DNA of 64,000 bases from Melioribacteraceae bacterium (GTDB lineage Bacteria; Bacteroidota; Ignavibacteria; Ignavibacteriales; Melioribacteraceae): the NCBI GenBank assembly GCA_021739765.1, contig JAIPBD010000004.1:62001-126000 (forward strand). The letters are read 5' to 3'. Shown here piece by piece: positions 1-64,000 of the stretch; position 1 is the stretch's first letter, and the number at the start of each line of letters is the position of its first letter. Both the position numbers and the translations under genes were made by a program. The notes beneath the pieces are model-generated. The model saw only the letters and a list, made by a program, of their open reading frames with translations, ran no database searches and was not told the origin of the DNA.

Positions 1-2570
1 ATACCGAGATTATTTCCAAACTTGAAGCCGCTAAGACAAATGGTAAAGAAATTGCGATTCTTACCAATTCAATCAATTCACCCTCTTCTTTCGCAGTTTT
101 ACAAAAATTCATAGAAAAATATCCTACAACAAAATTATACAGTTACGAACTGCACAATAATGCGAATCGGCTTAATGGTTGGAAACGAGCTTATAGCGCT
201 GACTCGATTTTGCCTGCAATTAAATGGAACGAAGCAAAAATAATATTAAATATGGATTCTGATTTTTTAGGCAGAGAAGGCAATACAATTGAGAATTCTC
301 TTCTTTTTGCCGACTCTCGTGATATTATGAAATCCGATGATTTTAACAGATTATACTCGGTTGAAGCGGGAATGTCGTTAACAGGAATGAATTCAGATTA
401 TCGTATTAGATTGAGTGCTGAATCATATTATGAATTTGTTTTAAGTCTCTTAAATGAAATCGTAGTAAAAAGAAATGTATCAGCATTTCCCGTTAATTCG
501 CAACTGTTATCGGAAATTCAGAAACATTCGCTTACTAACTTTATATCGAAAAATAATCTTAATGAAGGAAGAATTTACAATCTTGTTTCTGATCTTTTAA
601 GAAACAGAGGTAAATCGATTGTTTATGCCGGAGATAGTTGCAATTCTGATACACACTATGCAGTGATTTTATTAAACGAAGTACTTGAAAATACGAACAT
701 TTATGATTTTGAGAATGGGTTCAATTCGGTTTATGCTCTATCCGACGCATCTGAGTTAGATGAATTAGTGTCCAATCTTAATAGTGGAAATGTCACGGCT
801 TTAATTAACTTCGATTCAAACCCGGTTTTTAATTTAACTTCAAAAGGATTTGGATCAGCGATTGAAAATGCCGGAACGGTGATTACTTTTGCTTTAACAC
901 CAAACGAAACATCGGATGTTAGCGAATATGTTCTGCCGATCAACCATGCACTCGAATCTTGGGGAGACGCGCACACTCGAGTTGGAGTTTATAGTCTGCA
1001 ACAACCGGTTATCAATCCTATATTTAATACAAGAGAAAAAGAAGCCGAAATTTTAACTTGGATAAGCGGCAATGAAAATAAATATTCGCAAGATATCTTT
1101 CATTCATTCTTAAAAGCGAACTTTAATACATATATCGGTGAAAAAATTAATCCGGTCGCCGGTCAGGATAGATTCTGGTACGCATCTTTGCATGATGGTT
1201 TTGTAAAATTGAAGCCCACGGAATCTCAACCACCCGTTTTTCAGCAGACAAAGCTTAAAGCAACCGGTAAACCGTCGGATAATGTTCTTTTACAGATTCA
1301 ACCGAGCTATTTTGTTGGTGATGGAAGATATTCTAATAATGGTTGGTTACAAGAATTACCGCATCCCGTTGCTAAAGTCGCGTGGGATAATTTTGCCGCG
1401 ATTTCACCAAAGTATGCCGAAAATCTTGGCGTTGAAAATAACGATCTTATCGATATTTCGTATGGTGATATTTCCATCTCAATCCCTGTAATTATTCAAC
1501 CCGGAACAGCTGATAATACAATTATTGTTGAGACGGGATATGGAAGAAAAGTTTGTGGAGATGTCGGCTTGGAAGTTGGATTTGATGTTAATCCATTGAT
1601 TGATTCATCATCGATCAATCCTTATTTGGTATCCGGAGTTTCGGTTTCTAAAGGGAATGGTTCTTATGAATTGGTTTCTGTCCAAGAGCACCACGCAATT
1701 GATGATGAATTTGTAAAAGATATTCATAAAAAAAGAAATATAATTCAAGAAGGTACTTTAGAAGAGTACAAAAATCATCCTCACTTTTTGCATGAAGGGA
1801 AACATGAGATTTTCAGTATTACCGATGAACATGAATACAATGATGTGAAATGGGGGATGTCAATTGATTTGAACAAATGTACAGGTTGTGGAATTTGTAC
1901 TGCTTCATGTTCAATTGAAAACAATGTTCCTGTAGTCGGCAAAGATCAAGTTGGAGTTGGCAGGGAAATGTCATGGATTAGAATTGACAGATATTACTCA
2001 GGAACGCCTGAAGAACCGGAAGTTAGTCAACAACCGATGTTATGTCAGCATTGCGATAACGCGCCATGCGAAAATGTTTGTCCCGTTAACGCTACAAATC
2101 ATTCACCTGATGGATTGAATCAAATGGCGTATAACAGATGTGTGGGAACCCGCTACTGTGCGAACAACTGTCCTTATAAAGTACGTCGTTTCAACTTTTA
2201 TAATTTCCGTGATCATTTTGAAGATTCATACTATGATAATGAATTAACTTCTTTGGTAAATAATCCTGAAGTTACGGTTCGATCACGCGGGGTTATGGAA
2301 AAATGTACATTCTGCGTTCAAAGAATAATGGATTCCAGAGAAACAGCTATTAGAGAAGGCAGACAATTAAAAGGAAGTGATGTAACAACAGCATGCCAAC
2401 AAGCATGTCCGACAAATGCAATTGTTTTTGGTGATACAAACGACGCTGAATCGGAAGTTTCAAAATATCGAAATCATGAGCTGGGTTATCATGTTCTCGA
2501 AGAATTGAACGTGAAACCGAACGTCACTTATTTGGCAAAACTAAGAAATACTCATTCGGAGGATGTTTAG
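1..2570 (+). CDS. actB: Alternative complex III subunit ActB (5' end outside window)
   Basis: Iron-sulfur and molybdopterin-like subunit of the quinol:cytochrome c oxidoreductase alternative complex III, which passes electrons from quinol to cytochrome c at the membrane. The reading frame is open from base 3, so the gene begins before the window; about 855 residues are visible. The N-terminal two thirds resemble the molybdopterin oxidoreductase fold, which in known ActB proteins carries no molybdenum cofactor. The C-terminal part is a ferredoxin-like domain with four cysteine groups: [11 protein letters not shown] (near base 1880), [13 protein letters not shown] (2045), [11 protein letters not shown] (2140) and CTFC...CQQAC (2305-2410). 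Known homologues bind three [4Fe-4S] and one [3Fe-4S] cluster. The TAG stop shares a base with the GTG start of actC. A pentahaem ActA would be expected upstream, outside the window. Confidence 0.93.
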
Positions 2571-3937
2571 TGTCCGCTATTGATTATACTCAAGAATTAT
2601 CTGTAGTTGAAGGGAAACCTCCTTTACGAGAGATTGATGAATTAATTATACAACCACTCGATACAAAACCCGATAAAAATTTCTTTATCGCGTTAAGTAT
2701 TACCGGATCAATGCTTCTTCTCGGAGCCTTAATGCTTGCCTGGTCTTTCTATAAAGGTACCGGAGTTTGGGGAAATAATAATCCTGTTGCATGGGGATTT
2801 CCGATTGTGAACTTTGTTTTTTGGGTTGGAATTGGTCATGCCGGAACTTTGATTAGCGCGATATTATTTCTTTTCCGACAAAAGTGGAGAACCGGAATTG
2901 CGCGATTTGCAGAAGGAATGACGATTTTCGCGGTTATGACCGCCGGCGTCTTCCCAATTATTCATACCGGTCGTCCGTGGTTGGCCGGGTATTTACTGCC
3001 TTATCCGAATCAGCACGATCTTTGGGTCAATTTTCACTCACCATTAGTTTGGGATGTTTTTGCCGTTTCAACATATTTTACGGTCTCTTTTGTGTTCTGG
3101 TATGTAGGATTGATTCCTGACTTTGGAACTCTAAGAGATAGAACAGCGAGCAAAATTAAAAAAGTTATTTATTCTGTTTTCAGTTTGGGTTGGAGACATT
3201 CAAATCGCCATTGGCAACATTATGAAATGGTTTATTTAGTACTTGCCGGATTTGCTACTCCTTTGGTACTCTCCGTTCATACAATTGTAAGTTTTGACTT
3301 TGCGGTTTCAATTTTACCCGGCTGGCATACAACAATATTCCCTCCTTATTTTGTAGCCGGTGCTGTATTTTCAGGATTCGCGATGGTTCAAAATGTTTTA
3401 ATAATAATCAGAAAAATCTTTCATTTCGAACACATAATTACTCTTGATACTCTCGAAAGAATGAATAAAATTATACTCTTGACGGGAATGATGGTCGGAT
3501 ACGCTTATGCGATGGAATTTTTTATCGCTTGGTACAGTGGAGTTCAGCCGGAACAATTCGCGTTTTTGAACCGAGCTTTTGGTCCATATATGTGGGCATA
3601 TTGGATTATGGTTTCATGTAATGTGATTTTCCCACAATTTTTCTGGATCAAGAAAATAAGAAGAAAAATTTCGGTCATGTTCATTATCGCAGTTTTAGTA
3701 AATGTAGGAATGTGGTTCGAAAGATTTGTAATTACCGTAACTTCACTTTCAAGAGATTATTTACCTTCCAGTTGGGCATATTACAAGCCTACTTTAGTCG
3801 ATGGCGGAATTTTAATTGGAAGTTTTGGTTTATTCTTTACACTTTTGATTCTATTTACAAAATCATTGCCTGTAATATCAATTTCTGAAGTTAAAGCAGT
3901 TGTCGATGGTGCACAACCATCTCATGGAGAACATTGA
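2570..3937 (+). CDS. actC: Alternative complex III subunit ActC, NrfD-like quinol-binding membrane protein
   Basis: Integral membrane subunit of alternative complex III. About ten hydrophobic helices can be counted in 455 residues, which fits the NrfD/PsrC family, where this subunit binds the quinol and may take part in proton movement. The start is GTG at 2570, overlapping the actB stop by one base, which implies translational coupling. A charged N-terminal segment of about 40 residues precedes the first helix, as in other ActC proteins. The actD-actE fusion begins 2 bases after the stop. The gene order actB-actC-actD(E)-actF supports the assignment. Confidence 0.92.
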
Positions 3938-3939
3938 TA

Positions 3940-5079
3940 ATGAGTGATAAAACGATATTTGCTTATTCAGCTTTATTTGATTCCCCGGATGATATAATTC
4001 ATGCGGCTGAAGAAGTAAAAAAACAAGGTTTTGAAAAATATGATGTAAATACACCATATCCTGTTCATGGTATGGATGACGCAATGAAATTATCCCCTTC
4101 AAAATTGGGATATGTTGCTTTGTTCTTTGGACTATCCGGAATGTTAGCCGCAATTATTCTTACTTACTTCACATCTGTGGTTGATTATCCTCAAGTTATC
4201 GGCGGCAAACCTTTTTATGCTTTTCCAGGATATGTCCCTGTAATGTTCGAACTAACCGTACTTTCAGCAGCAGTTCTTACTGTTGCTACAATGTTACTTA
4301 TTTTCTTTAAACTTCCGAATAATAGACATCCTCTTCACGATACAAATTACATGAAAGCGGTATCGAGTGATAAGTATGGTTTGTACATTGAAATTGAAGA
4401 TGAAAAATATGACGAAGCTGTAATAAAATCGCTTTTTGAACGGTTTAATGCTAAAGTGATCGAACCGATCTACTATGATGATACCGAAGTTGAGCATAAA
4501 AATAGAATATTTGAACCTAAATTTATTATCGGGCTGGTACTTATCGCGGTTATAACTTCTGGAACAACCTATTTTACACTAAACAAATTGATGTTCATGA
4601 TTCCATTTTCATGGATGATGGATCAAGATAAAATTGTTCCTCAAGAATCTTATGAATTATTTGCTGATGGTTTTGGTATGAGAAATCCGGTTGAAGGCAC
4701 GATTGCTCGCGGTCAACTCCCGTATGAATATTATCAAAAACCCGAAGAAGCCGCAGTCGCGTTAATTAATCCGTTATTCCCAACCGCAGAGAATTTTGCT
4801 CTCGGTAAAAAGAAATACGATATTTATTGCAGCCCCTGTCATGGTTACCACGGCGAAGGGGATAGCAGAATGAGAGGACAATTTCCAAATCCGCCTAGTT
4901 TACATTCTGAAAAAGTTAGAGATTGGACTGATGGAAGAATTTATCATGTTATAACTGAAGGACAGAATGTAATGCCTTCATATTCTACTCAACTTTCGAG
5001 AGAAGAAAAGTGGGCGACTGTATTATACATAAGAGCTTTGCAGAGATCGTTAAATGCTAAGGAGTCAGATCTAGAATGA
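3940..5079 (+). CDS. ActD-ActE fusion: DUF3341 membrane domain plus monohaem cytochrome c
   Basis: One reading frame joins two alternative complex III subunits that are usually separate genes. Residues 1 to about 190 match ActD (DUF3341): a short soluble N-terminus, two transmembrane helices, then a second small soluble domain. After another hydrophobic segment near residue 195-215, the C-terminal part matches ActE. It has an R-containing GTIARGQLPYEYY stretch followed by a haem c site CSPCH at residues 297-301 and an MPSY methionine near residue 348 as a likely axial ligand. I prefer ATG at 3940 over TTG at 3934, because a GGAGA sequence lies 10 bases upstream of the ATG. The stop overlaps the actF ATG by four bases. 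Confidence 0.88.
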   Translation: MSDKTIFAYSALFDSPDDIIHAAEEVKKQGFEKYDVNTPYPVHGMDDAMKLSPSKLGYVALFFGLSGMLAAIILTYFTSVVDYPQVIGGKPFYAFPGYVPVMFELTVLSAAVLTVATMLLIFFKLPNNRHPLHDTNYMKAVSSDKYGLYIEIEDEKYDEAVIKSLFERFNAKVIEPIYYDDTEVEHKNRIFEPKFIIGLVLIAVITSGTTYFTLNKLMFMIPFSWMMDQDKIVPQESYELFADGFGMRNPVEGTIARGQLPYEYYQKPEEAAVALINPLFPTAENFALGKKKYDIYCSPCHGYHGEGDSRMRGQFPNPPSLHSEKVRDWTDGRIYHVITEGQNVMPSYSTQLSREEKWATVLYIRALQRSLNAKESDLE

Positions 5080-6266
5080 GTGAACCAGTAAATCCTGTGG
5101 AATACACGAAAAAAGAGCTGCCCGCATCAATGTCAAAAATTGCGACCGCTCTAATCGCGATTGGCCTGATCGGTGTTATTTTAGCATATTTATTTGATAC
5201 TACACGCGCTTCGTTTAATGGATTAGTTATGTTGATGTTTGTAACTAGCATCGGAGCGGGCTCGGTTTTCCTTATTGCAATTGAATATTTGGGTGGCGCG
5301 GTCTGGAGTACTCCGTTCCGAAGAGTAAGTGAATTTCTCGGAGCTGTTGTATTTTTACTGCCTCTCCTTGCTTTACCGGTATACCTGAATTTGCATTCTA
5401 TTTTTGAATGGACACATTTAGAAGTTGTTGAAGCCGATAAAATTTTATCCGGGAAAAGTGCATATCTCAATCCAACATTTTTTACAGTCAGAGTTATCAT
5501 CTTTTTTTCAATCTGGATTCTTTTTTACCTGATACTCACTCGTAATTCTAAAAAACAAGACTCGAATGGTGACCAAAACCTCACGAAAATCAATATTAAA
5601 GTTTCTGCTATTTTTATTCCGTTTTTTGGTTTGACACTAACTTTCGCGGCAATTGATTGGATTATGAGTTTGGAACCTCATTGGTTCTCAACAATTTTTG
5701 GTGTTTATTATTTCTCGGGTACTATGTTGGCGGCGCTTTCTTTTGCCACCATTTTAATAGTTTACTTGAATGAAAAAGGATATTTCGTAAAAGGAATCTC
5801 AAAAGACAATTATTATAGTCTTGGAGCGCTGCTTTTTGCATTTGTTAATTTTTGGGCTTACATCGCATTTAGTCAATTCTTATTAATTTGGTACGCGAAT
5901 CTGCCTGAAGAAACATTCTGGTACTTAGCGAGGTGGGATGGCGCGTGGAAGTATGTTACAATAAGCACAATATTTATCCACTTCTTGCTTCCATATATAG
6001 TTTTAGCTCCACAACCGGCGAAAAAGGATCCTAAAAGACTCATTGTTGCGAGCGTAATAATTTTATTTGCTCATTTCTTGGATATATTCTGGCTTGTGAT
6101 GCCCACATTCGGGAAAGAATCTTTTGCTTTCGGCTGGATCGAAATAGCCTTCCCGATACTGGCGGTAGGTCTTATTTTATTTGTTTTTGTATTCAAATAT
6201 AAAAGTGAAAATCTTGTACCAATTCGTGATCCTAAATTAAAAAGAGGACTCAACTTTAGGCTCTAG
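5076..6266 (+). CDS. actF: Alternative complex III subunit ActF, second NrfD-like membrane subunit
   Basis: Second polytopic NrfD-type subunit of alternative complex III, a relative of ActC. About ten transmembrane helices can be counted in 396 residues, and the length matches the family. In solved alternative complex III structures, ActC and ActF sit side by side and the quinol site is in ActC. The ATG at 5076 overlaps the stop of the upstream fusion gene (ATGA), so translation is probably coupled. A separate cytochrome c gene begins 8 bases after the stop. The assignment rests on gene order, length and helix content; there is no catalytic motif to read. Confidence 0.88.
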   Translation: MSEPVNPVEYTKKELPASMSKIATALIAIGLIGVILAYLFDTTRASFNGLVMLMFVTSIGAGSVFLIAIEYLGGAVWSTPFRRVSEFLGAVVFLLPLLALPVYLNLHSIFEWTHLEVVEADKILSGKSAYLNPTFFTVRVIIFFSIWILFYLILTRNSKKQDSNGDQNLTKINIKVSAIFIPFFGLTLTFAAIDWIMSLEPHWFSTIFGVYYFSGTMLAALSFATILIVYLNEKGYFVKGISKDNYYSLGALLFAFVNFWAYIAFSQFLLIWYANLPEETFWYLARWDGAWKYVTISTIFIHFLLPYIVLAPQPAKKDPKRLIVASVIILFAHFLDIFWLVMPTFGKESFAFGWIEIAFPILAVGLILFVFVFKYKSENLVPIRDPKLKRGLNFRL

Positions 6267-6274
6267 GAAACCAT

Positions 6275-7204
6275 ATGGAAAACGAAAATAAAAATAAAAA
6301 ATTTGAATCGGAATTAGACTTTAAGTCTTTGCTCAAAGATCCGCTGCGATTATTCGGGTGGAGTTACATTTATATATTTGTAATTATTGTAGCTCTGGGT
6401 GTATACTACGTTAAATCGATTAATGCGGTTACGAGCAATGCAACAAATCCTAGAATTACACCGATAAGTTCAAAAACTGAAGTACCAATGGCAAAAGGTG
6501 GATTATTGCCGGCTGTAAATTTGAATGTTGTTTCTCAGCCAAATCCCGAAATGTTGGAAAAGGGAAAAGAGTTATATACCCAAAATTGTGCTTCGTGCCA
6601 TGGCGATAATGGATTGGGAAATGGTGTAGCGGGCGCGACCTTAAATCCGGCACCTCGTAATTTTGTTAACCCCGTAAAGTGGACTAACGGAAATAAATTT
6701 TCAGACATGTATAAAACTTTACAAGAAGGAATATTAACCAACGGAATGGCCGCCTATGAATATATTCCGGTTGCTGACCGATTCGCGATCATACATTATG
6801 TTAGAACTTTTGGGGAATATCCGGAATTGACAGATTCTGAATTGTCAGATTTGGATTTAATTTATAATTTAACCCAAGAAACTCTTAAACCGAATACTAT
6901 TCCTGTCGATTTAGCAATAGAAAAATTAACAACTGAAGAGATGAACGAAATTCAAAATATCAGTTCAGCTCTAAATACAATTGCGGCAGATCAATCTTTG
7001 GGAGCACAATTACTAAAAGCAAACAGTTGGAGCCTCACAAAAGTATTATATACTTTTAATAAATCGGGAAGTAATGATTTTGCTTCCTATTTTAATTTGG
7101 TTCAAGCAGGGGCAATAGATTTTGGCTATCGGGGAAGTGTACTATTATTGAATGAAGAAGAAATGAAAACTATGTTTGATTATTTGTTAAACAAAAATAT
7201 ATAA
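6275..7204 (+). CDS. Membrane-anchored monohaem cytochrome c
   Basis: A cytochrome c of 309 residues with one N-terminal transmembrane anchor (about residues 29-46) and one haem-binding motif, CASCH, at residues 105-109. It is followed by a proline-rich segment and a methionine region (GMAAYEY) that could supply the sixth ligand. The remaining C-terminal 110 residues have no recognised motif. Because ActE is already fused to ActD upstream, and because the oxidase subunit II has no haem c domain of its own, this protein is a good candidate for the electron carrier between alternative complex III and the oxidase. That role is inferred from position. It could instead be an extra subunit of the complex. 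Confidence 0.82.
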   Translation: MENENKNKKFESELDFKSLLKDPLRLFGWSYIYIFVIIVALGVYYVKSINAVTSNATNPRITPISSKTEVPMAKGGLLPAVNLNVVSQPNPEMLEKGKELYTQNCASCHGDNGLGNGVAGATLNPAPRNFVNPVKWTNGNKFSDMYKTLQEGILTNGMAAYEYIPVADRFAIIHYVRTFGEYPELTDSELSDLDLIYNLTQETLKPNTIPVDLAIEKLTTEEMNEIQNISSALNTIAADQSLGAQLLKANSWSLTKVLYTFNKSGSNDFASYFNLVQAGAIDFGYRGSVLLLNEEEMKTMFDYLLNKNI

Positions 7205-7208
7205 ATTA

Positions 7209-7979
7209 ATGAAACGAATATTCGTAACATATTGCTTTATAATACTTTATGCGATTTCAATTAAAGCTCAAGATCAGGTAGAAGTTGGTATTGATGAACA
7301 ACTCGGCGCTATCATTCCCCTTGATGTGGAATTTGTCGATTCTGAGGGAGATACCGTTACTTTGGGTGAAGTGATTAATAAACCTGTATTGTTATCCTTA
7401 GTTTATTATGAATGTCCCGGGATTTGCAGTCCATTACTTAGTGAATTAAGTTGGACTTTAGATCGCATCGACCTTGCTCCCGGTGAAGATTTTCAGGTAA
7501 TTGCTTTAAGTTTCGACCATCGAGAAACTCCTGCGATATCCTCCAAATGGAAAAAAAATTATCTTAAAAGTTTTACGAAACGCGAATTTCCATCCTCAGC
7601 ATGGACATTTTTAACCGGGGACAGTCTTAGCATCAAAAAAGTTACTGACGCGGTAGGTTTTAGATTCAAAAAGTCAGATGATGATCAATATCTCCACGCA
7701 GGTACTTTGGTTTCATTGTCGCCTGAAGGAAAGATATCACGATATATTTTTGGATCAGACTACAATCAATTTGACCTAAAAATGGCATTGATTGATGCCG
7801 AAAGCGGAAAAACTCAACCGACTGTTGCTAAGATGCTTCAGTTTTGTTTTAGTTATGATCCCGAAGGCAGAACTTATACATTAAATATTACTCGAATTGT
7901 TGGAACTATCATGTTGTTAGGAATCGGAGCTTTTGCTTTGGTGCTGACGGTAAAGAAAAAAAAGAATAGGGGAGCTTAG
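7209..7979 (+). CDS. SCO1/SenC-family copper chaperone
   Basis: SCO-family thioredoxin-fold protein for delivery of copper, or redox preparation, of the CuA site of cytochrome c oxidase. A signal peptide or anchor covers residues 1-21. The copper-binding CPGIC motif is at residues 69-73, and the distal histidine lies in the LHAGTL segment near residue 159. A C-terminal hydrophobic helix (about residues 228-246) suggests a second anchor, which is found in several SCO proteins of this group. It sits 5 bases upstream of the oxidase subunit I gene, which fits a role in its assembly. Confidence 0.9.
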   Translation: MKRIFVTYCFIILYAISIKAQDQVEVGIDEQLGAIIPLDVEFVDSEGDTVTLGEVINKPVLLSLVYYECPGICSPLLSELSWTLDRIDLAPGEDFQVIALSFDHRETPAISSKWKKNYLKSFTKREFPSSAWTFLTGDSLSIKKVTDAVGFRFKKSDDDQYLHAGTLVSLSPEGKISRYIFGSDYNQFDLKMALIDAESGKTQPTVAKMLQFCFSYDPEGRTYTLNITRIVGTIMLLGIGAFALVLTVKKKKNRGA

Positions 7980-7984
7980 GTTAA

Positions 7985-9622
7985 ATGGCAAACGGAACGA
8001 TTGCTGAACATGCCAAGTCTTTTTATGAAGAAGGAACGTCGAAGAAGACAGGATTATTAGGTTGGTTTTTTAGTACCGATCATAAAAGAATCGGTATTAT
8101 GTACTTAGCCGCATTGAGTACGTTTTTTATTATTGGTGTTATTTTAGCTCTTTTTATGCGATTAGAGTTAATTGCTCCCGGTGAAACTTTAATGGATGCT
8201 CAAACTTACAATACCATTTTTACTCTGCATGGGGTGATTATGATATTTTTGTTTATTGTTCCTGGAATTCCCGCAATTTTCGGCAATTTCTTTTTACCGT
8301 TGATGCTGGGTGCAAAGGATGTTTCTTTCCCAAGATTAAATTTACTCTCTTTCTGGATCTATATCGTTGGTGCGATTTTAGTTGTAATATCATTATTTGT
8401 TCCCGGCGGACCCATCGATACCGGCTGGACATTTTATATTCCTTATAGCGTAAGAACAGGCACCAATGTTTCATTAGCAATATTCGCTGCTTTTGTACTT
8501 GGATTCTCGTCCATCTTAACCGGTTTGAATTTTATAACGACAGTGCATCGATTAAAAGCCCCGGGAATGGGATTTTTCAAAATGCCACTTTTTGTATGGT
8601 CGACTTATGCTACTGCTTGGATTCAGGTTTTAGCGACTCCGGTAATTGGGATTACGATTCTTCTTGTCATAATGGAACGAGCATTTGGAATTGGAATTTT
8701 TGATCCTTCACTTGGTGGAGATCCGATTTTATATCAGCATTTATTCTGGATTTATTCTCATCCTGCGGTATATATAATGATTTTACCGGCGATGGGAATC
8801 GTCTCTGAGATTATCCCGACTTTTGCCAGACGAACAATTTTTGGTTATAACGCCATTGCGCTTTCAAGTTTGGCGATCGCGTTTGTAGGATATCTTGTTT
8901 GGGCACATCATATGTTCACATCCGGTATGAGTGATACCGCAAGAATTGTATTTTCGTTTTTGACTTTTATTGTTGCTCTGCCAAGTGGTGTAAAGGTATT
9001 TAACTGGGTTGCGACAATGTATAAAGGATCGATTGATCCCCAGCCACCATTTTTATGGGTGATGGCATTTATTGTACTGTTTTCCATTGGCGGCTTAACC
9101 GGATTGGTTTTGGGTTCATTGGCTACCGATATACATCTTCATGATACTTACTTTGTAGTGGCTCATTTTCACTACGTGATGTTTGGAGGCACGGGAACGA
9201 TATTCTTCGCCGGTTTATATTACTGGTTTCCCAAAATGTTCGGAAAACTTTACCATACAAAACTTGCAAATATTGGTGTCGCGTTATTCTTCGTCGCTTT
9301 TAATTTACTTTATTTCCCAAAGTTTATAATGGGTTATCAAGGAATGCCGCGAAGATATTATGACTATTTACCTGAATTCGCTGATTTGCAGCTTGTTTCA
9401 ACTATCGGATCGTGGTTGATGGCGATTGCTCTGATCATTGTTTTTGGGAATCTGATTCGAAGTTTGAGGACAGGAAGAAAAGCTACTTCAAATCCTTGGG
9501 GCGGCGTAACTTTAGAGTGGCACACGACTTCTCCGCCACCGTTAGAAAATTTTGAAACAGATATCGTTGTAACTCACGACCCATACGATTTCAGCCAATT
9601 GGAGGATATGAAGAATGAGTAA
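7985..9622 (+). CDS. coxA: Cytochrome c oxidase subunit I (A2-type haem-copper oxidase)
   Basis: Catalytic subunit I of an aa3-type haem-copper oxidase, 545 residues with about twelve membrane helices. The CuB and cross-linked tyrosine region reads YSHPAVY near residues 257-263. The glutamate of the classical GHPEVY motif is replaced, and the YS pair marks the A2 subclass. The haem ligands lie in the HLHDTYFVVAHFHYVM stretch (about residues 383-398), which holds the expected His residues. The gene overlaps subunit III by eight bases. The order is SCO, I, III, IV, II; in many bacteria subunit II precedes subunit I. Confidence 0.96.
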   Translation: MANGTIAEHAKSFYEEGTSKKTGLLGWFFSTDHKRIGIMYLAALSTFFIIGVILALFMRLELIAPGETLMDAQTYNTIFTLHGVIMIFLFIVPGIPAIFGNFFLPLMLGAKDVSFPRLNLLSFWIYIVGAILVVISLFVPGGPIDTGWTFYIPYSVRTGTNVSLAIFAAFVLGFSSILTGLNFITTVHRLKAPGMGFFKMPLFVWSTYATAWIQVLATPVIGITILLVIMERAFGIGIFDPSLGGDPILYQHLFWIYSHPAVYIMILPAMGIVSEIIPTFARRTIFGYNAIALSSLAIAFVGYLVWAHHMFTSGMSDTARIVFSFLTFIVALPSGVKVFNWVATMYKGSIDPQPPFLWVMAFIVLFSIGGLTGLVLGSLATDIHLHDTYFVVAHFHYVMFGGTGTIFFAGLYYWFPKMFGKLYHTKLANIGVALFFVAFNLLYFPKFIMGYQGMPRRYYDYLPEFADLQLVSTIGSWLMAIALIIVFGNLIRSLRTGRKATSNPWGGVTLEWHTTSPPPLENFETDIVVTHDPYDFSQLEDMKNE

Positions 9623-10253
9623 TAATCACGAAATAGTGGTTCCAACAGAAACTCACGGGCATGTACATCGTGATGATGTTGGGGCAAGAATGGGAATGTG
9701 GTTATTCCTTTTTACAGAATTGCTTCTTTTTGGGGGCATGTTTTTAATTTATGGAGTTTACCGTTTTCAGTATTCCGAAGAGTTTCACTTCGCGGCGATG
9801 GAATTAAATACAGGAATTGGTACTCTAAACACAATTGTACTGCTTACCAGCAGTTTAACAGTTGCTCTTTCAATATCGGCTTTGCAAAAGAAAAATAAAT
9901 TTTTATCGGTAGTTTTTCTCTCATTGACCATCGTTTTTGCTCTCGCTTTTATGGTGAACAAATTTTTTGAATGGTCTGCTAAATTTTCTCATGGAATTTA
10001 TCCCGGATCGGAAGATTTAATAAATAAATCAAATGGGGAAGTTGTCTTTTTCGGACTTTATTATGTAATGACTGGAATACACGGATTACATATTGTGATC
10101 GGTGTTATACTTTTATCATTTATTCTTGTATTTCTGATTCGAGATAAAATTACTCCAGATAATTTTGTGAAATTGGAAAATGCCGGTTTGTATTGGCATT
10201 TGGTGGATCTGATCTGGATTTTCCTATTTCCATTATTCTATTTAATCCAATAG
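9615..10253 (+). CDS. coxC: Cytochrome c oxidase subunit III
   Basis: Subunit III of the haem-copper oxidase, 212 residues with five predicted helices, the short form typical of bacterial oxidases. The N-terminal segment is histidine-rich. The helix MGMWLFLFTELLLFGGMF with its glutamate and the later YYVMTGIHGLHIVIG helix are family hallmarks. The start ATG at 9615 lies within the end of subunit I, so the two are translationally coupled. Subunit III stabilises the core and the proton pathway of subunit I. Confidence 0.94.
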   Translation: MSNNHEIVVPTETHGHVHRDDVGARMGMWLFLFTELLLFGGMFLIYGVYRFQYSEEFHFAAMELNTGIGTLNTIVLLTSSLTVALSISALQKKNKFLSVVFLSLTIVFALAFMVNKFFEWSAKFSHGIYPGSEDLINKSNGEVVFFGLYYVMTGIHGLHIVIGVILLSFILVFLIRDKITPDNFVKLENAGLYWHLVDLIWIFLFPLFYLIQ

Positions 10254-10264
10254 GTTTGTTAATT

Positions 10265-10564
10265 ATGCAAGATGGTCATTCAAACGAAGAACATTCACAC
10301 GTAACAAGTTACGGTACTTTAGTTATCATTTGGTTAGCACTTTTAGGATTAACCTCAATCACGGTAACTGTTGCCGGAATCAGTTTGGGAATGTATACAT
10401 TATTTGTCGCGATGTTTATAGCCGCTGTTAAATCAGCTTTGGTTATAAACATTTTTATGCATATAAAATTCGAAGATCCGATATTTAAGGTGTTTCTGCT
10501 TGTTAGTGCTCTAACACTGTTGGTTATTTTCGTGCTAACTTTTGTTGATTTTAGTTTTAGGTGA
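10265..10564 (+). CDS. Cytochrome c oxidase subunit IV (small membrane subunit)
   Basis: Small 99-residue membrane protein with about three helices and a histidine-rich N-terminus (HSNEEHSHV), placed between subunit III and subunit II. Size, position and helix pattern fit the bacterial subunit IV family (COX4-pro/CtaF type). I place the start at ATG 10265. A longer in-frame reading from 10193 would lie inside subunit III and has no ribosome binding site, so I reject it. The last codons are followed after 8 bases by the subunit II gene, with GAGGAG just before it. Confidence 0.85.
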   Translation: MQDGHSNEEHSHVTSYGTLVIIWLALLGLTSITVTVAGISLGMYTLFVAMFIAAVKSALVINIFMHIKFEDPIFKVFLLVSALTLLVIFVLTFVDFSFR

Positions 10565-10572
10565 GGAGATAA

Positions 10573-11256
10573 ATGGGCTCAGGCGCTACCCAATATGTAG
10601 AAACTGTTGATTCTGTGATGCTTTACATTGTAGGCATTTCAGTGGTTCTTTTAATTGGAATCACTGCCGTTATGATATATTTTGTTGTGAAGTATAACAG
10701 GAAGAAAGGGCACAAACCGGAAAATATTCACGGTAATTGGCTGTTAGAGACCATTTGGATTGCCATTCCTACTGTTCTGGTAATGACAATGTTCTATTAC
10801 AGTTACATCGGATACAAAGATTTGAGAAATTTCCCCGAAGATGGCTTGGAAGTAAATGTTACCGCAAGAATGTGGGGCTGGACTTTTGAGTATGAAAACG
10901 GAAAACAAACAGACTCATTGTACGTTCCTGTTAATCAGCCTGTCATGTTATTTTTAGAATCAGTCGACGTTAATCATTCTTTCTACGTTCCTGCGTTTAG
11001 AATTAAAGAAGATGTGATTGCGGGACGAGTGAACAAATTGCATTTTACTTCCGATATGGTTGGTGATTATGACATCGCCTGCGCCGAATATTGTGGATTA
11101 AAACATTCAATGATGTACAGCAAGGTTAAAGTGATGGAAGTCGCCGATTTTGATAAATGGTACGCTGAAACAGATGCGACGACCGATGAAACAAATATCG
11201 AAACGAATCCTGTGGATTCTACGGCTGCCGAAATTAAACCAACCGGCGAAATGTAA
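10573..11256 (+). CDS. coxB: Cytochrome c oxidase subunit II
   Basis: Subunit II carries the CuA centre that receives electrons from cytochrome c. It has two N-terminal transmembrane helices (about residues 15-40 and 57-78), then a cupredoxin domain. The CuA ligands are visible as CAEYCGLKH near residues 169-177, with a downstream methionine and an upstream histidine in DVNHSFYVP. The aromatic patch reads RMWGWTFEY. The C-terminus is an acidic, threonine-rich tail with no fused haem c domain, so this is an aa3 and not a caa3 oxidase. It would need a separate cytochrome c donor such as the one at 6275. Start ATG has GAGGAG 7 bases upstream. Confidence 0.95.
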   Translation: MGSGATQYVETVDSVMLYIVGISVVLLIGITAVMIYFVVKYNRKKGHKPENIHGNWLLETIWIAIPTVLVMTMFYYSYIGYKDLRNFPEDGLEVNVTARMWGWTFEYENGKQTDSLYVPVNQPVMLFLESVDVNHSFYVPAFRIKEDVIAGRVNKLHFTSDMVGDYDIACAEYCGLKHSMMYSKVKVMEVADFDKWYAETDATTDETNIETNPVDSTAAEIKPTGEM

Positions 11257-11260
11257 TCCG

Positions 11261-12178
11261 ATGATTGCCGATCAAAAAATATTATCACAGAAAACGGTTG
11301 AAACGAATATTCTCTATTCATTTAAGAATTTCATAAGTATTGCATCAGAACTTGGGAAAATGAGAATTACTTTTTTCGTCGGAATAACAACCGTGATCGG
11401 TTACATACTTGCGACTAGTTCTGTTGATCTTAAAATAGCGTTAACAACTTTTGGTGTGTTTTTAATCGCTTCCGGTTCCAGTGCCCTAAACCATGTTCAG
11501 GAAGCTAAGTATGATTCAATGATGGATCGAACAAAAAGTCGACCCATACCGTCGGGTAAGATTAGCAAAACTAACGCCGGAATTTTTGCGGTAGCCTTAC
11601 TTTTTAGCGGTTCTATTTTGATGTTTATTTCATCCGGGTTTGTTCCACTTGGTTTGGCGTTTTTAACACTTGTCTGGTACAATGTGATTTATACTCCGTT
11701 AAAGCAAAAATTTGCTCTTGCGATTATTCCCGGTTCTCTTGTAGGAGCATTGCCTCCCGTAATCGGTTGGGCAGCATCGGGATTAAGTATATTTGAAGAT
11801 CCGATACTTGCATTGGCTTTGTTCTTTTTTGTTTGGCAGATACCACATTTTTGGCTTCTGCTGATTCTTCATGGAAAGGATTACGAAAAAGCAGGTTATC
11901 CGACTCTTAATAAACTGTTTAGTGACAGTCAATTAAGTAGAATTTCATTTATCTGGATCGCGGCTTTAGCGGTATTATCTTTGTTTATTGTCAGTTTTGA
12001 CGCTTCATTTACCGCATATAGTATTACTTCGTTAATAGCGTTGGCTGTTTGGCTCGTATTAACCTCGAGAAAGTTGTTGGATGAATTTAGCAGATTGGTT
12101 GTTAAGAAGTCATTTCTTACAATTAATCTTTATGTATTGTTAGTCGTTTTGGTTTTATCGATCGATAAACTAATTTAA
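11261..12178 (+). CDS. ctaB: Protoheme IX farnesyltransferase (haem O synthase)
   Basis: UbiA-superfamily prenyltransferase that attaches a farnesyl group to protohaem IX to give haem O, the precursor of haem A for the aa3 oxidase. The protein has 305 residues and about nine helices. The first aspartate-rich region appears as NHVQEAKYDSMMDRTKSRP, which matches the conserved N...D...DR...RP pattern of CtaB. I use ATG 11261, 4 bases after the coxB stop. A longer frame from 11150 would overlap coxB and adds an unrelated segment. No haem A synthase (ctaA) is seen in the window. Confidence 0.93.
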   Translation: MIADQKILSQKTVETNILYSFKNFISIASELGKMRITFFVGITTVIGYILATSSVDLKIALTTFGVFLIASGSSALNHVQEAKYDSMMDRTKSRPIPSGKISKTNAGIFAVALLFSGSILMFISSGFVPLGLAFLTLVWYNVIYTPLKQKFALAIIPGSLVGALPPVIGWAASGLSIFEDPILALALFFFVWQIPHFWLLLILHGKDYEKAGYPTLNKLFSDSQLSRISFIWIAALAVLSLFIVSFDASFTAYSITSLIALAVWLVLTSRKLLDEFSRLVVKKSFLTINLYVLLVVLVLSIDKLI

Positions 12179-12195
12179 TTAGTAAAGGTAGGGAA

Positions 12196-13530
12196 ATGGA
12201 TTTTATAGATAATCTTGTATTACCTCAATCTCCTGAACATATGGAATTGTTGAAGGATCTTTTGATTCTGACTTATATACTTTTTATTCCGTATATCACA
12301 TTATTGCTTGGAAGTACAATCTTGTCATATTACTATTCCGGGCGCGGAATAAAAGAGGAAAATTCTTCCTTTATCTCATTTGCAAAAGATTTAATTGATC
12401 TTGTAACATTTACAAAATCTGTTGCGTTTGGCTTTGCCGTTATTCCTCTCTTTAGCGCACTATTTTGTTATGCGCAATTGCTTCATGAAAATCCCGTTTC
12501 TTTAAGTCCGTATATTTCCTTAACGATTTTATTCTTATTTATAAGCCTTGTTTTTGTCTATACCTTTAAACATTCATTCCATTTGAAGGATATTCTTTCT
12601 CAAGTAGATGAAAATAAAATTGATTCAGATGTGAATCATTATAAAAGCTCTTCGGTAAAACTTTTTAATAAATCCGGTAAATATGCCGTTCTATTTTTAT
12701 TAATTACTTTATACCTTTTTTCTGCCTCCATCGAATTATCATTTAGAGTGCAGACTTACACCGAAACACCTTCAATTATTGATGTATTAATCTCGTTTTC
12801 AGCTTTCACATATTTTATGTATCTCGTTGCGTTGTCATTTGGATTAACTTCGCTTGTGGTCTTATTCAAATATTTTAGACCAAATAGCGAAACCAAAGTG
12901 AAAAGTGAAGAGTATTCAGAGTTTCTCAGAACAAAATCACTCTCACTTGGAATTGTCAGTTTATTGATAATTCCATTTACCGTCGCGTTGAATATAATTA
13001 CCAAACCCGGAACGGCTTTAACTTCAGGTGTGTTTACCCTAACAATTATCGCGATACTCGGACTGTTATTTCTGGGCAATTTTCTATATGTAATGCTCAA
13101 ATACGCGAATACGAGATATACCACCTCAAGTGTATTCGTATTTCTCATTATTTTGTGTTTACTGATTGTTAAAGATCAACTTGCATTTAGCAGCTCAACC
13201 CATAAACAATACTTTGTATTAGCTTCGGCTTTTGCTGATTACGAGCAAAAGATGATGGAAGAAATGGGTGGTGGAGCTGCAGTAATTAGCGGAGAAGATA
13301 TTTTTAATGGAAGATGTATTGCATGCCATAAGTTTGAGGAAAAATTAGTCGGACCGCCGTACAATTCAGTTTTACCCAAATATGAAGGGAAGCAGGAAGA
13401 CTTAGTTAAATTTATTTTGAATCCTGTCAAGGTTAATCCGGATTATCCGGCGATGCCTAATCAAGGTCTTAAACCAAACGAAGCCAAAGCAATCGCGGAA
13501 TACATCGTAAATATGTATCAATCAAAGTAA
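12196..13530 (+). CDS. Polytopic membrane protein with C-terminal cytochrome c domain
   Basis: A 444-residue protein not assigned to a named family. The first 340 residues contain about eight hydrophobic helices. The last 85 residues are a class I cytochrome c domain with CIACH at residues 374-378 and a late methionine in YPAMPNQGL that could be the sixth ligand. It is the last gene of the respiratory operon, 17 bases after ctaB and directly before a terminator, so a link to the oxidase or to alternative complex III is likely but inferred. It may accept electrons from, or give electrons to, a periplasmic carrier. The membrane part has no haem-ligand pattern I can identify with confidence. Confidence 0.75.
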   Translation: MDFIDNLVLPQSPEHMELLKDLLILTYILFIPYITLLLGSTILSYYYSGRGIKEENSSFISFAKDLIDLVTFTKSVAFGFAVIPLFSALFCYAQLLHENPVSLSPYISLTILFLFISLVFVYTFKHSFHLKDILSQVDENKIDSDVNHYKSSSVKLFNKSGKYAVLFLLITLYLFSASIELSFRVQTYTETPSIIDVLISFSAFTYFMYLVALSFGLTSLVVLFKYFRPNSETKVKSEEYSEFLRTKSLSLGIVSLLIIPFTVALNIITKPGTALTSGVFTLTIIAILGLLFLGNFLYVMLKYANTRYTTSSVFVFLIILCLLIVKDQLAFSSSTHKQYFVLASAFADYEQKMMEEMGGGAAVISGEDIFNGRCIACHKFEEKLVGPPYNSVLPKYEGKQEDLVKFILNPVKVNPDYPAMPNQGLKPNEAKAIAEYIVNMYQSK

Positions 13531-13557
13531 ATCGAAATTATTATAAAGCGCTAAATT

Positions 13558-13588
13558 AAAGGGATCTATTTTGATCCCTTTTTTATTT
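13558..13588 (+). terminator. Rho-independent terminator of the respiratory operon
   Basis: A 9-base stem AAAGGGATC (13558-13566) pairs with GATCCCTTT (13573-13581) across a six-base loop and runs into a T-rich tract. It lies 28 bases after the last cytochrome gene and separates the respiratory operon from prmC. Confidence 0.85.
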
Positions 13589-13667
13589 ATTGTATAAATC
13601 AGATTTCTTTTCAATAATCTGATTCAAAATCTTTATTTTTGAACTCATTATAGAAAAACCAAATAAA

Positions 13668-14516
13668 ATGTTAGCTGTTTTAGAAGCACTCACACTCTCC
13701 ACCGATTACCTTGCGAAAAAGGGAATTGAATCTGCGAGACTAAATGCGGAACTGTTCCTCGCTGATATCCTTGAATGCAAAAGACTCGAACTTTATATGC
13801 AGTTTGAACGCCCGCTCTCCGAAGATGAGCTGAACAAATATCGCGCTATGATCGCGAGAAGAGGGAAGTTCGAACCATTGCAATATATCTTAGGATATAC
13901 AGAATTTTACGGGTACCGGTTTGAATTGGAATCGTCAGTTTTGATTCCACGTCAGGAGACTGAATTACTGGTCGAAAAAATTATTCATGACTGCAAAACC
14001 AATCCGAAAACACAAATATTAGATATCGGCTGCGGCTCAGGATGTATTTCAATTAGTCTTGCTAAACACCTTACTTCCTCACAAATAATTGGCTGGGATA
14101 TTGATGAAACCGCTATCAATGTTTCGAATTCTAATGCGAAACTGAATGAAGTTTCAAACGTGCAGTTTCAAATTCGTGATGTTCTGCAGAATCATTTTCC
14201 GGCAGAAAATAAATTTGACTTGATCGTTTCGAATCCGCCCTATGTTTCAATGGAGGATTATCAGAAAACACAAAAAGAAGTCAAGGATTTTGAGCCGGTT
14301 TCAGCGGTAACAGATTATGGAAATGGTTTTAAGTTTTATGAACGAATAATTGATATCAGCAAACAATTACTGATTGAAAATGGCGCGCTATATTTCGAAT
14401 TGGGTCATCATCACGCGGAAAAGGTTAAAAACCTAATGAGTGAAAAATTCGATCAGATTGAATTATTAGAGGATTATCAAAATATTCCCCGTGTAATTAA
14501 AGGGGTCTTAAAATGA
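13668..14516 (+). CDS. prmC: Peptide chain release factor N5-glutamine methyltransferase
   Basis: SAM-dependent methyltransferase that modifies the glutamine of the GGQ motif in release factors RF1 and RF2. It has 282 residues, the usual length. The N-terminal helical domain includes the PLQYILGYTEFYG stretch typical of PrmC. The SAM-binding motif is LDIGCGSGCISI, and the substrate-binding NPPY is at residues 189-192. It starts a series of overlapping genes; its stop overlaps the dtd ATG (ATGA). Confidence 0.94.
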   Translation: MLAVLEALTLSTDYLAKKGIESARLNAELFLADILECKRLELYMQFERPLSEDELNKYRAMIARRGKFEPLQYILGYTEFYGYRFELESSVLIPRQETELLVEKIIHDCKTNPKTQILDIGCGSGCISISLAKHLTSSQIIGWDIDETAINVSNSNAKLNEVSNVQFQIRDVLQNHFPAENKFDLIVSNPPYVSMEDYQKTQKEVKDFEPVSAVTDYGNGFKFYERIIDISKQLLIENGALYFELGHHHAEKVKNLMSEKFDQIELLEDYQNIPRVIKGVLK

Positions 14517-14977
14517 GAGCGTTGGTGCAGCGTGTTTCTTCCGGCGGAGTTAAAATCCCATCCGAAAACTATACTAAATCGATTAAAAAGGGGTTAGTTA
14601 TTTTACTTGGGGTTGCTGAGAACGACTCCTCGCACGATGTTGTATTCGTGGCGGATAAATGCTGCAATCTTAGAATTTTTGAAGACGAAAACGAAAAGAT
14701 GAATCTTTCACTCAAAGATATTAAGGGGGAAGTTCTCGTTATCTCACAGTTTACACTTTATGGAGATACAAGGAAAGGGAACAGACCAAGTTTTTCGAAT
14801 GCGGCACGGCCTGAATTAGCGGAAAAATATTATGAAGAATTTGTTTCAAGAATGAAAATAAATTTAGGTGAAAGCAAGGTGAAAACCGGCATTTTTGCTA
14901 CGATGATGCAAGTCGAAATTAACAATGATGGACCTGTAACTTTGTTGGTTGAATCTAAACAAAAAGTGGAAAATTGA
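14513..14977 (+). CDS. dtd: D-aminoacyl-tRNA deacylase
   Basis: Removes D-amino acids (and glycine from mischarged tRNA-Ala) from tRNA. The 154-residue length is typical. Family signatures are the N-terminal MRALVQRVS, the SQFTLYGDTRKGNRPSF segment, and the C-terminal NDGPVTLLVES with the Gly-cisPro pair that gates the active site. The start overlaps prmC by four bases, and the stop overlaps the TTG of the next gene. Confidence 0.95.
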   Translation: MRALVQRVSSGGVKIPSENYTKSIKKGLVILLGVAENDSSHDVVFVADKCCNLRIFEDENEKMNLSLKDIKGEVLVISQFTLYGDTRKGNRPSFSNAARPELAEKYYEEFVSRMKINLGESKVKTGIFATMMQVEINNDGPVTLLVESKQKVEN

Positions 14978-15876
14978 AATCTACCTTACTAATATTTGTG
15001 GATGGTATCGGGATCGGTAAAAACGATCCGGAAGCAAACCCTTTTATTAAATACAATTATAAGTTTCTCTCAGAAACATTTAGTACAATCCCAACTCTGG
15101 AAAACCAATACTTAGAATCGGAAAATAGATTTCTATTTCCCGTTGATGCAAATCTTGGGGTGGAAGGTTTACCCCAAAGCGGAACCGGGCAAACCGCTAT
15201 ATTTTGCGGTGTTAACGCACCTAAAATTGTGGGCAAACATTTTGGACCATATCCTTATTCAACTTTAATCCCGATTATTGAAATGGATAATATTTTTAGA
15301 TATTACCGGGATCGAGGAAAAAAATCGTTTTTTGCGAACGCTTATCCAAAAATATTTTTTGATTATATCAAAACTAAAAAGGGAAGATTGAGTGTCACTT
15401 CTCTGAGTTGTTTGTTATCGGGAATTAAACTTAATGGTCCCACAGCTGTAAGGAATGGAAAAGCACTAACCGCTGAAATTGATAATAAAAGATGGGTTGA
15501 GAAACTGGATTACAAACTTCCGGTAATTAAACCCGAAACCGCCGCGAAACGATTATTACAAATTACGGAAGAAAACAACCTTACCGTTTACGAATTTTTC
15601 CTAACCGATCATTTTGGGCACGGTCGATCAATGGAAATATTTGAAAGAACAATGGGTGTATTTGACAAATTTATGTGTTATATTTTAAATAATATTAGTT
15701 CGAATATCAGCTTGATTGTCTGCTCAGATCATGGCAATTTTGAAGATATTTCAATTAAAACTCACACTAGAAACCCGGCATTGACAATTTCAGCCGGAAG
15801 AGGAGCAAAATTTCTTTCTGAAAAGATAAAAGATTTAACTGATTTAAAATTAGCCTTGTGGGAGAATGATTCTTGA
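14974..15876 (+). CDS. Alkaline-phosphatase-superfamily metalloenzyme, function unknown
   Basis: A 300-residue protein of the fold that includes phosphopentomutase and cofactor-independent phosphoglycerate mutase. The metal-binding pattern is visible: FVDGIGIG at the N-terminus, SGTGQTAIFCG (near residue 69) in the nucleophile region, TDHFGHGRSM (about residue 210) and SDHGNFED (about residue 250). It is shorter than a true phosphoglycerate mutase and has no complete insertion domain, so I do not name a substrate. The start is TTG at 14974, overlapping the dtd stop; no better start lies nearby. The gene is coupled to comEC downstream. Confidence 0.72.
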   Translation: MKSTLLIFVDGIGIGKNDPEANPFIKYNYKFLSETFSTIPTLENQYLESENRFLFPVDANLGVEGLPQSGTGQTAIFCGVNAPKIVGKHFGPYPYSTLIPIIEMDNIFRYYRDRGKKSFFANAYPKIFFDYIKTKKGRLSVTSLSCLLSGIKLNGPTAVRNGKALTAEIDNKRWVEKLDYKLPVIKPETAAKRLLQITEENNLTVYEFFLTDHFGHGRSMEIFERTMGVFDKFMCYILNNISSNISLIVCSDHGNFEDISIKTHTRNPALTISAGRGAKFLSEKIKDLTDLKLALWENDS

Positions 15877-18269
15877 ATAATTATCCGATAATAAAGTTCA
15901 CTTTATACTTTATTATCGGAATTTTGCTTCAATCAATATTATCCCTTTCAACTTTAGCTCTCCTTATAATTACTTTTTTACTGCTTATTTCAAATATTCT
16001 TTTAGTAACCGCGAACAATGTCAGATTCAAACAATTAGTTTTTGTTACTGCTCCGGCCCTTATTGTCCTCACTTCAATGCTTTTCACGAGCATCCCCGGA
16101 AAAATAACCGAGGAATATCCGTATGATTTACCGATTATAAAATCATCAACCATCATTGGTGAAGTTGTTGAAATAGATTTAGTTAAAGATTCTAAATGGA
16201 GTTTTGTCCTAATCTCCGAATCAATCAAAATGAATGATGATTTTGACAAAACACCGAGAAAAATCGTCGTGAATCTTTTCTTTGAGAAATTCGGTGAAAT
16301 TCAAAATTTATACGATTCAGTAGACATCGGCGATATCGTATATTTCGACGCAAGAATTATAAAACCGGCTGAGGCTCGAAATCCGGGGGAATTTAATTAT
16401 TACGAATATCTGAAATCTGTCGGTATCAGTATTCAGGCAAATATTTATAAACCTGAATCAATGAAAATTGTGGATAATTCAGAACTTAGTTTCTCTTCGT
16501 ATATTCATTTCATCAGGAAGAATGTCGATTCACAAATTTTACGAATGTTTATTCATGAAACTGCTGCGTTAATAAGAGGATTGTTGTTGGCAGATCGGGG
16601 AAATATAGATTTCGATCTTCGCCAATCATTTGTGAATGTCGGTGTTATTCATGTGCTTGCGGTTTCGGGACTCCACGTCGGCTTCATCATTTTTATATTC
16701 TATTTTTTGTTCTCCAGGCTAAATACTTATTCAAGATACTGGATGTCAATCTTAGGAATTGTTTTATTTATGATTCTGACAAATTTCCCGACCTCGGTAG
16801 TGCGTGCTTCAATAATGGCAGTAGCGATGATACTTTCACTCCTTTCCAACAGATCTTACAATAGCCTAAACGCATTGGCACTTGCCGCTATGATTATATT
16901 GTTGATCAATCCGGATGATTTATTCGATCCGGGATTTCAGCTCTCATTTTCATCTGTTTGCGCCATTGTGATATTATATCCTAAACTTAAAGATGGATTG
17001 GGCACCTCACGAATTCGAAATAAATATCTGCGGGGATTACTTGATTTCCTGCTGGTTTCGATTTCCGCACAGATAGGGACGTTGCCCTTTACAATCTATT
17101 ATTTTGGAAAATTTTCCCTTGCCGGAATATTCGCCAATTTAATCGTAATTCCGCTTATCGGAATAATTCTCGGCTCGGCAATTTTAACACTTGTTATTTC
17201 AGTTATAACCGTTAATCTTGGCCAAATATTTGGCTCCTCTGTAAATTTACTCAGCGAAATCATGTTTTGGATTATCAAAATTTTCGACAGCGCGGAGTAT
17301 TCGTTTATCAGAATCAGCGGGTTTTCTGTTTGGGATGGCATCCTATTCTTTATGACAATTATAATGTTTGTGTTCTTTTCGAGATTTTTGGTTCACAGAT
17401 TAACAAAATTTATAATCTTTCTTCTTCTCGCAATTAACTTCCTGATCTGGGCAAAACTTGACAATTCAACTTTAATTCCGAATAATATTTTAACGGTTAT
17501 GGCTATTGATGTCGGGCAAGGAGACGCTTGTTTGGTAAAAACACCTAACGGCAAAATTATTCTAATCGACTCCGGAAACGCGACGCCCTATTTTGATTCG
17601 GGAGAACGAACAATTATTCCCATTTTACACAATCTCGAAATTGAAAAAATTGATTACGCTCTAATTTCCCACGTTGATTCAGATCATTATAAAGGAATAT
17701 TTTCACTCGTTAAAGCCGGATATATTAAAGAAGTATTCAAACCACAGTTAATCGAAGACTTGAAAAAAGATATAGAATTTGAGGACTTTTTAAGTGAATT
17801 CGAAATTCCTATTCATTATTATGATAAATCGATTTTGGAGCTGGGAAACATTAGGTTATTTATCCTTAATCACCGGGAAAGTAATACTACTCAACAATTT
17901 GATGCTAATAACAGCAGCGGAATAATTAAATTGGTCTATGGAAATTGTTCGATTCTATTTATGGGCGACGCAGAAATCCCCGCCGAAAAATATTATGGCA
18001 AAGTCTATGGAAAGTTTGTTGATTCCGACATTTTAAAAGTTGGTCATCATGGAAGCAAAACCAGTTCTTCGGATGAATTTCTAAATTTAGTTTCACCAAA
18101 AATTGCATTAATAAGCTGTGGTATAATGAATAAGTTTAAACATCCTTCTGCAATTACCCTGGATAAAATGAATGAAAAAAGTGTTGAAATTTACCGAACA
18201 GATGAATCGGGATGCTTGATATTCCAGTCTGATGGAAATGATTTCAGAAAAATTGATTGGTTTAATTGA
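15873..18269 (+). CDS. comEC: ComEC/Rec2-family DNA uptake channel
   Basis: Inner-membrane channel protein for transport of single-stranded DNA during natural transformation, 798 residues. The order is N-terminal soluble/OB-like region (DUF4131-like), the multi-helix Competence domain beginning near residue 230 (VIHVLAVSGLHVGFI is characteristic), and a C-terminal metallo-beta-lactamase domain from about residue 545. The metal motifs there are HVDSDHYKG and GHHGSKTSS. The start is TTG, overlapping the previous stop. The full domain set suggests a working gene, though no other competence gene is in the window. Confidence 0.93.
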   Translation: MNNYPIIKFTLYFIIGILLQSILSLSTLALLIITFLLLISNILLVTANNVRFKQLVFVTAPALIVLTSMLFTSIPGKITEEYPYDLPIIKSSTIIGEVVEIDLVKDSKWSFVLISESIKMNDDFDKTPRKIVVNLFFEKFGEIQNLYDSVDIGDIVYFDARIIKPAEARNPGEFNYYEYLKSVGISIQANIYKPESMKIVDNSELSFSSYIHFIRKNVDSQILRMFIHETAALIRGLLLADRGNIDFDLRQSFVNVGVIHVLAVSGLHVGFIIFIFYFLFSRLNTYSRYWMSILGIVLFMILTNFPTSVVRASIMAVAMILSLLSNRSYNSLNALALAAMIILLINPDDLFDPGFQLSFSSVCAIVILYPKLKDGLGTSRIRNKYLRGLLDFLLVSISAQIGTLPFTIYYFGKFSLAGIFANLIVIPLIGIILGSAILTLVISVITVNLGQIFGSSVNLLSEIMFWIIKIFDSAEYSFIRISGFSVWDGILFFMTIIMFVFFSRFLVHRLTKFIIFLLLAINFLIWAKLDNSTLIPNNILTVMAIDVGQGDACLVKTPNGKIILIDSGNATPYFDSGERTIIPILHNLEIEKIDYALISHVDSDHYKGIFSLVKAGYIKEVFKPQLIEDLKKDIEFEDFLSEFEIPIHYYDKSILELGNIRLFILNHRESNTTQQFDANNSSGIIKLVYGNCSILFMGDAEIPAEKYYGKVYGKFVDSDILKVGHHGSKTSSSDEFLNLVSPKIALISCGIMNKFKHPSAITLDKMNEKSVEIYRTDESGCLIFQSDGNDFRKIDWFN

Positions 18270-19279
18270 TGCGGATTCTAAATAATATATCACTAAAAAA
18301 TCTAAATACATTTGGCCTCGATGTATCCGCAAAGTATTTTGTAACAGTTGAATCAGAAGAAGATGTGTTAGAATTACTCTCAAGTGAAATTATCAGAAAT
18401 GAAAAGTGGATGGTGTTAGGCGGGGGGAGCAACGTTCTTTTCCGTAAAGATTACAATGGGTTAATAATTAAAAATGATATTAAAGGAAGAACAGTTGAAA
18501 AAAACGGCGGAGTAAAAGTGGGATTTTCTGCCGGAGAAGATTGGGATGAATCCGTTGCTTTTTCTGTTGAAAATAATTATTGGGGAATTGAAAATCTATC
18601 CTGGATTCCTGGAAAAGTCGGGGCGGCTCCTATTCAAAATATTGGAGCATACGGTGTAGAATTAAAAGATGTTTTCCATTCCGTTGAGTTTTATAATGTG
18701 GAAAATAGAGAAAAATACACACTTGGAGCTGAAGAATGTCAGTTCGGATATCGGGACAGCATTTTCAAGAATAAACTTCGCGGTAAAATTATCATCACAA
18801 AAGTTCATCTTAATCTTTCGGAAATACCCAATCCAATTTTGGAATACAATGGAATAATAAGCGCTTTCGAATCAAAAAAAATAACTGAACCGACTCTAAC
18901 CGAAATTAGAAATCTGATAATTGAGATAAGAAAATCAAAATTGCCCGATCCTTATTTTTTACCGAATGCCGGAAGTTTTTTCAAAAATCCGGTAATCGGG
19001 CAGGAACAGTACATCGAATTGTTGGAAGAATTTCCTAAAATTCCGGCTTTCGTAAATGATAAAAACAGATATAAAATTCCTGCCGCCTGGTTAATCGAGC
19101 AGACCGGATTAAAAGGATTTAAAAAAGGTAAAGTTGGAACCCATCAAAACCAACCGTTGGTAATACTAAACTTGGGATACAAAAAGGGTCAAAGAATAAT
19201 TGATTTTGCAAATTATGTAACCCGAGAAGTAAAAAATAAGTTCGGAATAAAATTAGAAAAAGAAGTAAATATCGTTTAG
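18269..19279 (+). CDS. murB: UDP-N-acetylenolpyruvoylglucosamine reductase
   Basis: FAD-dependent reductase that makes UDP-N-acetylmuramate for peptidoglycan. The FAD site reads GGGSNVLF, the substrate loop NIGAYGVEL, and the catalytic serine lies in NAGSFFKNP (about residue 230), followed by the C-terminal HQNQPLVI. Length is 336 residues with the ATG at 18269, which shares a base with the comEC TGA. A TTG one codon earlier is possible but less likely. Confidence 0.95.
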   Translation: MRILNNISLKNLNTFGLDVSAKYFVTVESEEDVLELLSSEIIRNEKWMVLGGGSNVLFRKDYNGLIIKNDIKGRTVEKNGGVKVGFSAGEDWDESVAFSVENNYWGIENLSWIPGKVGAAPIQNIGAYGVELKDVFHSVEFYNVENREKYTLGAEECQFGYRDSIFKNKLRGKIIITKVHLNLSEIPNPILEYNGIISAFESKKITEPTLTEIRNLIIEIRKSKLPDPYFLPNAGSFFKNPVIGQEQYIELLEEFPKIPAFVNDKNRYKIPAAWLIEQTGLKGFKKGKVGTHQNQPLVILNLGYKKGQRIIDFANYVTREVKNKFGIKLEKEVNIV

Positions 19280-19300
19280 AAAACAAATTCCAGAGGTTTT

Positions 19301-20920
19301 ATGTCAAGTAACAATTCTGAATCTCAAAGTCCTAAAAAAGCCTTCTCAGTTGTATTAAAAGAAGCATTCTCGGAACTAAAAGAAACTTCAATCGCATTCG
19401 TTAAAGCCCCAAAAGCACTTTGGGGAGTAAACGTACCTTATGTTTTAGAAGGATTGGTTTACTTTGGAATTCTCACGATCCTGGGTAAATATGCGGCGGA
19501 AAATGTGGGACTTTTAGACACTCAAGCCTCCTTGATTTATAGCCTTGTAACTGGTGGTATCACATTTTTTATGCTTGTACTCGGTGGATATTCGGATAAA
19601 CTTGGAGTCCGGTCGTCAATTACTATTGCATTTATCGCCTTTGCTGTTGGAAGAATATTTGTTGCGCTATCCGGTACATTAACTCTTGATAACGGTTTAT
19701 GGTCACCAATGTTTTTTATGATGAATTTTGGGCTGCTGCTGATGGTGGTCGGATATGGACTTTATCAGCCGGCGGCTTACGCGGGTGTGAAAAGATATAC
19801 AACCCCGCAAACAGCGGCCATGGGATATGCTGCGATTTACGGTTTTATGAATCTCGGAGCATTTCTTTCAGGTTTTATATCATCTTTTTCGCGTCAAGGA
19901 TTTGAAGATACTTTCCCACCTAACGGATTGACCGCGGTTTTCTGGATTTATGTAGGAATAACGGTATTCGCTTTATTGGTTTCAATGTTTTTACTTACGA
20001 AAAAATCTGATGAAGATGCCGTTAAGATGGTGGAAGAATCATTAAAAAAGAACAGTACTAAAGCAAATGAAGCTGAAAAAGAGGAAGAAGAACCGGATAT
20101 TCAAAAACCGAAAATAAATAACGCGCTTCTTACACTTTATGGGATTTTGACTCTGACATTTTTAACATTCTCCAATGTTATTCTCGGATCAGAATACAGT
20201 ACGAACCTAAATTTTGGATTATTCACCATTGATTTGTTTTTATTGATTTCGATTGCTTTAGGTAGTTTGTTCTGTTTCGAATATTTGAAAAATCGTCCAT
20301 TCCATCCATTCCGTGATCCAAGGTTTACGTTTTTTATATTTATACTGGTTCCGGTTCAAACTCTGTTCGCGCACAATTGGCTTACAATTCCGCTTTATCT
20401 CGATCGTGCATTTGCGGGATCGTTTATCGGTGAGTATTTTGAAGTATTTTCAAACCTAAACCCGATTTTGATATTCTTCCTGGCCCCGATTGTTGCCGGT
20501 TTAACATCAAAAGCTAATATTTATAAAATGATGATTTACGGAACAATGGTTATGGCGCTGCCGACTTTCTTGCTGACCGTCGGTCCGAGTACCCCATTAT
20601 TTTTACTTTATATTCTGTTGATGACAATAGGGGAATCAATGTGGCAGCCTCGATTTTTGCAATGGATTTCCGAAGTCGCGCCAAAAGGAATGACGGGTTT
20701 ATACATGGGCGTCGGTCAGTTCCCGTGGTTTCTTACAAAAGTAATTACCGGATTTTACTCCGGATGGTTTTTGATGAATTATTGCCCAATCGATACATTA
20801 CCGCAAGATATGAGCACAGGAATGATGTGGTTCATTTATGGGTTAATTGCAATGGTCAGTCCAATTGGTCTCATCCTTGCTAAAAAATGGATGATGAAAG
20901 GATTAAAAGAAAAATATTAG
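19301..20920 (+). CDS. MFS transporter, POT/peptide-transporter-like
   Basis: Major facilitator superfamily membrane protein of 539 residues with about twelve to fourteen helices. The loop GGYSDKLGVRSS after the third helix matches the MFS motif A (G...D..G.R). The linker between the two halves is highly charged and glutamate-rich near residues 240-270. Features such as YQPAAYAGVKRYT resemble proton-dependent oligopeptide transporters, but the ExxER-type signature of POT proteins is not clear, so the substrate is unknown. A second, related transporter lies at 49115-50656. The HD-domain gene follows 13 bases downstream with AAGGAG before it. Confidence 0.8.
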   Translation: MSSNNSESQSPKKAFSVVLKEAFSELKETSIAFVKAPKALWGVNVPYVLEGLVYFGILTILGKYAAENVGLLDTQASLIYSLVTGGITFFMLVLGGYSDKLGVRSSITIAFIAFAVGRIFVALSGTLTLDNGLWSPMFFMMNFGLLLMVVGYGLYQPAAYAGVKRYTTPQTAAMGYAAIYGFMNLGAFLSGFISSFSRQGFEDTFPPNGLTAVFWIYVGITVFALLVSMFLLTKKSDEDAVKMVEESLKKNSTKANEAEKEEEEPDIQKPKINNALLTLYGILTLTFLTFSNVILGSEYSTNLNFGLFTIDLFLLISIALGSLFCFEYLKNRPFHPFRDPRFTFFIFILVPVQTLFAHNWLTIPLYLDRAFAGSFIGEYFEVFSNLNPILIFFLAPIVAGLTSKANIYKMMIYGTMVMALPTFLLTVGPSTPLFLLYILLMTIGESMWQPRFLQWISEVAPKGMTGLYMGVGQFPWFLTKVITGFYSGWFLMNYCPIDTLPQDMSTGMMWFIYGLIAMVSPIGLILAKKWMMKGLKEKY

Positions 20921-20933
20921 TCAAGGAGAACAA

Positions 20934-21770
20934 ATGATAAATCTACAAGTTTTGGTTAACCAGAAATTTATTTCTGAAATTCAACGCGCGTACGAAAGCA
21001 ATTATGGGTTATTGGAACCGGAATACGCAAGTATCCTCGCGTGGAGCGCGAATTTGGCTCTCGAAAATATTTCTAATTCCGACGCATTATACCATAATGT
21101 TGACCACACAATGATGGCGACTTTTGCCGCGCAAGAAATAATAAGGGGCAAACATCTCAAAGAAGGGGGCGTATCCCCGGAAGATTGGATGCATTACATC
21201 CTGGCAATTTTGTTTCATGATATCGGATATGTAAAAGGTGTTTGTGGCGGTGATAGAGTCGGGGATTTTATCTATTCCAAAGGTGTTGGCGATGAAACAA
21301 TAAAGCTTGGATTCGGTAGTACCGACGCGGCTCTGACTCCGTATCATGTCGATCGAAGCAAACAGTTTGTCTTGGAAAGATTTGCACAGAATAAAATTAT
21401 CAACGCGGAACGGGTTGCCAAATATATCGAATTTACAAGATTTCCGGTGCCGGATGATGCGGATCATAAAGATACAAAAGGACTGGCCGGATTAACCCGG
21501 GCTGCGGATTTTATAGGCCAACTTGGCGATCCGAATTACATGAGGAAAATTCCCGCTTTGTTTTATGAATTTGTTGAAAATGATGTCCATACAAAAATTG
21601 GTTATAATGATCCCGGTGATATGAGAAAAAATTACGCTAAGTTTTTCTGGGATAGTGTCAGCCCCTTCATTCAAGACGCTTTGGGCTACTTGTGGATTAC
21701 GCAAGAAGGGAAGCAATGGATTTCCAGTCTGCACGCGCATGTATTCGTGATTGAACATTTGGAAGATTAA
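20934..21770 (+). CDS. HD-domain metal-dependent phosphohydrolase
   Basis: A 278-residue HD-superfamily protein. The metal-binding pattern is visible as YHNVDHT near residue 54 and LFHDIGYVKG near residue 96, an arrangement like that of cyclic-nucleotide phosphodiesterase-type HD proteins. Later conserved residues include GLAGLTRAADFIGQLGD. The substrate is unknown; a nucleotide or cyclic nucleotide is possible. ATG 20934 has AAGGAG 9 bases upstream. It is the last gene of the prmC-to-HD run, and no clear terminator follows it; a long gene-free repeat region does. Confidence 0.78.
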   Translation: MINLQVLVNQKFISEIQRAYESNYGLLEPEYASILAWSANLALENISNSDALYHNVDHTMMATFAAQEIIRGKHLKEGGVSPEDWMHYILAILFHDIGYVKGVCGGDRVGDFIYSKGVGDETIKLGFGSTDAALTPYHVDRSKQFVLERFAQNKIINAERVAKYIEFTRFPVPDDADHKDTKGLAGLTRAADFIGQLGDPNYMRKIPALFYEFVENDVHTKIGYNDPGDMRKNYAKFFWDSVSPFIQDALGYLWITQEGKQWISSLHAHVFVIEHLED

Positions 21771-21899
21771 TTGGCTTCGTTAAGTTTAGTTGGAATATCT
21801 AATCTGAATTGACGTAAAAATCGAAAAATTTTTAGCTGCAGAAACAGAATAATTCCACTATGGTAGTTCTCAATAGATTTCGTTGGTTTAATTGCTCCG

Positions 21900-22214
21900 A
21901 ATGAGTGAAAACCTACCGGAAGTTAAGCATTACACCTGTAAAGTGACTCACCAACATCAGGAAGTCTGATTTTACCGCTTAACAATGAGAGATTATCGTT
22001 TAGGAATCATACATCACCACTTAGCAATCATATATCACCATATAGAAGTCATACATCACCACTTAGAAATCATATATCACCATATAGAAGTCATACATCA
22101 CCGCTTAGCAGTCATATATCACCATTGAGCAATGGTACATAATCACTCGGCAATGAAAGATCATCGTTTAGTATTCATACATCACCGCTTAGAAATAAAA
22201 GACTACCGATGAAC
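21900..22214. repeat. 21-base tandem repeat array, about 15 degenerate units
   Basis: Units of exactly 21 bases follow one another without spacers. The best-conserved are at 22005, 22026, 22047, 22068, 22089, 22110 and 22173, with consensus close to AATCATACATCACCACTTAG plus one base. Outer units are more diverged. A 42-base double unit at 22026-22067 is repeated at 22068-22109 with two changes, which points to recent slippage or unequal crossing over. On the plus strand one frame reads as heptapeptides such as HTSPLRN and HISPYRS from 21942 to a TAA at 22140, but it has no ATG or GTG. Confidence 0.9.
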
Positions 22215-22392
22215 AATCCCGGAGGGTTTTTGTACAGTATAATATTCGGCTTTTAAGTATAAGACTGGGTGTTGAAAAGTTGAATTTTAAGGCCACAGCA
22301 ATGATGATTCCATAGGAATAAAAAATACGAATGCTCAAAAACAACCATGCATTTTCTTTGAGAAATGGTATGGTTTGTCCTTATTCGGGATC

Positions 22393-22422
22393 ATTAACCC
22401 AAAATTTTAATCTTGGGTTAAT
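22393..22422. repeat. Perfect 10-base inverted repeat
   Basis: ATTAACCCAA at 22393-22402 pairs with TTGGGTTAAT at 22413-22422 across a ten-base loop. It lacks a long T run on either side, so it is not a typical terminator. It could be an operator or an RNA structure; its function is unknown. Confidence 0.6.
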
Positions 22423-22683
22423 ATGTAAATAAAGAACTTTACGCGAAACCGTTTCAACGGTTTTAAGGCTTTTCACGCAAGCCCTCAATTACTTTGTTAT
22501 TATTCTTATGGAATAATCCGGGTTAAAATTCTCTGATTTGTGTTATAAAAGATTTCGACCGTACGGGGATTTTGTATGCAACGAAGTTTAATTCTGAAAT
22601 ATTAGATCAGAACCTTAATTTCTGAATTTTTATGCCAAATCAAGGCAGATTAACTCAGAATAAAAAATCCAACTATCAAAAAA

Positions 22684-22720
22684 CAAACATGCCGATTCTG
22701 GGAGAAACGGCATGTTTTAT
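22684..22720 (-). terminator. Terminator for the minus-strand VWA/AAA/ybjQ operon
   Basis: The stem ACATGCCG (22687-22694) pairs with CGGCATGT (22708-22715). Read on the minus strand, it is followed by a T-rich tract (TTTGTTTTTTG), and it lies about 35 bases after the stop of the minus-strand gene ending at 22754. Confidence 0.75.
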
Positions 22721-22753
22721 CATAATCAATCTAATTGTCGTCAGGCAAAAAAT

Positions 22754-23077
22754 CTAATCTTCTAATTTTACTGCCGTTCCATTGGCAGAAACCATCAACA
22801 TGCTGCCGCCTTGCCCTACGGTTTCATAATCGAGGTCAATGCATAAAATCGCGTTTCCACCCAGACCTTCCGCCTGCTCAATCATTTCTTTAATCGCAAT
22901 ATCTTTCGCCATTCTTAATTCTTTTTCATAGGAAGTTGAACGACCTCCAACGATATCTCGAATTCCGGCAAAAAAATCTTTGAAGATATTTGCGCCCATT
23001 ATGGCTTCGCCCGATACTAAGCCAAGATATTCCTTTATTTTTCGCCCTTCAATGTTGTGTGTGGTGGTGACTAACAT
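22754..23077 (-). CDS. YbjQ/UPF0145 family protein
   Basis: Small 107-residue protein of the YbjQ (UPF0145, heavy-metal-binding-domain-like) family. Typical features are the start [11 protein letters not shown], the [23 protein letters not shown] segment and a [14 protein letters not shown] stretch. Members form a pentameric ring-like fold, but their function is not settled. It lies 35 bases after the AAA ATPase gene on the same strand and is followed by a terminator, so it is probably the last gene of that operon. Confidence 0.88.
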
Positions 23078-23112
23078 AATTCCCTCGAATAAAATGTAAA
23101 ATAAAAATTAAT

Positions 23113-24621
23113 CTAAAATAAGTTTTCGTCATTATCCAATTGATCTTCGTCGTCGTCTGACATGGTAAACATACTGCTGAGCATATCTTTAAATTTTGCG
23201 CCAAACTCAATGCGACTTTTACTTAAAATCGAGTATTCCGCCAGACCGTGAAGCGCGAATTCCATCAATAAATATTTCTCATCGTTTTTAACATTCGCAT
23301 GGTGTTTCTGAACAATTTCTTTCAGTCCCGGCACTTCATCCAATTTTTTCCTGTAATCCTCGTTTGAGAAATGATTAAGAATATCAACAGATTTACCCTT
23401 CGCAAAAAACTGCATTATTTCTTTGTACGGGTTTTCTTCATGTTCCCGTTTTATTTTTTCGGGGGAAGGGAAGAGTTGATTAAATAATTTCCGAATCGCT
23501 TTTCCCAACAATATTTGCGCTACTTTTGCCGGACCTTCTTGTTCGCCTTCATATACCAATTCAATTTTTCCGGTTATTGAAGGAATTACGCCGATAAAAT
23601 CAGTTATTCTAATTACGGTTTGATCTTCTTGATTAATAAGCATTCTGCGTTCGGCGGTACTGACCAAATTTTCGTAAGCAGAGATTGTCAGTCTGGCTGA
23701 GACGCCGCTTTTTTTATCAACATACTCGCTATCTCTCGCTTCGAAAGCTATCTGCTCAATCAGATTTTCCACCAAATCGAAAGATTTTATTGACACTTTT
23801 TGCATTTCGGTAATGATTGCTTCTTGTTGAGTAATTTGTTTGGAAATTTCAACTGTTTTTGGATAATGAGTTAAAATCTGCGAATCTATTCTGTCTTTTA
23901 ACGGAGTTACAATCGAACCTCTGCTTGTGTAATCTTCGGGGTTGGCTGTAAAAACAAATTGAACATCGAGCGGAAGACGGATTTTGAATCCTCGAATTTG
24001 AACATCTTTTTCTTGCAGAATATTAAACAAGGCGACTTGAATTCTGGCTTGTAAATCGGGGAGTTCGTTTATTACAAAGATCGAACGATGCGATCTTGGG
24101 ATTAAACCGAAATGAATTACTCGTTCATCCGAGTAGGGAAGTTTTAGCGAAGCTGCTTTGATCGGGTCAACATCACCGATTAAATCCGCGATCGAAACAT
24201 CGGGAGTTGCTAATTTTTCCGTAAATCTTGATGATCTGTGAATCCATTCGATCGGTGTTTCGTCCCCCATCTCTTTAATTTTATCGATGCCAAATCGAGA
24301 AAGGGGCTTAAAAGGATCGTCATTCAGTTCTGATCCTTCAATTATCGGAATGTATTCATCAAGCAAATTAACCATCAAACGGGCGATTCGCGTTTTAGCT
24401 TGTCCGCGCAATCCGAGTAAGATTATGTTGTGTCTCGAAAGGATTGATGTATGAATATCCGGGATAACGGTTTCATTATAACCGATAATTCCTTCAAATT
24501 CGGTCTCATGATTTTGAAGTTTTTTGATCAAATTTTTTCTGAGTTCATCTTTAATCGAAATACTTTTGTATCCGCTTTCTTTCAATTTTCCGAATGTTTT
24601 AATATTTACAATATCTGTCAT
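23113..24621 (-). CDS. MoxR/magnesium-chelatase-like AAA+ ATPase
   Basis: A 502-residue AAA+ ATPase of the chelatase/MoxR group. The P-loop region reads LGLRGQAKTR (near residue 71), where the usual last glycine before the lysine is alanine. The Walker B region is IFVINELPDL (about residue 184), with the sensor segment FTANPEDYTSRGS after it. The lysine and an acidic residue are present, so ATP binding is plausible. It lies 17 bases downstream of a VWA protein gene on the same strand; such AAA-VWA pairs act together as chelatase or co-chaperone-like machines. The C-terminus is acidic. The substrate is unknown. Confidence 0.82.
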   Translation of the reverse strand: MTDIVNIKTFGKLKESGYKSISIKDELRKNLIKKLQNHETEFEGIIGYNETVIPDIHTSILSRHNIILLGLRGQAKTRIARLMVNLLDEYIPIIEGSELNDDPFKPLSRFGIDKIKEMGDETPIEWIHRSSRFTEKLATPDVSIADLIGDVDPIKAASLKLPYSDERVIHFGLIPRSHRSIFVINELPDLQARIQVALFNILQEKDVQIRGFKIRLPLDVQFVFTANPEDYTSRGSIVTPLKDRIDSQILTHYPKTVEISKQITQQEAIITEMQKVSIKSFDLVENLIEQIAFEARDSEYVDKKSGVSARLTISAYENLVSTAERRMLINQEDQTVIRITDFIGVIPSITGKIELVYEGEQEGPAKVAQILLGKAIRKLFNQLFPSPEKIKREHEENPYKEIMQFFAKGKSVDILNHFSNEDYRKKLDEVPGLKEIVQKHHANVKNDEKYLLMEFALHGLAEYSILSKSRIEFGAKFKDMLSSMFTMSDDDEDQLDNDENLF

Positions 24622-24638
24622 TAAATTTTCCTTTTGGA

Positions 24639-25739
24639 TTATCGCATTGTTTTTCTGCGGTTTTTGACAAAATCTTCAAAAATGTATTCACCCAAACCAT
24701 CCAGGCTGCTGTAATATGCTCTGCCTTGATTTGTGGAAGTAAACTCCCTGACAAATTGTTGAAGATAAGGATCGCGGGCGATCATAAAAGTTGTGATTGT
24801 TATTCCCAATTTTCTGCATCTCGCGGCCTGATCGAGTGTTTTATTAATTATTTTTCTATCGAGACCAAAGCTGTTTTTATAATATTTTATCCCAAATTTT
24901 AGGCAAGTTGGTTTCCCGTCGGTGATCATAAAAATCTGTTTGTTTTGTGTTTTTCTTCGCCGAAGCAAATCCATTGCGAGTTCAAGTCCGGCAAATGTAT
25001 TTGTATGATACGGACCGACTTCGAGATAAGGTAGATCTTTGATGTTTATTGTCCATGCGTCATTTCCAAATACCAGTATATCGAGTGTGTCCTTCGGGTA
25101 ACGTGTTGTAATTAGCTCAGAGAGCGCCATAGCAACGGTTTTAGCGGGAGTGATGCGGTCTTCGCCATAAAGAATCATCGAATGTGAAATATCGATCATC
25201 AATACGGTAGAAGCGGTAGTTTTAAATTCTTGCTCTTCAATTTCCAGATCATTTTCAGTCAATTTGAAATCGTTTAATCCATGATTTATTTGCGCGTTTC
25301 TTAACGACCCGGTCATGTTTATCTGATCGGGTGAATCGCCGAACTGGAAATCGCGGAATTCCGAGATTTTTTCTCCCCCTGATCCGGAATATGGAGTACG
25401 ATGATTACCGGATGAACTTTTTCTAAGCTTGCCGAAAATCTCATTTAATGATTGTTTTCTAATTGCTTGCTCAGTTTTTGCAGTAATTTTAAACGAACCG
25501 GTTTCATTTTCATCATCGGCAAGAAAGCCTTTTTGCTTCAGTTCGTTAATAAAATCACCAATGCCGTATTGATCATCGGTCAGATCATATTTGCGATCTA
25601 GTTCATTCAAATACTTTAGAGTTTCTGAGACATCGCCGGAGAAAATATTTAACAATTTTAAGAAAAGATCTTTGAGCTGATCAAATTTTAGTTTGCCGGG
25701 ATCATCGGGTTGAAAATCACTAAATCTATATCCAATCAT
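24639..25739 (-). CDS. VWA-domain protein, partner of the AAA+ ATPase
   Basis: A 366-residue protein with an N-terminal helical region and a C-terminal von Willebrand factor A domain. The metal-ion-dependent adhesion site is intact: DISHS near residue 177, a TNTFAG threonine near 243 and ITDGKP near 266. No signal peptide or membrane helix is seen, so it is probably cytosolic. By analogy with ChlD/MoxR-VWA pairs, it should bind the AAA+ protein encoded next to it and present a client. It is the first gene of a three-gene minus-strand operon, divergent from the gene at 25957. Confidence 0.85.
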   Translation of the reverse strand: MIGYRFSDFQPDDPGKLKFDQLKDLFLKLLNIFSGDVSETLKYLNELDRKYDLTDDQYGIGDFINELKQKGFLADDENETGSFKITAKTEQAIRKQSLNEIFGKLRKSSSGNHRTPYSGSGGEKISEFRDFQFGDSPDQINMTGSLRNAQINHGLNDFKLTENDLEIEEQEFKTTASTVLMIDISHSMILYGEDRITPAKTVAMALSELITTRYPKDTLDILVFGNDAWTINIKDLPYLEVGPYHTNTFAGLELAMDLLRRRKTQNKQIFMITDGKPTCLKFGIKYYKNSFGLDRKIINKTLDQAARCRKLGITITTFMIARDPYLQQFVREFTSTNQGRAYYSSLDGLGEYIFEDFVKNRRKTMR

Positions 25740-25956
25740 TCGTAAATTACCTTTCTATTATGAACTGTTCTTTCAAAATATTAGTTCTAAAAACATTTTA
25801 TATTGTTAAGAAATAAAGAAATTAATTAAATGTGATATTTTGGTTAAATTGCCCAATATATTTGAATTAGTCATCTTAGAGAAAAAATCAATTACAAAAA
25901 ACAAATTGTTCGAAAAATCAAACATGCAAAAATTATATCAATATCAGTAAGAATAT

Positions 25957-26811
25957 ATGAATTTAGATAGAGAATATATTATTCAATGTATCAGCATAGC
26001 ATCGAATAATCTAAGACTAAATACCGATAAGATACAGGTAGTAACACTTCTGAAACAGTTTGTAAACGAGTCAGATGATATTCAACAAATGATTTCACAA
26101 CTTAAAAAGACGACAACATTTTCTAAGTTCGCAATCAAACTCGGAGAAATTAATGATTTTTTAGTCAGATCAAAAATTGATTTTCTGACAGTTTCAGATT
26201 CCTTTAAAAAACATAGCAGCAGTTTAATTTCGGAATTCAGCAAATTACTCGAGAATGCCAATCCGGCAGAAGTAAGAGCGGTTTTTGACAAAATTCGCGG
26301 GAATAATAATTCCGCTGTTGAGAGATCCGAAAATGGTACTTCCGAATCCGATCGAGAAATTGCAAATCCATTACAATCCAAACCAATCGCCGAACATAAA
26401 CCAGAAGAAACTCACAAAAACGAAGAAGAAGAGTTTGATATTGATCAATTCACGGAAAGAATTCTTAAAGCTATTAAAGAGATTGACTCGATACTCGGTG
26501 AGATGGAAATCGGAAATGTTGATGATGATGAAATAACTTACTATTCGGAAATTATGTTAACACATGCAGAGCAAGCCGAAGAGCATGATTTTGAAGTAAT
26601 TTCGAAAATGCACTATATTTTTGCGGATGGTTTTCAGATGTACAGGGATGAAAAACTTGAAAACACAAAGGAAACCATTGAACTGCTCCGGGCTTGTTTA
26701 ATAATAATCGTAGCGCTGGTTAAAAAGAAAAATGTCGATCTAACTTTGTATATTGAGCAGACAGAAACACTTGAAAAGCAAATTAACGCAATAATTAAGT
26801 CAGAGATTTAA
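25957..26811 (+). CDS. Hypothetical protein with helical acidic middle
   Basis: A 284-residue protein I do not recognise. It has no signal peptide or membrane helix and appears mostly alpha-helical. An acidic low-complexity linker (about residues 140-165, rich in E, K and N) separates two helical parts. The C-terminal part includes an acidic run (GNVDDDEIT) and a terminal helix rich in K and I. The stop overlaps the manC start (TAATG), so it is translationally coupled to that gene. This suggests a shared transcript but says little about function. The 217-base gap upstream, shared with the divergent VWA operon, should hold promoters for both; I could not define them. Confidence 0.65.
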   Translation: MNLDREYIIQCISIASNNLRLNTDKIQVVTLLKQFVNESDDIQQMISQLKKTTTFSKFAIKLGEINDFLVRSKIDFLTVSDSFKKHSSSLISEFSKLLENANPAEVRAVFDKIRGNNNSAVERSENGTSESDREIANPLQSKPIAEHKPEETHKNEEEEFDIDQFTERILKAIKEIDSILGEMEIGNVDDDEITYYSEIMLTHAEQAEEHDFEVISKMHYIFADGFQMYRDEKLENTKETIELLRACLIIIVALVKKKNVDLTLYIEQTETLEKQINAIIKSEI

Positions 26812-27866
26812 TGAAGTATTATGCAGTAATTATGGCTGGAGGCAGTGGCGCCAAATTTTGGCCGATCACCACCGAAACACAATCCAAACAATTTTTAAAA
26901 GTTTTCAATTCGGAAACTCTAATTGAAGAAACTATCGGTCGATTAGAAGGTTTGATACCGAACGATCAAATAATTATTGTTACAACGGAAAACCAATACA
27001 AAGCAATTCTAAGAGTTGCATCCACCATCCCGAAAGAAAATATTTTAGTTGAGCCGTTCGCAAAAAACACCGCCGCCGCTATCGGGTACGCGTCTGTAGT
27101 GATCAAGACTCGCTGTGAGGACGCGGTAATATTTAACCTCCCGGCGGATCATTATGTTGATAGCATCGATAAATTTCAAGAGTCGTTGAAATGTGCCGCC
27201 GCCGCCGCCGAAAATCATAATGGATTGATTACCATTGGAATTCATCCCGATTACCCTGAGGATTCATTTGGATATTTACAATTTGATGATGAAATAGAGG
27301 ATGGCGTTTTTAAAGTGTTGAAGTTTGCCGAGAAACCAAATCTTTCTACCGCTGAAAGATTTGTAAAAGCCGGCGACTTCCTCTGGAACTCCGGCATTTT
27401 TGTATGGAAATTGAGTGTAATTCTTAATCAACTCGAAGAGAATCTTCCCGAATTATTTACCGGCTTAACAAAAATTGAAGGCGCACTCAACGATCCCAAA
27501 TTTGAATATTTCCTCCTGAGCAGTTACGGTCAATTTCGAAATTTATCGATTGATTATGGTCTTATGGAGAAATCAGATATTGTTTACACAGTAAAGGGCA
27601 ACTTTAAATGGAGTGATATCGGGAGCTGGGAAACGGTATTCAATCTGTTGGAAAAGGATGGAAATGGGAATTCGTTGCATGGGAAAGTTTATACCGACGA
27701 TGTGCAGAATTCATATATCCGCTCAAACGAAAAGGTTGCTGCGGTTATCGGGGTTGATAATTTAATTGTTATTAACCATAAAAGGGGACTGTTAATCTGT
27801 TCAATGGAAAAAGCGGAAGAAGTGAAAGAAATCGTTGATTTTCTAAAAATCCATAAATTTAATTAA
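26811..27866 (+). CDS. manC: Mannose-1-phosphate guanylyltransferase
   Basis: Nucleotidyltransferase that makes GDP-mannose from GTP and mannose 1-phosphate for surface polysaccharides. It has 351 residues, the single-domain form without the isomerase half. The nucleotide-binding loop is AGGSGAKFWP with the following KQFLKVF. The usual GtRLWP arginine is lysine here, which is a conservative change. Other family marks are the FAEKPN region, WNSGIFVW and NFKWSDIGSW. ATG 26811 overlaps the upstream stop, and the RpiB-like gene follows after 6 bases. Confidence 0.92.
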   Translation: MKYYAVIMAGGSGAKFWPITTETQSKQFLKVFNSETLIEETIGRLEGLIPNDQIIIVTTENQYKAILRVASTIPKENILVEPFAKNTAAAIGYASVVIKTRCEDAVIFNLPADHYVDSIDKFQESLKCAAAAAENHNGLITIGIHPDYPEDSFGYLQFDDEIEDGVFKVLKFAEKPNLSTAERFVKAGDFLWNSGIFVWKLSVILNQLEENLPELFTGLTKIEGALNDPKFEYFLLSSYGQFRNLSIDYGLMEKSDIVYTVKGNFKWSDIGSWETVFNLLEKDGNGNSLHGKVYTDDVQNSYIRSNEKVAAVIGVDNLIVINHKRGLLICSMEKAEEVKEIVDFLKIHKFN

Positions 27867-27872
27867 GCTTGT

Positions 27873-28535
27873 ATGAAAAAGTTAATAACCGAAAAAGATG
27901 TTCAAGCAATAATTAACGACGGCAAAGCTGAAATTGTTGTAAGATCGGACTCAGTATTAACTCCGCTGGCAAAGGATAGAATCAAATCAGCCGGGCTTAC
28001 AATACTTGAGAGTGATGAACATTTGCTCAGAAGACACGCATCGGATCAAACGGAACAAAAAATATTTTACAAAGCTGCGATTGGCGGTGATCATACCGGT
28101 TTCGAAATTAAAAATAAGATGAAATCGTTTCTTGAACAAAAAGGGATAAAAATTATTGATGTTGGAACCAATAGCCATGTATCTTGTGATTATCCCGACT
28201 TTGCGCATTTAGCCTCGTCAAAAGTCGCGATGAGAGAAGTAGATTTCGCGATTATTTTTGACGCAACCGGTATTCCCTCGGCAATTACCGCAAATAAAAT
28301 TCCCGGTATTCGGGCTGCTACATGTTACAACGAATTTTCGGCCAAAAGCGCAAGAAGCCACAACAATGCAAATGTGTTGGTAATCGGCGCTAAAACTTTG
28401 GGCGAAGAAACGATTAAATCAATAATTGAAACTTGGTTGAAAACCGATTTTGAAGGTGGTCGTCATCAAAAACGGTTGGACAAAATTCGCGCAATTGAAG
28501 ATAAGTATACGGGTAAAATACCATTTAGTGATTAA
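27873..28535 (+). CDS. RpiB/LacAB-like sugar-phosphate isomerase homologue with extra N-terminal domain
   Basis: Residues from about 65 to 215 match the RpiB/LacA/LacB family: GGDHTGFEIK near the start, a NANVLVIGAKTLG segment and GGRHQKRLDKI near the end. The catalytic cysteine of E. coli RpiB (LICGTG) is replaced by aspartate in FDATG at residue 130, while the RSHNNAN histidine is kept. Residues 1-55 form an additional domain beginning MKKLITEKDVQ, which resembles the N-terminal segment of EutQ-type microcompartment proteins. The usual RpiB length is about 150 residues, so the extension is clear. It may act on a different sugar phosphate or be non-catalytic. Confidence 0.75.
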   Translation: MKKLITEKDVQAIINDGKAEIVVRSDSVLTPLAKDRIKSAGLTILESDEHLLRRHASDQTEQKIFYKAAIGGDHTGFEIKNKMKSFLEQKGIKIIDVGTNSHVSCDYPDFAHLASSKVAMREVDFAIIFDATGIPSAITANKIPGIRAATCYNEFSAKSARSHNNANVLVIGAKTLGEETIKSIIETWLKTDFEGGRHQKRLDKIRAIEDKYTGKIPFSD

Positions 28536-28626
28536 TTTCATGAGATAGAAGATATCTCAGAAAAAAAGGGAAATAAGTACGAAAACTTCAGCTTTTTCTT
28601 CGTTTGTTTATTTTATAAACTTTTGT

Positions 28627-29334
28627 TTGGAGATAATTAGGGATTTTTTCAGTCTCTACAAACAAAGGAATGTCGGCGCGTTAGTATTATTACGACAAAT
28701 CCTTTTCACCGGAGTTGATGCGGCGGGTTTAATCATATTTTCTTCATTTGTAATTGCCAGTCTTATCATTGTGCAAGTAAGTGAGATCAGTCCTAATTTA
28801 TCCCAAAGTCAAATGGTAATGACAATTCTTGTAACCGTAATTACACGTGAATTGGCAACATTTATCCCGGCCTTAATAATTATCGCGAGATCCGGGACGG
28901 CTATAGCCAGTGAGTTGGGAAATATGGTGATCAATAATGAAATTGAGTCAATTATTTCGTTTGGGATTTCACCAATATCATATCTGGTTGTTCCTCGCGT
29001 ATTTGGTGTGATAATGTCAATTTTTCCGCTGGCAATATTTTTTAATGCCGCGGGATATCTCGGAAGCGGGTTAGTTTTACAATCCTTCTACGATGTTGAT
29101 TTTCTCGATTTTATAACTAGAATCTCCGCCGAACTGAAATTGGACGATTTATTAAAGATTTTTATAAAATCGGTTATTTTTGGTTTTATCATCGGAGTTG
29201 TCAGTTCGTTTAACGGACTCAGTGTTCAAAAAGCGAGCACCGAGGTACCTCAGAGGACTTCCAAAGCGGTTGTTCAAGGATTTGCCGGAATAATTGTATT
29301 TGATATCATTATTGCATTATTATTTAATCTATAG
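28627..29334 (+). CDS. mlaE: MlaE-type ABC transporter permease
   Basis: Permease of an Mla/MCE phospholipid transport system, 235 residues with about five helices. Typical stretches are RQILFTGVDA near the N-terminus, VITRELATFIPALIIIARSGTAIASELG in the middle and the SSFNGLSVQKASTEVPQRTSKAVV region near the C-terminus. The start is uncertain. The TTG at 28627 has no ribosome binding site upstream, and a GGAG overlaps that codon, so a slightly later start is possible. Followed directly by the ATPase-like gene. No terminator of the previous operon is clear. Confidence 0.9.
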   Translation: MEIIRDFFSLYKQRNVGALVLLRQILFTGVDAAGLIIFSSFVIASLIIVQVSEISPNLSQSQMVMTILVTVITRELATFIPALIIIARSGTAIASELGNMVINNEIESIISFGISPISYLVVPRVFGVIMSIFPLAIFFNAAGYLGSGLVLQSFYDVDFLDFITRISAELKLDDLLKIFIKSVIFGFIIGVVSSFNGLSVQKASTEVPQRTSKAVVQGFAGIIVFDIIIALLFNL

Positions 29335-30060
29335 ATGTCAGCTCAAATCCAAATATCGCAGATCTCTTTCCGGGAAGACGATGAAAATTTCTATAGTGAT
29401 ATTTCGTTGAATATTACCGGCGGTGAATTGGTTCTTGTTATGGGAACTTATTCTTCCGGAGGAGAACTTCTTATCAAATCTATTGCGGGAATAATTGAAC
29501 CGAATTCCGGGGAAATATTGATCAATGGTGATAACATATTTGATGCAAAGTCTAATGAGATAGTTAAAATGCGTAAGTTAACTTCATATGTTTTTGATAA
29601 TGGCGGATTGATTTCAAATCTATCCATAGAACAGAATTTACTTTTGCCGCTAAATATTCATTTTCCTAATTTAACCGATAAAGAAAAAGAAGTCAGACTA
29701 AATGGATATCTGATTCAATTCGGGCTTAACGATTACCGAAACAAAAGACCATCTGAATTAAATATTGAATTACGAAAATTAATCGGTTATGTTAGAGCAC
29801 TAATAACAAATCCTAAAATTATTATGATGAATGAACCTCTTGCAAATCTCAGTGCAGGTACTTCTGAAAAATTTATTGATACTATAATAAATTTGCACGG
29901 CAAGGGCATTACACAAATAATTAACACATATTCGACAAGTTCACTGCTAAAAATGGCGGATCGAGTTGTGGTTATGGAACATGGTCATATGAACTTTATT
30001 GGCAACAGAGAAGATTTTTATGAAACACATTTTGCGGACAATACTGAAACAGGTAATTAA
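29335..30060 (+). CDS. MlaF-like ABC ATPase homologue with all catalytic motifs degenerate
   Basis: By position and fold this is the ATPase subunit of the Mla operon, 241 residues. However, the catalytic motifs have been lost. The Walker A segment is GTYSSGGE (residues 37-44) with no lysine. The Q-loop residue is Asp 88 (VFDNGG). The signature region reads SELNIELRK (from 140) instead of LSGGQ. Walker B is IIMMNEP (163-168... N166 in place of D). The switch histidine is replaced in NTY (197-199). The rest of the domain aligns well and the frame is intact. The ftsE product at 39363 in this window keeps every one of these motifs. It may be a structural, non-hydrolysing subunit. Confidence 0.85.
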   Translation: MSAQIQISQISFREDDENFYSDISLNITGGELVLVMGTYSSGGELLIKSIAGIIEPNSGEILINGDNIFDAKSNEIVKMRKLTSYVFDNGGLISNLSIEQNLLLPLNIHFPNLTDKEKEVRLNGYLIQFGLNDYRNKRPSELNIELRKLIGYVRALITNPKIIMMNEPLANLSAGTSEKFIDTIINLHGKGITQIINTYSTSSLLKMADRVVVMEHGHMNFIGNREDFYETHFADNTETGN

Positions 30061-31086
30061 TTGAAATTGAAACTGAAATATACCGGTGTTTTTGTTACAA
30101 TATTTATTGTTTCAGCTTTTATACTGTTCGCAACTTTGATTGTACTTCTTACTTATGATAAGAAAATTTTTGATGAAACTTTTACTTATCAAACTCGATT
30201 CAATGATGCTATCGGTCTATCTGTTTCAACTCCCATAATGTTTAAAGGATTTCGTATCGGGAGAATTACTGACTTTTCTTTAAATCCGGAGAATCTCGTT
30301 GATGCCGAATTTATCGTTTATGAGGAATATGTCGAACGAATAGTGGAATTTTCCGCACTAAATAAATCAATAAATCCGGTTTCAAATACGAGCTCCATTG
30401 ATTTATTGGAAGGACCGTATTTGGATCGACCCCTCGCGGCCGGGGCTTATGTTCCATCTATCGAAACTGTTGAAGGCGCAATGTTGTTGAGGGAGGGGAA
30501 GGTTAAAAAAACCGGCGATATCCTTTATAATATTCTTACAAATTTGAATGTAATGCTCGAAAGTTTCAATATGCGCGATTCTATGGACGCTAATTTACTA
30601 ACTGCGTCTTTAGAAAGATTATATGAACTGACTAACGCCTTTGACGGAATGTCGGGCAATCTGAATAATTTAGTACAAAATCTGGATATGATTGTTAAAA
30701 ATAATAAATCCAATTTGAACAATGCGGTAACAGGAGTTGTGGATCTTGTGGATACGCTGAAAGAATCCGGTGCACAACTTAATCATGGCTTGAGAAATCT
30801 GGATCAATTGATAAATAATTACAAAACTCCGGATGGCTTAGGACAAAGATTGTTTGATGAGGATAAAGTTATGCTGCCGAAAGTTGATACTCTACTGCAA
30901 GAGTCAAATAAATTTATGAAAAGTATTAACGTACAATCCTATAAACTGCCGCTTATTATTGATAATTTACAAAGAACATTAAACGAGCTGAAACAAACGC
31001 TGGAAGGTGTTAATAATAGTCCTTTGATTAAATATGGCATTCCCGAAACCGAAGGCTCGTCAACTTTTGGAAGGAGGATCAGATAA
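30061..31086 (+). CDS. mlaD: MCE/MlaD-family lipid-binding protein
   Basis: Inner-membrane-anchored MCE-domain protein, 341 residues, which in known systems forms a hexameric ring that carries lipids across the periplasm. One N-terminal transmembrane helix (about residues 9-30) is followed by the MCE domain with GLSVSTPIMFKGFRIGRIT and a short ...LLEGPYL segment. The C-terminal 180 residues are predicted helical, with repeated LNNLVQNLD-like stretches that suit a coiled tunnel-like extension. The start is TTG immediately after the previous stop. The GGAGG at its 3' end serves the next gene. Confidence 0.9.
   Translation: MKLKLKYTGVFVTIFIVSAFILFATLIVLLTYDKKIFDETFTYQTRFNDAIGLSVSTPIMFKGFRIGRITDFSLNPENLVDAEFIVYEEYVERIVEFSALNKSINPVSNTSSIDLLEGPYLDRPLAAGAYVPSIETVEGAMLLREGKVKKTGDILYNILTNLNVMLESFNMRDSMDANLLTASLERLYELTNAFDGMSGNLNNLVQNLDMIVKNNKSNLNNAVTGVVDLVDTLKESGAQLNHGLRNLDQLINNYKTPDGLGQRLFDEDKVMLPKVDTLLQESNKFMKSINVQSYKLPLIIDNLQRTLNELKQTLEGVNNSPLIKYGIPETEGSSTFGRRIR
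31071..31077 (+). promoter_or_regulatory. Strong ribosome binding site placed before an ATA codon
   Basis: AAGGAGG at 31071-31077 lies inside the end of the MCE gene. The only in-frame codon for the next gene at a normal spacing is ATA at 31083 (five bases away). The first standard start codon, TTG 31107, is 29 bases away. This position argues for an unusual ATA start. Confidence 0.5.
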
Positions 31087-31919
31087 AATTATCTCTAAAA
31101 ATATTCTTGTTTTCATTTTGCGTGGCGTTAATCGGCTGTTCGTTTGCTGGCGAAACATCGAACTACGGCATAGTCAAAAAGGAAGCTTTTCAGTTAGTTT
31201 CTTTGGCCGATCGATATTACCTGGAAGGTGATACGGAATCTGCGCTCGCGGTTTATAAAGAAGCGTTTAATAAATTTTCGATGATTGATGATCTGGAAGG
31301 CAAAGTACTTTCTTCTCTTTATATCTCAGGAACTTACAATGTGATGGAGCAATTTGATGAAGCGAACGAATGGTTTGACAAAGCAAGCAATTATTCGGAA
31401 GGTTCTTACGAAAGTATTCTCACTCTAACCAAATGCGAACAACTCTATCAGAGAAAAAATTATGAAGAAATTCTAAATTTGATATCATCGAAAACGATTG
31501 AAAGTTATCAGAATGAAATTCAACTGCAATTAGATAGTTATGAATTGCTATCAGCTCAAGCACTAAACAAAACCATTGAGTCATTGCGTGATGAATTGAT
31601 TTCAAACTACAATTCGAATGAAATTAATACAGTACCCGAGATTAAATCCTTTTTGGGTTTCTCAATCGGGAAGTCATATTTTTATTCTGGAGAGTTTTCC
31701 AAAGCGAATCAATACTTGAGTGAAGCTTTAAGTATTGATAAAGAATTGGCTAACACCCCCGCAATTGCGGAAACATTATTCATGCTCGGTCTAAACTCCG
31801 AAGCCATGGGCGATATTACCGAAGCGAGAACTTATTTTCAAAGATCGTATGAATCCTATTCATCGATTAACTCATTTAGAAAAATGAGTGAAATTGAAAA
31901 AAAAATTGATTCGCTTTAA
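31083..31919 (+). CDS. TPR-repeat lipoprotein of the Mla operon
   Basis: Predicted lipoprotein with tetratricopeptide repeats. With an ATA start at 31083 the N-terminus reads IKLSLKIFLFSFCVALIGCS, which gives a proper positively charged signal peptide with a lipobox ALIGC. A TTG start at 31107 would remove the lysines. Helical repeats follow, for example AFQLVSLADRYYLEGDTESALAVY-like pairs near the start and GKSYFYSGEFSKANQYLSEAL and GLNSEAMGDITEARTYFQRS near the end. It follows the MCE gene at once, so it may be an accessory factor of lipid transport, for instance at the outer membrane. That role is inferred. Confidence 0.75.
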   Translation: MKLSLKIFLFSFCVALIGCSFAGETSNYGIVKKEAFQLVSLADRYYLEGDTESALAVYKEAFNKFSMIDDLEGKVLSSLYISGTYNVMEQFDEANEWFDKASNYSEGSYESILTLTKCEQLYQRKNYEEILNLISSKTIESYQNEIQLQLDSYELLSAQALNKTIESLRDELISNYNSNEINTVPEIKSFLGFSIGKSYFYSGEFSKANQYLSEALSIDKELANTPAIAETLFMLGLNSEAMGDITEARTYFQRSYESYSSINSFRKMSEIEKKIDSL

Positions 31920-31979
31920 TTCTATTTGCACCTCAAGTTTTGTTAATTCCTTCATCTTTTTTAGATTTGTTTTCTAAAA

Positions 31980-32750
31980 ATGGAAATCAAAAAATTGTTT
32001 ATTGAAAATGCTCCCGTGGATTCAGTTTCTGAAATACAACCCGGGATTCACCTTCTAAAAGTTTACTCACCATCGATCGCAAAAAATTCCAGACCGGGAC
32101 AGTTTTGCAATATAAAAGTATCTGAAACGAAATTTCCTTTGTTAAGGCGGCCTTTCAGCATCTGTAATGTAGATGGTGATTTTATATATTTTATGTTTAA
32201 TGTTTATGGTGAAGGTACTAAATTACTTTCCATAAAGAAAAAAAATGAGACCATCGATGTACTCGGCCCTTTGGGAAATGGATTTGATTTGGATGGTAAT
32301 TATAAGCAAGCGATAATAGTTGCCGGTGGACTTGGCTCCGCGCCTTTTGCATACGTTACAAAATCTTTCATCAATAAAAATGTTATTTCATTTATCGGTG
32401 GTCGTTCAAAGAAAGATGTAATCACATACGGATTACTGAATATTAAATCTGTAACTGAAGATGGTTCGTTGGGCATGAAGGGGAATGTAATAGACCTCCT
32501 AAAGAACAACATTAGCGAAATTGATATTGATAATTCCCGAATATTTGCGTGCGGTCCAAACGCCATGTTAAGAGCTTTAAAATCCTTCGCGATGGAAAAC
32601 AGCATCGAATGTTACGCCTCTACGGAATGCGCGATGGCTTGCGGGTTCGGTATTTGTCAAGGTTGCCCGATTGAAAATGCGGATACTGACGGCTACAAAC
32701 TTGTGTGTAAAGACGGGCCGGTTTTTAATGTGAAGGATGTGGTTATATGA
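31980..32750 (+). CDS. pyrK: Dihydroorotate dehydrogenase electron transfer subunit
   Basis: FAD and [2Fe-2S] subunit that links class 1B dihydroorotate dehydrogenase to NAD+, in pyrimidine synthesis. It has 256 residues. The FAD-binding motif is LRRPFSI near residue 57, the NAD-binding region is GGLGSAPFAYV near residue 117, and the iron-sulfur cysteines are in CAMACGFGICQGCP with a further cysteine in KLVCKDG. Its stop overlaps the pyrD ATG by four bases, which fits the two-protein enzyme. Confidence 0.94.
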   Translation: MEIKKLFIENAPVDSVSEIQPGIHLLKVYSPSIAKNSRPGQFCNIKVSETKFPLLRRPFSICNVDGDFIYFMFNVYGEGTKLLSIKKKNETIDVLGPLGNGFDLDGNYKQAIIVAGGLGSAPFAYVTKSFINKNVISFIGGRSKKDVITYGLLNIKSVTEDGSLGMKGNVIDLLKNNISEIDIDNSRIFACGPNAMLRALKSFAMENSIECYASTECAMACGFGICQGCPIENADTDGYKLVCKDGPVFNVKDVVI

Positions 32751-33664
32751 GTCAGGTTGATTTATCTGTCAAGATTGGCAAATTAACGCTTAAAAACCCG
32801 GTGTTGTTGGCTTCGGGAACTGTCGGATACGGTAATGAGATATCGAATTTTACAGATCTCAGCCGAATTGGCGCCATTATCACAAAATCCGTCTCCTTGA
32901 AACCAAGGATCGGGAATCCACCACAAAGGATTGTTGAAACTCCTTCCGGAATGCTTAATGCGATAGGTTTGGCCAATGTTGGTTTGGAAAAGTTTATTGA
33001 AGAAAAAATTCCTTATCTGGAGAAGGTAAATTCAACTCTTATCTGTAATATAGCGGCATCCTCAATTGAAGAATACGTGGAGTGTACAAAAACACTTGAT
33101 TCCCAAACGGCAATTAAAGGTTTCGAGATTAATGTTTCATGTCCCAATGTAAAAGACGGTGGTCTTGAATTTGGAAACAATATATCGGTTGTTGGTAAAA
33201 TCACCGAGAAAGTTCGTGAAGTGACGGATAAGACAATAATAATCAAATTATCACCTAATGTATCTCGAATATCAGATTTTGCGAAAGTAGCAAAGGAAGA
33301 AGGTGCTGACGCTGTATCGGCGATAAACACATTGGTTGGCACTTCGTTTAATATATTCACAAAGAAGCCAAAGATTTTTAATGTTACCGGTGGTTTATCC
33401 GGACCGGCGATAAAACCGGTTGCCCTAGCTAAAGTATTGGAAATTAGTAGAAATGTCGACATTCCAATAATTGGAATTGGTGGAATTATGGATTGGAAAG
33501 ACGCCGCCGAATTTATGATTGCGGGAGCGACGGCGTTCCAAATCGGTACGGTGAATTTTATTAATCCACGCGCGGGATTGGAAATTTCAGAAGGACTTGA
33601 AAATTACTGTGCGCAGATGAAACTTGACAAAATCTCTGAATTGACAGCCTCGTATCTGATATAG
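32747..33664 (+). CDS. pyrD: Dihydroorotate dehydrogenase, class 1B catalytic subunit
   Basis: FMN enzyme that oxidises dihydroorotate to orotate. It has 305 residues and lacks the N-terminal membrane segment of class 2 enzymes. The substrate and FMN regions are visible: ASGTVGYGNE, the NVSCPNV motif with the class 1 catalytic cysteine, IIIKLSPNV, and GIGGIMDWKDAAEFMIAGATAFQ-like phosphate binding near the end. Coupled to pyrK upstream, the two form the NAD-dependent enzyme. The folC gene begins two bases after its stop. Confidence 0.95.
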   Translation: MSQVDLSVKIGKLTLKNPVLLASGTVGYGNEISNFTDLSRIGAIITKSVSLKPRIGNPPQRIVETPSGMLNAIGLANVGLEKFIEEKIPYLEKVNSTLICNIAASSIEEYVECTKTLDSQTAIKGFEINVSCPNVKDGGLEFGNNISVVGKITEKVREVTDKTIIIKLSPNVSRISDFAKVAKEEGADAVSAINTLVGTSFNIFTKKPKIFNVTGGLSGPAIKPVALAKVLEISRNVDIPIIGIGGIMDWKDAAEFMIAGATAFQIGTVNFINPRAGLEISEGLENYCAQMKLDKISELTASYLI

Positions 33665-33665
33665 T

Positions 33666-34925
33666 ATGAAAATCGAAGAAGCACTTGATCAGCTTTTCGC
33701 GATGAAAAGATTCAGTGTTAAGCTTGGACTTGAAACAATAACAAAATTTCTTGCTTACCTTGGAAATCCTCAAAACAATCTTAAAATATTTCATATAGCT
33801 GGATCTAATGGAAAGGGGAGTACGGCTTCATTTTTAAAAAGTATACTAATGGAAGCCGGATACAATGTAGGCTTGTATACCTCACCACATTACGTAGATT
33901 TTAACGAACGTATCTCCATCAACGGAATCCAAATATCAGATGATGAAATATTAAAATTCCTTGAGGAACATCAGGATTTTATAAAGGAAAATGAAACTAC
34001 TTTCTTTGAAATCACTACAGCAATGATGTTTAATTATTTTGCCAATGCTGAAGTAGATTTTGCCGTAATTGAAGTTGGACTCGGAGGACGGTTGGATGCG
34101 ACTAATGTGATTACTCCGATAGCTGCTTTAATCACAACAATATCACTCGAACACAAGCAAATTTTAGGCGATACATTGGAAGCAATTGCAAATGAAAAAG
34201 GCGATATAATTAAAGCCGGCTCCAGAGCATTTTTTGGTATTATGCCAGATGAAGCTCTTGATGTATTAAAGACAATTTCAGTGAAACGCGGGTGTGATTA
34301 TAAAATATTAAATGAAGAAATTAAGTTCGATACAGAAAAATTTCACTTCAATGGATTAAATATTTACAAAACACCTCTGGCAGGGAGCCACCAACTATAT
34401 AATCTCGCGCTCTCAGTATTAGCGGTTCAAAGTGTGGTTGAAGGAATCGGACGAAATTCAATCTTGAACGGAATTAAAAATGTAGTAAAGAACACAAAAA
34501 TTCAGGGCAGATATGAGATCTTCCATAAAAATCCAACTGTAATTTTTGATTCCGCGCATAATCCCCAATCTTTAGGTTCATTTTTACAAACATTTAAGAA
34601 TGAAGAAAATATATTTAATAACAAAGAATTAATTATCGGAGTTCTTAATGATAAGGATTATAAAAATATATTTGATCAGTTAATTCCATATTTCGATTCA
34701 ATAAAAATTACATCGATAAAGAATGAACGGTCACAATCGGTTGATCTGATTGCAGAACACTTAGTTGAAACGGGTGCATCCTTTAGTGTTCACGATAACC
34801 CGGAAGAATATTTTGTGGGATGGTTAAATGATAATAATCATAAAAATGATTGCTTAGTAGTTCTTGGAAGTATATATTTGGTGGGACAAATAAAAAAATA
34901 CCTAATGGGATTAAAAAGTACTTGA
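33666..34925 (+). CDS. folC: Dihydrofolate synthase / folylpolyglutamate synthase
   Basis: Mur-ligase-family ATP-dependent enzyme that adds glutamate to folates. It has 419 residues. The P-loop is GSNGKGSTASF (near residue 43), followed by the folate loop GLYTSPHYVDFNERI. EVGLGGRLDATNV and the DSAHNPQSLG region of the C-terminal domain are conserved. One base separates it from the pyrD stop, so it is probably co-transcribed with the pyrimidine genes. A 157-base AT-rich gap follows before rho. Confidence 0.94.
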   Translation: MKIEEALDQLFAMKRFSVKLGLETITKFLAYLGNPQNNLKIFHIAGSNGKGSTASFLKSILMEAGYNVGLYTSPHYVDFNERISINGIQISDDEILKFLEEHQDFIKENETTFFEITTAMMFNYFANAEVDFAVIEVGLGGRLDATNVITPIAALITTISLEHKQILGDTLEAIANEKGDIIKAGSRAFFGIMPDEALDVLKTISVKRGCDYKILNEEIKFDTEKFHFNGLNIYKTPLAGSHQLYNLALSVLAVQSVVEGIGRNSILNGIKNVVKNTKIQGRYEIFHKNPTVIFDSAHNPQSLGSFLQTFKNEENIFNNKELIIGVLNDKDYKNIFDQLIPYFDSIKITSIKNERSQSVDLIAEHLVETGASFSVHDNPEEYFVGWLNDNNHKNDCLVVLGSIYLVGQIKKYLMGLKST

Positions 34926-35082
34926 CTTTATTCTACCATAGGTCTAAATTTCGATTAAACCTCTTGTTCCTTTCAACTTTCAAAATTAATTAGACTGAAC
35001 AATCAAAAAAAAAATCGAATCCTCAAGCAATATTAAAAACTTATAATTAAAATCCTCAGTTATATATAAAAATTAGGTATCT

Positions 35083-36330
35083 ATGGACATTTCAGAACTT
35101 CAATCGAAAAAAATTATCGAATTGTACAAAATTGCAAAAGACTTAAATCTTGCGGCTTACAGTGATCTTAGGAAACAAGATTTAATTTTTAGAATTTTAG
35201 AAGCCCAGACACAAAAAGATGGTTTTACATTTTCAAAAGGTGTTTTGGAAGTATTAAGCGATGGATATGGATTTCTCCGTTCCTCCGATTATAACTATCT
35301 TCCTTCACCCGACGATATTTACGTCTCTCCTTCACAAATTAAAAGATTTAGTCTTCGAACCGGTGACTTTGTAAGTGGTCAGGTTCGTCCGCCAAAAGAT
35401 GGTGAAAGGTTTTTTGCATTACTTAGGGTTGAAGCGGTTAATGATAAAGATCCCGAAACAATTCGTGAAAGAACTTTATTCGATAACTTAACACCTTTGT
35501 ATCCGACAAAAAGGATGAAACTTGAGTCGGCTCCCGGTGAACACTCCATGCGAATTATTGATATGGTTTCGCCAATCGGAAAAGGGCAAAGAGGTTTAAT
35601 AGTTTCACCTCCAAAAAGTGGTAAAACAATTCTTCTTCAAAAAATCGCGAATTCAATTTCCAGAAATCATCCGGAAGTTAAATTGATTATGCTCTTAATT
35701 GATGAAAGACCTGAAGAAGTTACCGACATGCAAAGGTCTGTGAACGCTGAAGTGATATCCTCTACATTTGATGAACCGGCAGATCGGCATGTGCAAGTGG
35801 CTAATATGGTTATCGAAAAAGCCAAACGTATGGTGGAAAGCAAAGAGGACGTTGTGATTTTATTGGATAGTATTACCAGATTAGCTCGAGCTCATAATAC
35901 TGTGATTCCTCATAGCGGCAGAATTCTTTCCGGTGGTGTTGATTCAAACGCGTTGCAAAAACCCAAAAGATTTTTCGGATCGGCCAGAAATACTGAAGAT
36001 GGCGGAAGTTTAACAATCATTGCTACGGCTTTGATCGAAACCGGTAGCAGAATGGATGAGGTGATTTTTGAAGAGTTCAAAGGAACCGGTAATATGGAAT
36101 TGGTTCTTGAACGCGATCTTGCTGATAGAAGAATCTTCCCTGCAATTGATGTGAATAAATCGGGAACAAGAAAGGAAGAATTGCTGCTTAACGAAGAAGA
36201 ACTAAATAAAGTATGGATATTGAGAAAAATTTTGAGTGATTTTGATACAATTGAATCCATGGAATTTATGTTAGACAAACTTCGCGGTACTAAAAATAAT
36301 AAAGAATTTATGCTGAGTATGAATAGGTAG
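35083..36330 (+). CDS. rho: Transcription termination factor Rho
   Basis: Hexameric RNA-dependent ATPase that ends transcription. It has 415 residues: a Rho_N helical domain (1-45), a cold-shock RNA-binding domain with [20 protein letters not shown] (about 60-80), and a RecA-like ATPase with P-loop SPPKSGKT and [13 protein letters not shown]. The Q- and R-loop regions [24 protein letters not shown] are also conserved. There is no long low-complexity insertion of the kind seen in some Bacteroidota Rho proteins. ATG 35083 starts after a 157-base spacer. Confidence 0.96.
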
Positions 36331-36430
36331 TGATACTTATTCATATTCGCATTATGAATTCAATACCAAAATTTTATCTGAAACCCTCCCAGAAGAACAA
36401 TTGTCCAAGTTCTAAAAAAGCAGGATACAC

Positions 36431-37669
36431 ATGAAAAATCTTCTCGTATGTTTATTCCTAATTTCCTCCGTTTTAGTTGCTCAACGAAGTCTTGAGAGAA
36501 AATTCAATCCAAATCAACCGGTTGTTTTTAGCATCCACAAGGTGCCGTCAGATTCAATCGTCGCGGTTTATATTTCGTATAAAGTCCCGTTTAGAAATTT
36601 AGTTTTTGTGAAAGAGGATGATCTCTATTCAAGCGGTCTAAATCTACTATTTGATATTTTGAAGGATGACGAAATTATTGACAGAAAATCAGCGACTTCT
36701 CCTGTTAAAATTTCTAATTATGAAAAAACTAAAAGCGCCGAGCAATATATTGAAGGATTAGTTAAAATTGATCTCCCTTTCGGAAATTATACTGTTCGAC
36801 CGACAGCGAAATCAATCATATCACAAAAAATCTATCCTCTTGAAGAAATCGATTTACAATTGGATAAAGATTCGATGAAAGTACTCGATCCTATAGTTTT
36901 AGATAAAATTAAATGTAATGGCAATGCTGCGTTGGTTAATTTTAGCAACGGAATTCCTTATTCACCAGATAATTATTCGATGCTTTTCCCAATCTCAGAT
37001 CTCAACCTGGATTCAATAAAAGTCGCATTCATTCAAAATGAAAAAACTATCTTCGAATCAACCCTTACGAATCCGCAAAAAATTAATATTGGATACGAAC
37101 TTTGTGAAGAAAAATTAGTTCTAAGTTCATCCGGTAAAGAAAAATTCAATCTTTTTGAACTTACGGGTAAAACAAATTTGCTCGCTAAAGAGATGGTTGA
37201 AATCACAATCTCCGGTTCGGGGTTTTCAACAAAGGTTCTGAAAAATGTTGTTTGGATTGATGAACCGATTTTTCTAAGAAATAAAGAAAGAGCAATCCAA
37301 CTTCTCGAATACATGATTAGTTATGATGAAGTGAGCGACTTATTGTCCGAGGATGAAGAAGAATATGATAAAGTGTTAACTGATTTTTGGAAAGATTATG
37401 ATCCGAACAAATCAACGGCTTTTAATGAATTAATGTCTGTTTATTACAGTCGAGCCGATTATGCGATGAAAAATTTCAGTACGGTCAATAACAGAGAAGG
37501 CGCTTTTACCGATAGAGGAAGAATTTATATTAAGTTCGGCAAACCGGTTGAAATCCGTAGAGAATATTCCAGCATCAATAACACTCTGGAAATTTGGGAA
37601 TATGAGAAAAAACAATTTATATTTACCGACAAGGATGGACTAGGAAATTTTAGTTTAATGAACCAATGA
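36431..37669 (+). CDS. Secreted GWxTD-domain protein
   Basis: Exported protein of 412 residues with a signal peptide (about residues 1-17, ending LVAQ). The C-terminal 120 residues match the GWxTD domain found in Bacteroidota, Ignavibacteria and Gemmatimonadota: a run of helices and then NREGAFTDRGRIYIKFGKP, where the motif tryptophan is phenylalanine. The N-terminal part is beta-rich with no named family. Function of the domain is not known. The stop overlaps the pdxA ATG by four bases. Confidence 0.82.
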   Translation: MKNLLVCLFLISSVLVAQRSLERKFNPNQPVVFSIHKVPSDSIVAVYISYKVPFRNLVFVKEDDLYSSGLNLLFDILKDDEIIDRKSATSPVKISNYEKTKSAEQYIEGLVKIDLPFGNYTVRPTAKSIISQKIYPLEEIDLQLDKDSMKVLDPIVLDKIKCNGNAALVNFSNGIPYSPDNYSMLFPISDLNLDSIKVAFIQNEKTIFESTLTNPQKINIGYELCEEKLVLSSSGKEKFNLFELTGKTNLLAKEMVEITISGSGFSTKVLKNVVWIDEPIFLRNKERAIQLLEYMISYDEVSDLLSEDEEEYDKVLTDFWKDYDPNKSTAFNELMSVYYSRADYAMKNFSTVNNREGAFTDRGRIYIKFGKPVEIRREYSSINNTLEIWEYEKKQFIFTDKDGLGNFSLMNQ

Positions 37670-38640
37670 TAACAGTTGCAGTAACTTGCGGAGACATTAA
37701 CGGCATCGGACCTGAAATTGCAATTAAAGCAATGGCGGCATTAGATGATGACCAGACTAAATTTATATTTTGCCTTCCCGAAAATGTTTACCGAACCTAT
37801 CGCAAAACTTCGCTTTCTGATTTTCAAATATTTGATGAAGAAACCACAACCGAATCCCGTAAAAACCAAGTATTACTATTTGATCGATGTGAACAAAAAA
37901 TCGGGAGTTCAACTTTTGAATCCGGTGCTGCTTCGTTTTTATCAATAAAAAAGTGTTTTGAACTTGTTGTCTCAAAAAAAGCGGACGCGATGGTCACCGC
38001 TCCAATCTCTAAAACAGCGCTAAATTTGGCCCGAATTGATTTTCCCGGTCACACTGAAATGCTTGGTGAATGGACAAACACCAAAGAATATTTAATGCTT
38101 TTCTACTCAAATGAATTTCTATCCGCGCCCTTGACGATTCATCTACCCTTACTTCGCGTTGCCGGCAACATAACCAAAATGAAGCTGAAATCAGCGTTGA
38201 AGGTGGCTGCTTCCAGTTTGTTAAATGATTTTGGGATTAAAGATGCACGAATCGCGGTGTTGGGACTAAACCCGCACGCAGGTGAAAACGGACTTATCGG
38301 TGAAGAAGAATTAGAAATAATTACACCCGTAATTGAAGATTTTAATACTAAAAATGTTGAAGGTCCTTTTGTCGCCGATGCGTTTTTCGGACAAAAACTG
38401 TACAAAAATTATGATTTAATTTTGGGAATGTACCACGATCAAGTTTTAATTCCCTTTAAGATGCTCAATTTTGAGAGTGGTGTAAACTTTACGGCCGGAC
38501 TCCCAATTATCCGGACATCACCGGATCATGGTACGGCATTTAATATTGCCGGAAAGAATATAGCTAATCCTACCAGTATGATTGAGGCAATTAAACTCGC
38601 AATTATGATCGCTAAGAACCGGATAAACAATGCCGGTTAA
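37666..38640 (+). CDS. pdxA: 4-hydroxythreonine-4-phosphate dehydrogenase
   Basis: Metal- and NAD-dependent enzyme of the DXP-dependent pyridoxal phosphate pathway. It has 324 residues. The metal-binding histidines are in FPGHTEML (about residue 127), GMYHDQVLIPFKM and SPDHGTAFNIAGK, and the N-terminus reads VAVTCGDINGIGPEIAIKA. All key residues are present. The gene overlaps the previous stop and extends 11 bases into the methyltransferase gene. Confidence 0.95.
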   Translation: MITVAVTCGDINGIGPEIAIKAMAALDDDQTKFIFCLPENVYRTYRKTSLSDFQIFDEETTTESRKNQVLLFDRCEQKIGSSTFESGAASFLSIKKCFELVVSKKADAMVTAPISKTALNLARIDFPGHTEMLGEWTNTKEYLMLFYSNEFLSAPLTIHLPLLRVAGNITKMKLKSALKVAASSLLNDFGIKDARIAVLGLNPHAGENGLIGEEELEIITPVIEDFNTKNVEGPFVADAFFGQKLYKNYDLILGMYHDQVLIPFKMLNFESGVNFTAGLPIIRTSPDHGTAFNIAGKNIANPTSMIEAIKLAIMIAKNRINNAG

Positions 38641-39370
38641 AAATTCAAATTACAGTCTATTCTCCAATATTTATGCTCACCTGATGAAAGATATCGATTA
38701 CAAAATGTGGGGAAGATATTTAATAGAAATTTGTGAAAATCAAAAAATTAATAAATCAAAAGCGTTGGAAATTGGCGGGGGATTAGGCAATATTGCCACC
38801 GAAATTGTAAAAGATTTTAATCTTTATATATTATCCGATCTATCTGCGGATATGCTGAAACTTTCACGTTTTGATTCTGATAAAATTGTTTGTGATATGC
38901 GAAACTTACCTTTCAAGAATAAATTTGATATCATTTTCGCGACTTTCGACTCTGTTAATTACTTAACCGACGAATCTGATTTTATTAGATTTTTGAATTG
39001 CGCGGATGATCTAATGGACAAAAATAGTATTCTAACTTTTGATGTCAGCACAGAAAAAAATTGTCGCAAGATTCAAAAACAACTTAATCGTAAGGGTGTT
39101 TTTAATAATTTTCGCTACTCGCAGATAAGCGAATTTCAAAAAAAAACACGAATCCATCAAAATATCGTGAAGATATGGGATGAGAAAGGGACGGAGCATA
39201 TAGAAGTGCATAATCAAAAGATCTATGAATTTTTTGATTATTTTAAAATGATTGAGAGATCAAACCTTTATGTTGCTGAATGCTTCGATTGTTTTTCATT
39301 TGAAGATGCCGATGATGATTCTGATAGAATGCAATTTGTATTAAAACAAAAGAGAAATATTAATGATTGA
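38630..39370 (+). CDS. Class I SAM-dependent methyltransferase, substrate unknown
   Basis: A 246-residue methyltransferase. Motif I reads LEIGGGLGNIATEI (near residue 45), followed by a conserved acidic position in ILSDLSADML. The central strand includes FDIIFATFDSVNYL. The C-terminal half is lysine-rich with no additional domain. It overlaps pdxA by 11 bases and ftsE by eight bases, so the three are coupled. A substrate cannot be named from the sequence. Confidence 0.82.
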   Translation: MPVKNSNYSLFSNIYAHLMKDIDYKMWGRYLIEICENQKINKSKALEIGGGLGNIATEIVKDFNLYILSDLSADMLKLSRFDSDKIVCDMRNLPFKNKFDIIFATFDSVNYLTDESDFIRFLNCADDLMDKNSILTFDVSTEKNCRKIQKQLNRKGVFNNFRYSQISEFQKKTRIHQNIVKIWDEKGTEHIEVHNQKIYEFFDYFKMIERSNLYVAECFDCFSFEDADDDSDRMQFVLKQKRNIND

Positions 39371-40034
39371 ATTTAACAATGTTTATTTTTCATATAAAAA
39401 TCAACCGGTATTAAACGATGCTACCTTTAAAGTCGAGAAAGGTGATTTTTCGTTTCTTATTGGCAGGAGCGGAGCGGGTAAATCGACAATCTTCCAAATG
39501 ATTTACGCAAATATTTTTCCATCCGAAGGAACGGTAAATGTTGGTGATTATATCACAAAAAATATCAAAGAGAAAGACATTCCTAATCTAAGAAGACAAG
39601 TAGGAATTATATTTCAGGATTTTCGAATACTCAGCGATAGAAACATTTATGACAATTTGGCATTCATTCTTCAGGTAACAAATGCTAAGAAAAAAGTTAT
39701 TAAAAAGAGAGTATTTAATGTGTTATCGGATGTGGGATTAGTTCACCGCCAGAAGAGTTTTGCCTCGGAGTTATCGGGAGGTGAAAAACAAAGGATAGCG
39801 ATAGCAAGGGCGATTATAAATGATCCTCCAATAATTATAGCAGACGAACCGACCGGCAATTTAGATCCTGAAACGACTCAGGAGATTCTTGACATTTTAA
39901 TCAAAATAAATAAAAGGGGAACGACCGTGCTGTTTGCAACCCACAATTATGATCTTGTTGAGAGGACTGATGGAAAAGTATTTAGAATTAAGGATAGCAA
40001 GATTACTGAACTAAACACACAGTCTAAATTTTAA
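39363..40034 (+). CDS. ftsE: Cell division ATP-binding protein FtsE
   Basis: ABC ATPase of the FtsEX type, 223 residues. All catalytic motifs are intact: GRSGAGKST, the QDF Q-loop, LSGGEKQR, IIIADEPTGNLD and the ATHN switch histidine. The N-terminus IEFNNVYFSYKNQPVLNDA is typical of FtsE. Next to it would be expected ftsX, but the following gene is adk on the opposite strand. The partner permease must therefore be elsewhere, or this could be another LolD/FtsE-like ATPase. Its end overlaps the end of adk by 11 bases. Confidence 0.85.
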   Translation: MIEFNNVYFSYKNQPVLNDATFKVEKGDFSFLIGRSGAGKSTIFQMIYANIFPSEGTVNVGDYITKNIKEKDIPNLRRQVGIIFQDFRILSDRNIYDNLAFILQVTNAKKKVIKKRVFNVLSDVGLVHRQKSFASELSGGEKQRIAIARAIINDPPIIIADEPTGNLDPETTQEILDILIKINKRGTTVLFATHNYDLVERTDGKVFRIKDSKITELNTQSKF

Positions 40035-40677
40035 GCTTTTCTAACTTTTTTGTTATTTTCTTCGAGATTTGTTCAACGGTACCTTCCGCATTTATAAATA
40101 TCTCTTTGGTTTTATCTTTGTAGAAATCTAAAACAGGTTTTGTTTGTTTGTGGTAAACCTTAAGTCTGTTTTTAATTACTTTTTCTTCATCATCTTTTCT
40201 TTTTACCAAACTATTTTTACGTCCGCAATTCGGGCATTCGTTTTCAATAGGAATATCTAACAAGTTTACAATATTTAGACAATTATTACATACTCTGCGG
40301 GAAGAAAGGCGATTGATAATCAGTTCGTCTTTTGTATCCAATACAACTAAAATTGGATTAGGCAGTTTGAGATCTTGGAAAATTTTCCACAATAGTTCAG
40401 CTTGTTGAGCGGTGCGCGGGAAGCCATCGAGTATGAGTCCAGCATTGGTCTTTTTTGATCGAATAATTTTTTTAATTATTGCACCCATTATTTCATCAGG
40501 AACAAGTTCACCGCGATCCATTCTTATCTTGACTTTAATCCCTAATTCAGTGCCCTTTTTTATTTCCGAACGGAGTATATCTCCGGTAGAAATGTGAGGT
40601 ATGTTCAGCTGTTTCGATAAAATTTTTGCCTGTGTTCCTTTTCCTGCCCCAGGTGCTCCAAAAAGTATTATTCGCAT
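40024..40677 (-). CDS. adk: Adenylate kinase, zinc-lid type
   Basis: Converts AMP and ATP to two ADP. It has 217 residues. The P-loop is GAPGAGKGTQAK at the N-terminus, followed by ISTGDILR, LDGFPRTAQQAE and the long LID with a four-cysteine zinc site, CNNC...CPNC (about residues 132-153). The C-terminus is lysine-rich. It is transcribed toward and slightly past the end of ftsE, so the two stop codons lie inside each other's genes. The tadA gene lies upstream on the same strand. Confidence 0.96.
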   Translation of the reverse strand: MRIILFGAPGAGKGTQAKILSKQLNIPHISTGDILRSEIKKGTELGIKVKIRMDRGELVPDEIMGAIIKKIIRSKKTNAGLILDGFPRTAQQAELLWKIFQDLKLPNPILVVLDTKDELIINRLSSRRVCNNCLNIVNLLDIPIENECPNCGRKNSLVKRKDDEEKVIKNRLKVYHKQTKPVLDFYKDKTKEIFINAEGTVEQISKKITKKLEKLKI

Positions 40678-40768
40678 TTCAGCCTCGGTATATTTTCAAA
40701 TAGAATAATTAATAAATAAAAATACAATTATGTCCATATATTTCAAAAGGTAAAACGCATATTTTTGT

Positions 40769-41239
40769 CTAATTATTTGGGCTTCTCAAACTTCGAAAAA
40801 AAACGGTCATCAAAGATTCACTCTCGTTTGAGAGTAAACCGCTAAACACTTTTACGTGATGATTAAAAAGTTTTTGATCGGGTATATTATAGATCGAACC
40901 GCACGATCCGAATTTAGGCTCAAAAGATCCAAAAAAAAGTCTTGTGATTCTTGAGTTGATAATTGCCCCCGTACACATTAAGCATGGCTCAACTGTAACA
41001 TATAAATCGCATTCAAGTAAAAATTTATCTCCAAGATTGTTCGAGGCAGCGGTAATAGCCAACATTTCGGCGTGTGCTGTCGGGTCTTTAAGCGATTCAA
41101 CCTGATTGTGTCCTTTGCCAATAATTCTATTATTATAAACAACGACCGCGCCAATTGGTACTTCATTCTTTGATAATGCTGTTTCGGCTTCCTGAAGCGC
41201 GGCGTACATAAATTTGTAGGAGTTTTCAGAGAAAAGCAT
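40769..41239 (-). CDS. tadA: tRNA adenosine-34 deaminase
   Basis: Zinc-dependent deaminase that converts A34 to inosine in the anticodon of tRNA-Arg(ACG). It has 156 residues. The catalytic HAE is at residues 56-58 and the zinc cysteines are in PCLMC at 85-89. The surrounding segments (VPIGAVVVYNN, HAEMLAI, TVEPCLMCTGAI) are those of TadA and not cytidine deaminase. Two tRNA-Arg genes lie just upstream on the same strand, one of them with the ACG anticodon that TadA edits. They could be co-transcribed. Confidence 0.95.
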   Translation of the reverse strand: MLFSENSYKFMYAALQEAETALSKNEVPIGAVVVYNNRIIGKGHNQVESLKDPTAHAEMLAITAASNNLGDKFLLECDLYVTVEPCLMCTGAIINSRITRLFFGSFEPKFGSCGSIYNIPDQKLFNHHVKVFSGLLSNESESLMTVFFRSLRSPNN

Positions 41240-41262
41240 GATGTTCCCATTTTAGGGAATTG

Positions 41263-41336
41263 TACGCCCGGGAGGACTCGAACCCCCAACCCTCAGAGCC
41301 GAAATCTGATGCTCTATCCATTTGAGCTACGGACGC
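41263..41336 (-). tRNA. tRNA-Arg (anticodon TCG)
   Basis: On the minus strand a full cloverleaf can be drawn. The acceptor GCGTCCG pairs with CGGGCGT (one G-U at the end and one inside), the D stem GCTC/GAGC, the anticodon stem TCAGA/TCTGA with loop TTTCGGC, and the T stem GGGGG/CCTCC with TTCGAGT. The anticodon is TCG, which reads CGA (and perhaps CGG) arginine codons. No CCA is encoded. Confidence 0.9.
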
Positions 41337-41381
41337 ATATTCAATAAAAATTACAAACAATTTTATATTCATAAAATCGTG

Positions 41382-41455
41382 TACACCCGGGAGGATTCGA
41401 ACCTCCAACCGCTTGATTCGTAGTCAAGTACTCTATCCAGTTGAGCTACGGGTGC
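41382..41455 (-). tRNA. tRNA-Arg (anticodon ACG)
   Basis: Cloverleaf on the minus strand: acceptor GCACCCG with CGGGTGT, D stem GCTC/GAGT, anticodon stem CTTGA/TCAAG with loop CTACGAA, and T stem GGAGG/CCTCC with TTCGAAT. The anticodon ACG should be edited to ICG by TadA, whose gene lies just downstream on the same strand. Confidence 0.93.
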
Positions 41456-41678
41456 AAAAAAGAACTGTAAATATATTACTAATGTGATTCTTAAGCAACG
41501 GAAACTATGAGTCAATTATGCCAATTGAGTTGTGATTTAGATTCTCTCCCCAGTTCTTTTTCTTGCTTTCAGAACTAATTTTTATGAACTTTCGTGATCA
41601 ATTCTTTGTGGATAAAATAGTTTTTATTTAACGATTTATTCAAAATTGATAATTAAAAAATATCGAAGAGGAGTTAAT

Positions 41679-43511
41679 ATGTGTGGAATTGTAGGATATA
41701 TTGGGGACAGAGATTGTGTTCCAATAATAATAGAAGGACTTAAAAGGCTCGAATACCGTGGTTATGATTCAGCCGGAATTGCAGTACTATCTGATGGAAC
41801 TAAAGAAGTTATTAAAACGAAAGGAAAGGTTTCTGAATTAGAAGCCGAAGTTGCAAAACAAGGCTTAGCCGGAAAGATGGGCATCGGACATACAAGATGG
41901 GCTACGCATGGAGTCCCAAACCAATTAAATGCTCACCCACATTTTAACCAAGAAAAAACACTTTTTTTAATCCATAATGGAATTATTGAAAATTACTCTG
42001 AGTTAAAAAATAAACTAATTAAAAAGGGGTATAGTTTTTACAGCGAGACTGATTCTGAGGTGGTTGTAAATTTGATTGATCGATATATCAAAAAGGGAAG
42101 AGATCTCGCCGCAGCGGTTAAATATGCTTTAAACAAAATTGATGGGACATACGGACTTGCAGTCATGTACGAAAATGAACCGGACAAAATTGTTGTTGCA
42201 AGAAAGGGATCACCTTTAGTTCTCGGTATAGGCGAAGGGGAATATTATATCGCTTCGGATGTTAACGCATTAATAGCTTATACTCAACATGTCGTTTATT
42301 TAAATGATGATGAAATAGCCGAGATTACGAAAGATTCGTTTACGGTTAGAACAATTACCGATGAAGAAATACAGCATGAAATACTTAAAGTTGAAATGAC
42401 GGAAGATGAAATTACAAAATCCGGTTATCCCCATTTTATGTTAAAAGAAATTATGGAACAGCCTCTCTCGATTGAAAACTCAATGAGAGGAAGGTTTATT
42501 ACCGATGAAGGAATCGTTAAACTTGGCGGACTTATCGGCTATGAAGATAGGATCGCGAGATCGAAAAGGATCATTCTTTCAGCTTGTGGTACTTCGTGGC
42601 ATGCAGCATTGGTTGGTGAATATATGTTGGAAGAATTTACCGGAATTCCTGTTGAGGTTGAATATGCATCTGAATTCCGTTATAGAAATCCGATTGTTGG
42701 TGAAGATGATACAGTATTTTTTATATCTCAATCGGGTGAAACGGCTGATACATTGGCAGCTATGCGAGAAGCAAAACGAAAAGGAGCCCTGGCACTTGGA
42801 ATTTGTAATGTTGTAGGAAGTTCAATTGCTCGTGAGAGTGAAGCCGGAGTTTATATTCATGCCGGACCTGAAATCGGTGTTGCTTCTACAAAAGCTTTTA
42901 CATCGCAATTGGTTGTTTTAAGCTTGATCACGATCCTGATCGCAAGAAAAAGGAATATGGATTTTGAAATTGGTGTAGAACTGATTGAAAACCTTAAAGC
43001 TTTACCTCAAAAAGTGGAGGAGATATTAAAACTTAATGACGAGATTGAGAAAATTGCTGAGCATTATGTAAATTCCAATAATTTCTTATATCTCGGGCGC
43101 GGTTATAATTTCCCTGTTGCGTTGGAAGGTGCATTAAAACTGAAAGAAATCTCTTACATTCATGCTGAGGGATATCCTGCTGCGGAAATGAAACACGGTC
43201 CAATAGCATTAATCGACGAAAATATGCCTACGGTTTTTATTGCTCCAAAAGATGCGGTTTATGATAAAATCTTAAGTAATATCGAAGAAGTAAAAGCACG
43301 TAAGGGGAAGATTATTGCCATCGCCCATGTTGATGATACAAGAATTGATGAGTTGGTAGATCATGTTATAAAAATTCCGGAATGTCATTATCTTTTCCAA
43401 CCAATTTTAAATGTTATCCCGCTTCAAATTTTGGCATATCACATCGCTGTCAAAAAAGGTCTTAATGTTGATCAACCCAGGAATTTGGCTAAAAGTGTTA
43501 CTGTTGAATAA
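41679..43511 (+). CDS. glmS: Glutamine-fructose-6-phosphate aminotransferase (isomerizing)
   Basis: Makes glucosamine 6-phosphate for cell-wall and surface polysaccharides. I use ATG 41679 because the catalytic cysteine must become residue 1 after removal of Met (MCGIVGYIGDR), and a GAGGAG lies 7 bases upstream. A longer frame from 41646 would bury the cysteine. The N-terminal glutaminase domain has HTRWATHG, and two SIS domains follow with SACGTSWHA and SQSGETADT. The C-terminus ends KSVTVE, the usual end of GlmS. No glmS ribozyme structure was recognised in the 220 bases upstream. Confidence 0.96.
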   Translation: MCGIVGYIGDRDCVPIIIEGLKRLEYRGYDSAGIAVLSDGTKEVIKTKGKVSELEAEVAKQGLAGKMGIGHTRWATHGVPNQLNAHPHFNQEKTLFLIHNGIIENYSELKNKLIKKGYSFYSETDSEVVVNLIDRYIKKGRDLAAAVKYALNKIDGTYGLAVMYENEPDKIVVARKGSPLVLGIGEGEYYIASDVNALIAYTQHVVYLNDDEIAEITKDSFTVRTITDEEIQHEILKVEMTEDEITKSGYPHFMLKEIMEQPLSIENSMRGRFITDEGIVKLGGLIGYEDRIARSKRIILSACGTSWHAALVGEYMLEEFTGIPVEVEYASEFRYRNPIVGEDDTVFFISQSGETADTLAAMREAKRKGALALGICNVVGSSIARESEAGVYIHAGPEIGVASTKAFTSQLVVLSLITILIARKRNMDFEIGVELIENLKALPQKVEEILKLNDEIEKIAEHYVNSNNFLYLGRGYNFPVALEGALKLKEISYIHAEGYPAAEMKHGPIALIDENMPTVFIAPKDAVYDKILSNIEEVKARKGKIIAIAHVDDTRIDELVDHVIKIPECHYLFQPILNVIPLQILAYHIAVKKGLNVDQPRNLAKSVTVE

Positions 43512-43529
43512 ATACTCACGAGGTGGAAA

Positions 43530-44849
43530 ATGCGAAAGAAAAATGTTCTCATTATGGGAGCTGCCGGGAGGGACTTTCATAACTTTAATGTAGTTTACAG
43601 AAATAACGCGGATTTTAATGTTGTAGCTTTTACGGCTACTCAGATTCCTAATATTGATGGTCGAAAATATCCATCAGAGCTTGCCGGTGAGTTGTATCCG
43701 GAAGGAATTAAAATTTTTGAAGAAGAAAAGCTGGAACAACTTATATCCGAATACGAAGTTGATGAAGTAGTTTTTTCATATTCAGATGTTCCATTCAATT
43801 ATGTGATGAAGAAAGCTTCGATTGTTAATGCTGCCGGAGCTTCTTTTAAACTTTTAAGTGCTAACGAAACGCAGGTTAAGAGCACTAAACCATTAATTTC
43901 GGTTCTCGCCGTTAGAACCGGATGCGGTAAATCGCAAACATCCAGAAAAATTGTCCGAATTCTCCGCGATGCCGGCAAAAAGGTTGTAGCAATAAGGCAC
44001 CCAATGCCTTATGGAGATTTAGCAAAACAAAGAGTACAACGTTTCGCGACAATTGAAGACCTAAAAAAACATGATTGCACTATCGAAGAAATCGAAGAAT
44101 ATGAACCACATATTGCTCTCGGGGGAATAATTTATGCCGGAGTTGATTACGAAGCAATTCTTCGCGAGGCAGAAAAAGAAGCTGATGTAATCTTATGGGA
44201 TGGCGGTAATAATGATATGTCATTCTATAAATCAGATTTAACTTTTACGGTTGTTGATCCGCATCGCCCCGGTCATGAATTATGTTATTATCCTGGAAAT
44301 ACATCACTTCGAATGGCAGATGTTGCAGTTGTGAATAAAATTGATTCGGCTGATGCAAACAATATCCTTGAAGTTATAGAGAATATCCGAAATGAAAATC
44401 CCGGAGCCTTGATTATTGAAGGAGCTTCTCCATTAGTTGTTGATCATCCGGAATTGATCACCGGAAAAAGAGTGTTGATTGTTGAAGATGGGCCGACACT
44501 TACACATGGTGAAATGAAATACGGAGCTGGAACGGTGGCCGCACAGAAATTAGGAGCTTCGGAAATTATTGACCCGAGACCATTCACCGTTTCATCAATC
44601 ACCGAAACATTTAAGAAATATCCGGGAATTGGCGTTCTGTTACCGGCCATGGGATATGGCGAACAACAGATGAAGGACCTGGAAGAAACTATAAATAATA
44701 CTGATTGTGATTCTGTGGTTATCGGAACACCTATTGATTTAGGTCGAATTCTTAAGATCAATAAACCCTCTACAAGAGTTATGTATGAATTGCAAGAAAT
44801 CGGATCGTTAACCATCGAAAAAGTATTAAGAGATAGGAAATTTATATGA
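43530..44849 (+). CDS. Cyclic 2,3-diphosphoglycerate synthetase-like P-loop GTPase
   Basis: A 439-residue protein like COG2403 predicted GTPases, related to archaeal cyclic 2,3-diphosphoglycerate synthetase. The N-terminal 120 residues look like a Rossmann-type domain beginning KNVLIMGAAGRDFHNFN. The P-loop is RTGCGKSQTSRK (about residue 130), and the NKIDSAD segment (about 268) fits the base-specific NKxD of G proteins. The actual product in bacteria is uncertain. The gene lies 18 bases after glmS, and its stop overlaps the carbamate kinase ATG, so it is tightly bound to carbamoyl phosphate metabolism in this genome. Confidence 0.75.
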   Translation: MRKKNVLIMGAAGRDFHNFNVVYRNNADFNVVAFTATQIPNIDGRKYPSELAGELYPEGIKIFEEEKLEQLISEYEVDEVVFSYSDVPFNYVMKKASIVNAAGASFKLLSANETQVKSTKPLISVLAVRTGCGKSQTSRKIVRILRDAGKKVVAIRHPMPYGDLAKQRVQRFATIEDLKKHDCTIEEIEEYEPHIALGGIIYAGVDYEAILREAEKEADVILWDGGNNDMSFYKSDLTFTVVDPHRPGHELCYYPGNTSLRMADVAVVNKIDSADANNILEVIENIRNENPGALIIEGASPLVVDHPELITGKRVLIVEDGPTLTHGEMKYGAGTVAAQKLGASEIIDPRPFTVSSITETFKKYPGIGVLLPAMGYGEQQMKDLEETINNTDCDSVVIGTPIDLGRILKINKPSTRVMYELQEIGSLTIEKVLRDRKFI

Positions 44850-45793
44850 AAAAACTTGCTGTTGTCGCTTTCGGCGGAAACGCGCTTCTCCGCGGCAATG
44901 AAGTTGGAACTATTGAGCAACAAGAAAAAAATACTTACGATGCTTGTAAAAGTTTACTCGGTCTGATCAATTCAGATTATAACATCATAATCACACATGG
45001 AAACGGACCACAGGTTGGAAACATTCTTCTTAAAAATGAAGCCGGATTTAATGAGTTCAAACTTCCGAAAATGCCGCTGGATGTTTGTGTAGCAGATTCC
45101 CAAGGCCAAATTGGTTATATGATTGAACGCTCAATGAGAAATGTTCTAAAAGAAGAGGGGATTGATAAAAATGTGGTTGTAATTGTTTCTCAAGTTTTTG
45201 TCGATAAAAATGACCCCGCTTTCGAAAATCCTACTAAACCAATCGGACCATTTTATCTAAAAGAAGAAGCAGATTTGATCACAAAATCGAGTAAATGGGT
45301 TTTTAAAAAGGATAGCAAAAATCGCGGCTGGAGGAGAGTAGTCGCGTCACCGATTCCATTAGGAATAATGAATACGCCTGTAATAAAAAAGCTGGCGGAA
45401 GAAGGAAATATCGTTATCGCTGTTGGCGGGGGTGGAATTCCAATCTACCTGCATAAGAATGGTTACCATGAAGCAATTGAAGCAGTTATAGATAAAGACT
45501 TAGCATCCGCCTTTTTAGCAAAAGAAATCGATGCGGATAATTTTTACATCGTTACCGATGTTCCTAAAGTCTGCATTAATTTTAATACGCCGAGCGAGCA
45601 GAAATTAGATCGAATCTCTGTAGCTGAGGTTAAAAAGCTGCTTCATGAGGGACAATTTCCTTATGGAAGCATGGGTCCAAAAGTTAAAGCCGCAATATTA
45701 TTCGCTGAATCTTCCGGCAAAGAGGCTGTTATAACCAACCAGGAAGAACTGGAATTGGATAATTGCGGAACAAGAATTTACAAATCAAATTGA
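44846..45793 (+). CDS. arcC: Carbamate kinase
   Basis: Amino acid kinase-fold enzyme that transfers phosphate between carbamoyl phosphate and ADP, usually making ATP in arginine or agmatine breakdown. It has 315 residues. Visible motifs are AFGGNALL at the N-terminus, [10 protein letters not shown] (about residue 50), AVGGGGIPI and [13 protein letters not shown]. The segment [13 protein letters not shown] near the C-terminus is typical. Coupled to the GTPase-like gene upstream and followed by ornithine carbamoyltransferase. Confidence 0.94.
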
Positions 45794-45803
45794 GGAGAAA
45801 ATT

Positions 45804-46805
45804 TTGGCATTTAATTTAAGAAATCGAAATTTTCTAAAACTTTTAGATTTTTCAACGAAAGAGATTGAATATCTGCTTGATCTTTCAAGGGATCTTAAAC
45901 GAGCAAAATATGCAGGGACAGAGCAGAAAATGCTTTCGGGTAAAAACATCGTTTTATTATTTGCAAAAGATTCTACAAGAACACGATGCGCTTTTGAAGT
46001 CGCTGCTCTTGATCAGGGAGCCGGAGTTACTTTTATCGGCCCTTCAGGTTCACAAATGGGAAAAAAGGAATCGATGAAAGATACGGCTAGAGTTTTAGGA
46101 CGTATGTATGATGGAATAGAATATCGGGGTTACGGGCAAGACATTGTTGAAGAACTTGGCGCATATGCCGGTGTTCCTGTTTGGAATGGTTTGACTGATG
46201 AGTTTCATCCGACACAAGTGTTGGCGGATTTACTCACGATTATAGAGCATTCAAATAAGCCGTTGTCGGAGATTACACTGGCATATCTTGGTGATGCGAG
46301 AAATAATATGGGTAATTCTTTATTGATCGGATGTGCAAAAATGGGAATGAATTTCAGAGCCGTTGCTCCAAAGAAGTTATGGCCTAATGAAGATCTGGTT
46401 AAAAAAGCTAAAGAAATTGCGAGCAAAACAGGAGCAACAATTTCATTAAATGAGGATCCTGTTGAGGGTGTTAGAGACGCCGACTTTCTTTATACGGATG
46501 TTTGGGTTTCAATGGGTGAACCTGAGGAAGTTTGGGAAACGAGAATTAATCTCATGAAACCGTACCAAATAAACATGGAAATGATAAAAAATACCGGAAA
46601 TCCGAACGTGAAATTCCTTCACTGTTTGCCTGCATTTCATAATAGAGAAACGGTGGTTGGAGAGGATACTTATCAAAAGTTTGGAATTGAATCGATGGAA
46701 GTGACTGATGATGTATTTGAGTCGGAATATTCAATTGTTTTTGATGAAGCAGAAAATAGATTACACACAATTAAAGCTGTAATGGTCGCAACCCTCGGAA
46801 ATTGA
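45804..46805 (+). CDS. argF: Ornithine carbamoyltransferase
   Basis: Transfers the carbamoyl group between carbamoyl phosphate and ornithine. It has 333 residues. The carbamoyl phosphate site is STRTR (about residue 54), with HPTQVLAD (about 132), the ornithine loop DVWVSMGE (about 233) and HCLPAFH (about 272). The start is TTG at 45804 behind GAGGAG. Because it follows carbamate kinase, a catabolic direction (arcB) is possible, but no arginine deiminase gene is in the window. The symbol is therefore given with reservation. Confidence 0.93.
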
Positions 46806-46859
46806 TATTTTTCCTTTGGAAAAAATTATAAAATGAGGTATTTTTGTTCTTGTCCTTAT

Positions 46860-46932
46860 GGGCAGATAGCTCAGTCGGTAGAGCAATGGACTGAAAATCC
46901 ATGTGTCGGCGGTTCAATTCCGTCTCTGCCCA
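46860..46932 (+). tRNA. tRNA-Phe (anticodon GAA)
   Basis: Complete cloverleaf: acceptor GGGCAGA with TCTGCCC, D stem GCTC/GAGC, anticodon stem ATGGA/TCCAT with loop CTGAAAA, and T stem GGCGG/CCGTC with TTCAATT. The anticodon is GAA. CCA is not encoded. A strong terminator follows. Confidence 0.95.
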
Positions 46933-47394
46933 CTTTCTGCAAGCCAGGTTACCGAACCTGGCTTTTTTGTTTTTAAACCCTCTCACTATTTCAATTATAA
47001 TCCGAACTTGTTGAATTTTGAGACAACCAATCTTGTCCTTTAGCAGATTCATCCAATTGACGACAACTTTTGTTCCCCATCTTCTGCAGCCGTGTAAAAT
47101 CGTGCAATAAAGATCTACAACCCAAAATTTCAAATTATTTGTATTATGTTGTAAAAATACAACCTCACTTTAGAGGAGAATGATTAAATTCCGTTGTTTT
47201 AATAGTAGCTATAATATAAGATTGAAATGCAAAAATACTATCATGGGTCATTTTTGGAACTCTGTCATTTTATAAACTTGATTAAAATACCGCTGAAAAT
47301 TAATCGTAGTTATACTGAGTCCGTTGGTCAATTTTCTCCCTATATTTTTTACATCGAAATTGGGATTTATTAGTACATAAAAAAAGGACTGCGC
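46933..47394. other. Gene-free spacer after tRNA-Phe
   Basis: AT-rich stretch of about 460 bases. It holds the tRNA-Phe terminator at its left end and a short inverted repeat GTTGTA/TACAAC near 47149-47162. An AAAAGGA ribosome binding site precedes the next gene. I see no other supportable gene. Confidence 0.6.
46941..46974 (+). terminator. Rho-independent terminator after tRNA-Phe
   Basis: A perfect 10-base stem AAGCCAGGTT (46941-46950) / AACCTGGCTT (46955-46964) with loop ACCG is followed by TTTTGTTTTT. It ends the tRNA-Phe transcript, perhaps together with the carbamoyltransferase operon upstream. Confidence 0.9.
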
Positions 47395-48300
47395 ATGCCT
47401 CTCATTGAACATATTACGGTGTTAAATTTGATATGGCTATTTTCCTTCAGTTTATTACAGTTGGTTGCCGCTTTTATCAATCGATATGCTTTAGTTGTAA
47501 CGATTATCTTAGTTACCTCATTATCCTTCATACTGTACAGTTCTAATATTTTAATTCTCTTCTTGCTACTACAACTGATTATTTTTTCAATTCTATTCTT
47601 CATTTCAACACGGAATATGGAAACCGATTCTCAACTTAAATTAGATTTAAAGAAACAGAATATTGGATTCGGGTTGAGTTTATTTCAAAATTTACCAATC
47701 CATTTAATAAATAATGAAGGCAAAATTGTTCAAAACAACGAAAATAATTTTGAGGGAAATAAATGCGGTCTCAGTAAAATTGATAGTACCAATTTATTGA
47801 TGAATTCTATTGGAGAATCAAACGAGGCTGAGGATTATTATCAATATTACAATGAGGCTGATCCTTCGTTTGTCATTACTGTGGCCATCGAGGATGTTTT
47901 ACTTAACATCGGAATTAGGGAGAATGAATCTGCCGGATATTTTGTGGTTTATTTGGAAAAAAATAATGTTCTTGAATGCAACTATTGCCCAAGTTTAGAT
48001 ACTAAATACAAGTTTGGAAATATTTACAATACTTTTGAGTCAGCGATTAATTCAGTACGTAATCAGATAGACGCAAAAACGAAGTCTGAAATAAGTAATT
48101 TTAAGACTGATTTGAAAGTATTTGATTGGTCTAATAAAACGGATAATTTAATATATGTCGATTTAGGACACTGCCCCAAATGTCCTCCTTATATCAAATA
48201 TGAAATAAATTCTTCGTCTCATTATCTGGAGGACTACAGGTCCTTCGTTTTTGAGCTCTTTCCATTCATGAATTCCATTATGGTAAATGCTCCTCATTAA
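47395..48300 (+). CDS. Hypothetical membrane protein
   Basis: A 301-residue protein of no family I recognise. About three hydrophobic helices occupy residues 10-75, and the rest (about 225 residues) is soluble, acidic and asparagine-rich. Two CxxC pairs are visible, CNYC (about 198) and CPKC near residue 262, which could bind metal or form disulfides. ATG 47395 has AAAAGGA 7 bases upstream. It stands alone between a tRNA terminator and a metallopeptidase gene and is richer in A+T than its neighbours. A recent acquisition is possible but not shown. Confidence 0.6.
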   Translation: MPLIEHITVLNLIWLFSFSLLQLVAAFINRYALVVTIILVTSLSFILYSSNILILFLLLQLIIFSILFFISTRNMETDSQLKLDLKKQNIGFGLSLFQNLPIHLINNEGKIVQNNENNFEGNKCGLSKIDSTNLLMNSIGESNEAEDYYQYYNEADPSFVITVAIEDVLLNIGIRENESAGYFVVYLEKNNVLECNYCPSLDTKYKFGNIYNTFESAINSVRNQIDAKTKSEISNFKTDLKVFDWSNKTDNLIYVDLGHCPKCPPYIKYEINSSSHYLEDYRSFVFELFPFMNSIMVNAPH

Positions 48301-48404
48301 ATTTGAGCGATTATCGTTAAAATAATGGAAGGGAATTTTGAATGGAATTGTAGTATTTTCGACAATCAATTGATTTTACGTACCAAACCTTAATTAGCGA
48401 TAAA

Positions 48405-49118
48405 ATGTCTCAAATAATAAAAAACTATGCGGCTTTTGGCGAAGTTGAATTTAGAAGTTATTCTCGTTCTAAGTCAATTAGAATAAGAATTAAACCTTTT
48501 GGTGGTGTACTTGTAACGTATCCAAAATATGTTTCATTCAAAAAAGTTGAATTATTTATTACAGAAAAAAGCGGATGGATAAAGGAAAATATTAAAAAAG
48601 TGGCGGCGTTTGAACGCACCGCTCCAGTCATCGGTTCCGATTTTGAAACAAAGTCTCATACGCTCCAGATAAAATGGACAAACGCAAATCTTAATAAAAT
48701 TAGAGTAATTAATAACTGTTTAATTGTGTATTTACCCATTGGTTCTCAGATAAATGATTCGGCGAATCAAGAACAGATAAAAAAGGGTGTTGATCGGGTT
48801 TTAAAAATCGAAGCGGTCGAATATTTGCCAAAACGATTAAGCGAATTGGCAAAAGTCAATAATTTATTATATCACGACTTGAGAATTAAAAATATCAGAT
48901 CAAGATGGGGAAGTTGTTCAATCAAAAATAATATCAACTTATCAATTCATCTTATGCGGTTGCCATACGAATTAATTGATTATGTGTTGCTGCATGAGTT
49001 GACGCATACTATCATTAAGAATCATTCCCAAAAATTTTGGCAAAAACTCGAAGAATTTTTGCCAAATTCAAAAAAGTATGATGGACAACTTAAAAATTAC
49101 AGTACAAGAATTTATTAG
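48405..49118 (+). CDS. YgjP/DUF45-family zinc metallopeptidase
   Basis: A 237-residue protein of the YgjP-like (DUF45, SprT/WLM-related) family. The zinc-binding motif HELTH lies near residue 198, with a third ligand likely in the KNHSQKFW segment that follows. The RSRWGSCS motif before it is the family hallmark, with the following strand NINLSIHLMRLP. No signal peptide is seen. The role of the family is not well defined. Its end overlaps the end of the convergent MFS gene by four bases. Confidence 0.88.
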   Translation: MSQIIKNYAAFGEVEFRSYSRSKSIRIRIKPFGGVLVTYPKYVSFKKVELFITEKSGWIKENIKKVAAFERTAPVIGSDFETKSHTLQIKWTNANLNKIRVINNCLIVYLPIGSQINDSANQEQIKKGVDRVLKIEAVEYLPKRLSELAKVNNLLYHDLRIKNIRSRWGSCSIKNNINLSIHLMRLPYELIDYVLLHELTHTIIKNHSQKFWQKLEEFLPNSKKYDGQLKNYSTRIY

Positions 49119-50656
49119 TTCCGCTTAATTTTTTTTATTACTCTTTTATCGTATTGGTAGATGAGAAATGCAGTGACCAAAGCGAGAAGGGCAAAAATTG
49201 CCCACATTATATCGGGTCTGTTTAAATCTCTCGCGAATGCGGCATAAAGTTGACCTGATAAAATTCCGCCGAATAAATTACCTAATGCGACACACCAATA
49301 AAAGTAACCCATATAGAGTGCTACCTTGTCCGGAGGTGCAATTTTTCCGGTGTATTCTTTTGATTTTGGGCTAGCCATCATTTCACCAAATGAAAAGATT
49401 AAAATTCCCACGGCGACTATCCATCCTGTTGTGCCAAATATCATTACACTGAAACTAACTACGGTTATCAGTACGCCCCAGAAAATAGTTGTGAACGGTT
49501 TTAGTTTTGTCACGAAGTAAGAAACGAATACTTGAAAAAATATTATTGCGCCGGCATTTATGTTAATTATATATTCCGGATTAACTTGGCCAACAGTTGC
49601 CATGCTTGAACGTAGCGAATCGGTATATTGGGAAAATCCAAATGTTTCCAGAGTTGATGTGAACAACGACATAAGGTCAGAAGTGTCGACAAAATCACGA
49701 ATATAAAGGGGAAGTGTATAAAATATTTGGTTGAATGAAGTCCAAAAACCGGACATCAACAATAGAAATAATCCAAACCTCCAATCACCCAATTTCATCT
49801 TTGTTTTGTACCAGGGGAAAGTTTCATTCTCAGAAGGTTTTTTCAAAATTAAATCATAAACAACATTTAGTAAGGTCCAGGCAAGGGAGATAATAACTAT
49901 CTCGCCCCACGTAATCGATCCATCTGATGTGAACTTTGAGCCAATCACCAAAACGGTTAAAAGTCCGAATACGTAAACGAAAAAACGGGCATTTCCAAGT
50001 ACTTCAACCATATCGCTCAAAACTTTTTTTAGATTTCGTTTAGAAGCGGAAGTACTTTCGGAGGTGGGTTCTTTATAAAATATTGTTACAAAAATGAAAT
50101 TGATCGAAATCCAAATTGCCGAAGAAATAAATACGTAATTCCAATCCATTGCTCTTACTATTCCGGCAACAATCGGTCCCACGAAACCGCCAATATTAAC
50201 CATCATATAAAATATTCCAAATCCCAACGAACTGGTTCTTTCATTTGTAACCTTTGAAACGGTTCCGATAATAACCGGTTTAAACATTGCTGCGCCCAAA
50301 GCGACAAGCATAAAAGCGAGAAAAAATGAAGGGAATGTTTTGAATTGTCCAAGCATATAGTAGGCGGGAACCAAAACAACAAAAGAGGCAAAGAGCATTC
50401 TACGGAATCCATATCTATCAGCCAGAGCCCCTGTCACAACCGGGAAAAGGTAAAGAAAAAATGTAACGACCCCTTGCAAAACCCCACGGTCTTCGTCTGT
50501 AAAACCCAACCCTCCATCGTTGACTGCACCTGTTATATATAGAGAGGATACGGCAAAAAATCCATACCATGCCATTCTTTCAAAAATTTCCATTGTATTT
50601 GTAACCCAAAACGTTGTTGGAAATTCTTTCAATCGTATCTTATCACTTTTCATCAA
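49115..50656 (-). CDS. MFS transporter, POT/peptide-transporter-like
   Basis: Membrane transporter of 513 residues with about twelve helices. GALADRYGFRRM is a good match to MFS motif A, and WERF-like NTMEIFERMAWYGFFAV at the N-terminus resembles the ExxER region of proton-dependent oligopeptide transporters. The middle helices and the GFGIFYMMVNIGGFVGP segment also fit that family. Substrate not known, di- or tripeptides are plausible. It is transcribed alone on the minus strand. Confidence 0.82.
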   Translation of the reverse strand: MMKSDKIRLKEFPTTFWVTNTMEIFERMAWYGFFAVSSLYITGAVNDGGLGFTDEDRGVLQGVVTFFLYLFPVVTGALADRYGFRRMLFASFVVLVPAYYMLGQFKTFPSFFLAFMLVALGAAMFKPVIIGTVSKVTNERTSSLGFGIFYMMVNIGGFVGPIVAGIVRAMDWNYVFISSAIWISINFIFVTIFYKEPTSESTSASKRNLKKVLSDMVEVLGNARFFVYVFGLLTVLVIGSKFTSDGSITWGEIVIISLAWTLLNVVYDLILKKPSENETFPWYKTKMKLGDWRFGLFLLLMSGFWTSFNQIFYTLPLYIRDFVDTSDLMSLFTSTLETFGFSQYTDSLRSSMATVGQVNPEYIININAGAIIFFQVFVSYFVTKLKPFTTIFWGVLITVVSFSVMIFGTTGWIVAVGILIFSFGEMMASPKSKEYTGKIAPPDKVALYMGYFYWCVALGNLFGGILSGQLYAAFARDLNRPDIMWAIFALLALVTAFLIYQYDKRVIKKIKRN

Positions 50657-50828
50657 CCCACCTTGAAAAAAAATTGAAAATAATACGCAAGATTACGAAA
50701 AATGTTCTGTAAAAGGAAAAATACGGTTTCTATTTGCACTTTTCTAAATTAAGTTTAACTTTGTGCCATAGATATAAAGAATTAGAGTATTGATTCAGCC
50801 AAATCTTTAATTCTAATCCCAAAGGACC

Positions 50829-52385
50829 ATGAAAGAAAAAAATAAGATATCTGTTCTTAAACCCTTAGTTGTTCTAATGGGTATGAGTTTGGTTTTATAT
50901 TTTGTAAACCGGGCTATTGATACACACTTGAACGAATTGGGTGAATCAATATTTGCTTCACTTTATTTTAAAGATCTTGGCAATTTTGTTAACTCTTTCG
51001 GCGGATTGTCGGAAGTTATTACTGCTGTATTAGGAATTGAGATTACAGCCGTTGCGATTATTGTACAATTGGCCGCGAATAAATACTCATCTAAGATTAT
51101 GGAGCTCTTTATTACGAATAAAGTAAACTTCGTGATAATTTCTATCTTTATCATAACTTCCATCAATACTATTCTTGTTTCAAATACAATTACGGAAGTT
51201 TACATACCTTACTGGAGTATCACATTTACTCTGTTTGCCGTATCCATCAGTTTATTATTAGTGATTCCTCATTTCAGTTATGTATTTAATTTTCTTCGTC
51301 CGGAAAATTTTCTTTTCTTCGTTAAACGCGACACAGTTAAAATAATAAAAAAGATAGCTGACGGTAAAAAGACATATTCGAAATCCGATAAGGATGAGGT
51401 TTCTGATAATATCACTTTTGTTGGTGATATTTTGTTGAATTCAGTCTATCAAGGCGATAGAGCAGTTGCAATTCTTTGTCTGGATACCCTTAGCAGTTTC
51501 GTATCCGATTATTTACCCTACAAGAAGCAGTTGCCGGATGAATGGTTTAGATTGACCGGAACTGAATCCCGTGATCCTGATTTCTCGAATTATTCCAATT
51601 TTGTATTAAGGACTATTGAGGAGCGCCGGGTAATTATTGAGCGTAAAGTTTTTCGTCTTTACGATGTTATTTATAATGTTACAAAGGCAACTTTGCGCGA
51701 TGTTGCTTCCGGTGTGCTTTACAATTCGGAAGCAATTGCACTAAAAGCAATTGAAACCAATGATAGTGGGGCGTTGCATACTTCTTTCCAATATATGAAT
51801 TCTTATTTAAGATTCGCGATCACGGGGAAGGATCCGCGTTCTGCTTTCAATACTTTAGAACATTACAGAATTATTGCGGAGAAATTAATTGAAACCGACC
51901 CCGATTTAGTTGAGCAAGTAAGTTTTTATTTCAAATATTATGGTCAGGAAGCTAATAAGTATGGAGTACTATTCATTCTTGAAACAGCTGCGCATGATTT
52001 GTGCAAACTAAATGAACTTGCATATTCTAAAAAAGCCCCCAATCGGGATAAACTGTTAGCCATGTTTCTAACATTGGACGAGAGAATGGACGAGGCATCT
52101 GAAAGCAAAGAGAGGTCGTTAATCGGCGTAAGGATTGCCCAAACACAATTGGCAGCATTTTATTTATTAAATGGTGCTGTTGATTTGGCAAGATTAATCT
52201 TCGAAGATATGAAAATAGAACCGTCATCAAGAATTAAGAAAATTGAGGAAATAATTTTTAGTACGACAAATGAAGAATTTTGGGAAATAACACCAAGAGG
52301 AATAAATTTTTATTATGTTGCGCCTGAACGAAGAAATGCTCTAAAACAATTTTTTACGTGGTTTGATCAAGATATTCCAAAATAA
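50829..52385 (+). CDS. Predicted membrane protein, DUF2254-like
   Basis: A 518-residue protein with four hydrophobic helices in the first 155 residues and a long soluble C-terminal helical part. The arrangement, and a stretch such as SEVITAVLGIEITAVAIIVQLAANKYS, is like the DUF2254 group of predicted membrane proteins, but I am not certain. The helical C-terminus has repeat-like segments such as QTQLAAFYLLNGAVDLARLIF. It is 169 bases upstream of gldL and on the same strand, but a T-rich stretch lies between, so it may not be in that operon. Function unknown. Confidence 0.65.
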   Translation: MKEKNKISVLKPLVVLMGMSLVLYFVNRAIDTHLNELGESIFASLYFKDLGNFVNSFGGLSEVITAVLGIEITAVAIIVQLAANKYSSKIMELFITNKVNFVIISIFIITSINTILVSNTITEVYIPYWSITFTLFAVSISLLLVIPHFSYVFNFLRPENFLFFVKRDTVKIIKKIADGKKTYSKSDKDEVSDNITFVGDILLNSVYQGDRAVAILCLDTLSSFVSDYLPYKKQLPDEWFRLTGTESRDPDFSNYSNFVLRTIEERRVIIERKVFRLYDVIYNVTKATLRDVASGVLYNSEAIALKAIETNDSGALHTSFQYMNSYLRFAITGKDPRSAFNTLEHYRIIAEKLIETDPDLVEQVSFYFKYYGQEANKYGVLFILETAAHDLCKLNELAYSKKAPNRDKLLAMFLTLDERMDEASESKERSLIGVRIAQTQLAAFYLLNGAVDLARLIFEDMKIEPSSRIKKIEEIIFSTTNEEFWEITPRGINFYYVAPERRNALKQFFTWFDQDIPK

Positions 52386-52540
52386 ATAATGATTTATTGA
52401 TTTTTTTTTTTAGATTAGATAATCAATTTGATTTCAGACATAATAACTTATTTTGCTTCATAATAAATTTGATTTTTTTCATTATTGTTGATATTATGAG
52501 CATAAAGTTCATATCTATAAGTTTCATTCATCTCATAATT

Positions 52541-52547
52541 AAGGAGG
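52541..52547 (+). promoter_or_regulatory. Ribosome binding site fixing the GTG start of gldL
   Basis: AAGGAGG at 52541-52547 is seven bases before GTG 52555. It decides this start, as no ATG lies nearby in frame. Confidence 0.8.
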
Positions 52548-52554
52548 ATTAACT

Positions 52555-53109
52555 GTGGCAACAACTAATTCAAATGGGAACCAACCCAAAACCGGATTTG
52601 GACGTTACATGGTTTACACATTCATTCCACGCTATGCGAATAACGTGAATGGTATTGTTTACATGGGTGCTGCTATTCTTATCATCATCGTTGGACTTAG
52701 AGGTTTAGGTTCCATAGCTGGGGAAATAGCAATTGTGCCGAGATTTTTAATTGGCGACGATAATAAAGTATTACCCACATACGTTATGGGCGCTTTATTC
52801 TTAGAATTCTTCTTACTTTTTATTATGGCGATTGTTACATTCTTTACGCCCGAAGATGAACCGCATCAGGCTGGCGGAGCTTCTCATGGCGGCTCAGGCG
52901 AAGAAGCGGCTGTTGCTCGCACTTTGGCTAAATTTGAAAGTCCTGACTACGAAAAAGAATTGGCAAGATTGAAAAAATTAACTGATGAAGAAGTACAAAT
53001 GATTGAGACTTATCTGGATAAGTTTGATGAAATCTCTAAAAAGATTTTTGAAATACAAAAATCTAATGTTGAAGCATTAAGCAAGATGGCGCAATCTCTA
53101 AAACAATAA
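52555..53109 (+). CDS. gldL: GldL-like gliding/type IX secretion motor protein
   Basis: Inner-membrane protein of 184 residues resembling GldL, which with GldM forms the proton-driven motor of gliding and type IX secretion. Two helices are visible (about 33-55 and 76-97). The second contains a buried glutamate, Glu 84 in GALFLEFFLLF, like the conserved membrane glutamate of GldL. The C-terminal 80 residues form a charged helix (SPDYEKELARLKKLTDEEVQ), the usual cytoplasmic part of GldL. A glycine- and alanine-rich linker (about 103-117) lies between. It is shorter and more diverged than Flavobacterium GldL, so the call rests on architecture and on its neighbours. Confidence 0.72.
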   Translation: MATTNSNGNQPKTGFGRYMVYTFIPRYANNVNGIVYMGAAILIIIVGLRGLGSIAGEIAIVPRFLIGDDNKVLPTYVMGALFLEFFLLFIMAIVTFFTPEDEPHQAGGASHGGSGEEAAVARTLAKFESPDYEKELARLKKLTDEEVQMIETYLDKFDEISKKIFEIQKSNVEALSKMAQSLKQ

Positions 53110-53147
53110 TCCATAATATGTTTCAATCAAGTTAGAGGTTTAAAATT

Positions 53148-53843
53148 ATGTTAAAATTATTTTTACCAGCAGGAAATAAGAGTGTTGTTTATTTCATTCT
53201 GTATGTTGTGTTGATTACTGAATTATTGATTGTAATCACAGAACGTGATGAATTGGAAGAAAAAGAACACGCAATCCGTGATAAGATGATTGGATCAATT
53301 GCTGCTTCTTATAAGCAACCGGTTTTATTATTTATTCCGGTTACAGAATCTAATCACAATATCAGATCAAAAGAACCGAGTAAAACGATATTGCAACCGT
53401 TGGGTCTCGTTTCAGATGAAGAAAAACTAAATGTTCAATTTAGAGTTGATGTGGCGGAAGAATCTAGAAGAACTCCTCCAAATTGGCCGGATGGTGGAAT
53501 AACGTCGGACAATGGCACTGATAAGTATTCAATTCAAAAAAATAATGACGGAAGTGCAATTTTTCTCGCTGATTTGACGGCGACCGGAGAATATGTTTTT
53601 GATGTATTTTTTGAAGTTGAGAGGGTGTTGCCTACTTATCTTACTGATGAGTTATTGATCGCCCTTGCTGAAGAATTGGATCTGATTGAAGGCGCTTCGG
53701 GCGGAGGTCACGGCTCAGCGGCTACATCATTAGACGAAGTTACTATAAAACCTCTGATTGCAAAGAGCGAAACGGAAGGTTTTACTGTTATAGCTAAAGT
53801 TGTTGGTGGCGTTCAAAAACGTGAAGCAACTATTCAGTTTTAA
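53148..53843 (+). CDS. GldM-like motor protein, membrane-anchored part
   Basis: A 231-residue protein with one N-terminal transmembrane helix (about residues 13-31) and a periplasmic rest. This matches the start of GldM, whose helix sits inside the GldL ring. A charged segment ERDELEEKEHAIRDKM follows the helix, then a beta-rich domain and a glycine-rich loop (GASGGGHGS, about residue 187). A complete GldM has about 510 residues with four periplasmic domains, so this is less than half. The next gene may supply the remaining domains. Assignment is based on position after gldL and on topology; sequence similarity is weak to the eye. Confidence 0.6.
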   Translation: MLKLFLPAGNKSVVYFILYVVLITELLIVITERDELEEKEHAIRDKMIGSIAASYKQPVLLFIPVTESNHNIRSKEPSKTILQPLGLVSDEEKLNVQFRVDVAEESRRTPPNWPDGGITSDNGTDKYSIQKNNDGSAIFLADLTATGEYVFDVFFEVERVLPTYLTDELLIALAEELDLIEGASGGGHGSAATSLDEVTIKPLIAKSETEGFTVIAKVVGGVQKREATIQF

Positions 53844-53901
53844 AAATTTGTTATAGTTTTTGATTATTAGTGGAAATTAATTTCTGAATTTAGGAGAAAA
53901 A

Positions 53902-54981
53902 ATGAAGCGATTATTCATTTTATTTATCTTTATATCTTCTTTGATAATTGCACAAGTTCCATCAAATGTATCAGATACAGTTAAGGCTGTTTCTTTAAAG
54001 GAATTTAAGGTACCTTCCGACAAGAACATTGTGTTACAAGATGTATTGTCGGCAAGTTTTGCCGGTACTTTGCTTGATGCGAATGGAAGCGTTGTTAGGG
54101 AGTCTTCAAACGGAGTCCAAATTCCATCTGCGGATGAATTGGTTAAATTAACCCGCGGTGGTAGGGGAACAACAGTTCAATATTCCCTCTTGGAAACAAT
54201 TCCAAATCCGGGTACCTATTATATGAAGATAGATATTAATTTCCGCAGTGAAACCGGGAGTCGTTCGGCCACCGCATATTATATGGTAATCGTTGATTAC
54301 CCGACAATTGCGGCTCCACTTGAATTTTCCGACTCCTACTTATTCACCGAGCAGTTAAAATTTAGTTTTGCCACAATAGAATATGGTGATCCTACTCTCT
54401 ACACTTTTGATGTTCAGGATGCCAGCGGTTCAAGCATTGAATCAGGGGAAGGGCCAATTGTGGATATGGCCACAGCTTTTTCACAGGAAAAAAATGTTGA
54501 TAGAAGTATTCGGGTTGTGGGCATGTATAACGGTCAAGAATTTCAGTTTAAAAACCCGGTTGATGGCACAGTTCAGTCATCAACTTGGGAGTTTTTGCTG
54601 AAGGCACCACAAATGAGCATGTTTCATGTTTGGATTGATCCTGACAACAATCCAAATAACGCTGAAAATTCAATATTTTATCTTAATGATAAAGCAATGC
54701 TTCTCTACGTAGCCTTGATGCAACCGAATGCTAAAGGGGCTTATATTGCTGTCGGACCAAAAATTCGTGGATTGCAGGTACAATCAACTTCACCAATTAT
54801 TACAGGTGGAAGACCGATTGAGAGTGATCCATTCTCATTTATTCAACTAGATGTTGATAATGATTATGTTGAAAATATTATGGAATCTCCCGGAAGTGAG
54901 TTCGTTCAATTAACAATTACGTTTACAGATCAATTCAATCGAAGACATACCCAAAGTCTAGAGGCATATGTCATTAATTAG
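53902..54981 (+). CDS. Secreted GldM C-terminal-like protein
   Basis: A 359-residue exported protein with a cleavable signal peptide (residues 1-18, ending IIAQ) and predicted beta-sandwich domains, for instance PGTYYMKIDINFRSETGSRS and FEFLLKAPQMSMFHVWID-like strands. No transmembrane helix follows the signal peptide. Together with the preceding anchored protein it could form the periplasmic stalk that a single GldM provides elsewhere, or it could be a partner protein. It has an AGGAG ribosome binding site upstream of ATG 53902. It is probably in one operon with gldL and the barrel genes downstream. Confidence 0.58.
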   Translation: MKRLFILFIFISSLIIAQVPSNVSDTVKAVSLKEFKVPSDKNIVLQDVLSASFAGTLLDANGSVVRESSNGVQIPSADELVKLTRGGRGTTVQYSLLETIPNPGTYYMKIDINFRSETGSRSATAYYMVIVDYPTIAAPLEFSDSYLFTEQLKFSFATIEYGDPTLYTFDVQDASGSSIESGEGPIVDMATAFSQEKNVDRSIRVVGMYNGQEFQFKNPVDGTVQSSTWEFLLKAPQMSMFHVWIDPDNNPNNAENSIFYLNDKAMLLYVALMQPNAKGAYIAVGPKIRGLQVQSTSPIITGGRPIESDPFSFIQLDVDNDYVENIMESPGSEFVQLTITFTDQFNRRHTQSLEAYVIN

Positions 54982-54994
54982 TCATGGAATAAAT

Positions 54995-56509
54995 ATGTTC
55001 AAGTATTACAAGGTATTCATATTATTAATTTTTCTAGGTCTCTCTAATAGTCTTCTCGCTCAGCAAAGAGCTGTTGAAGATTTTATTAAGAAGATAGACG
55101 TTAAGTTAAAAGATGATGTTAAATATCTCAATTTACATTTTTACACTTATCGTCCAAGCGAAAACCCTGATCCAGAATTTAGGTCAATTCCCCGACCGGA
55201 AGGAAGGGAACCGTACTCTTTCGTTGATGATGAATATTACTCCTACGATATAGTGTTTTTAAAGGACGGCGTTGGTCTTGATTCAATTTATGTTCTATAC
55301 GTAAAACAAATAAAACAACCGGCTCCTACTGAGGGAGGTTTATTTGATCAGGCTGCCGCTACAAATGATACCACAATCGTATTAAAGTTTAACGACCTTT
55401 GGTATTTAAAAAATGAACAACGTTCCTATTATGACAAATTCCTTGAAATTATTCAGCAAAAACTGATCGAATCCGAAGATAATTATCAAGAAGTCCCGAC
55501 ATTACTCGGCTTAAATGTGGATAATCAAATTAAAACCAGCTTAGGAATGACGTCTCGGGATAATTCAGACTATCTTCGTTTTGAAAGAATTATGAGTCAT
55601 CACTGGTTTATGAAAGAACCGGAAAAAAGATCTGGGAGAGGCAGAGGAGGTTCTGCCGGAGCTGACTCACCATTTAGATTCGATGTCAGCCTTACAAAAA
55701 TAGGGTTCTCCCATGAAATGATGTCTTTTGGTAATGGCGTCGCCGGAGTGGAAATCTCATTCGAAGAACCGGTATTAAATTTATTGCCTTACCAATCAGG
55801 TGCAATGGCCGCCGGATCAAGAATATTATTCGCGATGGCGAATGATCCGGATATTAATAAATCTACATACTTAGACGCTCGTTTTCAAATCAGACTACCG
55901 CTCGGGAAACTTTACGATGCAATGCCTTTTGTAATACTTGATTCAACTACGCTCAATACAAGTACCTCAGTTGTCGGGGATATTTCGGTAACCCGTCCAT
56001 TTGATCTTCCATTTATGAGACTTTACTTCGCTTTTGGTGATCCTGTTTACACATCGCCGGAATACATTGTTAATAAGGGGGCGTCAAGATATGCGTATTA
56101 TTCTTTCAGCCAGGCCGAATTCACTTATTCCTTTTTCTGGAACACAAGTGAGATTAAGGAAGGACGGTTTAAACTTGATGTTGGCGGGGGCTATTATGAT
56201 ATCCACAAAGCGACATTAAATGCATCCGGTGGGATTGGTAAAAAAGAAGTAATTCAAGACAAATTTTTCCCTGTAATCGGTTTACAATATGCTTTTGTTC
56301 CGAGAAACAATCCCTTGTTTGGTGGAAGTACGAAATTCTTCGACGGTCAAGTGAAACTTAATACTTGGTTCAAAATTGCTGAGCTTGGCGATAATCAAGT
56401 TTTAAGATTCGAAGCAATGTACGTTTCTGATCCAATCACAAGAAAAAAGCGTGAATGGGAAACTTCTGGCGGTATTTTAGTTCAATTTAGATATAGATAT
56501 GGGATGTAG
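54995..56509 (+). CDS. Predicted outer-membrane beta-barrel protein A1
   Basis: A 504-residue exported protein with signal peptide MFKYYKVFILLIFLGLSNSLLAQ at about 1-23 when ATG 54995 is used; an earlier ATG at 54968 overlaps the previous gene. The N-terminal 190 residues are soluble, then an arginine/glycine-rich linker (GRGRGG, about 218) leads into a region of amphipathic strands. The last residues FRYRYGM have alternating hydrophobic positions and fit a barrel C-terminus. It is clearly related to the gene at 57951: both keep a S(R/K)DN(S/A)D motif, the linker and FFWNTSE. I do not recognise a named family. Confidence 0.7.
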   Translation: MFKYYKVFILLIFLGLSNSLLAQQRAVEDFIKKIDVKLKDDVKYLNLHFYTYRPSENPDPEFRSIPRPEGREPYSFVDDEYYSYDIVFLKDGVGLDSIYVLYVKQIKQPAPTEGGLFDQAAATNDTTIVLKFNDLWYLKNEQRSYYDKFLEIIQQKLIESEDNYQEVPTLLGLNVDNQIKTSLGMTSRDNSDYLRFERIMSHHWFMKEPEKRSGRGRGGSAGADSPFRFDVSLTKIGFSHEMMSFGNGVAGVEISFEEPVLNLLPYQSGAMAAGSRILFAMANDPDINKSTYLDARFQIRLPLGKLYDAMPFVILDSTTLNTSTSVVGDISVTRPFDLPFMRLYFAFGDPVYTSPEYIVNKGASRYAYYSFSQAEFTYSFFWNTSEIKEGRFKLDVGGGYYDIHKATLNASGGIGKKEVIQDKFFPVIGLQYAFVPRNNPLFGGSTKFFDGQVKLNTWFKIAELGDNQVLRFEAMYVSDPITRKKREWETSGGILVQFRYRYGM

Positions 56510-56518
56510 GGAGATAAA

Positions 56519-57904
56519 ATGAAAATGATTAAAAAATACATACTGCTTATTTTTATGATTCTCTCAATTTCATTATCGGCACAGGATAATACTAATAATG
56601 CAGCTGATGCCATTTCGGAGATGAATCTTATATTTTCCAATTTAGATTACAATACTATTGCATTTGACGATCTTCGTCAAAAGTGGTTTATATCCGATCC
56701 TGAATTGGTTCGTGACGTATTCAGCAGATTCGTTGTAACGAATTCGCTTAGAAAAAACGGATTACCGGTCAGTTTAGATTCAATTCAGGCGCAAGTGGAT
56801 TATATTTATGAAGGTGAAGTTATAATCGATTTACAACGCAGGTATTATGATAATGAAATTGATCAATTTGCATTTGTTCGTGCCGACTTGGTTTCTGCGG
56901 AAAATCCGGTTTACATGTTCGATCCTGTTGATGACGGGTTTTATCTTAAGTCAATCATTGGTCCGACTTTGTATGAAAAGTTAAAAGAACAAATTTATTT
57001 CTTCAGCAATATTTCAAAAGATCCATTTGATACTAAAACCGGTTACTACTTTGATGTTGAAATTAACGCTCTTAATGGCAGAATGATGTATTGGACTACC
57101 ACATCAAGCGCGAGAAATAAATATTTAGTGGCTCTCTTTTCAAAATGGGGACATAATAACATTTATTTTCCGGGCTGGTCATTGGGTGAAGTTGTGCTCG
57201 GTACAGAGTTAACTTATTACGAAAAACTTGGCGATGATCCGAGGAATTATAATTATAGAGTCAGATTAGGAACTTCAGTCCCTTCTGGCAAGGTTGCAAA
57301 ATCTGCAATTCCGGACGTGCCGATTTTTAAGTCATCGCAAAATATTTATTATAATATTTCCGGCGATTTACTTAAACCGTTCTGGGATATTGAGGACATC
57401 TATATTGAACTTGAAGGAATGTTCGCTTTTGGGGAATACACTTATAGTGATTATGAACTTAAAAGGAAAACTGAATTCTATTCAATGCAAAACTTCTTCG
57501 GCATGAAGGTCGAATATCGAAATATTTTTAATTTATTCGATCTTGGAATGTTTGAAGCAGGAGCGAGAATATTTAGTCATGATATGCATCATTTTGAAGC
57601 TGATGCTTCGAGGCTTACAGCACTTGATGCAAATAAGGGACTATTTGATAAATTTACTCATTTCTTCGGTCTTGATTGGGGAGTTCGTAAAAGAGGCGGT
57701 TTAGTTCAACATCATGTGATGGCGGATTTTGGATATTCTTCAGCCGGTTACGGTTATGTTGGGATGAGAGCAAAGGTTACGGTAAGTGACACTTACGGAT
57801 ACGAAATAGTGTTTTATAATAATTTAGGACTGGATCCTGCTGAGTATCCATATCGTAATGATACTTATTTAATGTTTTCTTCAATTCTTCATATAAACTA
57901 TTGA
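56519..57904 (+). CDS. Predicted outer-membrane protein B1
   Basis: A 461-residue exported protein with signal peptide (about 1-21, ending SLSAQ). Its N-terminal part has the block FDDLRQKWFISDPELVRD, followed by QRRYYDNEIDQF and, further on, SARNKYLVALFSKWG. The second half is strand-rich and ends in SSILHINY, with a terminal aromatic residue as in outer-membrane barrels. It is a clear paralogue of the gene at 59480 and lies 9 bases after A1, with AGGGAG before the ATG. No named family is recognised; it is not like GldN. Confidence 0.7.
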   Translation: MKMIKKYILLIFMILSISLSAQDNTNNAADAISEMNLIFSNLDYNTIAFDDLRQKWFISDPELVRDVFSRFVVTNSLRKNGLPVSLDSIQAQVDYIYEGEVIIDLQRRYYDNEIDQFAFVRADLVSAENPVYMFDPVDDGFYLKSIIGPTLYEKLKEQIYFFSNISKDPFDTKTGYYFDVEINALNGRMMYWTTTSSARNKYLVALFSKWGHNNIYFPGWSLGEVVLGTELTYYEKLGDDPRNYNYRVRLGTSVPSGKVAKSAIPDVPIFKSSQNIYYNISGDLLKPFWDIEDIYIELEGMFAFGEYTYSDYELKRKTEFYSMQNFFGMKVEYRNIFNLFDLGMFEAGARIFSHDMHHFEADASRLTALDANKGLFDKFTHFFGLDWGVRKRGGLVQHHVMADFGYSSAGYGYVGMRAKVTVSDTYGYEIVFYNNLGLDPAEYPYRNDTYLMFSSILHINY

Positions 57905-57950
57905 TATTCGTTTGCCTAAAAGGAGAATAGAAAACATCAATTCGTGGTTT

Positions 57951-59480
57951 ATGAAACTTGGCTTTATAATTTTATTAGTTTGTTTTACAATTTCAATTTC
58001 TGCTCAATCAAAAGAGCAGGAATTGTTATTGTATTATAAATTGATTGAAAAGAAGCTCGAAGAAGATCAAACCTATCTCAGTGTTAAATCATTATCAATC
58101 AATACTCAAGATATTAAAGCTAAAATTTCTGAAAATGTTCCTCGATATTACAATTCGAATCCACTCGTATTTAATGAAAAAGACGGATACACTTATTATT
58201 TCCTTTATTTAGATGAAACGATCGATATTGACTCAATCGTGCTAATCGGAATCGTTGAGGAAATCGCACCGTCCGTTTCTACCGAAGGTGCCGGTATTTT
58301 CGCAGCGGCTGCTGCGCCTACCGATCCAATACGTGAAACTGTTTTTAAATTTAGAGACATTCATTCTCTGATGAAAACTAATCCCGATATTTACAAAAAT
58401 TTAGTTGAATTAATTAGTGATCAGCTTCAATCAGATCCGCTACTTGAACCTCGTGAATTGAATAATATTGCTGAAAAATCAAAGCTCCAGAAAAGTAAGG
58501 GAATTTCTTCTAAAGACAACGCTGATTTTCTTAATTACAATTATGTAAATGGACGCCATCATTATCCCGAAATAAAGAAAGAAACTTCCAATAGAAGGGG
58601 GAGAGGAAGGGGAAGTGCCAGCGCTTCTTCCGGAACAGATTATAAAATTGACGCAAGTTTATCACATGTAACTTTTTTTAGTAAGGAAATTGATTTCGGG
58701 TTTTCTGGTGTTGCAGCAGAAATAAATTTTGATGAGTACCTGCTAAATATGTTGCCTTGGCAACCCATGACTATGAGCATTGGTTTGCGAGGATTAATTG
58801 CACTTTCCGGCGACAAAGAAGATATGATGAAAGATTATATTCTTGATTTACGTATTCTTGGAAGAGCAAGACTCGATTTATCCTCGGTAGTAACTTCACT
58901 TCCTTGGATATTCCTCGATAAACCCGGTTTAAACGTTGGATCAGGAATAGTTTTTGATCTCAAAACAACAAGAGCGTACGGCTTACCTTTTATAAATCTT
59001 TATTTTTCCGGTGGATCTAATGACGTAACCACTCCATACACCACATTTCTGGAAAATGGGGTTGAGACCGCATATTTTTCATTTAATCAATGGGAAACTT
59101 CTTTTTCATTTTTTTGGAATACCAGCGAAAAAGCAAAATTCAGATTTAAATCAGATCTGGGTTTGGCGGGATTTAATGTTGTAAAAGCGACCTACGGCAC
59201 ATCGCCTTCCGAAGAAAAAGATTATACTGCCTTTTCTCCGATATTTAGACTTGAGGGTACTTTCGTGCCAAGCGAAGGCAACGAGTTGTTTGGAGCAAAA
59301 ATTCGATTGTTCGATAGTGTAATTAAAGGTGGATTTTGGCTGAAAGTTTTAACACTTGATGATGTTCATACTTTCAGATTTGAAACAACATTTATATTAC
59401 AACCCATGTTCAGACCTCGAAAGATTTGGGAGCCCGAAGGTCCAAGTATGTTTCAAATTAGATATAGATACGGATTCTAA
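57951..59480 (+). CDS. Predicted outer-membrane beta-barrel protein A2
   Basis: Paralogue of A1, 509 residues from ATG 57951, which gives a proper signal peptide (MKLGFIILLVCFTISISAQ). A TTG at 57912 is also in frame but lacks a ribosome binding site upstream. The strong AAAAGGAGA at 57918-57926 points to a start near 57936, where the in-frame codon is ATC, so the true start is open. Shared with A1 are the SKDNADFLN motif, the linker RRGRGRGSASASS, the LNMLPWQP region and SFSFFWNTSE. The C-terminus MFQIRYRYGF is typical of an outer-membrane barrel strand. Confidence 0.7.
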   Translation: MKLGFIILLVCFTISISAQSKEQELLLYYKLIEKKLEEDQTYLSVKSLSINTQDIKAKISENVPRYYNSNPLVFNEKDGYTYYFLYLDETIDIDSIVLIGIVEEIAPSVSTEGAGIFAAAAAPTDPIRETVFKFRDIHSLMKTNPDIYKNLVELISDQLQSDPLLEPRELNNIAEKSKLQKSKGISSKDNADFLNYNYVNGRHHYPEIKKETSNRRGRGRGSASASSGTDYKIDASLSHVTFFSKEIDFGFSGVAAEINFDEYLLNMLPWQPMTMSIGLRGLIALSGDKEDMMKDYILDLRILGRARLDLSSVVTSLPWIFLDKPGLNVGSGIVFDLKTTRAYGLPFINLYFSGGSNDVTTPYTTFLENGVETAYFSFNQWETSFSFFWNTSEKAKFRFKSDLGLAGFNVVKATYGTSPSEEKDYTAFSPIFRLEGTFVPSEGNELFGAKIRLFDSVIKGGFWLKVLTLDDVHTFRFETTFILQPMFRPRKIWEPEGPSMFQIRYRYGF

Positions 59481-60892
59481 TGTTTAATAATAATATATAT
59501 CTTCGCCTCATTATTATTCTTATGATTTCAGCTCTTTGTAGCTCAAAAAGTGTTGCTCAAGAGATGTCCGATAGTATTATGGTTGTAGAAGCCAAAGAAA
59601 TATATCGTAATATGGAATATAGCACGGTTTCTTTCGATGATCTCAAACCAAAATGGTACATAACTGACCCTGTTTTTGTCAGGGAAATTTTCAACAGGAT
59701 AGTTGTAAAAAACGCACTCAGATATAATGGGGAAAAACCTTCCAGAGAATTGTTAGAGGAAAAAGTTGAGGATGTTTATAACGGTAGTGTTTTTATTGAG
59801 CTCAGAAGAAGATATTACGATGATGAAATTGAAATCCTAAGATTTTTTTCTGAAGCAAATCTTAACAACGACAGCTCCGACTATTTCTTTGATCCGTTGA
59901 TTGATTATGTAATGATAAGGGATATAGTCGGTGTTGAGCTTTATGATAACTTAAAACAACTGTTTTATTCCCATACTGATCTTACCAAAAAATCGTTTGA
60001 TAACCAGTTGATGTACAGTTATGATATTTATCTGAATCTGTTTCGGCCTAAATTGATGTTTTGGACACTGACAACTCAAGCAAGAAATAAATACTTATTG
60101 AGTTTTTTCGGTCAGTGGGGAAATGATTACATCAGCATACCCGGTTGGCATTATCCTGCATATTTTTCAGGAATTGAACTAACCTACATCGATTCTGTAG
60201 TGAATAATCAACCTAAATTTGCATATTCAGCTAATATCGGAATATCGACTCCGGTTAGAGAACCGCAATTGAAATTAAATACTGACGAATTTGGTCAGCG
60301 TCTCTTCTACACAGGCACACAATTCTACATGAAACTCCAGGGCAATCCGCTTATATTTATTGATCCGGAATTGGATGATTTCGATTTTACACTCGAATTT
60401 GTCGCTTCAATGAGTGAAAATAGTGTTGCCGACATGGGTATTAACTACGATTCCAAATTTTTCTCAACACGAAATTATTTTGTGCTGTTTGCCAGATACA
60501 ACGATCTGATGAACTTTATGGATATGGGATGGCTGCATGCTGGATTTGGAATTACGGCATACGATGTTGAACAGTATTTGTTAGACCCGCGACAAACCAG
60601 TTTGCAATCAATAACTTCGGATGGAATTGCCGGCTGGAAAGCTGGAATTGCAATGGAGGGCGGCATATCAAACTTCGGTGGATTACTGCAATATAACTTC
60701 GATCTTTTACTGAACTTTAACTTTTCCGATGCTCTTGGAGGATTTGGTTTCAAAAGCAGCTTTACAATTAGCAATAACATCGGATTTGAATTCAAATATT
60801 TAAAAAGCATAAGGCTGTCATCCGATCCTTTACCGTTTTATAAACTGGACAGTTATTTGGTTTTCTCGCCCATAATTAGAATTAACTATTAG
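59480..60892 (+). CDS. Predicted outer-membrane protein B2
   Basis: Paralogue of B1, 470 residues with a signal peptide (about 1-26, ending SVAQ). The conserved blocks are present: FDDLKPKWYITDPVFVRE, RRRYYDDEIEILRFF, TQARNKYLLSFFGQWG and a terminal strand SPIIRINY. The start ATG shares a base with the A2 stop, so A2 and B2 are translationally coupled, which suggests a complex. The order A1-B1-A2-B2 shows a duplication of the pair as a unit. Confidence 0.7.
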   Translation: MFNNNIYLRLIIILMISALCSSKSVAQEMSDSIMVVEAKEIYRNMEYSTVSFDDLKPKWYITDPVFVREIFNRIVVKNALRYNGEKPSRELLEEKVEDVYNGSVFIELRRRYYDDEIEILRFFSEANLNNDSSDYFFDPLIDYVMIRDIVGVELYDNLKQLFYSHTDLTKKSFDNQLMYSYDIYLNLFRPKLMFWTLTTQARNKYLLSFFGQWGNDYISIPGWHYPAYFSGIELTYIDSVVNNQPKFAYSANIGISTPVREPQLKLNTDEFGQRLFYTGTQFYMKLQGNPLIFIDPELDDFDFTLEFVASMSENSVADMGINYDSKFFSTRNYFVLFARYNDLMNFMDMGWLHAGFGITAYDVEQYLLDPRQTSLQSITSDGIAGWKAGIAMEGGISNFGGLLQYNFDLLLNFNFSDALGGFGFKSSFTISNNIGFEFKYLKSIRLSSDPLPFYKLDSYLVFSPIIRINY

Positions 60893-60944
60893 AAATTCGG
60901 GCATTTTCTGTAATTAAAAATTGATAATGGGGAAGTACCTAAAA

Positions 60945-63900
60945 ATGAAAGGCATATTTTCCATGTACCGTTCGCTGATAATATTACTAATTTTTAGTGG
61001 TTTTATATATGGTCAAAAGTCTCTTGATCTCACCGCTCCTAATGGTGGGGAAAGATGGCAAATTGGATCAACACAAACAATAACTTGGAATTCGAGTAGT
61101 ATTACACAGGTTGGAATTCAACTTTCAACCGATAATGGAAATACATGGCAAACAGTTAGCACGGCAGTAAATGCAAGTCTAAATCAGTTTTCTTGGGATA
61201 TCAGTACAGTCAATTTCGATCCTTCTTCACAAAGCTTGATTCGCGTTTACGATTTATCGGATGCGACTTTTGCTGATACATCGAACGCAACTTTTACATT
61301 ATCCGAACTCACCATATTGGAACCGCTTGCTTCTACAAAATGGAAAGTAAATTCATCGGTCGATGTTCTGTGGTCAGCGAGTTCTGATATAACATTTGTA
61401 ACCATTGAATACTCTATCGATGGTGGAACGAATTGGACAAATATAGCGAGTAATCAAACCGCGAGCGCAGGAACTTATACATGGTGGGTTCAAAATACGC
61501 CCACTTCCCAAGCAGTTTTTAGAATTAAAGATTCAAATGCTCCAACAGTAGTTGTGACCACTTCAGATATTTTTACAATCGCTGACATAAACTTAACTTC
61601 ACCGAGCGGCGGCCAGGATTGGTTCTCGGGAACTGACCAAGTTATATCGTGGACTTCCACTAATATCACGAATGTTAAATTAGAATATTCAAATGATAAC
61701 GGTTCTTCCTGGATTACCATTGAAAATTCAATTTCAGCAGGCGCCGGTAATTACACCTGGACGGTTCCAAATGATCCTTCAGATGAAGCTTTGGTGAGGG
61801 TAAGTGACGCTTCAGCCTCAAATGTTTCCGATCAAAGCGATACAAAATTTGTAATCAGTTCGGTTGAAGTAACATCTCCCAATGGAGCGAATGGTTGGGA
61901 AATTGGGTCTGAGCAGACTATTACTTGGACTTCCAATTTGACAGGGAATGTTAAAATTGAGTTATCAACTGACGGTGGTAATTCTTACGGAACAACAATT
62001 ATCTCAAGTATTAATGCTTCAACCGGAAGTTATGATTACACTGTTCCTAATTTACCTTCAAATCAAGGAATAATAAAAATCTCCAATTTGGCTGATCCAA
62101 ATGAGTTTGACATTTCTGATGATAATTTTACGATAGGTGCACTGACATTGACGGCACCGGTTGGCGGTGAAACTTGGCAAAACAATAATCAATACACTGT
62201 TTCATGGACAAATACTTCCGGTATTGATTTTATCAATATAGAATATTCCCTCGATGGCACTAATTATACAACTTTCGCAACGAATATCGCGTCAAGTGAT
62301 GGAAGTTCGGTATTTACTATTCCGGGGAACGCATCATCAGCCAACGCGAAAATTAGGATAAGCGATGCTGAGACCGGAACCGGCATTAGTGATGTTAGTA
62401 ACGTATTTACAATCAGCCGATTTTTATTTATTTCACCAGTCTCATCCACTGCATGGGAGAATGGTTCGACGCAGACTATTCAGTGGACTGCATCAAATCT
62501 TAATAATATTGATTTAGCTTATACCACAAACAGCGGAACGTCCTGGGTAGATATTACATCTTCCTATGATGCCTCACTTGGATCATTTAACTGGACAATT
62601 CCTTCAGGAATTTCTACGACAGAATTGTTTTTGCGCCAGAGAGATTCAAATCGTCCGACTACAAATGTCGCCTATTCTAATCAGTTTAAGGCCGGAAGAG
62701 TGACGGTTGATACTCCGGGTGGAGGCGATAAAATTCTCGGCGGAAGTTCGTATGATATTTCATGGACGAGCAGTTCGAGTATTTCAAATCTGCAAATTCA
62801 ATACTCTTCGAACGGAGGAACAAGTTTTTCTACTGTTTCGGGTGGAGGATCTGTTGATGCGACTACGCCGCCATTTTCATGGACGGTGCCAAATGTTTCG
62901 TCCACAAATTCAAGAATAAAGATTGCGGACGCAGATGGATTAACAATAAACGATACGTCTGCTGTTTTTTCTATTGCGACACTTCAAGTAACAGCTCCGA
63001 TTAGCGGAGGTCTGCCGGCTGGCGGTTCGACGGCGATAACCTGGACTAATAGTTCGAACATCGCAAATGTCAATATTGAATTTACGCTTGATGGTACAAA
63101 TTGGACTTCGATTGCAAATAATGTTTCAGCCGCACTTGGTACGTTCAATTGGGATATTCCCAGTGGTATATCATCGTCTAACGCTCAAGTAAGAATTTCT
63201 GATGTTACTGATACCGAAATTGCCGCAACCGGTGCAGCATTTAGAATTGGAACTGTTGTTTTGGATAAACCCGAAGGAACAGATATTCTAACGGCAAACA
63301 GTACTTATAATATTGAGTGGACGGCGACTTCGAGTGTTTCAGATGTAAAATTAGAATACTCGACAAATGACGGGGTAAGCTATACAACTATTTCAGGTGG
63401 TTCTTTAGTTGAGGCTTCACTCGGATCATTTAACTGGACAATTCCTAACCTATTTACTACAACTGCTAAAATTAGAATCAGCGATGCAAACGCTTCGACA
63501 ATTTCGGATGAAAGCGAAACATTCACTATTTCCACTCTCAGAATTAGTTTTCCGAGTGGTGGTGAAGCAATATCGACCGGTGAGAATATAGATATCACTT
63601 GGACGCAAAGTGCGAATGTTTCAAGAATAAATCTTGAATACTCCTTGGATAGTACGAATTATGTTTCAATTGCATCTAACATTGATGCGACTTTGGGGAC
63701 TTTTAATTGGACAATTCCCGGCGGTCTATCGTCATCAGGTGCTGTAATTCGAATTTCAGATTTTGACAATCCGGCGGTTAGGCAGCTGAGTAATTCTTTC
63801 AAATTTGGAACTGTTTCGGTAAGTATTCCTGATGGCACGGAAAAAGTGTTTGGCGGAGGAATTTTTAGAATCGAATGGTTTTCAAGTTCCAGTATTTCTA

Positions 63901-64000
63901 ATGTTCGTCTTGAATACTCAACAGATGACGGAGCAAATTTTAATAATATTACGGGTGGAACTTCTGTTCCCGCTTCACAAGGATTTTTTGATTGGACGGT
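60945..64000 (+). CDS. Very long surface protein with at least eleven Ig-like repeats (3' end outside window)
   Basis: The plus-strand frame from ATG 60945 stays open to the window end (over 1,018 residues). A signal peptide covers about residues 1-24 (MYRSLIILLIFSGFIYGQ). The remainder is made of repeats of roughly 85-95 residues, each with the order L..P.GG..w..G....I.W, then a v.ieyStDgG.nW strand, then aWtvP or FNWTIP, and iRisda....S..F.I. Ten full repeats and part of an eleventh are seen. This is like the Ser-Thr-rich/Kre9-type beta-sandwich repeats of bacterial surface proteins. A C-terminal sorting signal, if any, lies beyond the window. It follows the A/B genes after 52 bases. Confidence 0.85.
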   Translation, partial: MKGIFSMYRSLIILLIFSGFIYGQKSLDLTAPNGGERWQIGSTQTITWNSSSITQVGIQLSTDNGNTWQTVSTAVNASLNQFSWDISTVNFDPSSQSLIRVYDLSDATFADTSNATFTLSELTILEPLASTKWKVNSSVDVLWSASSDITFVTIEYSIDGGTNWTNIASNQTASAGTYTWWVQNTPTSQAVFRIKDSNAPTVVVTTSDIFTIADINLTSPSGGQDWFSGTDQVISWTSTNITNVKLEYSNDNGSSWITIENSISAGAGNYTWTVPNDPSDEALVRVSDASASNVSDQSDTKFVISSVEVTSPNGANGWEIGSEQTITWTSNLTGNVKIELSTDGGNSYGTTIISSINASTGSYDYTVPNLPSNQGIIKISNLADPNEFDISDDNFTIGALTLTAPVGGETWQNNNQYTVSWTNTSGIDFINIEYSLDGTNYTTFATNIASSDGSSVFTIPGNASSANAKIRISDAETGTGISDVSNVFTISRFLFISPVSSTAWENGSTQTIQWTASNLNNIDLAYTTNSGTSWVDITSSYDASLGSFNWTIPSGISTTELFLRQRDSNRPTTNVAYSNQFKAGRVTVDTPGGGDKILGGSSYDISWTSSSSISNLQIQYSSNGGTSFSTVSGGGSVDATTPPFSWTVPNVSSTNSRIKIADADGLTINDTSAVFSIATLQVTAPISGGLPAGGSTAITWTNSSNIANVNIEFTLDGTNWTSIANNVSAALGTFNWDIPSGISSSNAQVRISDVTDTEIAATGAAFRIGTVVLDKPEGTDILTANSTYNIEWTATSSVSDVKLEYSTNDGVSYTTISGGSLVEASLGSFNWTIPNLFTTTAKIRISDANASTISDESETFTISTLRISFPSGGEAISTGENIDITWTQSANVSRINLEYSLDSTNYVSIASNIDATLGTFNWTIPGGLSSSGAVIRISDFDNPAVRQLSNSFKFGTVSVSIPDGTEKVFGGGIFRIEWFSSSSISNVRLEYSTDDGANFNNITGGTSVPASQGFFDWT

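Follow-up and report, generated by a model that had tools for sequence, protein, structure and literature searches.

A gene cluster for a possible accessory envelope machine ahead of a giant surface protein in a Melioribacteraceae bacterium

The window, a stretch of 64,000 nucleotides from a Melioribacteraceae bacterium, carries seven consecutive genes on one strand (52555-60892), which we call L, M1, M2, A1, B1, A2 and B2, and directly behind them a gene for a giant repetitive surface protein. We regard the cluster as best explained by an accessory envelope machine, driven by protons and devoted to this giant adhesin, tentatively and a little short of calling it probable. The cluster may represent a form of the gliding machinery that has not been described before.

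Gene order and the motor-like proteins

The order L-M1-M2-A1-B1-A2-B2 had been proposed in the initial annotation, and an ORF check of the window found all seven genes. They nearly abut, with intergenic gaps of 38, 58, −14, 9, 7 and −1 bases from L to B2. The cluster had also been taken to end at 60892, which was too short, as the unit continues after 28 bases into the giant ORF and then into a lipoprotein-like gene. A DUF2254 membrane protein (50829..52385, + strand; PF10011, 41.6 bits, cut-off 28.8) is a frequent upstream neighbour, present at 17 of 24 L-M1-M2 loci and not found upstream in L010, G140, G079, G125, G131, G013 and G023. The proteins L, M1, M2, A and B gave no match beyond noise in Pfam, NCBIfam or PDB. 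Profiles of L, M1, M2, A, B, the wide L and the single-chain M found nothing credible among PDB sequences, a Pfam search with members of alignments A4, A5 and A6 returned noise only, and tblastn of L against plasmids gave no match.

L (52555..53109, + strand) is predicted to be a GldL-like motor ring subunit. Hydropathy places membrane helices at residues 33-51 and 77-95, with E84 within helix 2 and E100 after it; in the predicted topology, the tail following helix 2 would be cytoplasmic. E84 is identical in 27/27 relatives (E100 in 22/27), and it is invariant across 20 diverse L proteins, long forms among them. The GldL-like layout with a buried membrane glutamate, as first described, is thus borne out. 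In the marginal L-GldL alignment, E84 falls on the helix-2 glutamate of GldL, which the available part of one report gives as E49 and as needed for motor function (PMC8986121).

As a match to the GldL profile, L did not hold up, for it fails the curated TIGR03513, an outcome that the initial annotation had named as refuting it, and the profile-profile likeness is only marginal. No GldL or GldM was among the matches of L, M1 and M2 to curated NCBIfam profiles up to E 1, and the best hits in this genome to TIGR03513 (7 bits) and TIGR03517 (13.5 bits) both lie outside the cluster and under the cut-off. Against 30 canonical loci, hhalign gave a probability of 12.9% for L and 30.5% for M. In profile-profile comparison with canonical GldL and GldM, the scores were 31.2 vs 29.7 and 38.9 vs 35.4, respectively, just above those of 60 block-shuffled decoys. 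The 9-row profile (alignment A1) did not beat its shuffled decoys (24.5 vs 26.5), and the top match of the broader L alignment (A6) to canonical GldL was located outside the membrane helices. The long L forms of other families differ in having four hydrophobic stretches, a layout which we take to be MotA-like.

Directly downstream of L, a single-helix partner with a periplasmic shaft is present, its shaft split over two genes. The initial annotation counted two GldM-like proteins here. Judged by their sequences, M1 (53148..53843, + strand) and M2 (53902..54981, + strand) are better read as the N-terminal half and the periplasmic C-terminal half, respectively, of one predicted GldM-like axle, because they match opposite ends of one single-chain GldM-like protein. 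In hhalign, M1 matched columns 10-147 of the single-chain GldM-like alignment A7 (97.4%) and M2 matched columns 252-397 (95.9%), and two separate GldM proteins were therefore rejected. According to hydropathy, M1 has one membrane helix containing E25 (in 22/27 relatives) followed by a short periplasmic domain, and M2 starts with a hydrophobic, signal-like stretch of its own.

The A-B pair and its distribution

Alternating hydrophobicity suggests that A1 (54968..56509, + strand) consists of a periplasmic N-domain and a probable outer-membrane beta-barrel, and that B1 (56519..57904, + strand) combines an N-domain bearing FDDL..KW...DP with a possible outer-membrane barrel ending in INY. The true start of A1 is possibly an internal ATG at codon 10. 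A2 (57912..59480, + strand) and B2 (59480..60892, + strand) are second copies, with 32.5% identity between A1 and A2 over 507 aligned columns (E 7e-80) and 30.0% between B1 and B2 over 464 (E 8e-80). Both fall into second-copy clades (100/99 for A2, 99/94 for B2). The A-B duplication is older than the split of families f1 and f2, which is clear for A and less so for B.

The motifs first noted, FFWNTSE and RGRG in the A pair and FDDL..KW..(S/T)DP and ARNKYL in the B pair, occur once per copy as claimed. A loosened FFWNTSE was found in 33 of the 38 A proteins; RGRG was rejected as a family signature, since even RGR is present in only 10/38. The claimed C-terminal ends hold as well, with INY closing 34/37 B proteins and the A proteins ending in F (20 of 38), L (11), M (3), V (2), K (1) or N (1). 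Where signal peptides had been noted, hydropathy reveals hydrophobic, signal-like stretches at the N-termini of A and B. A barrel-like C-terminal pattern is apparent from the sequences, clear for A (alternating-hydrophobicity z from residue 220 to the end, mean 2.71, >2 in 33/38) and weaker for B (residue 165 to the end, mean 1.92, >2 in 14/37). Past residue 35, cysteine is absent from 35/38 A and 28/37 B proteins. No PorP/SprF was found among the Pfam matches of A and B family members.

The initial annotation held that absence of A and B from other genomes with this gldL would count against it. A-B follows M2 at 23 of the 24 fetched L-M1-M2 loci, in families f1, f2 and f14, the exception being G125. 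These loci (the window, L005-L012, G009, G073, G079, G106, G140, G149, G169, G183, G218, G234, G157, G125, G131, G013 and G023, the last being locus L119) are not 24 independent cases because near-identical pairs are included, e.g., L006/L007 and L008/G234. The divergent GldLM-type motor stands in its joining to A and B, but not in its match to the canonical GldL profile. M2-A-B at G008 (contig end) and at G102 (L118; L and M1 absent from the ORF list) were left out of the 24. Some genes may be hidden because ORF lists keep the longest of overlapping frames; B of G013 was hidden in this way and found by other searches. The genomes comprised a fixed draw of 246 of the class, 44 of them in the order, and phylum draws of 148 and 321. 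B occurs in 13 of the 321 phylum genomes, all 13 of which also carry L and A. Related L-M-X-Y clusters exist in f4, f14 and f22, where X is similar to the C-terminal portion of A (89%, 86%) and Y resembles B (60%, 90%). Because other genes neighbour them, weak L matches in families such as f16, f17, f21 and f29 were not taken for this system.

Could the cluster be what energises type IX secretion (T9SS) in this lineage, in place of GldLM-GldKN, with torque passed on to the SprA translocon by A and B? Canonical GldL and GldN scored over the cut-off in 0/246 class genomes, yet SprA was found in 244, and in other families long L-like proteins are encoded directly before a PorU-type sortase gene. 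Furthermore, in the available part of a published survey, Melioribacter and Ignavibacterium have the translocon proteins PorV, SprA and Plug and no other T9SS protein, and therefore no motor was seen there (PMC11705866). However, of the 44 genomes drawn from the order, only 12 carry the system, although SprA and sorting-tail cargo are present in every one of them (cargo scored for no more than 22 candidates per genome). This patchy distribution led us to reject a general T9SS motor and to consider the system an accessory. A different, undetected motor may operate in the other 32 genomes, and we think the energiser reading unlikely on balance. The initial annotation was right that neither gldN nor sprA adjoins the cluster; gldN was not found in the genome (no TIGR03523 match up to E 0.01), but SprA is present elsewhere in it. 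FliG was found in 5/12 carriers vs 24/32 non-carriers (p 0.07, uncorrected for kinship), only a trend toward fewer flagella in carriers.

Other L-like proteins of the class (L102, L107 and L115) adjoin genes that resemble large ATPases by eye. Such putative neighbours, recognised by eye only, are what would suggest a Zorya-like use of a 5:2 motor in defence, against phages or otherwise. Here, the partners are instead a giant secreted protein and proteins that probably lie in the outer membrane, and none of L, M1, M2, A1, B1 and the DUF2254 protein matched a PADLOC family, ZorA/ZorB included, at E values up to 1. A Zorya-like system was rejected on the latter result, and we hold a defence role of any kind to be very improbable.

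The giant surface protein and the candidate machine

The giant T9SS cargo protein, which the initial annotation overlooked, is the best clue to function. Its gene starts in the window (60921..64000, + strand) and continues past it; in full (L044:22-18429), it encodes a repetitive surface protein of 6,135 aa and is followed, outside the window, by a 287-aa lipoprotein-like gene (L044:18447-19310). The protein matches Kre9_KNH (96.4 bits) and Por_Secre_tail (37.8 bits, cut-off 27), and its sorting tail is type A by TIGR04183 (45.8 bits, cut-off 23). The repeats are spaced by ~92 aa, and the whole protein has one Cys. At 10 of the 20 readable loci, from f1 as well as f2 genomes, the last B is directly followed by a giant gene; at four further loci (L006, L008, L011 and G218) the sequence stops too close to the cluster for a call. 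In the five genomes where the gene was read to its end (the window's, G106, G009, G169 and G234), all selected for a large ORF after B2, the proteins span 4,635 to 6,135 aa and the type A tail is over the cut-off in each. The other five are partial ORFs, 39-44% identical to the window's giant protein.

The remaining 10 readable loci, where no giant gene was seen after the cluster (G140, G183, G149, G073, G079, G157, G131, G013, G023 and G125), allow another explanation, namely a Tol/Ton-like machine that assembles the outer membrane or exports something other than the adhesin (lipid, polysaccharide or lipoprotein), with the giant gene as a bystander. The gene is missing there behind the last B (in G125, behind M2), and in G073 the gene next to B2 is instead a lipoprotein-like one from the same family. 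Against this, the giant gene recurs right behind the last B in 10 loci, in f1 and in f2 genomes, and lies close to B2 in the window, at 28 bases; we consider this explanation unlikely on balance.

In the adhesin-dedicated machine that we favour, and whose proton drive and stoichiometry we infer, L would form an inner-membrane ring bearing the proton-binding glutamate, and M1 and M2 would form the periplasmic axle, a GldM-like shaft in two chains. Through a putative contact of M2 with A and B, the axle would push their periplasmic N-domains, the C-terminal barrels being seated in the outer membrane. Export of the giant Ig-repeat protein would run via the SprA translocon of the genome, and movement of A and B may then displace or load this cargo along the surface in the manner of gliding motility. 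A more specific reading, possible if on the unlikely side, is a second GldLM-related gliding machine of an Ignavibacteria-type lineage without a GldK/GldN ring, in which duplicated A-B barrel pairs replace ring and track and carry the giant adhesin of the same operon.

The cluster and, in related families, the longer L-like genes beside PorU-type genes are concrete candidates for divergent motors of this lineage. Should A and B link the motor directly to the outer membrane, they would offer a simpler system for asking how an inner-membrane rotary motor moves outer-membrane proteins. There would also be a role to test for five protein families that gave no Pfam match here.

Comparison with known systems

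As in MotAB, TolQR, ExbBD and other 5:2 motors, a predicted ring and a single-helix axle with acidic residues are encoded here. Unlike in those systems, there is no profile match, and M2 has no Pfam domain and therefore no peptidoglycan-binding domain. Closer likeness exists with GldLM/PorLM of Bacteroidota, which share the two-helix ring protein with a helix-2 glutamate, the order of L before M, the single-helix partner with a long periplasmic part and, as the likely load, a giant T9SS-exported protein. In contrast to GldLM/PorLM, no curated profile matches, M is in two chains, gldN was not found in the genome and A-B pairs follow; close relatives without the system retain SprA.

In the accessible portions of the literature, SprB of Flavobacterium johnsoniae has ~6,500 aa and is moved by the power of GldLM, its tail is type B, and SprF contacts GldK through a Cys-linked interface (PMC12635249 for tail and contact). 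The giant protein here differs in its type A tail, A and B are Cys-poor, and no SprF-type carrier was identified among their Pfam matches. What the cluster shares with SprB/SprF is the placing of a repetitive T9SS cargo of giant size (about 5-6 thousand aa) beside genes for envelope proteins.

Conservation of the cluster

The seven open reading frames (ORFs) of the cluster (52555-60892, forward strand), namely L, M1, M2, A1, B1, A2 and B2, stand where the initial annotation placed them and nearly abut. Gaps are at most 58 bases from L through to the start of a giant gene at 60921. The duplicated A-B unit is borne out, as A1/A2 (32.5% identity) and B1/B2 (30.0%) are paralogous pairs. Searches of Pfam, NCBIfam, PADLOC (queried with one A and one B) and the PDB with the five protein types returned only noise. 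A contig scan of 84,980 species genomes, demanding exact matches to short peptide patterns, revealed eight L loci, titled as Ignavibacteriales, Melioribacteraceae or Bacteroidetes MAGs; by these titles the class is probably Ignavibacteria. L-M1-M2-A-B occurs in all eight, with both A-B pairs in five and a single pair in L010; L006 and L008 are cut off.

Among 246 genomes of the class, L was matched at E ≤ 1e-3 in 97 and at 160 bits or more in only 11, all 11 of which also carry A and an adjoining B. A was matched in 29 genomes and strongly in 17, these 11 plus G157, G008, G013, G023, G102 and G131. B was found in 13 of 321 phylum genomes, every one a member of the class that also encodes A and L. 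The joining of A-B to the motor genes, proposed from this one locus, holds at 23 of the 24 fetched L-M1-M2 loci, where A-B follows directly; G125 is the sole one without A-B next.

A DUF2254 membrane protein gene (50829-52385) lies 169 bases upstream of L and precedes it in 17 of the 24 loci; its product may be part of the system. A subtilase gene with a type IX secretion system (T9SS) sorting tail stands upstream of the DUF2254 gene in three genomes, G149, G183 and G169 (L128:363-3419, L130:224-3622, L131:11881-15282). Among the matches listed from the open-access literature, titles and abstract openings did not describe the operon.

A GldL-like layout and a probable divided axle

Two hydrophobic helices run through L, at 33-51 and at 77-95. 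The second contains E84, which all 27 relatives share and which is invariant across 20 diverse L proteins; E100, past the helix, is found in 22 of the 27. GldL E49 (helix 2) and E59 (after helix 2) are placed analogously, and E49 is reported to be required for motor function (PMC8986121). The GldL profile TIGR03513 did not match L. Against 30 canonical GldL loci, hhalign gave a weak score of 31.2 for a widened L set (best of 60 decoys, 29.7) and 24.5 for a nine-row set, below its best decoy at 26.5. The initial call of a GldL-like protein thus stands for the two helices and the helix-2 glutamate and fails on the profile: judged from sequence, L shares the layout of GldL, and its descent from GldL is only putative, because TIGR03513 is unmatched and the hhalign scores are weak.

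When ten single-chain GldM-like proteins of other families were aligned, M1 matched columns 10-147 of the alignment (97.4%, E 9e-12) and M2 columns 252-397 (95.9%, E 6e-9). Instead of the two GldM-like proteins initially described, they are best read as predicted halves of a single axle. A single-chain set scored 38.9 against canonical GldM (best decoy 35.4), or 36.7 with one row exchanged.

Outer-membrane candidates and the giant protein

Signal-like N-termini are present on A and B, as initially described. Their N-terminal domains are without a barrel pattern (mean z for alternating hydrophobicity 0.09 in A and -0.25 in B). The C-terminal parts averaged 2.71 in A (>2 in 33 of 38) and 1.92 in B (>2 in 14 of 37), and the M2 control 1.12 (>2 in 0 of 9). 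By this pattern a beta-barrel is supported in A and, to a lesser degree, in B.

Trees were built from 38 A and 37 B sequences. In both, the second copies of f1 cluster with those of family f2 (A 100/99, B 99/94). Among the first copies, those of A likewise form one group (98/95), and those of B have no resolved single clade. Single copies of f11/f14 fall outside both A clades; in the B tree they sit closer to the second copies (94/68). Since pairs were lost in both directions (first kept in G079, second in L010), A and B appear to come and go as one unit. In f14, f4 and f22, a single-chain GldM-like gene is followed by a gene resembling the A C-terminal part (89%, 86%; 108-120 columns) and then by a B-like gene (60%, 90%). 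In f4/f22 the B-like gene is similar to A too (85%), so the two barrels may have a common origin.

Directly past B2 lies a 6,135-aa ORF, overlooked initially. Its repeats recur roughly every 92 aa, and its product contains 15.8% Ser, 10.0% Thr and one Cys. Pfam assigns it Kre9/KNH Ig-like repeats and a terminal Por_Secre_tail (37.8 bits, cut-off 27), a type A sorting tail by TIGR04183 (45.8 bits, cut-off 23). Proteins built alike, whose tails exceed both cut-offs, are encoded in G106 (about 5,400 aa), G009 (4,635), G169 (5,237) and G234 (4,833). Large partial ORFs past the last B in L005, L007, L009, L010 and L012, ending before the tail region, share 39-44% identity with the giant protein over 707-1750 columns. 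The giant gene is next in 10 of 20 readable loci and not next in the other 10 (G140, G183, G149, G073, G079, G157, G131, G013, G023 and G125). A related 281-293-aa gene, lipoprotein-like by eye, then comes in G000, G106, G169 and G234; it lies about 8 kb off in G009, and directly past B2 without a giant gene in G073.

Type IX secretion and gliding motors

All 246 class genomes encode sorting-tail cargo and 244 of them SprA, yet none has a canonical GldL or GldN above the cut-off; GldL exceeds it in 36 of 148 phylum genomes, none of them in the class. Type IX export in these genomes must therefore rely on motor components that go unrecognised, or do without them. A published survey lists PorV, SprA and Plug in Melioribacter and Ignavibacterium and other T9SS proteins as absent (PMC11705866). 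The L-M1-M2-A-B system and the long L-like loci are candidates for the missing motors of the lineage. Since the full system occurs in only 12 of 44 drawn order genomes, it is not a general requirement for T9SS in the order. The window's genome lacks FliG, as do 7 of 12 carriers versus 8 of 32 non-carriers (p 0.07, uncorrected for kinship), which only hints that FliG is rarer in carriers.

Long L-like proteins of other families (437-507 aa) are encoded directly 5′ of 1,793-1,900-aa genes (L101:7466-14527, L103:8801-15727, L112:3834-13415, L116:8941-16139). The large genes of L101 and L116 match PorU sortase models below the curated cut-off, and those of L103 and L112 are 24-30% identical to that of L101. 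In L112 the pair is preceded by genes for an L-like protein of 300 aa and a GldM-like protein of 478 aa. These loci may encode the T9SS motors of the lineage. All five long forms checked (L101:7466-8809, L112:9642-10955, L100:8495-9853, L103:8801-10324, L116:8941-10371) show four hydrophobic stretches, of which the final two make up the L core, and the helix-2 glutamate is invariant in an alignment that includes all of them but L116. We take the four-stretch layout to be MotA-like; the long forms possibly bridge GldL-like and MotA-like motors. Separately, at three loci (L102:9171-14956, L107:9293-12521, L115:9018-12016) an L-like gene (325-393 aa) overlaps or adjoins one that by eye encodes a putative large ATPase.

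We propose that L would form a proton-driven ring and M1-M2 its axle; the A-B barrels would act as couplers in the outer membrane, and the giant protein would be the load. The current Flavobacterium johnsoniae model has SprF bound through a disulfide to GldK on a moving track (PMC12635249). In contrast to this Cys-linked pair, A and B have few cysteines, so a similar linkage appears unlikely. The analogue is the F. johnsoniae adhesin SprB of about 6,500 aa, described as driven by GldLM (PMC9389320, PMC13104615): a motor with a giant adhesin as load, as L-M1-M2-A-B and the giant protein may be.
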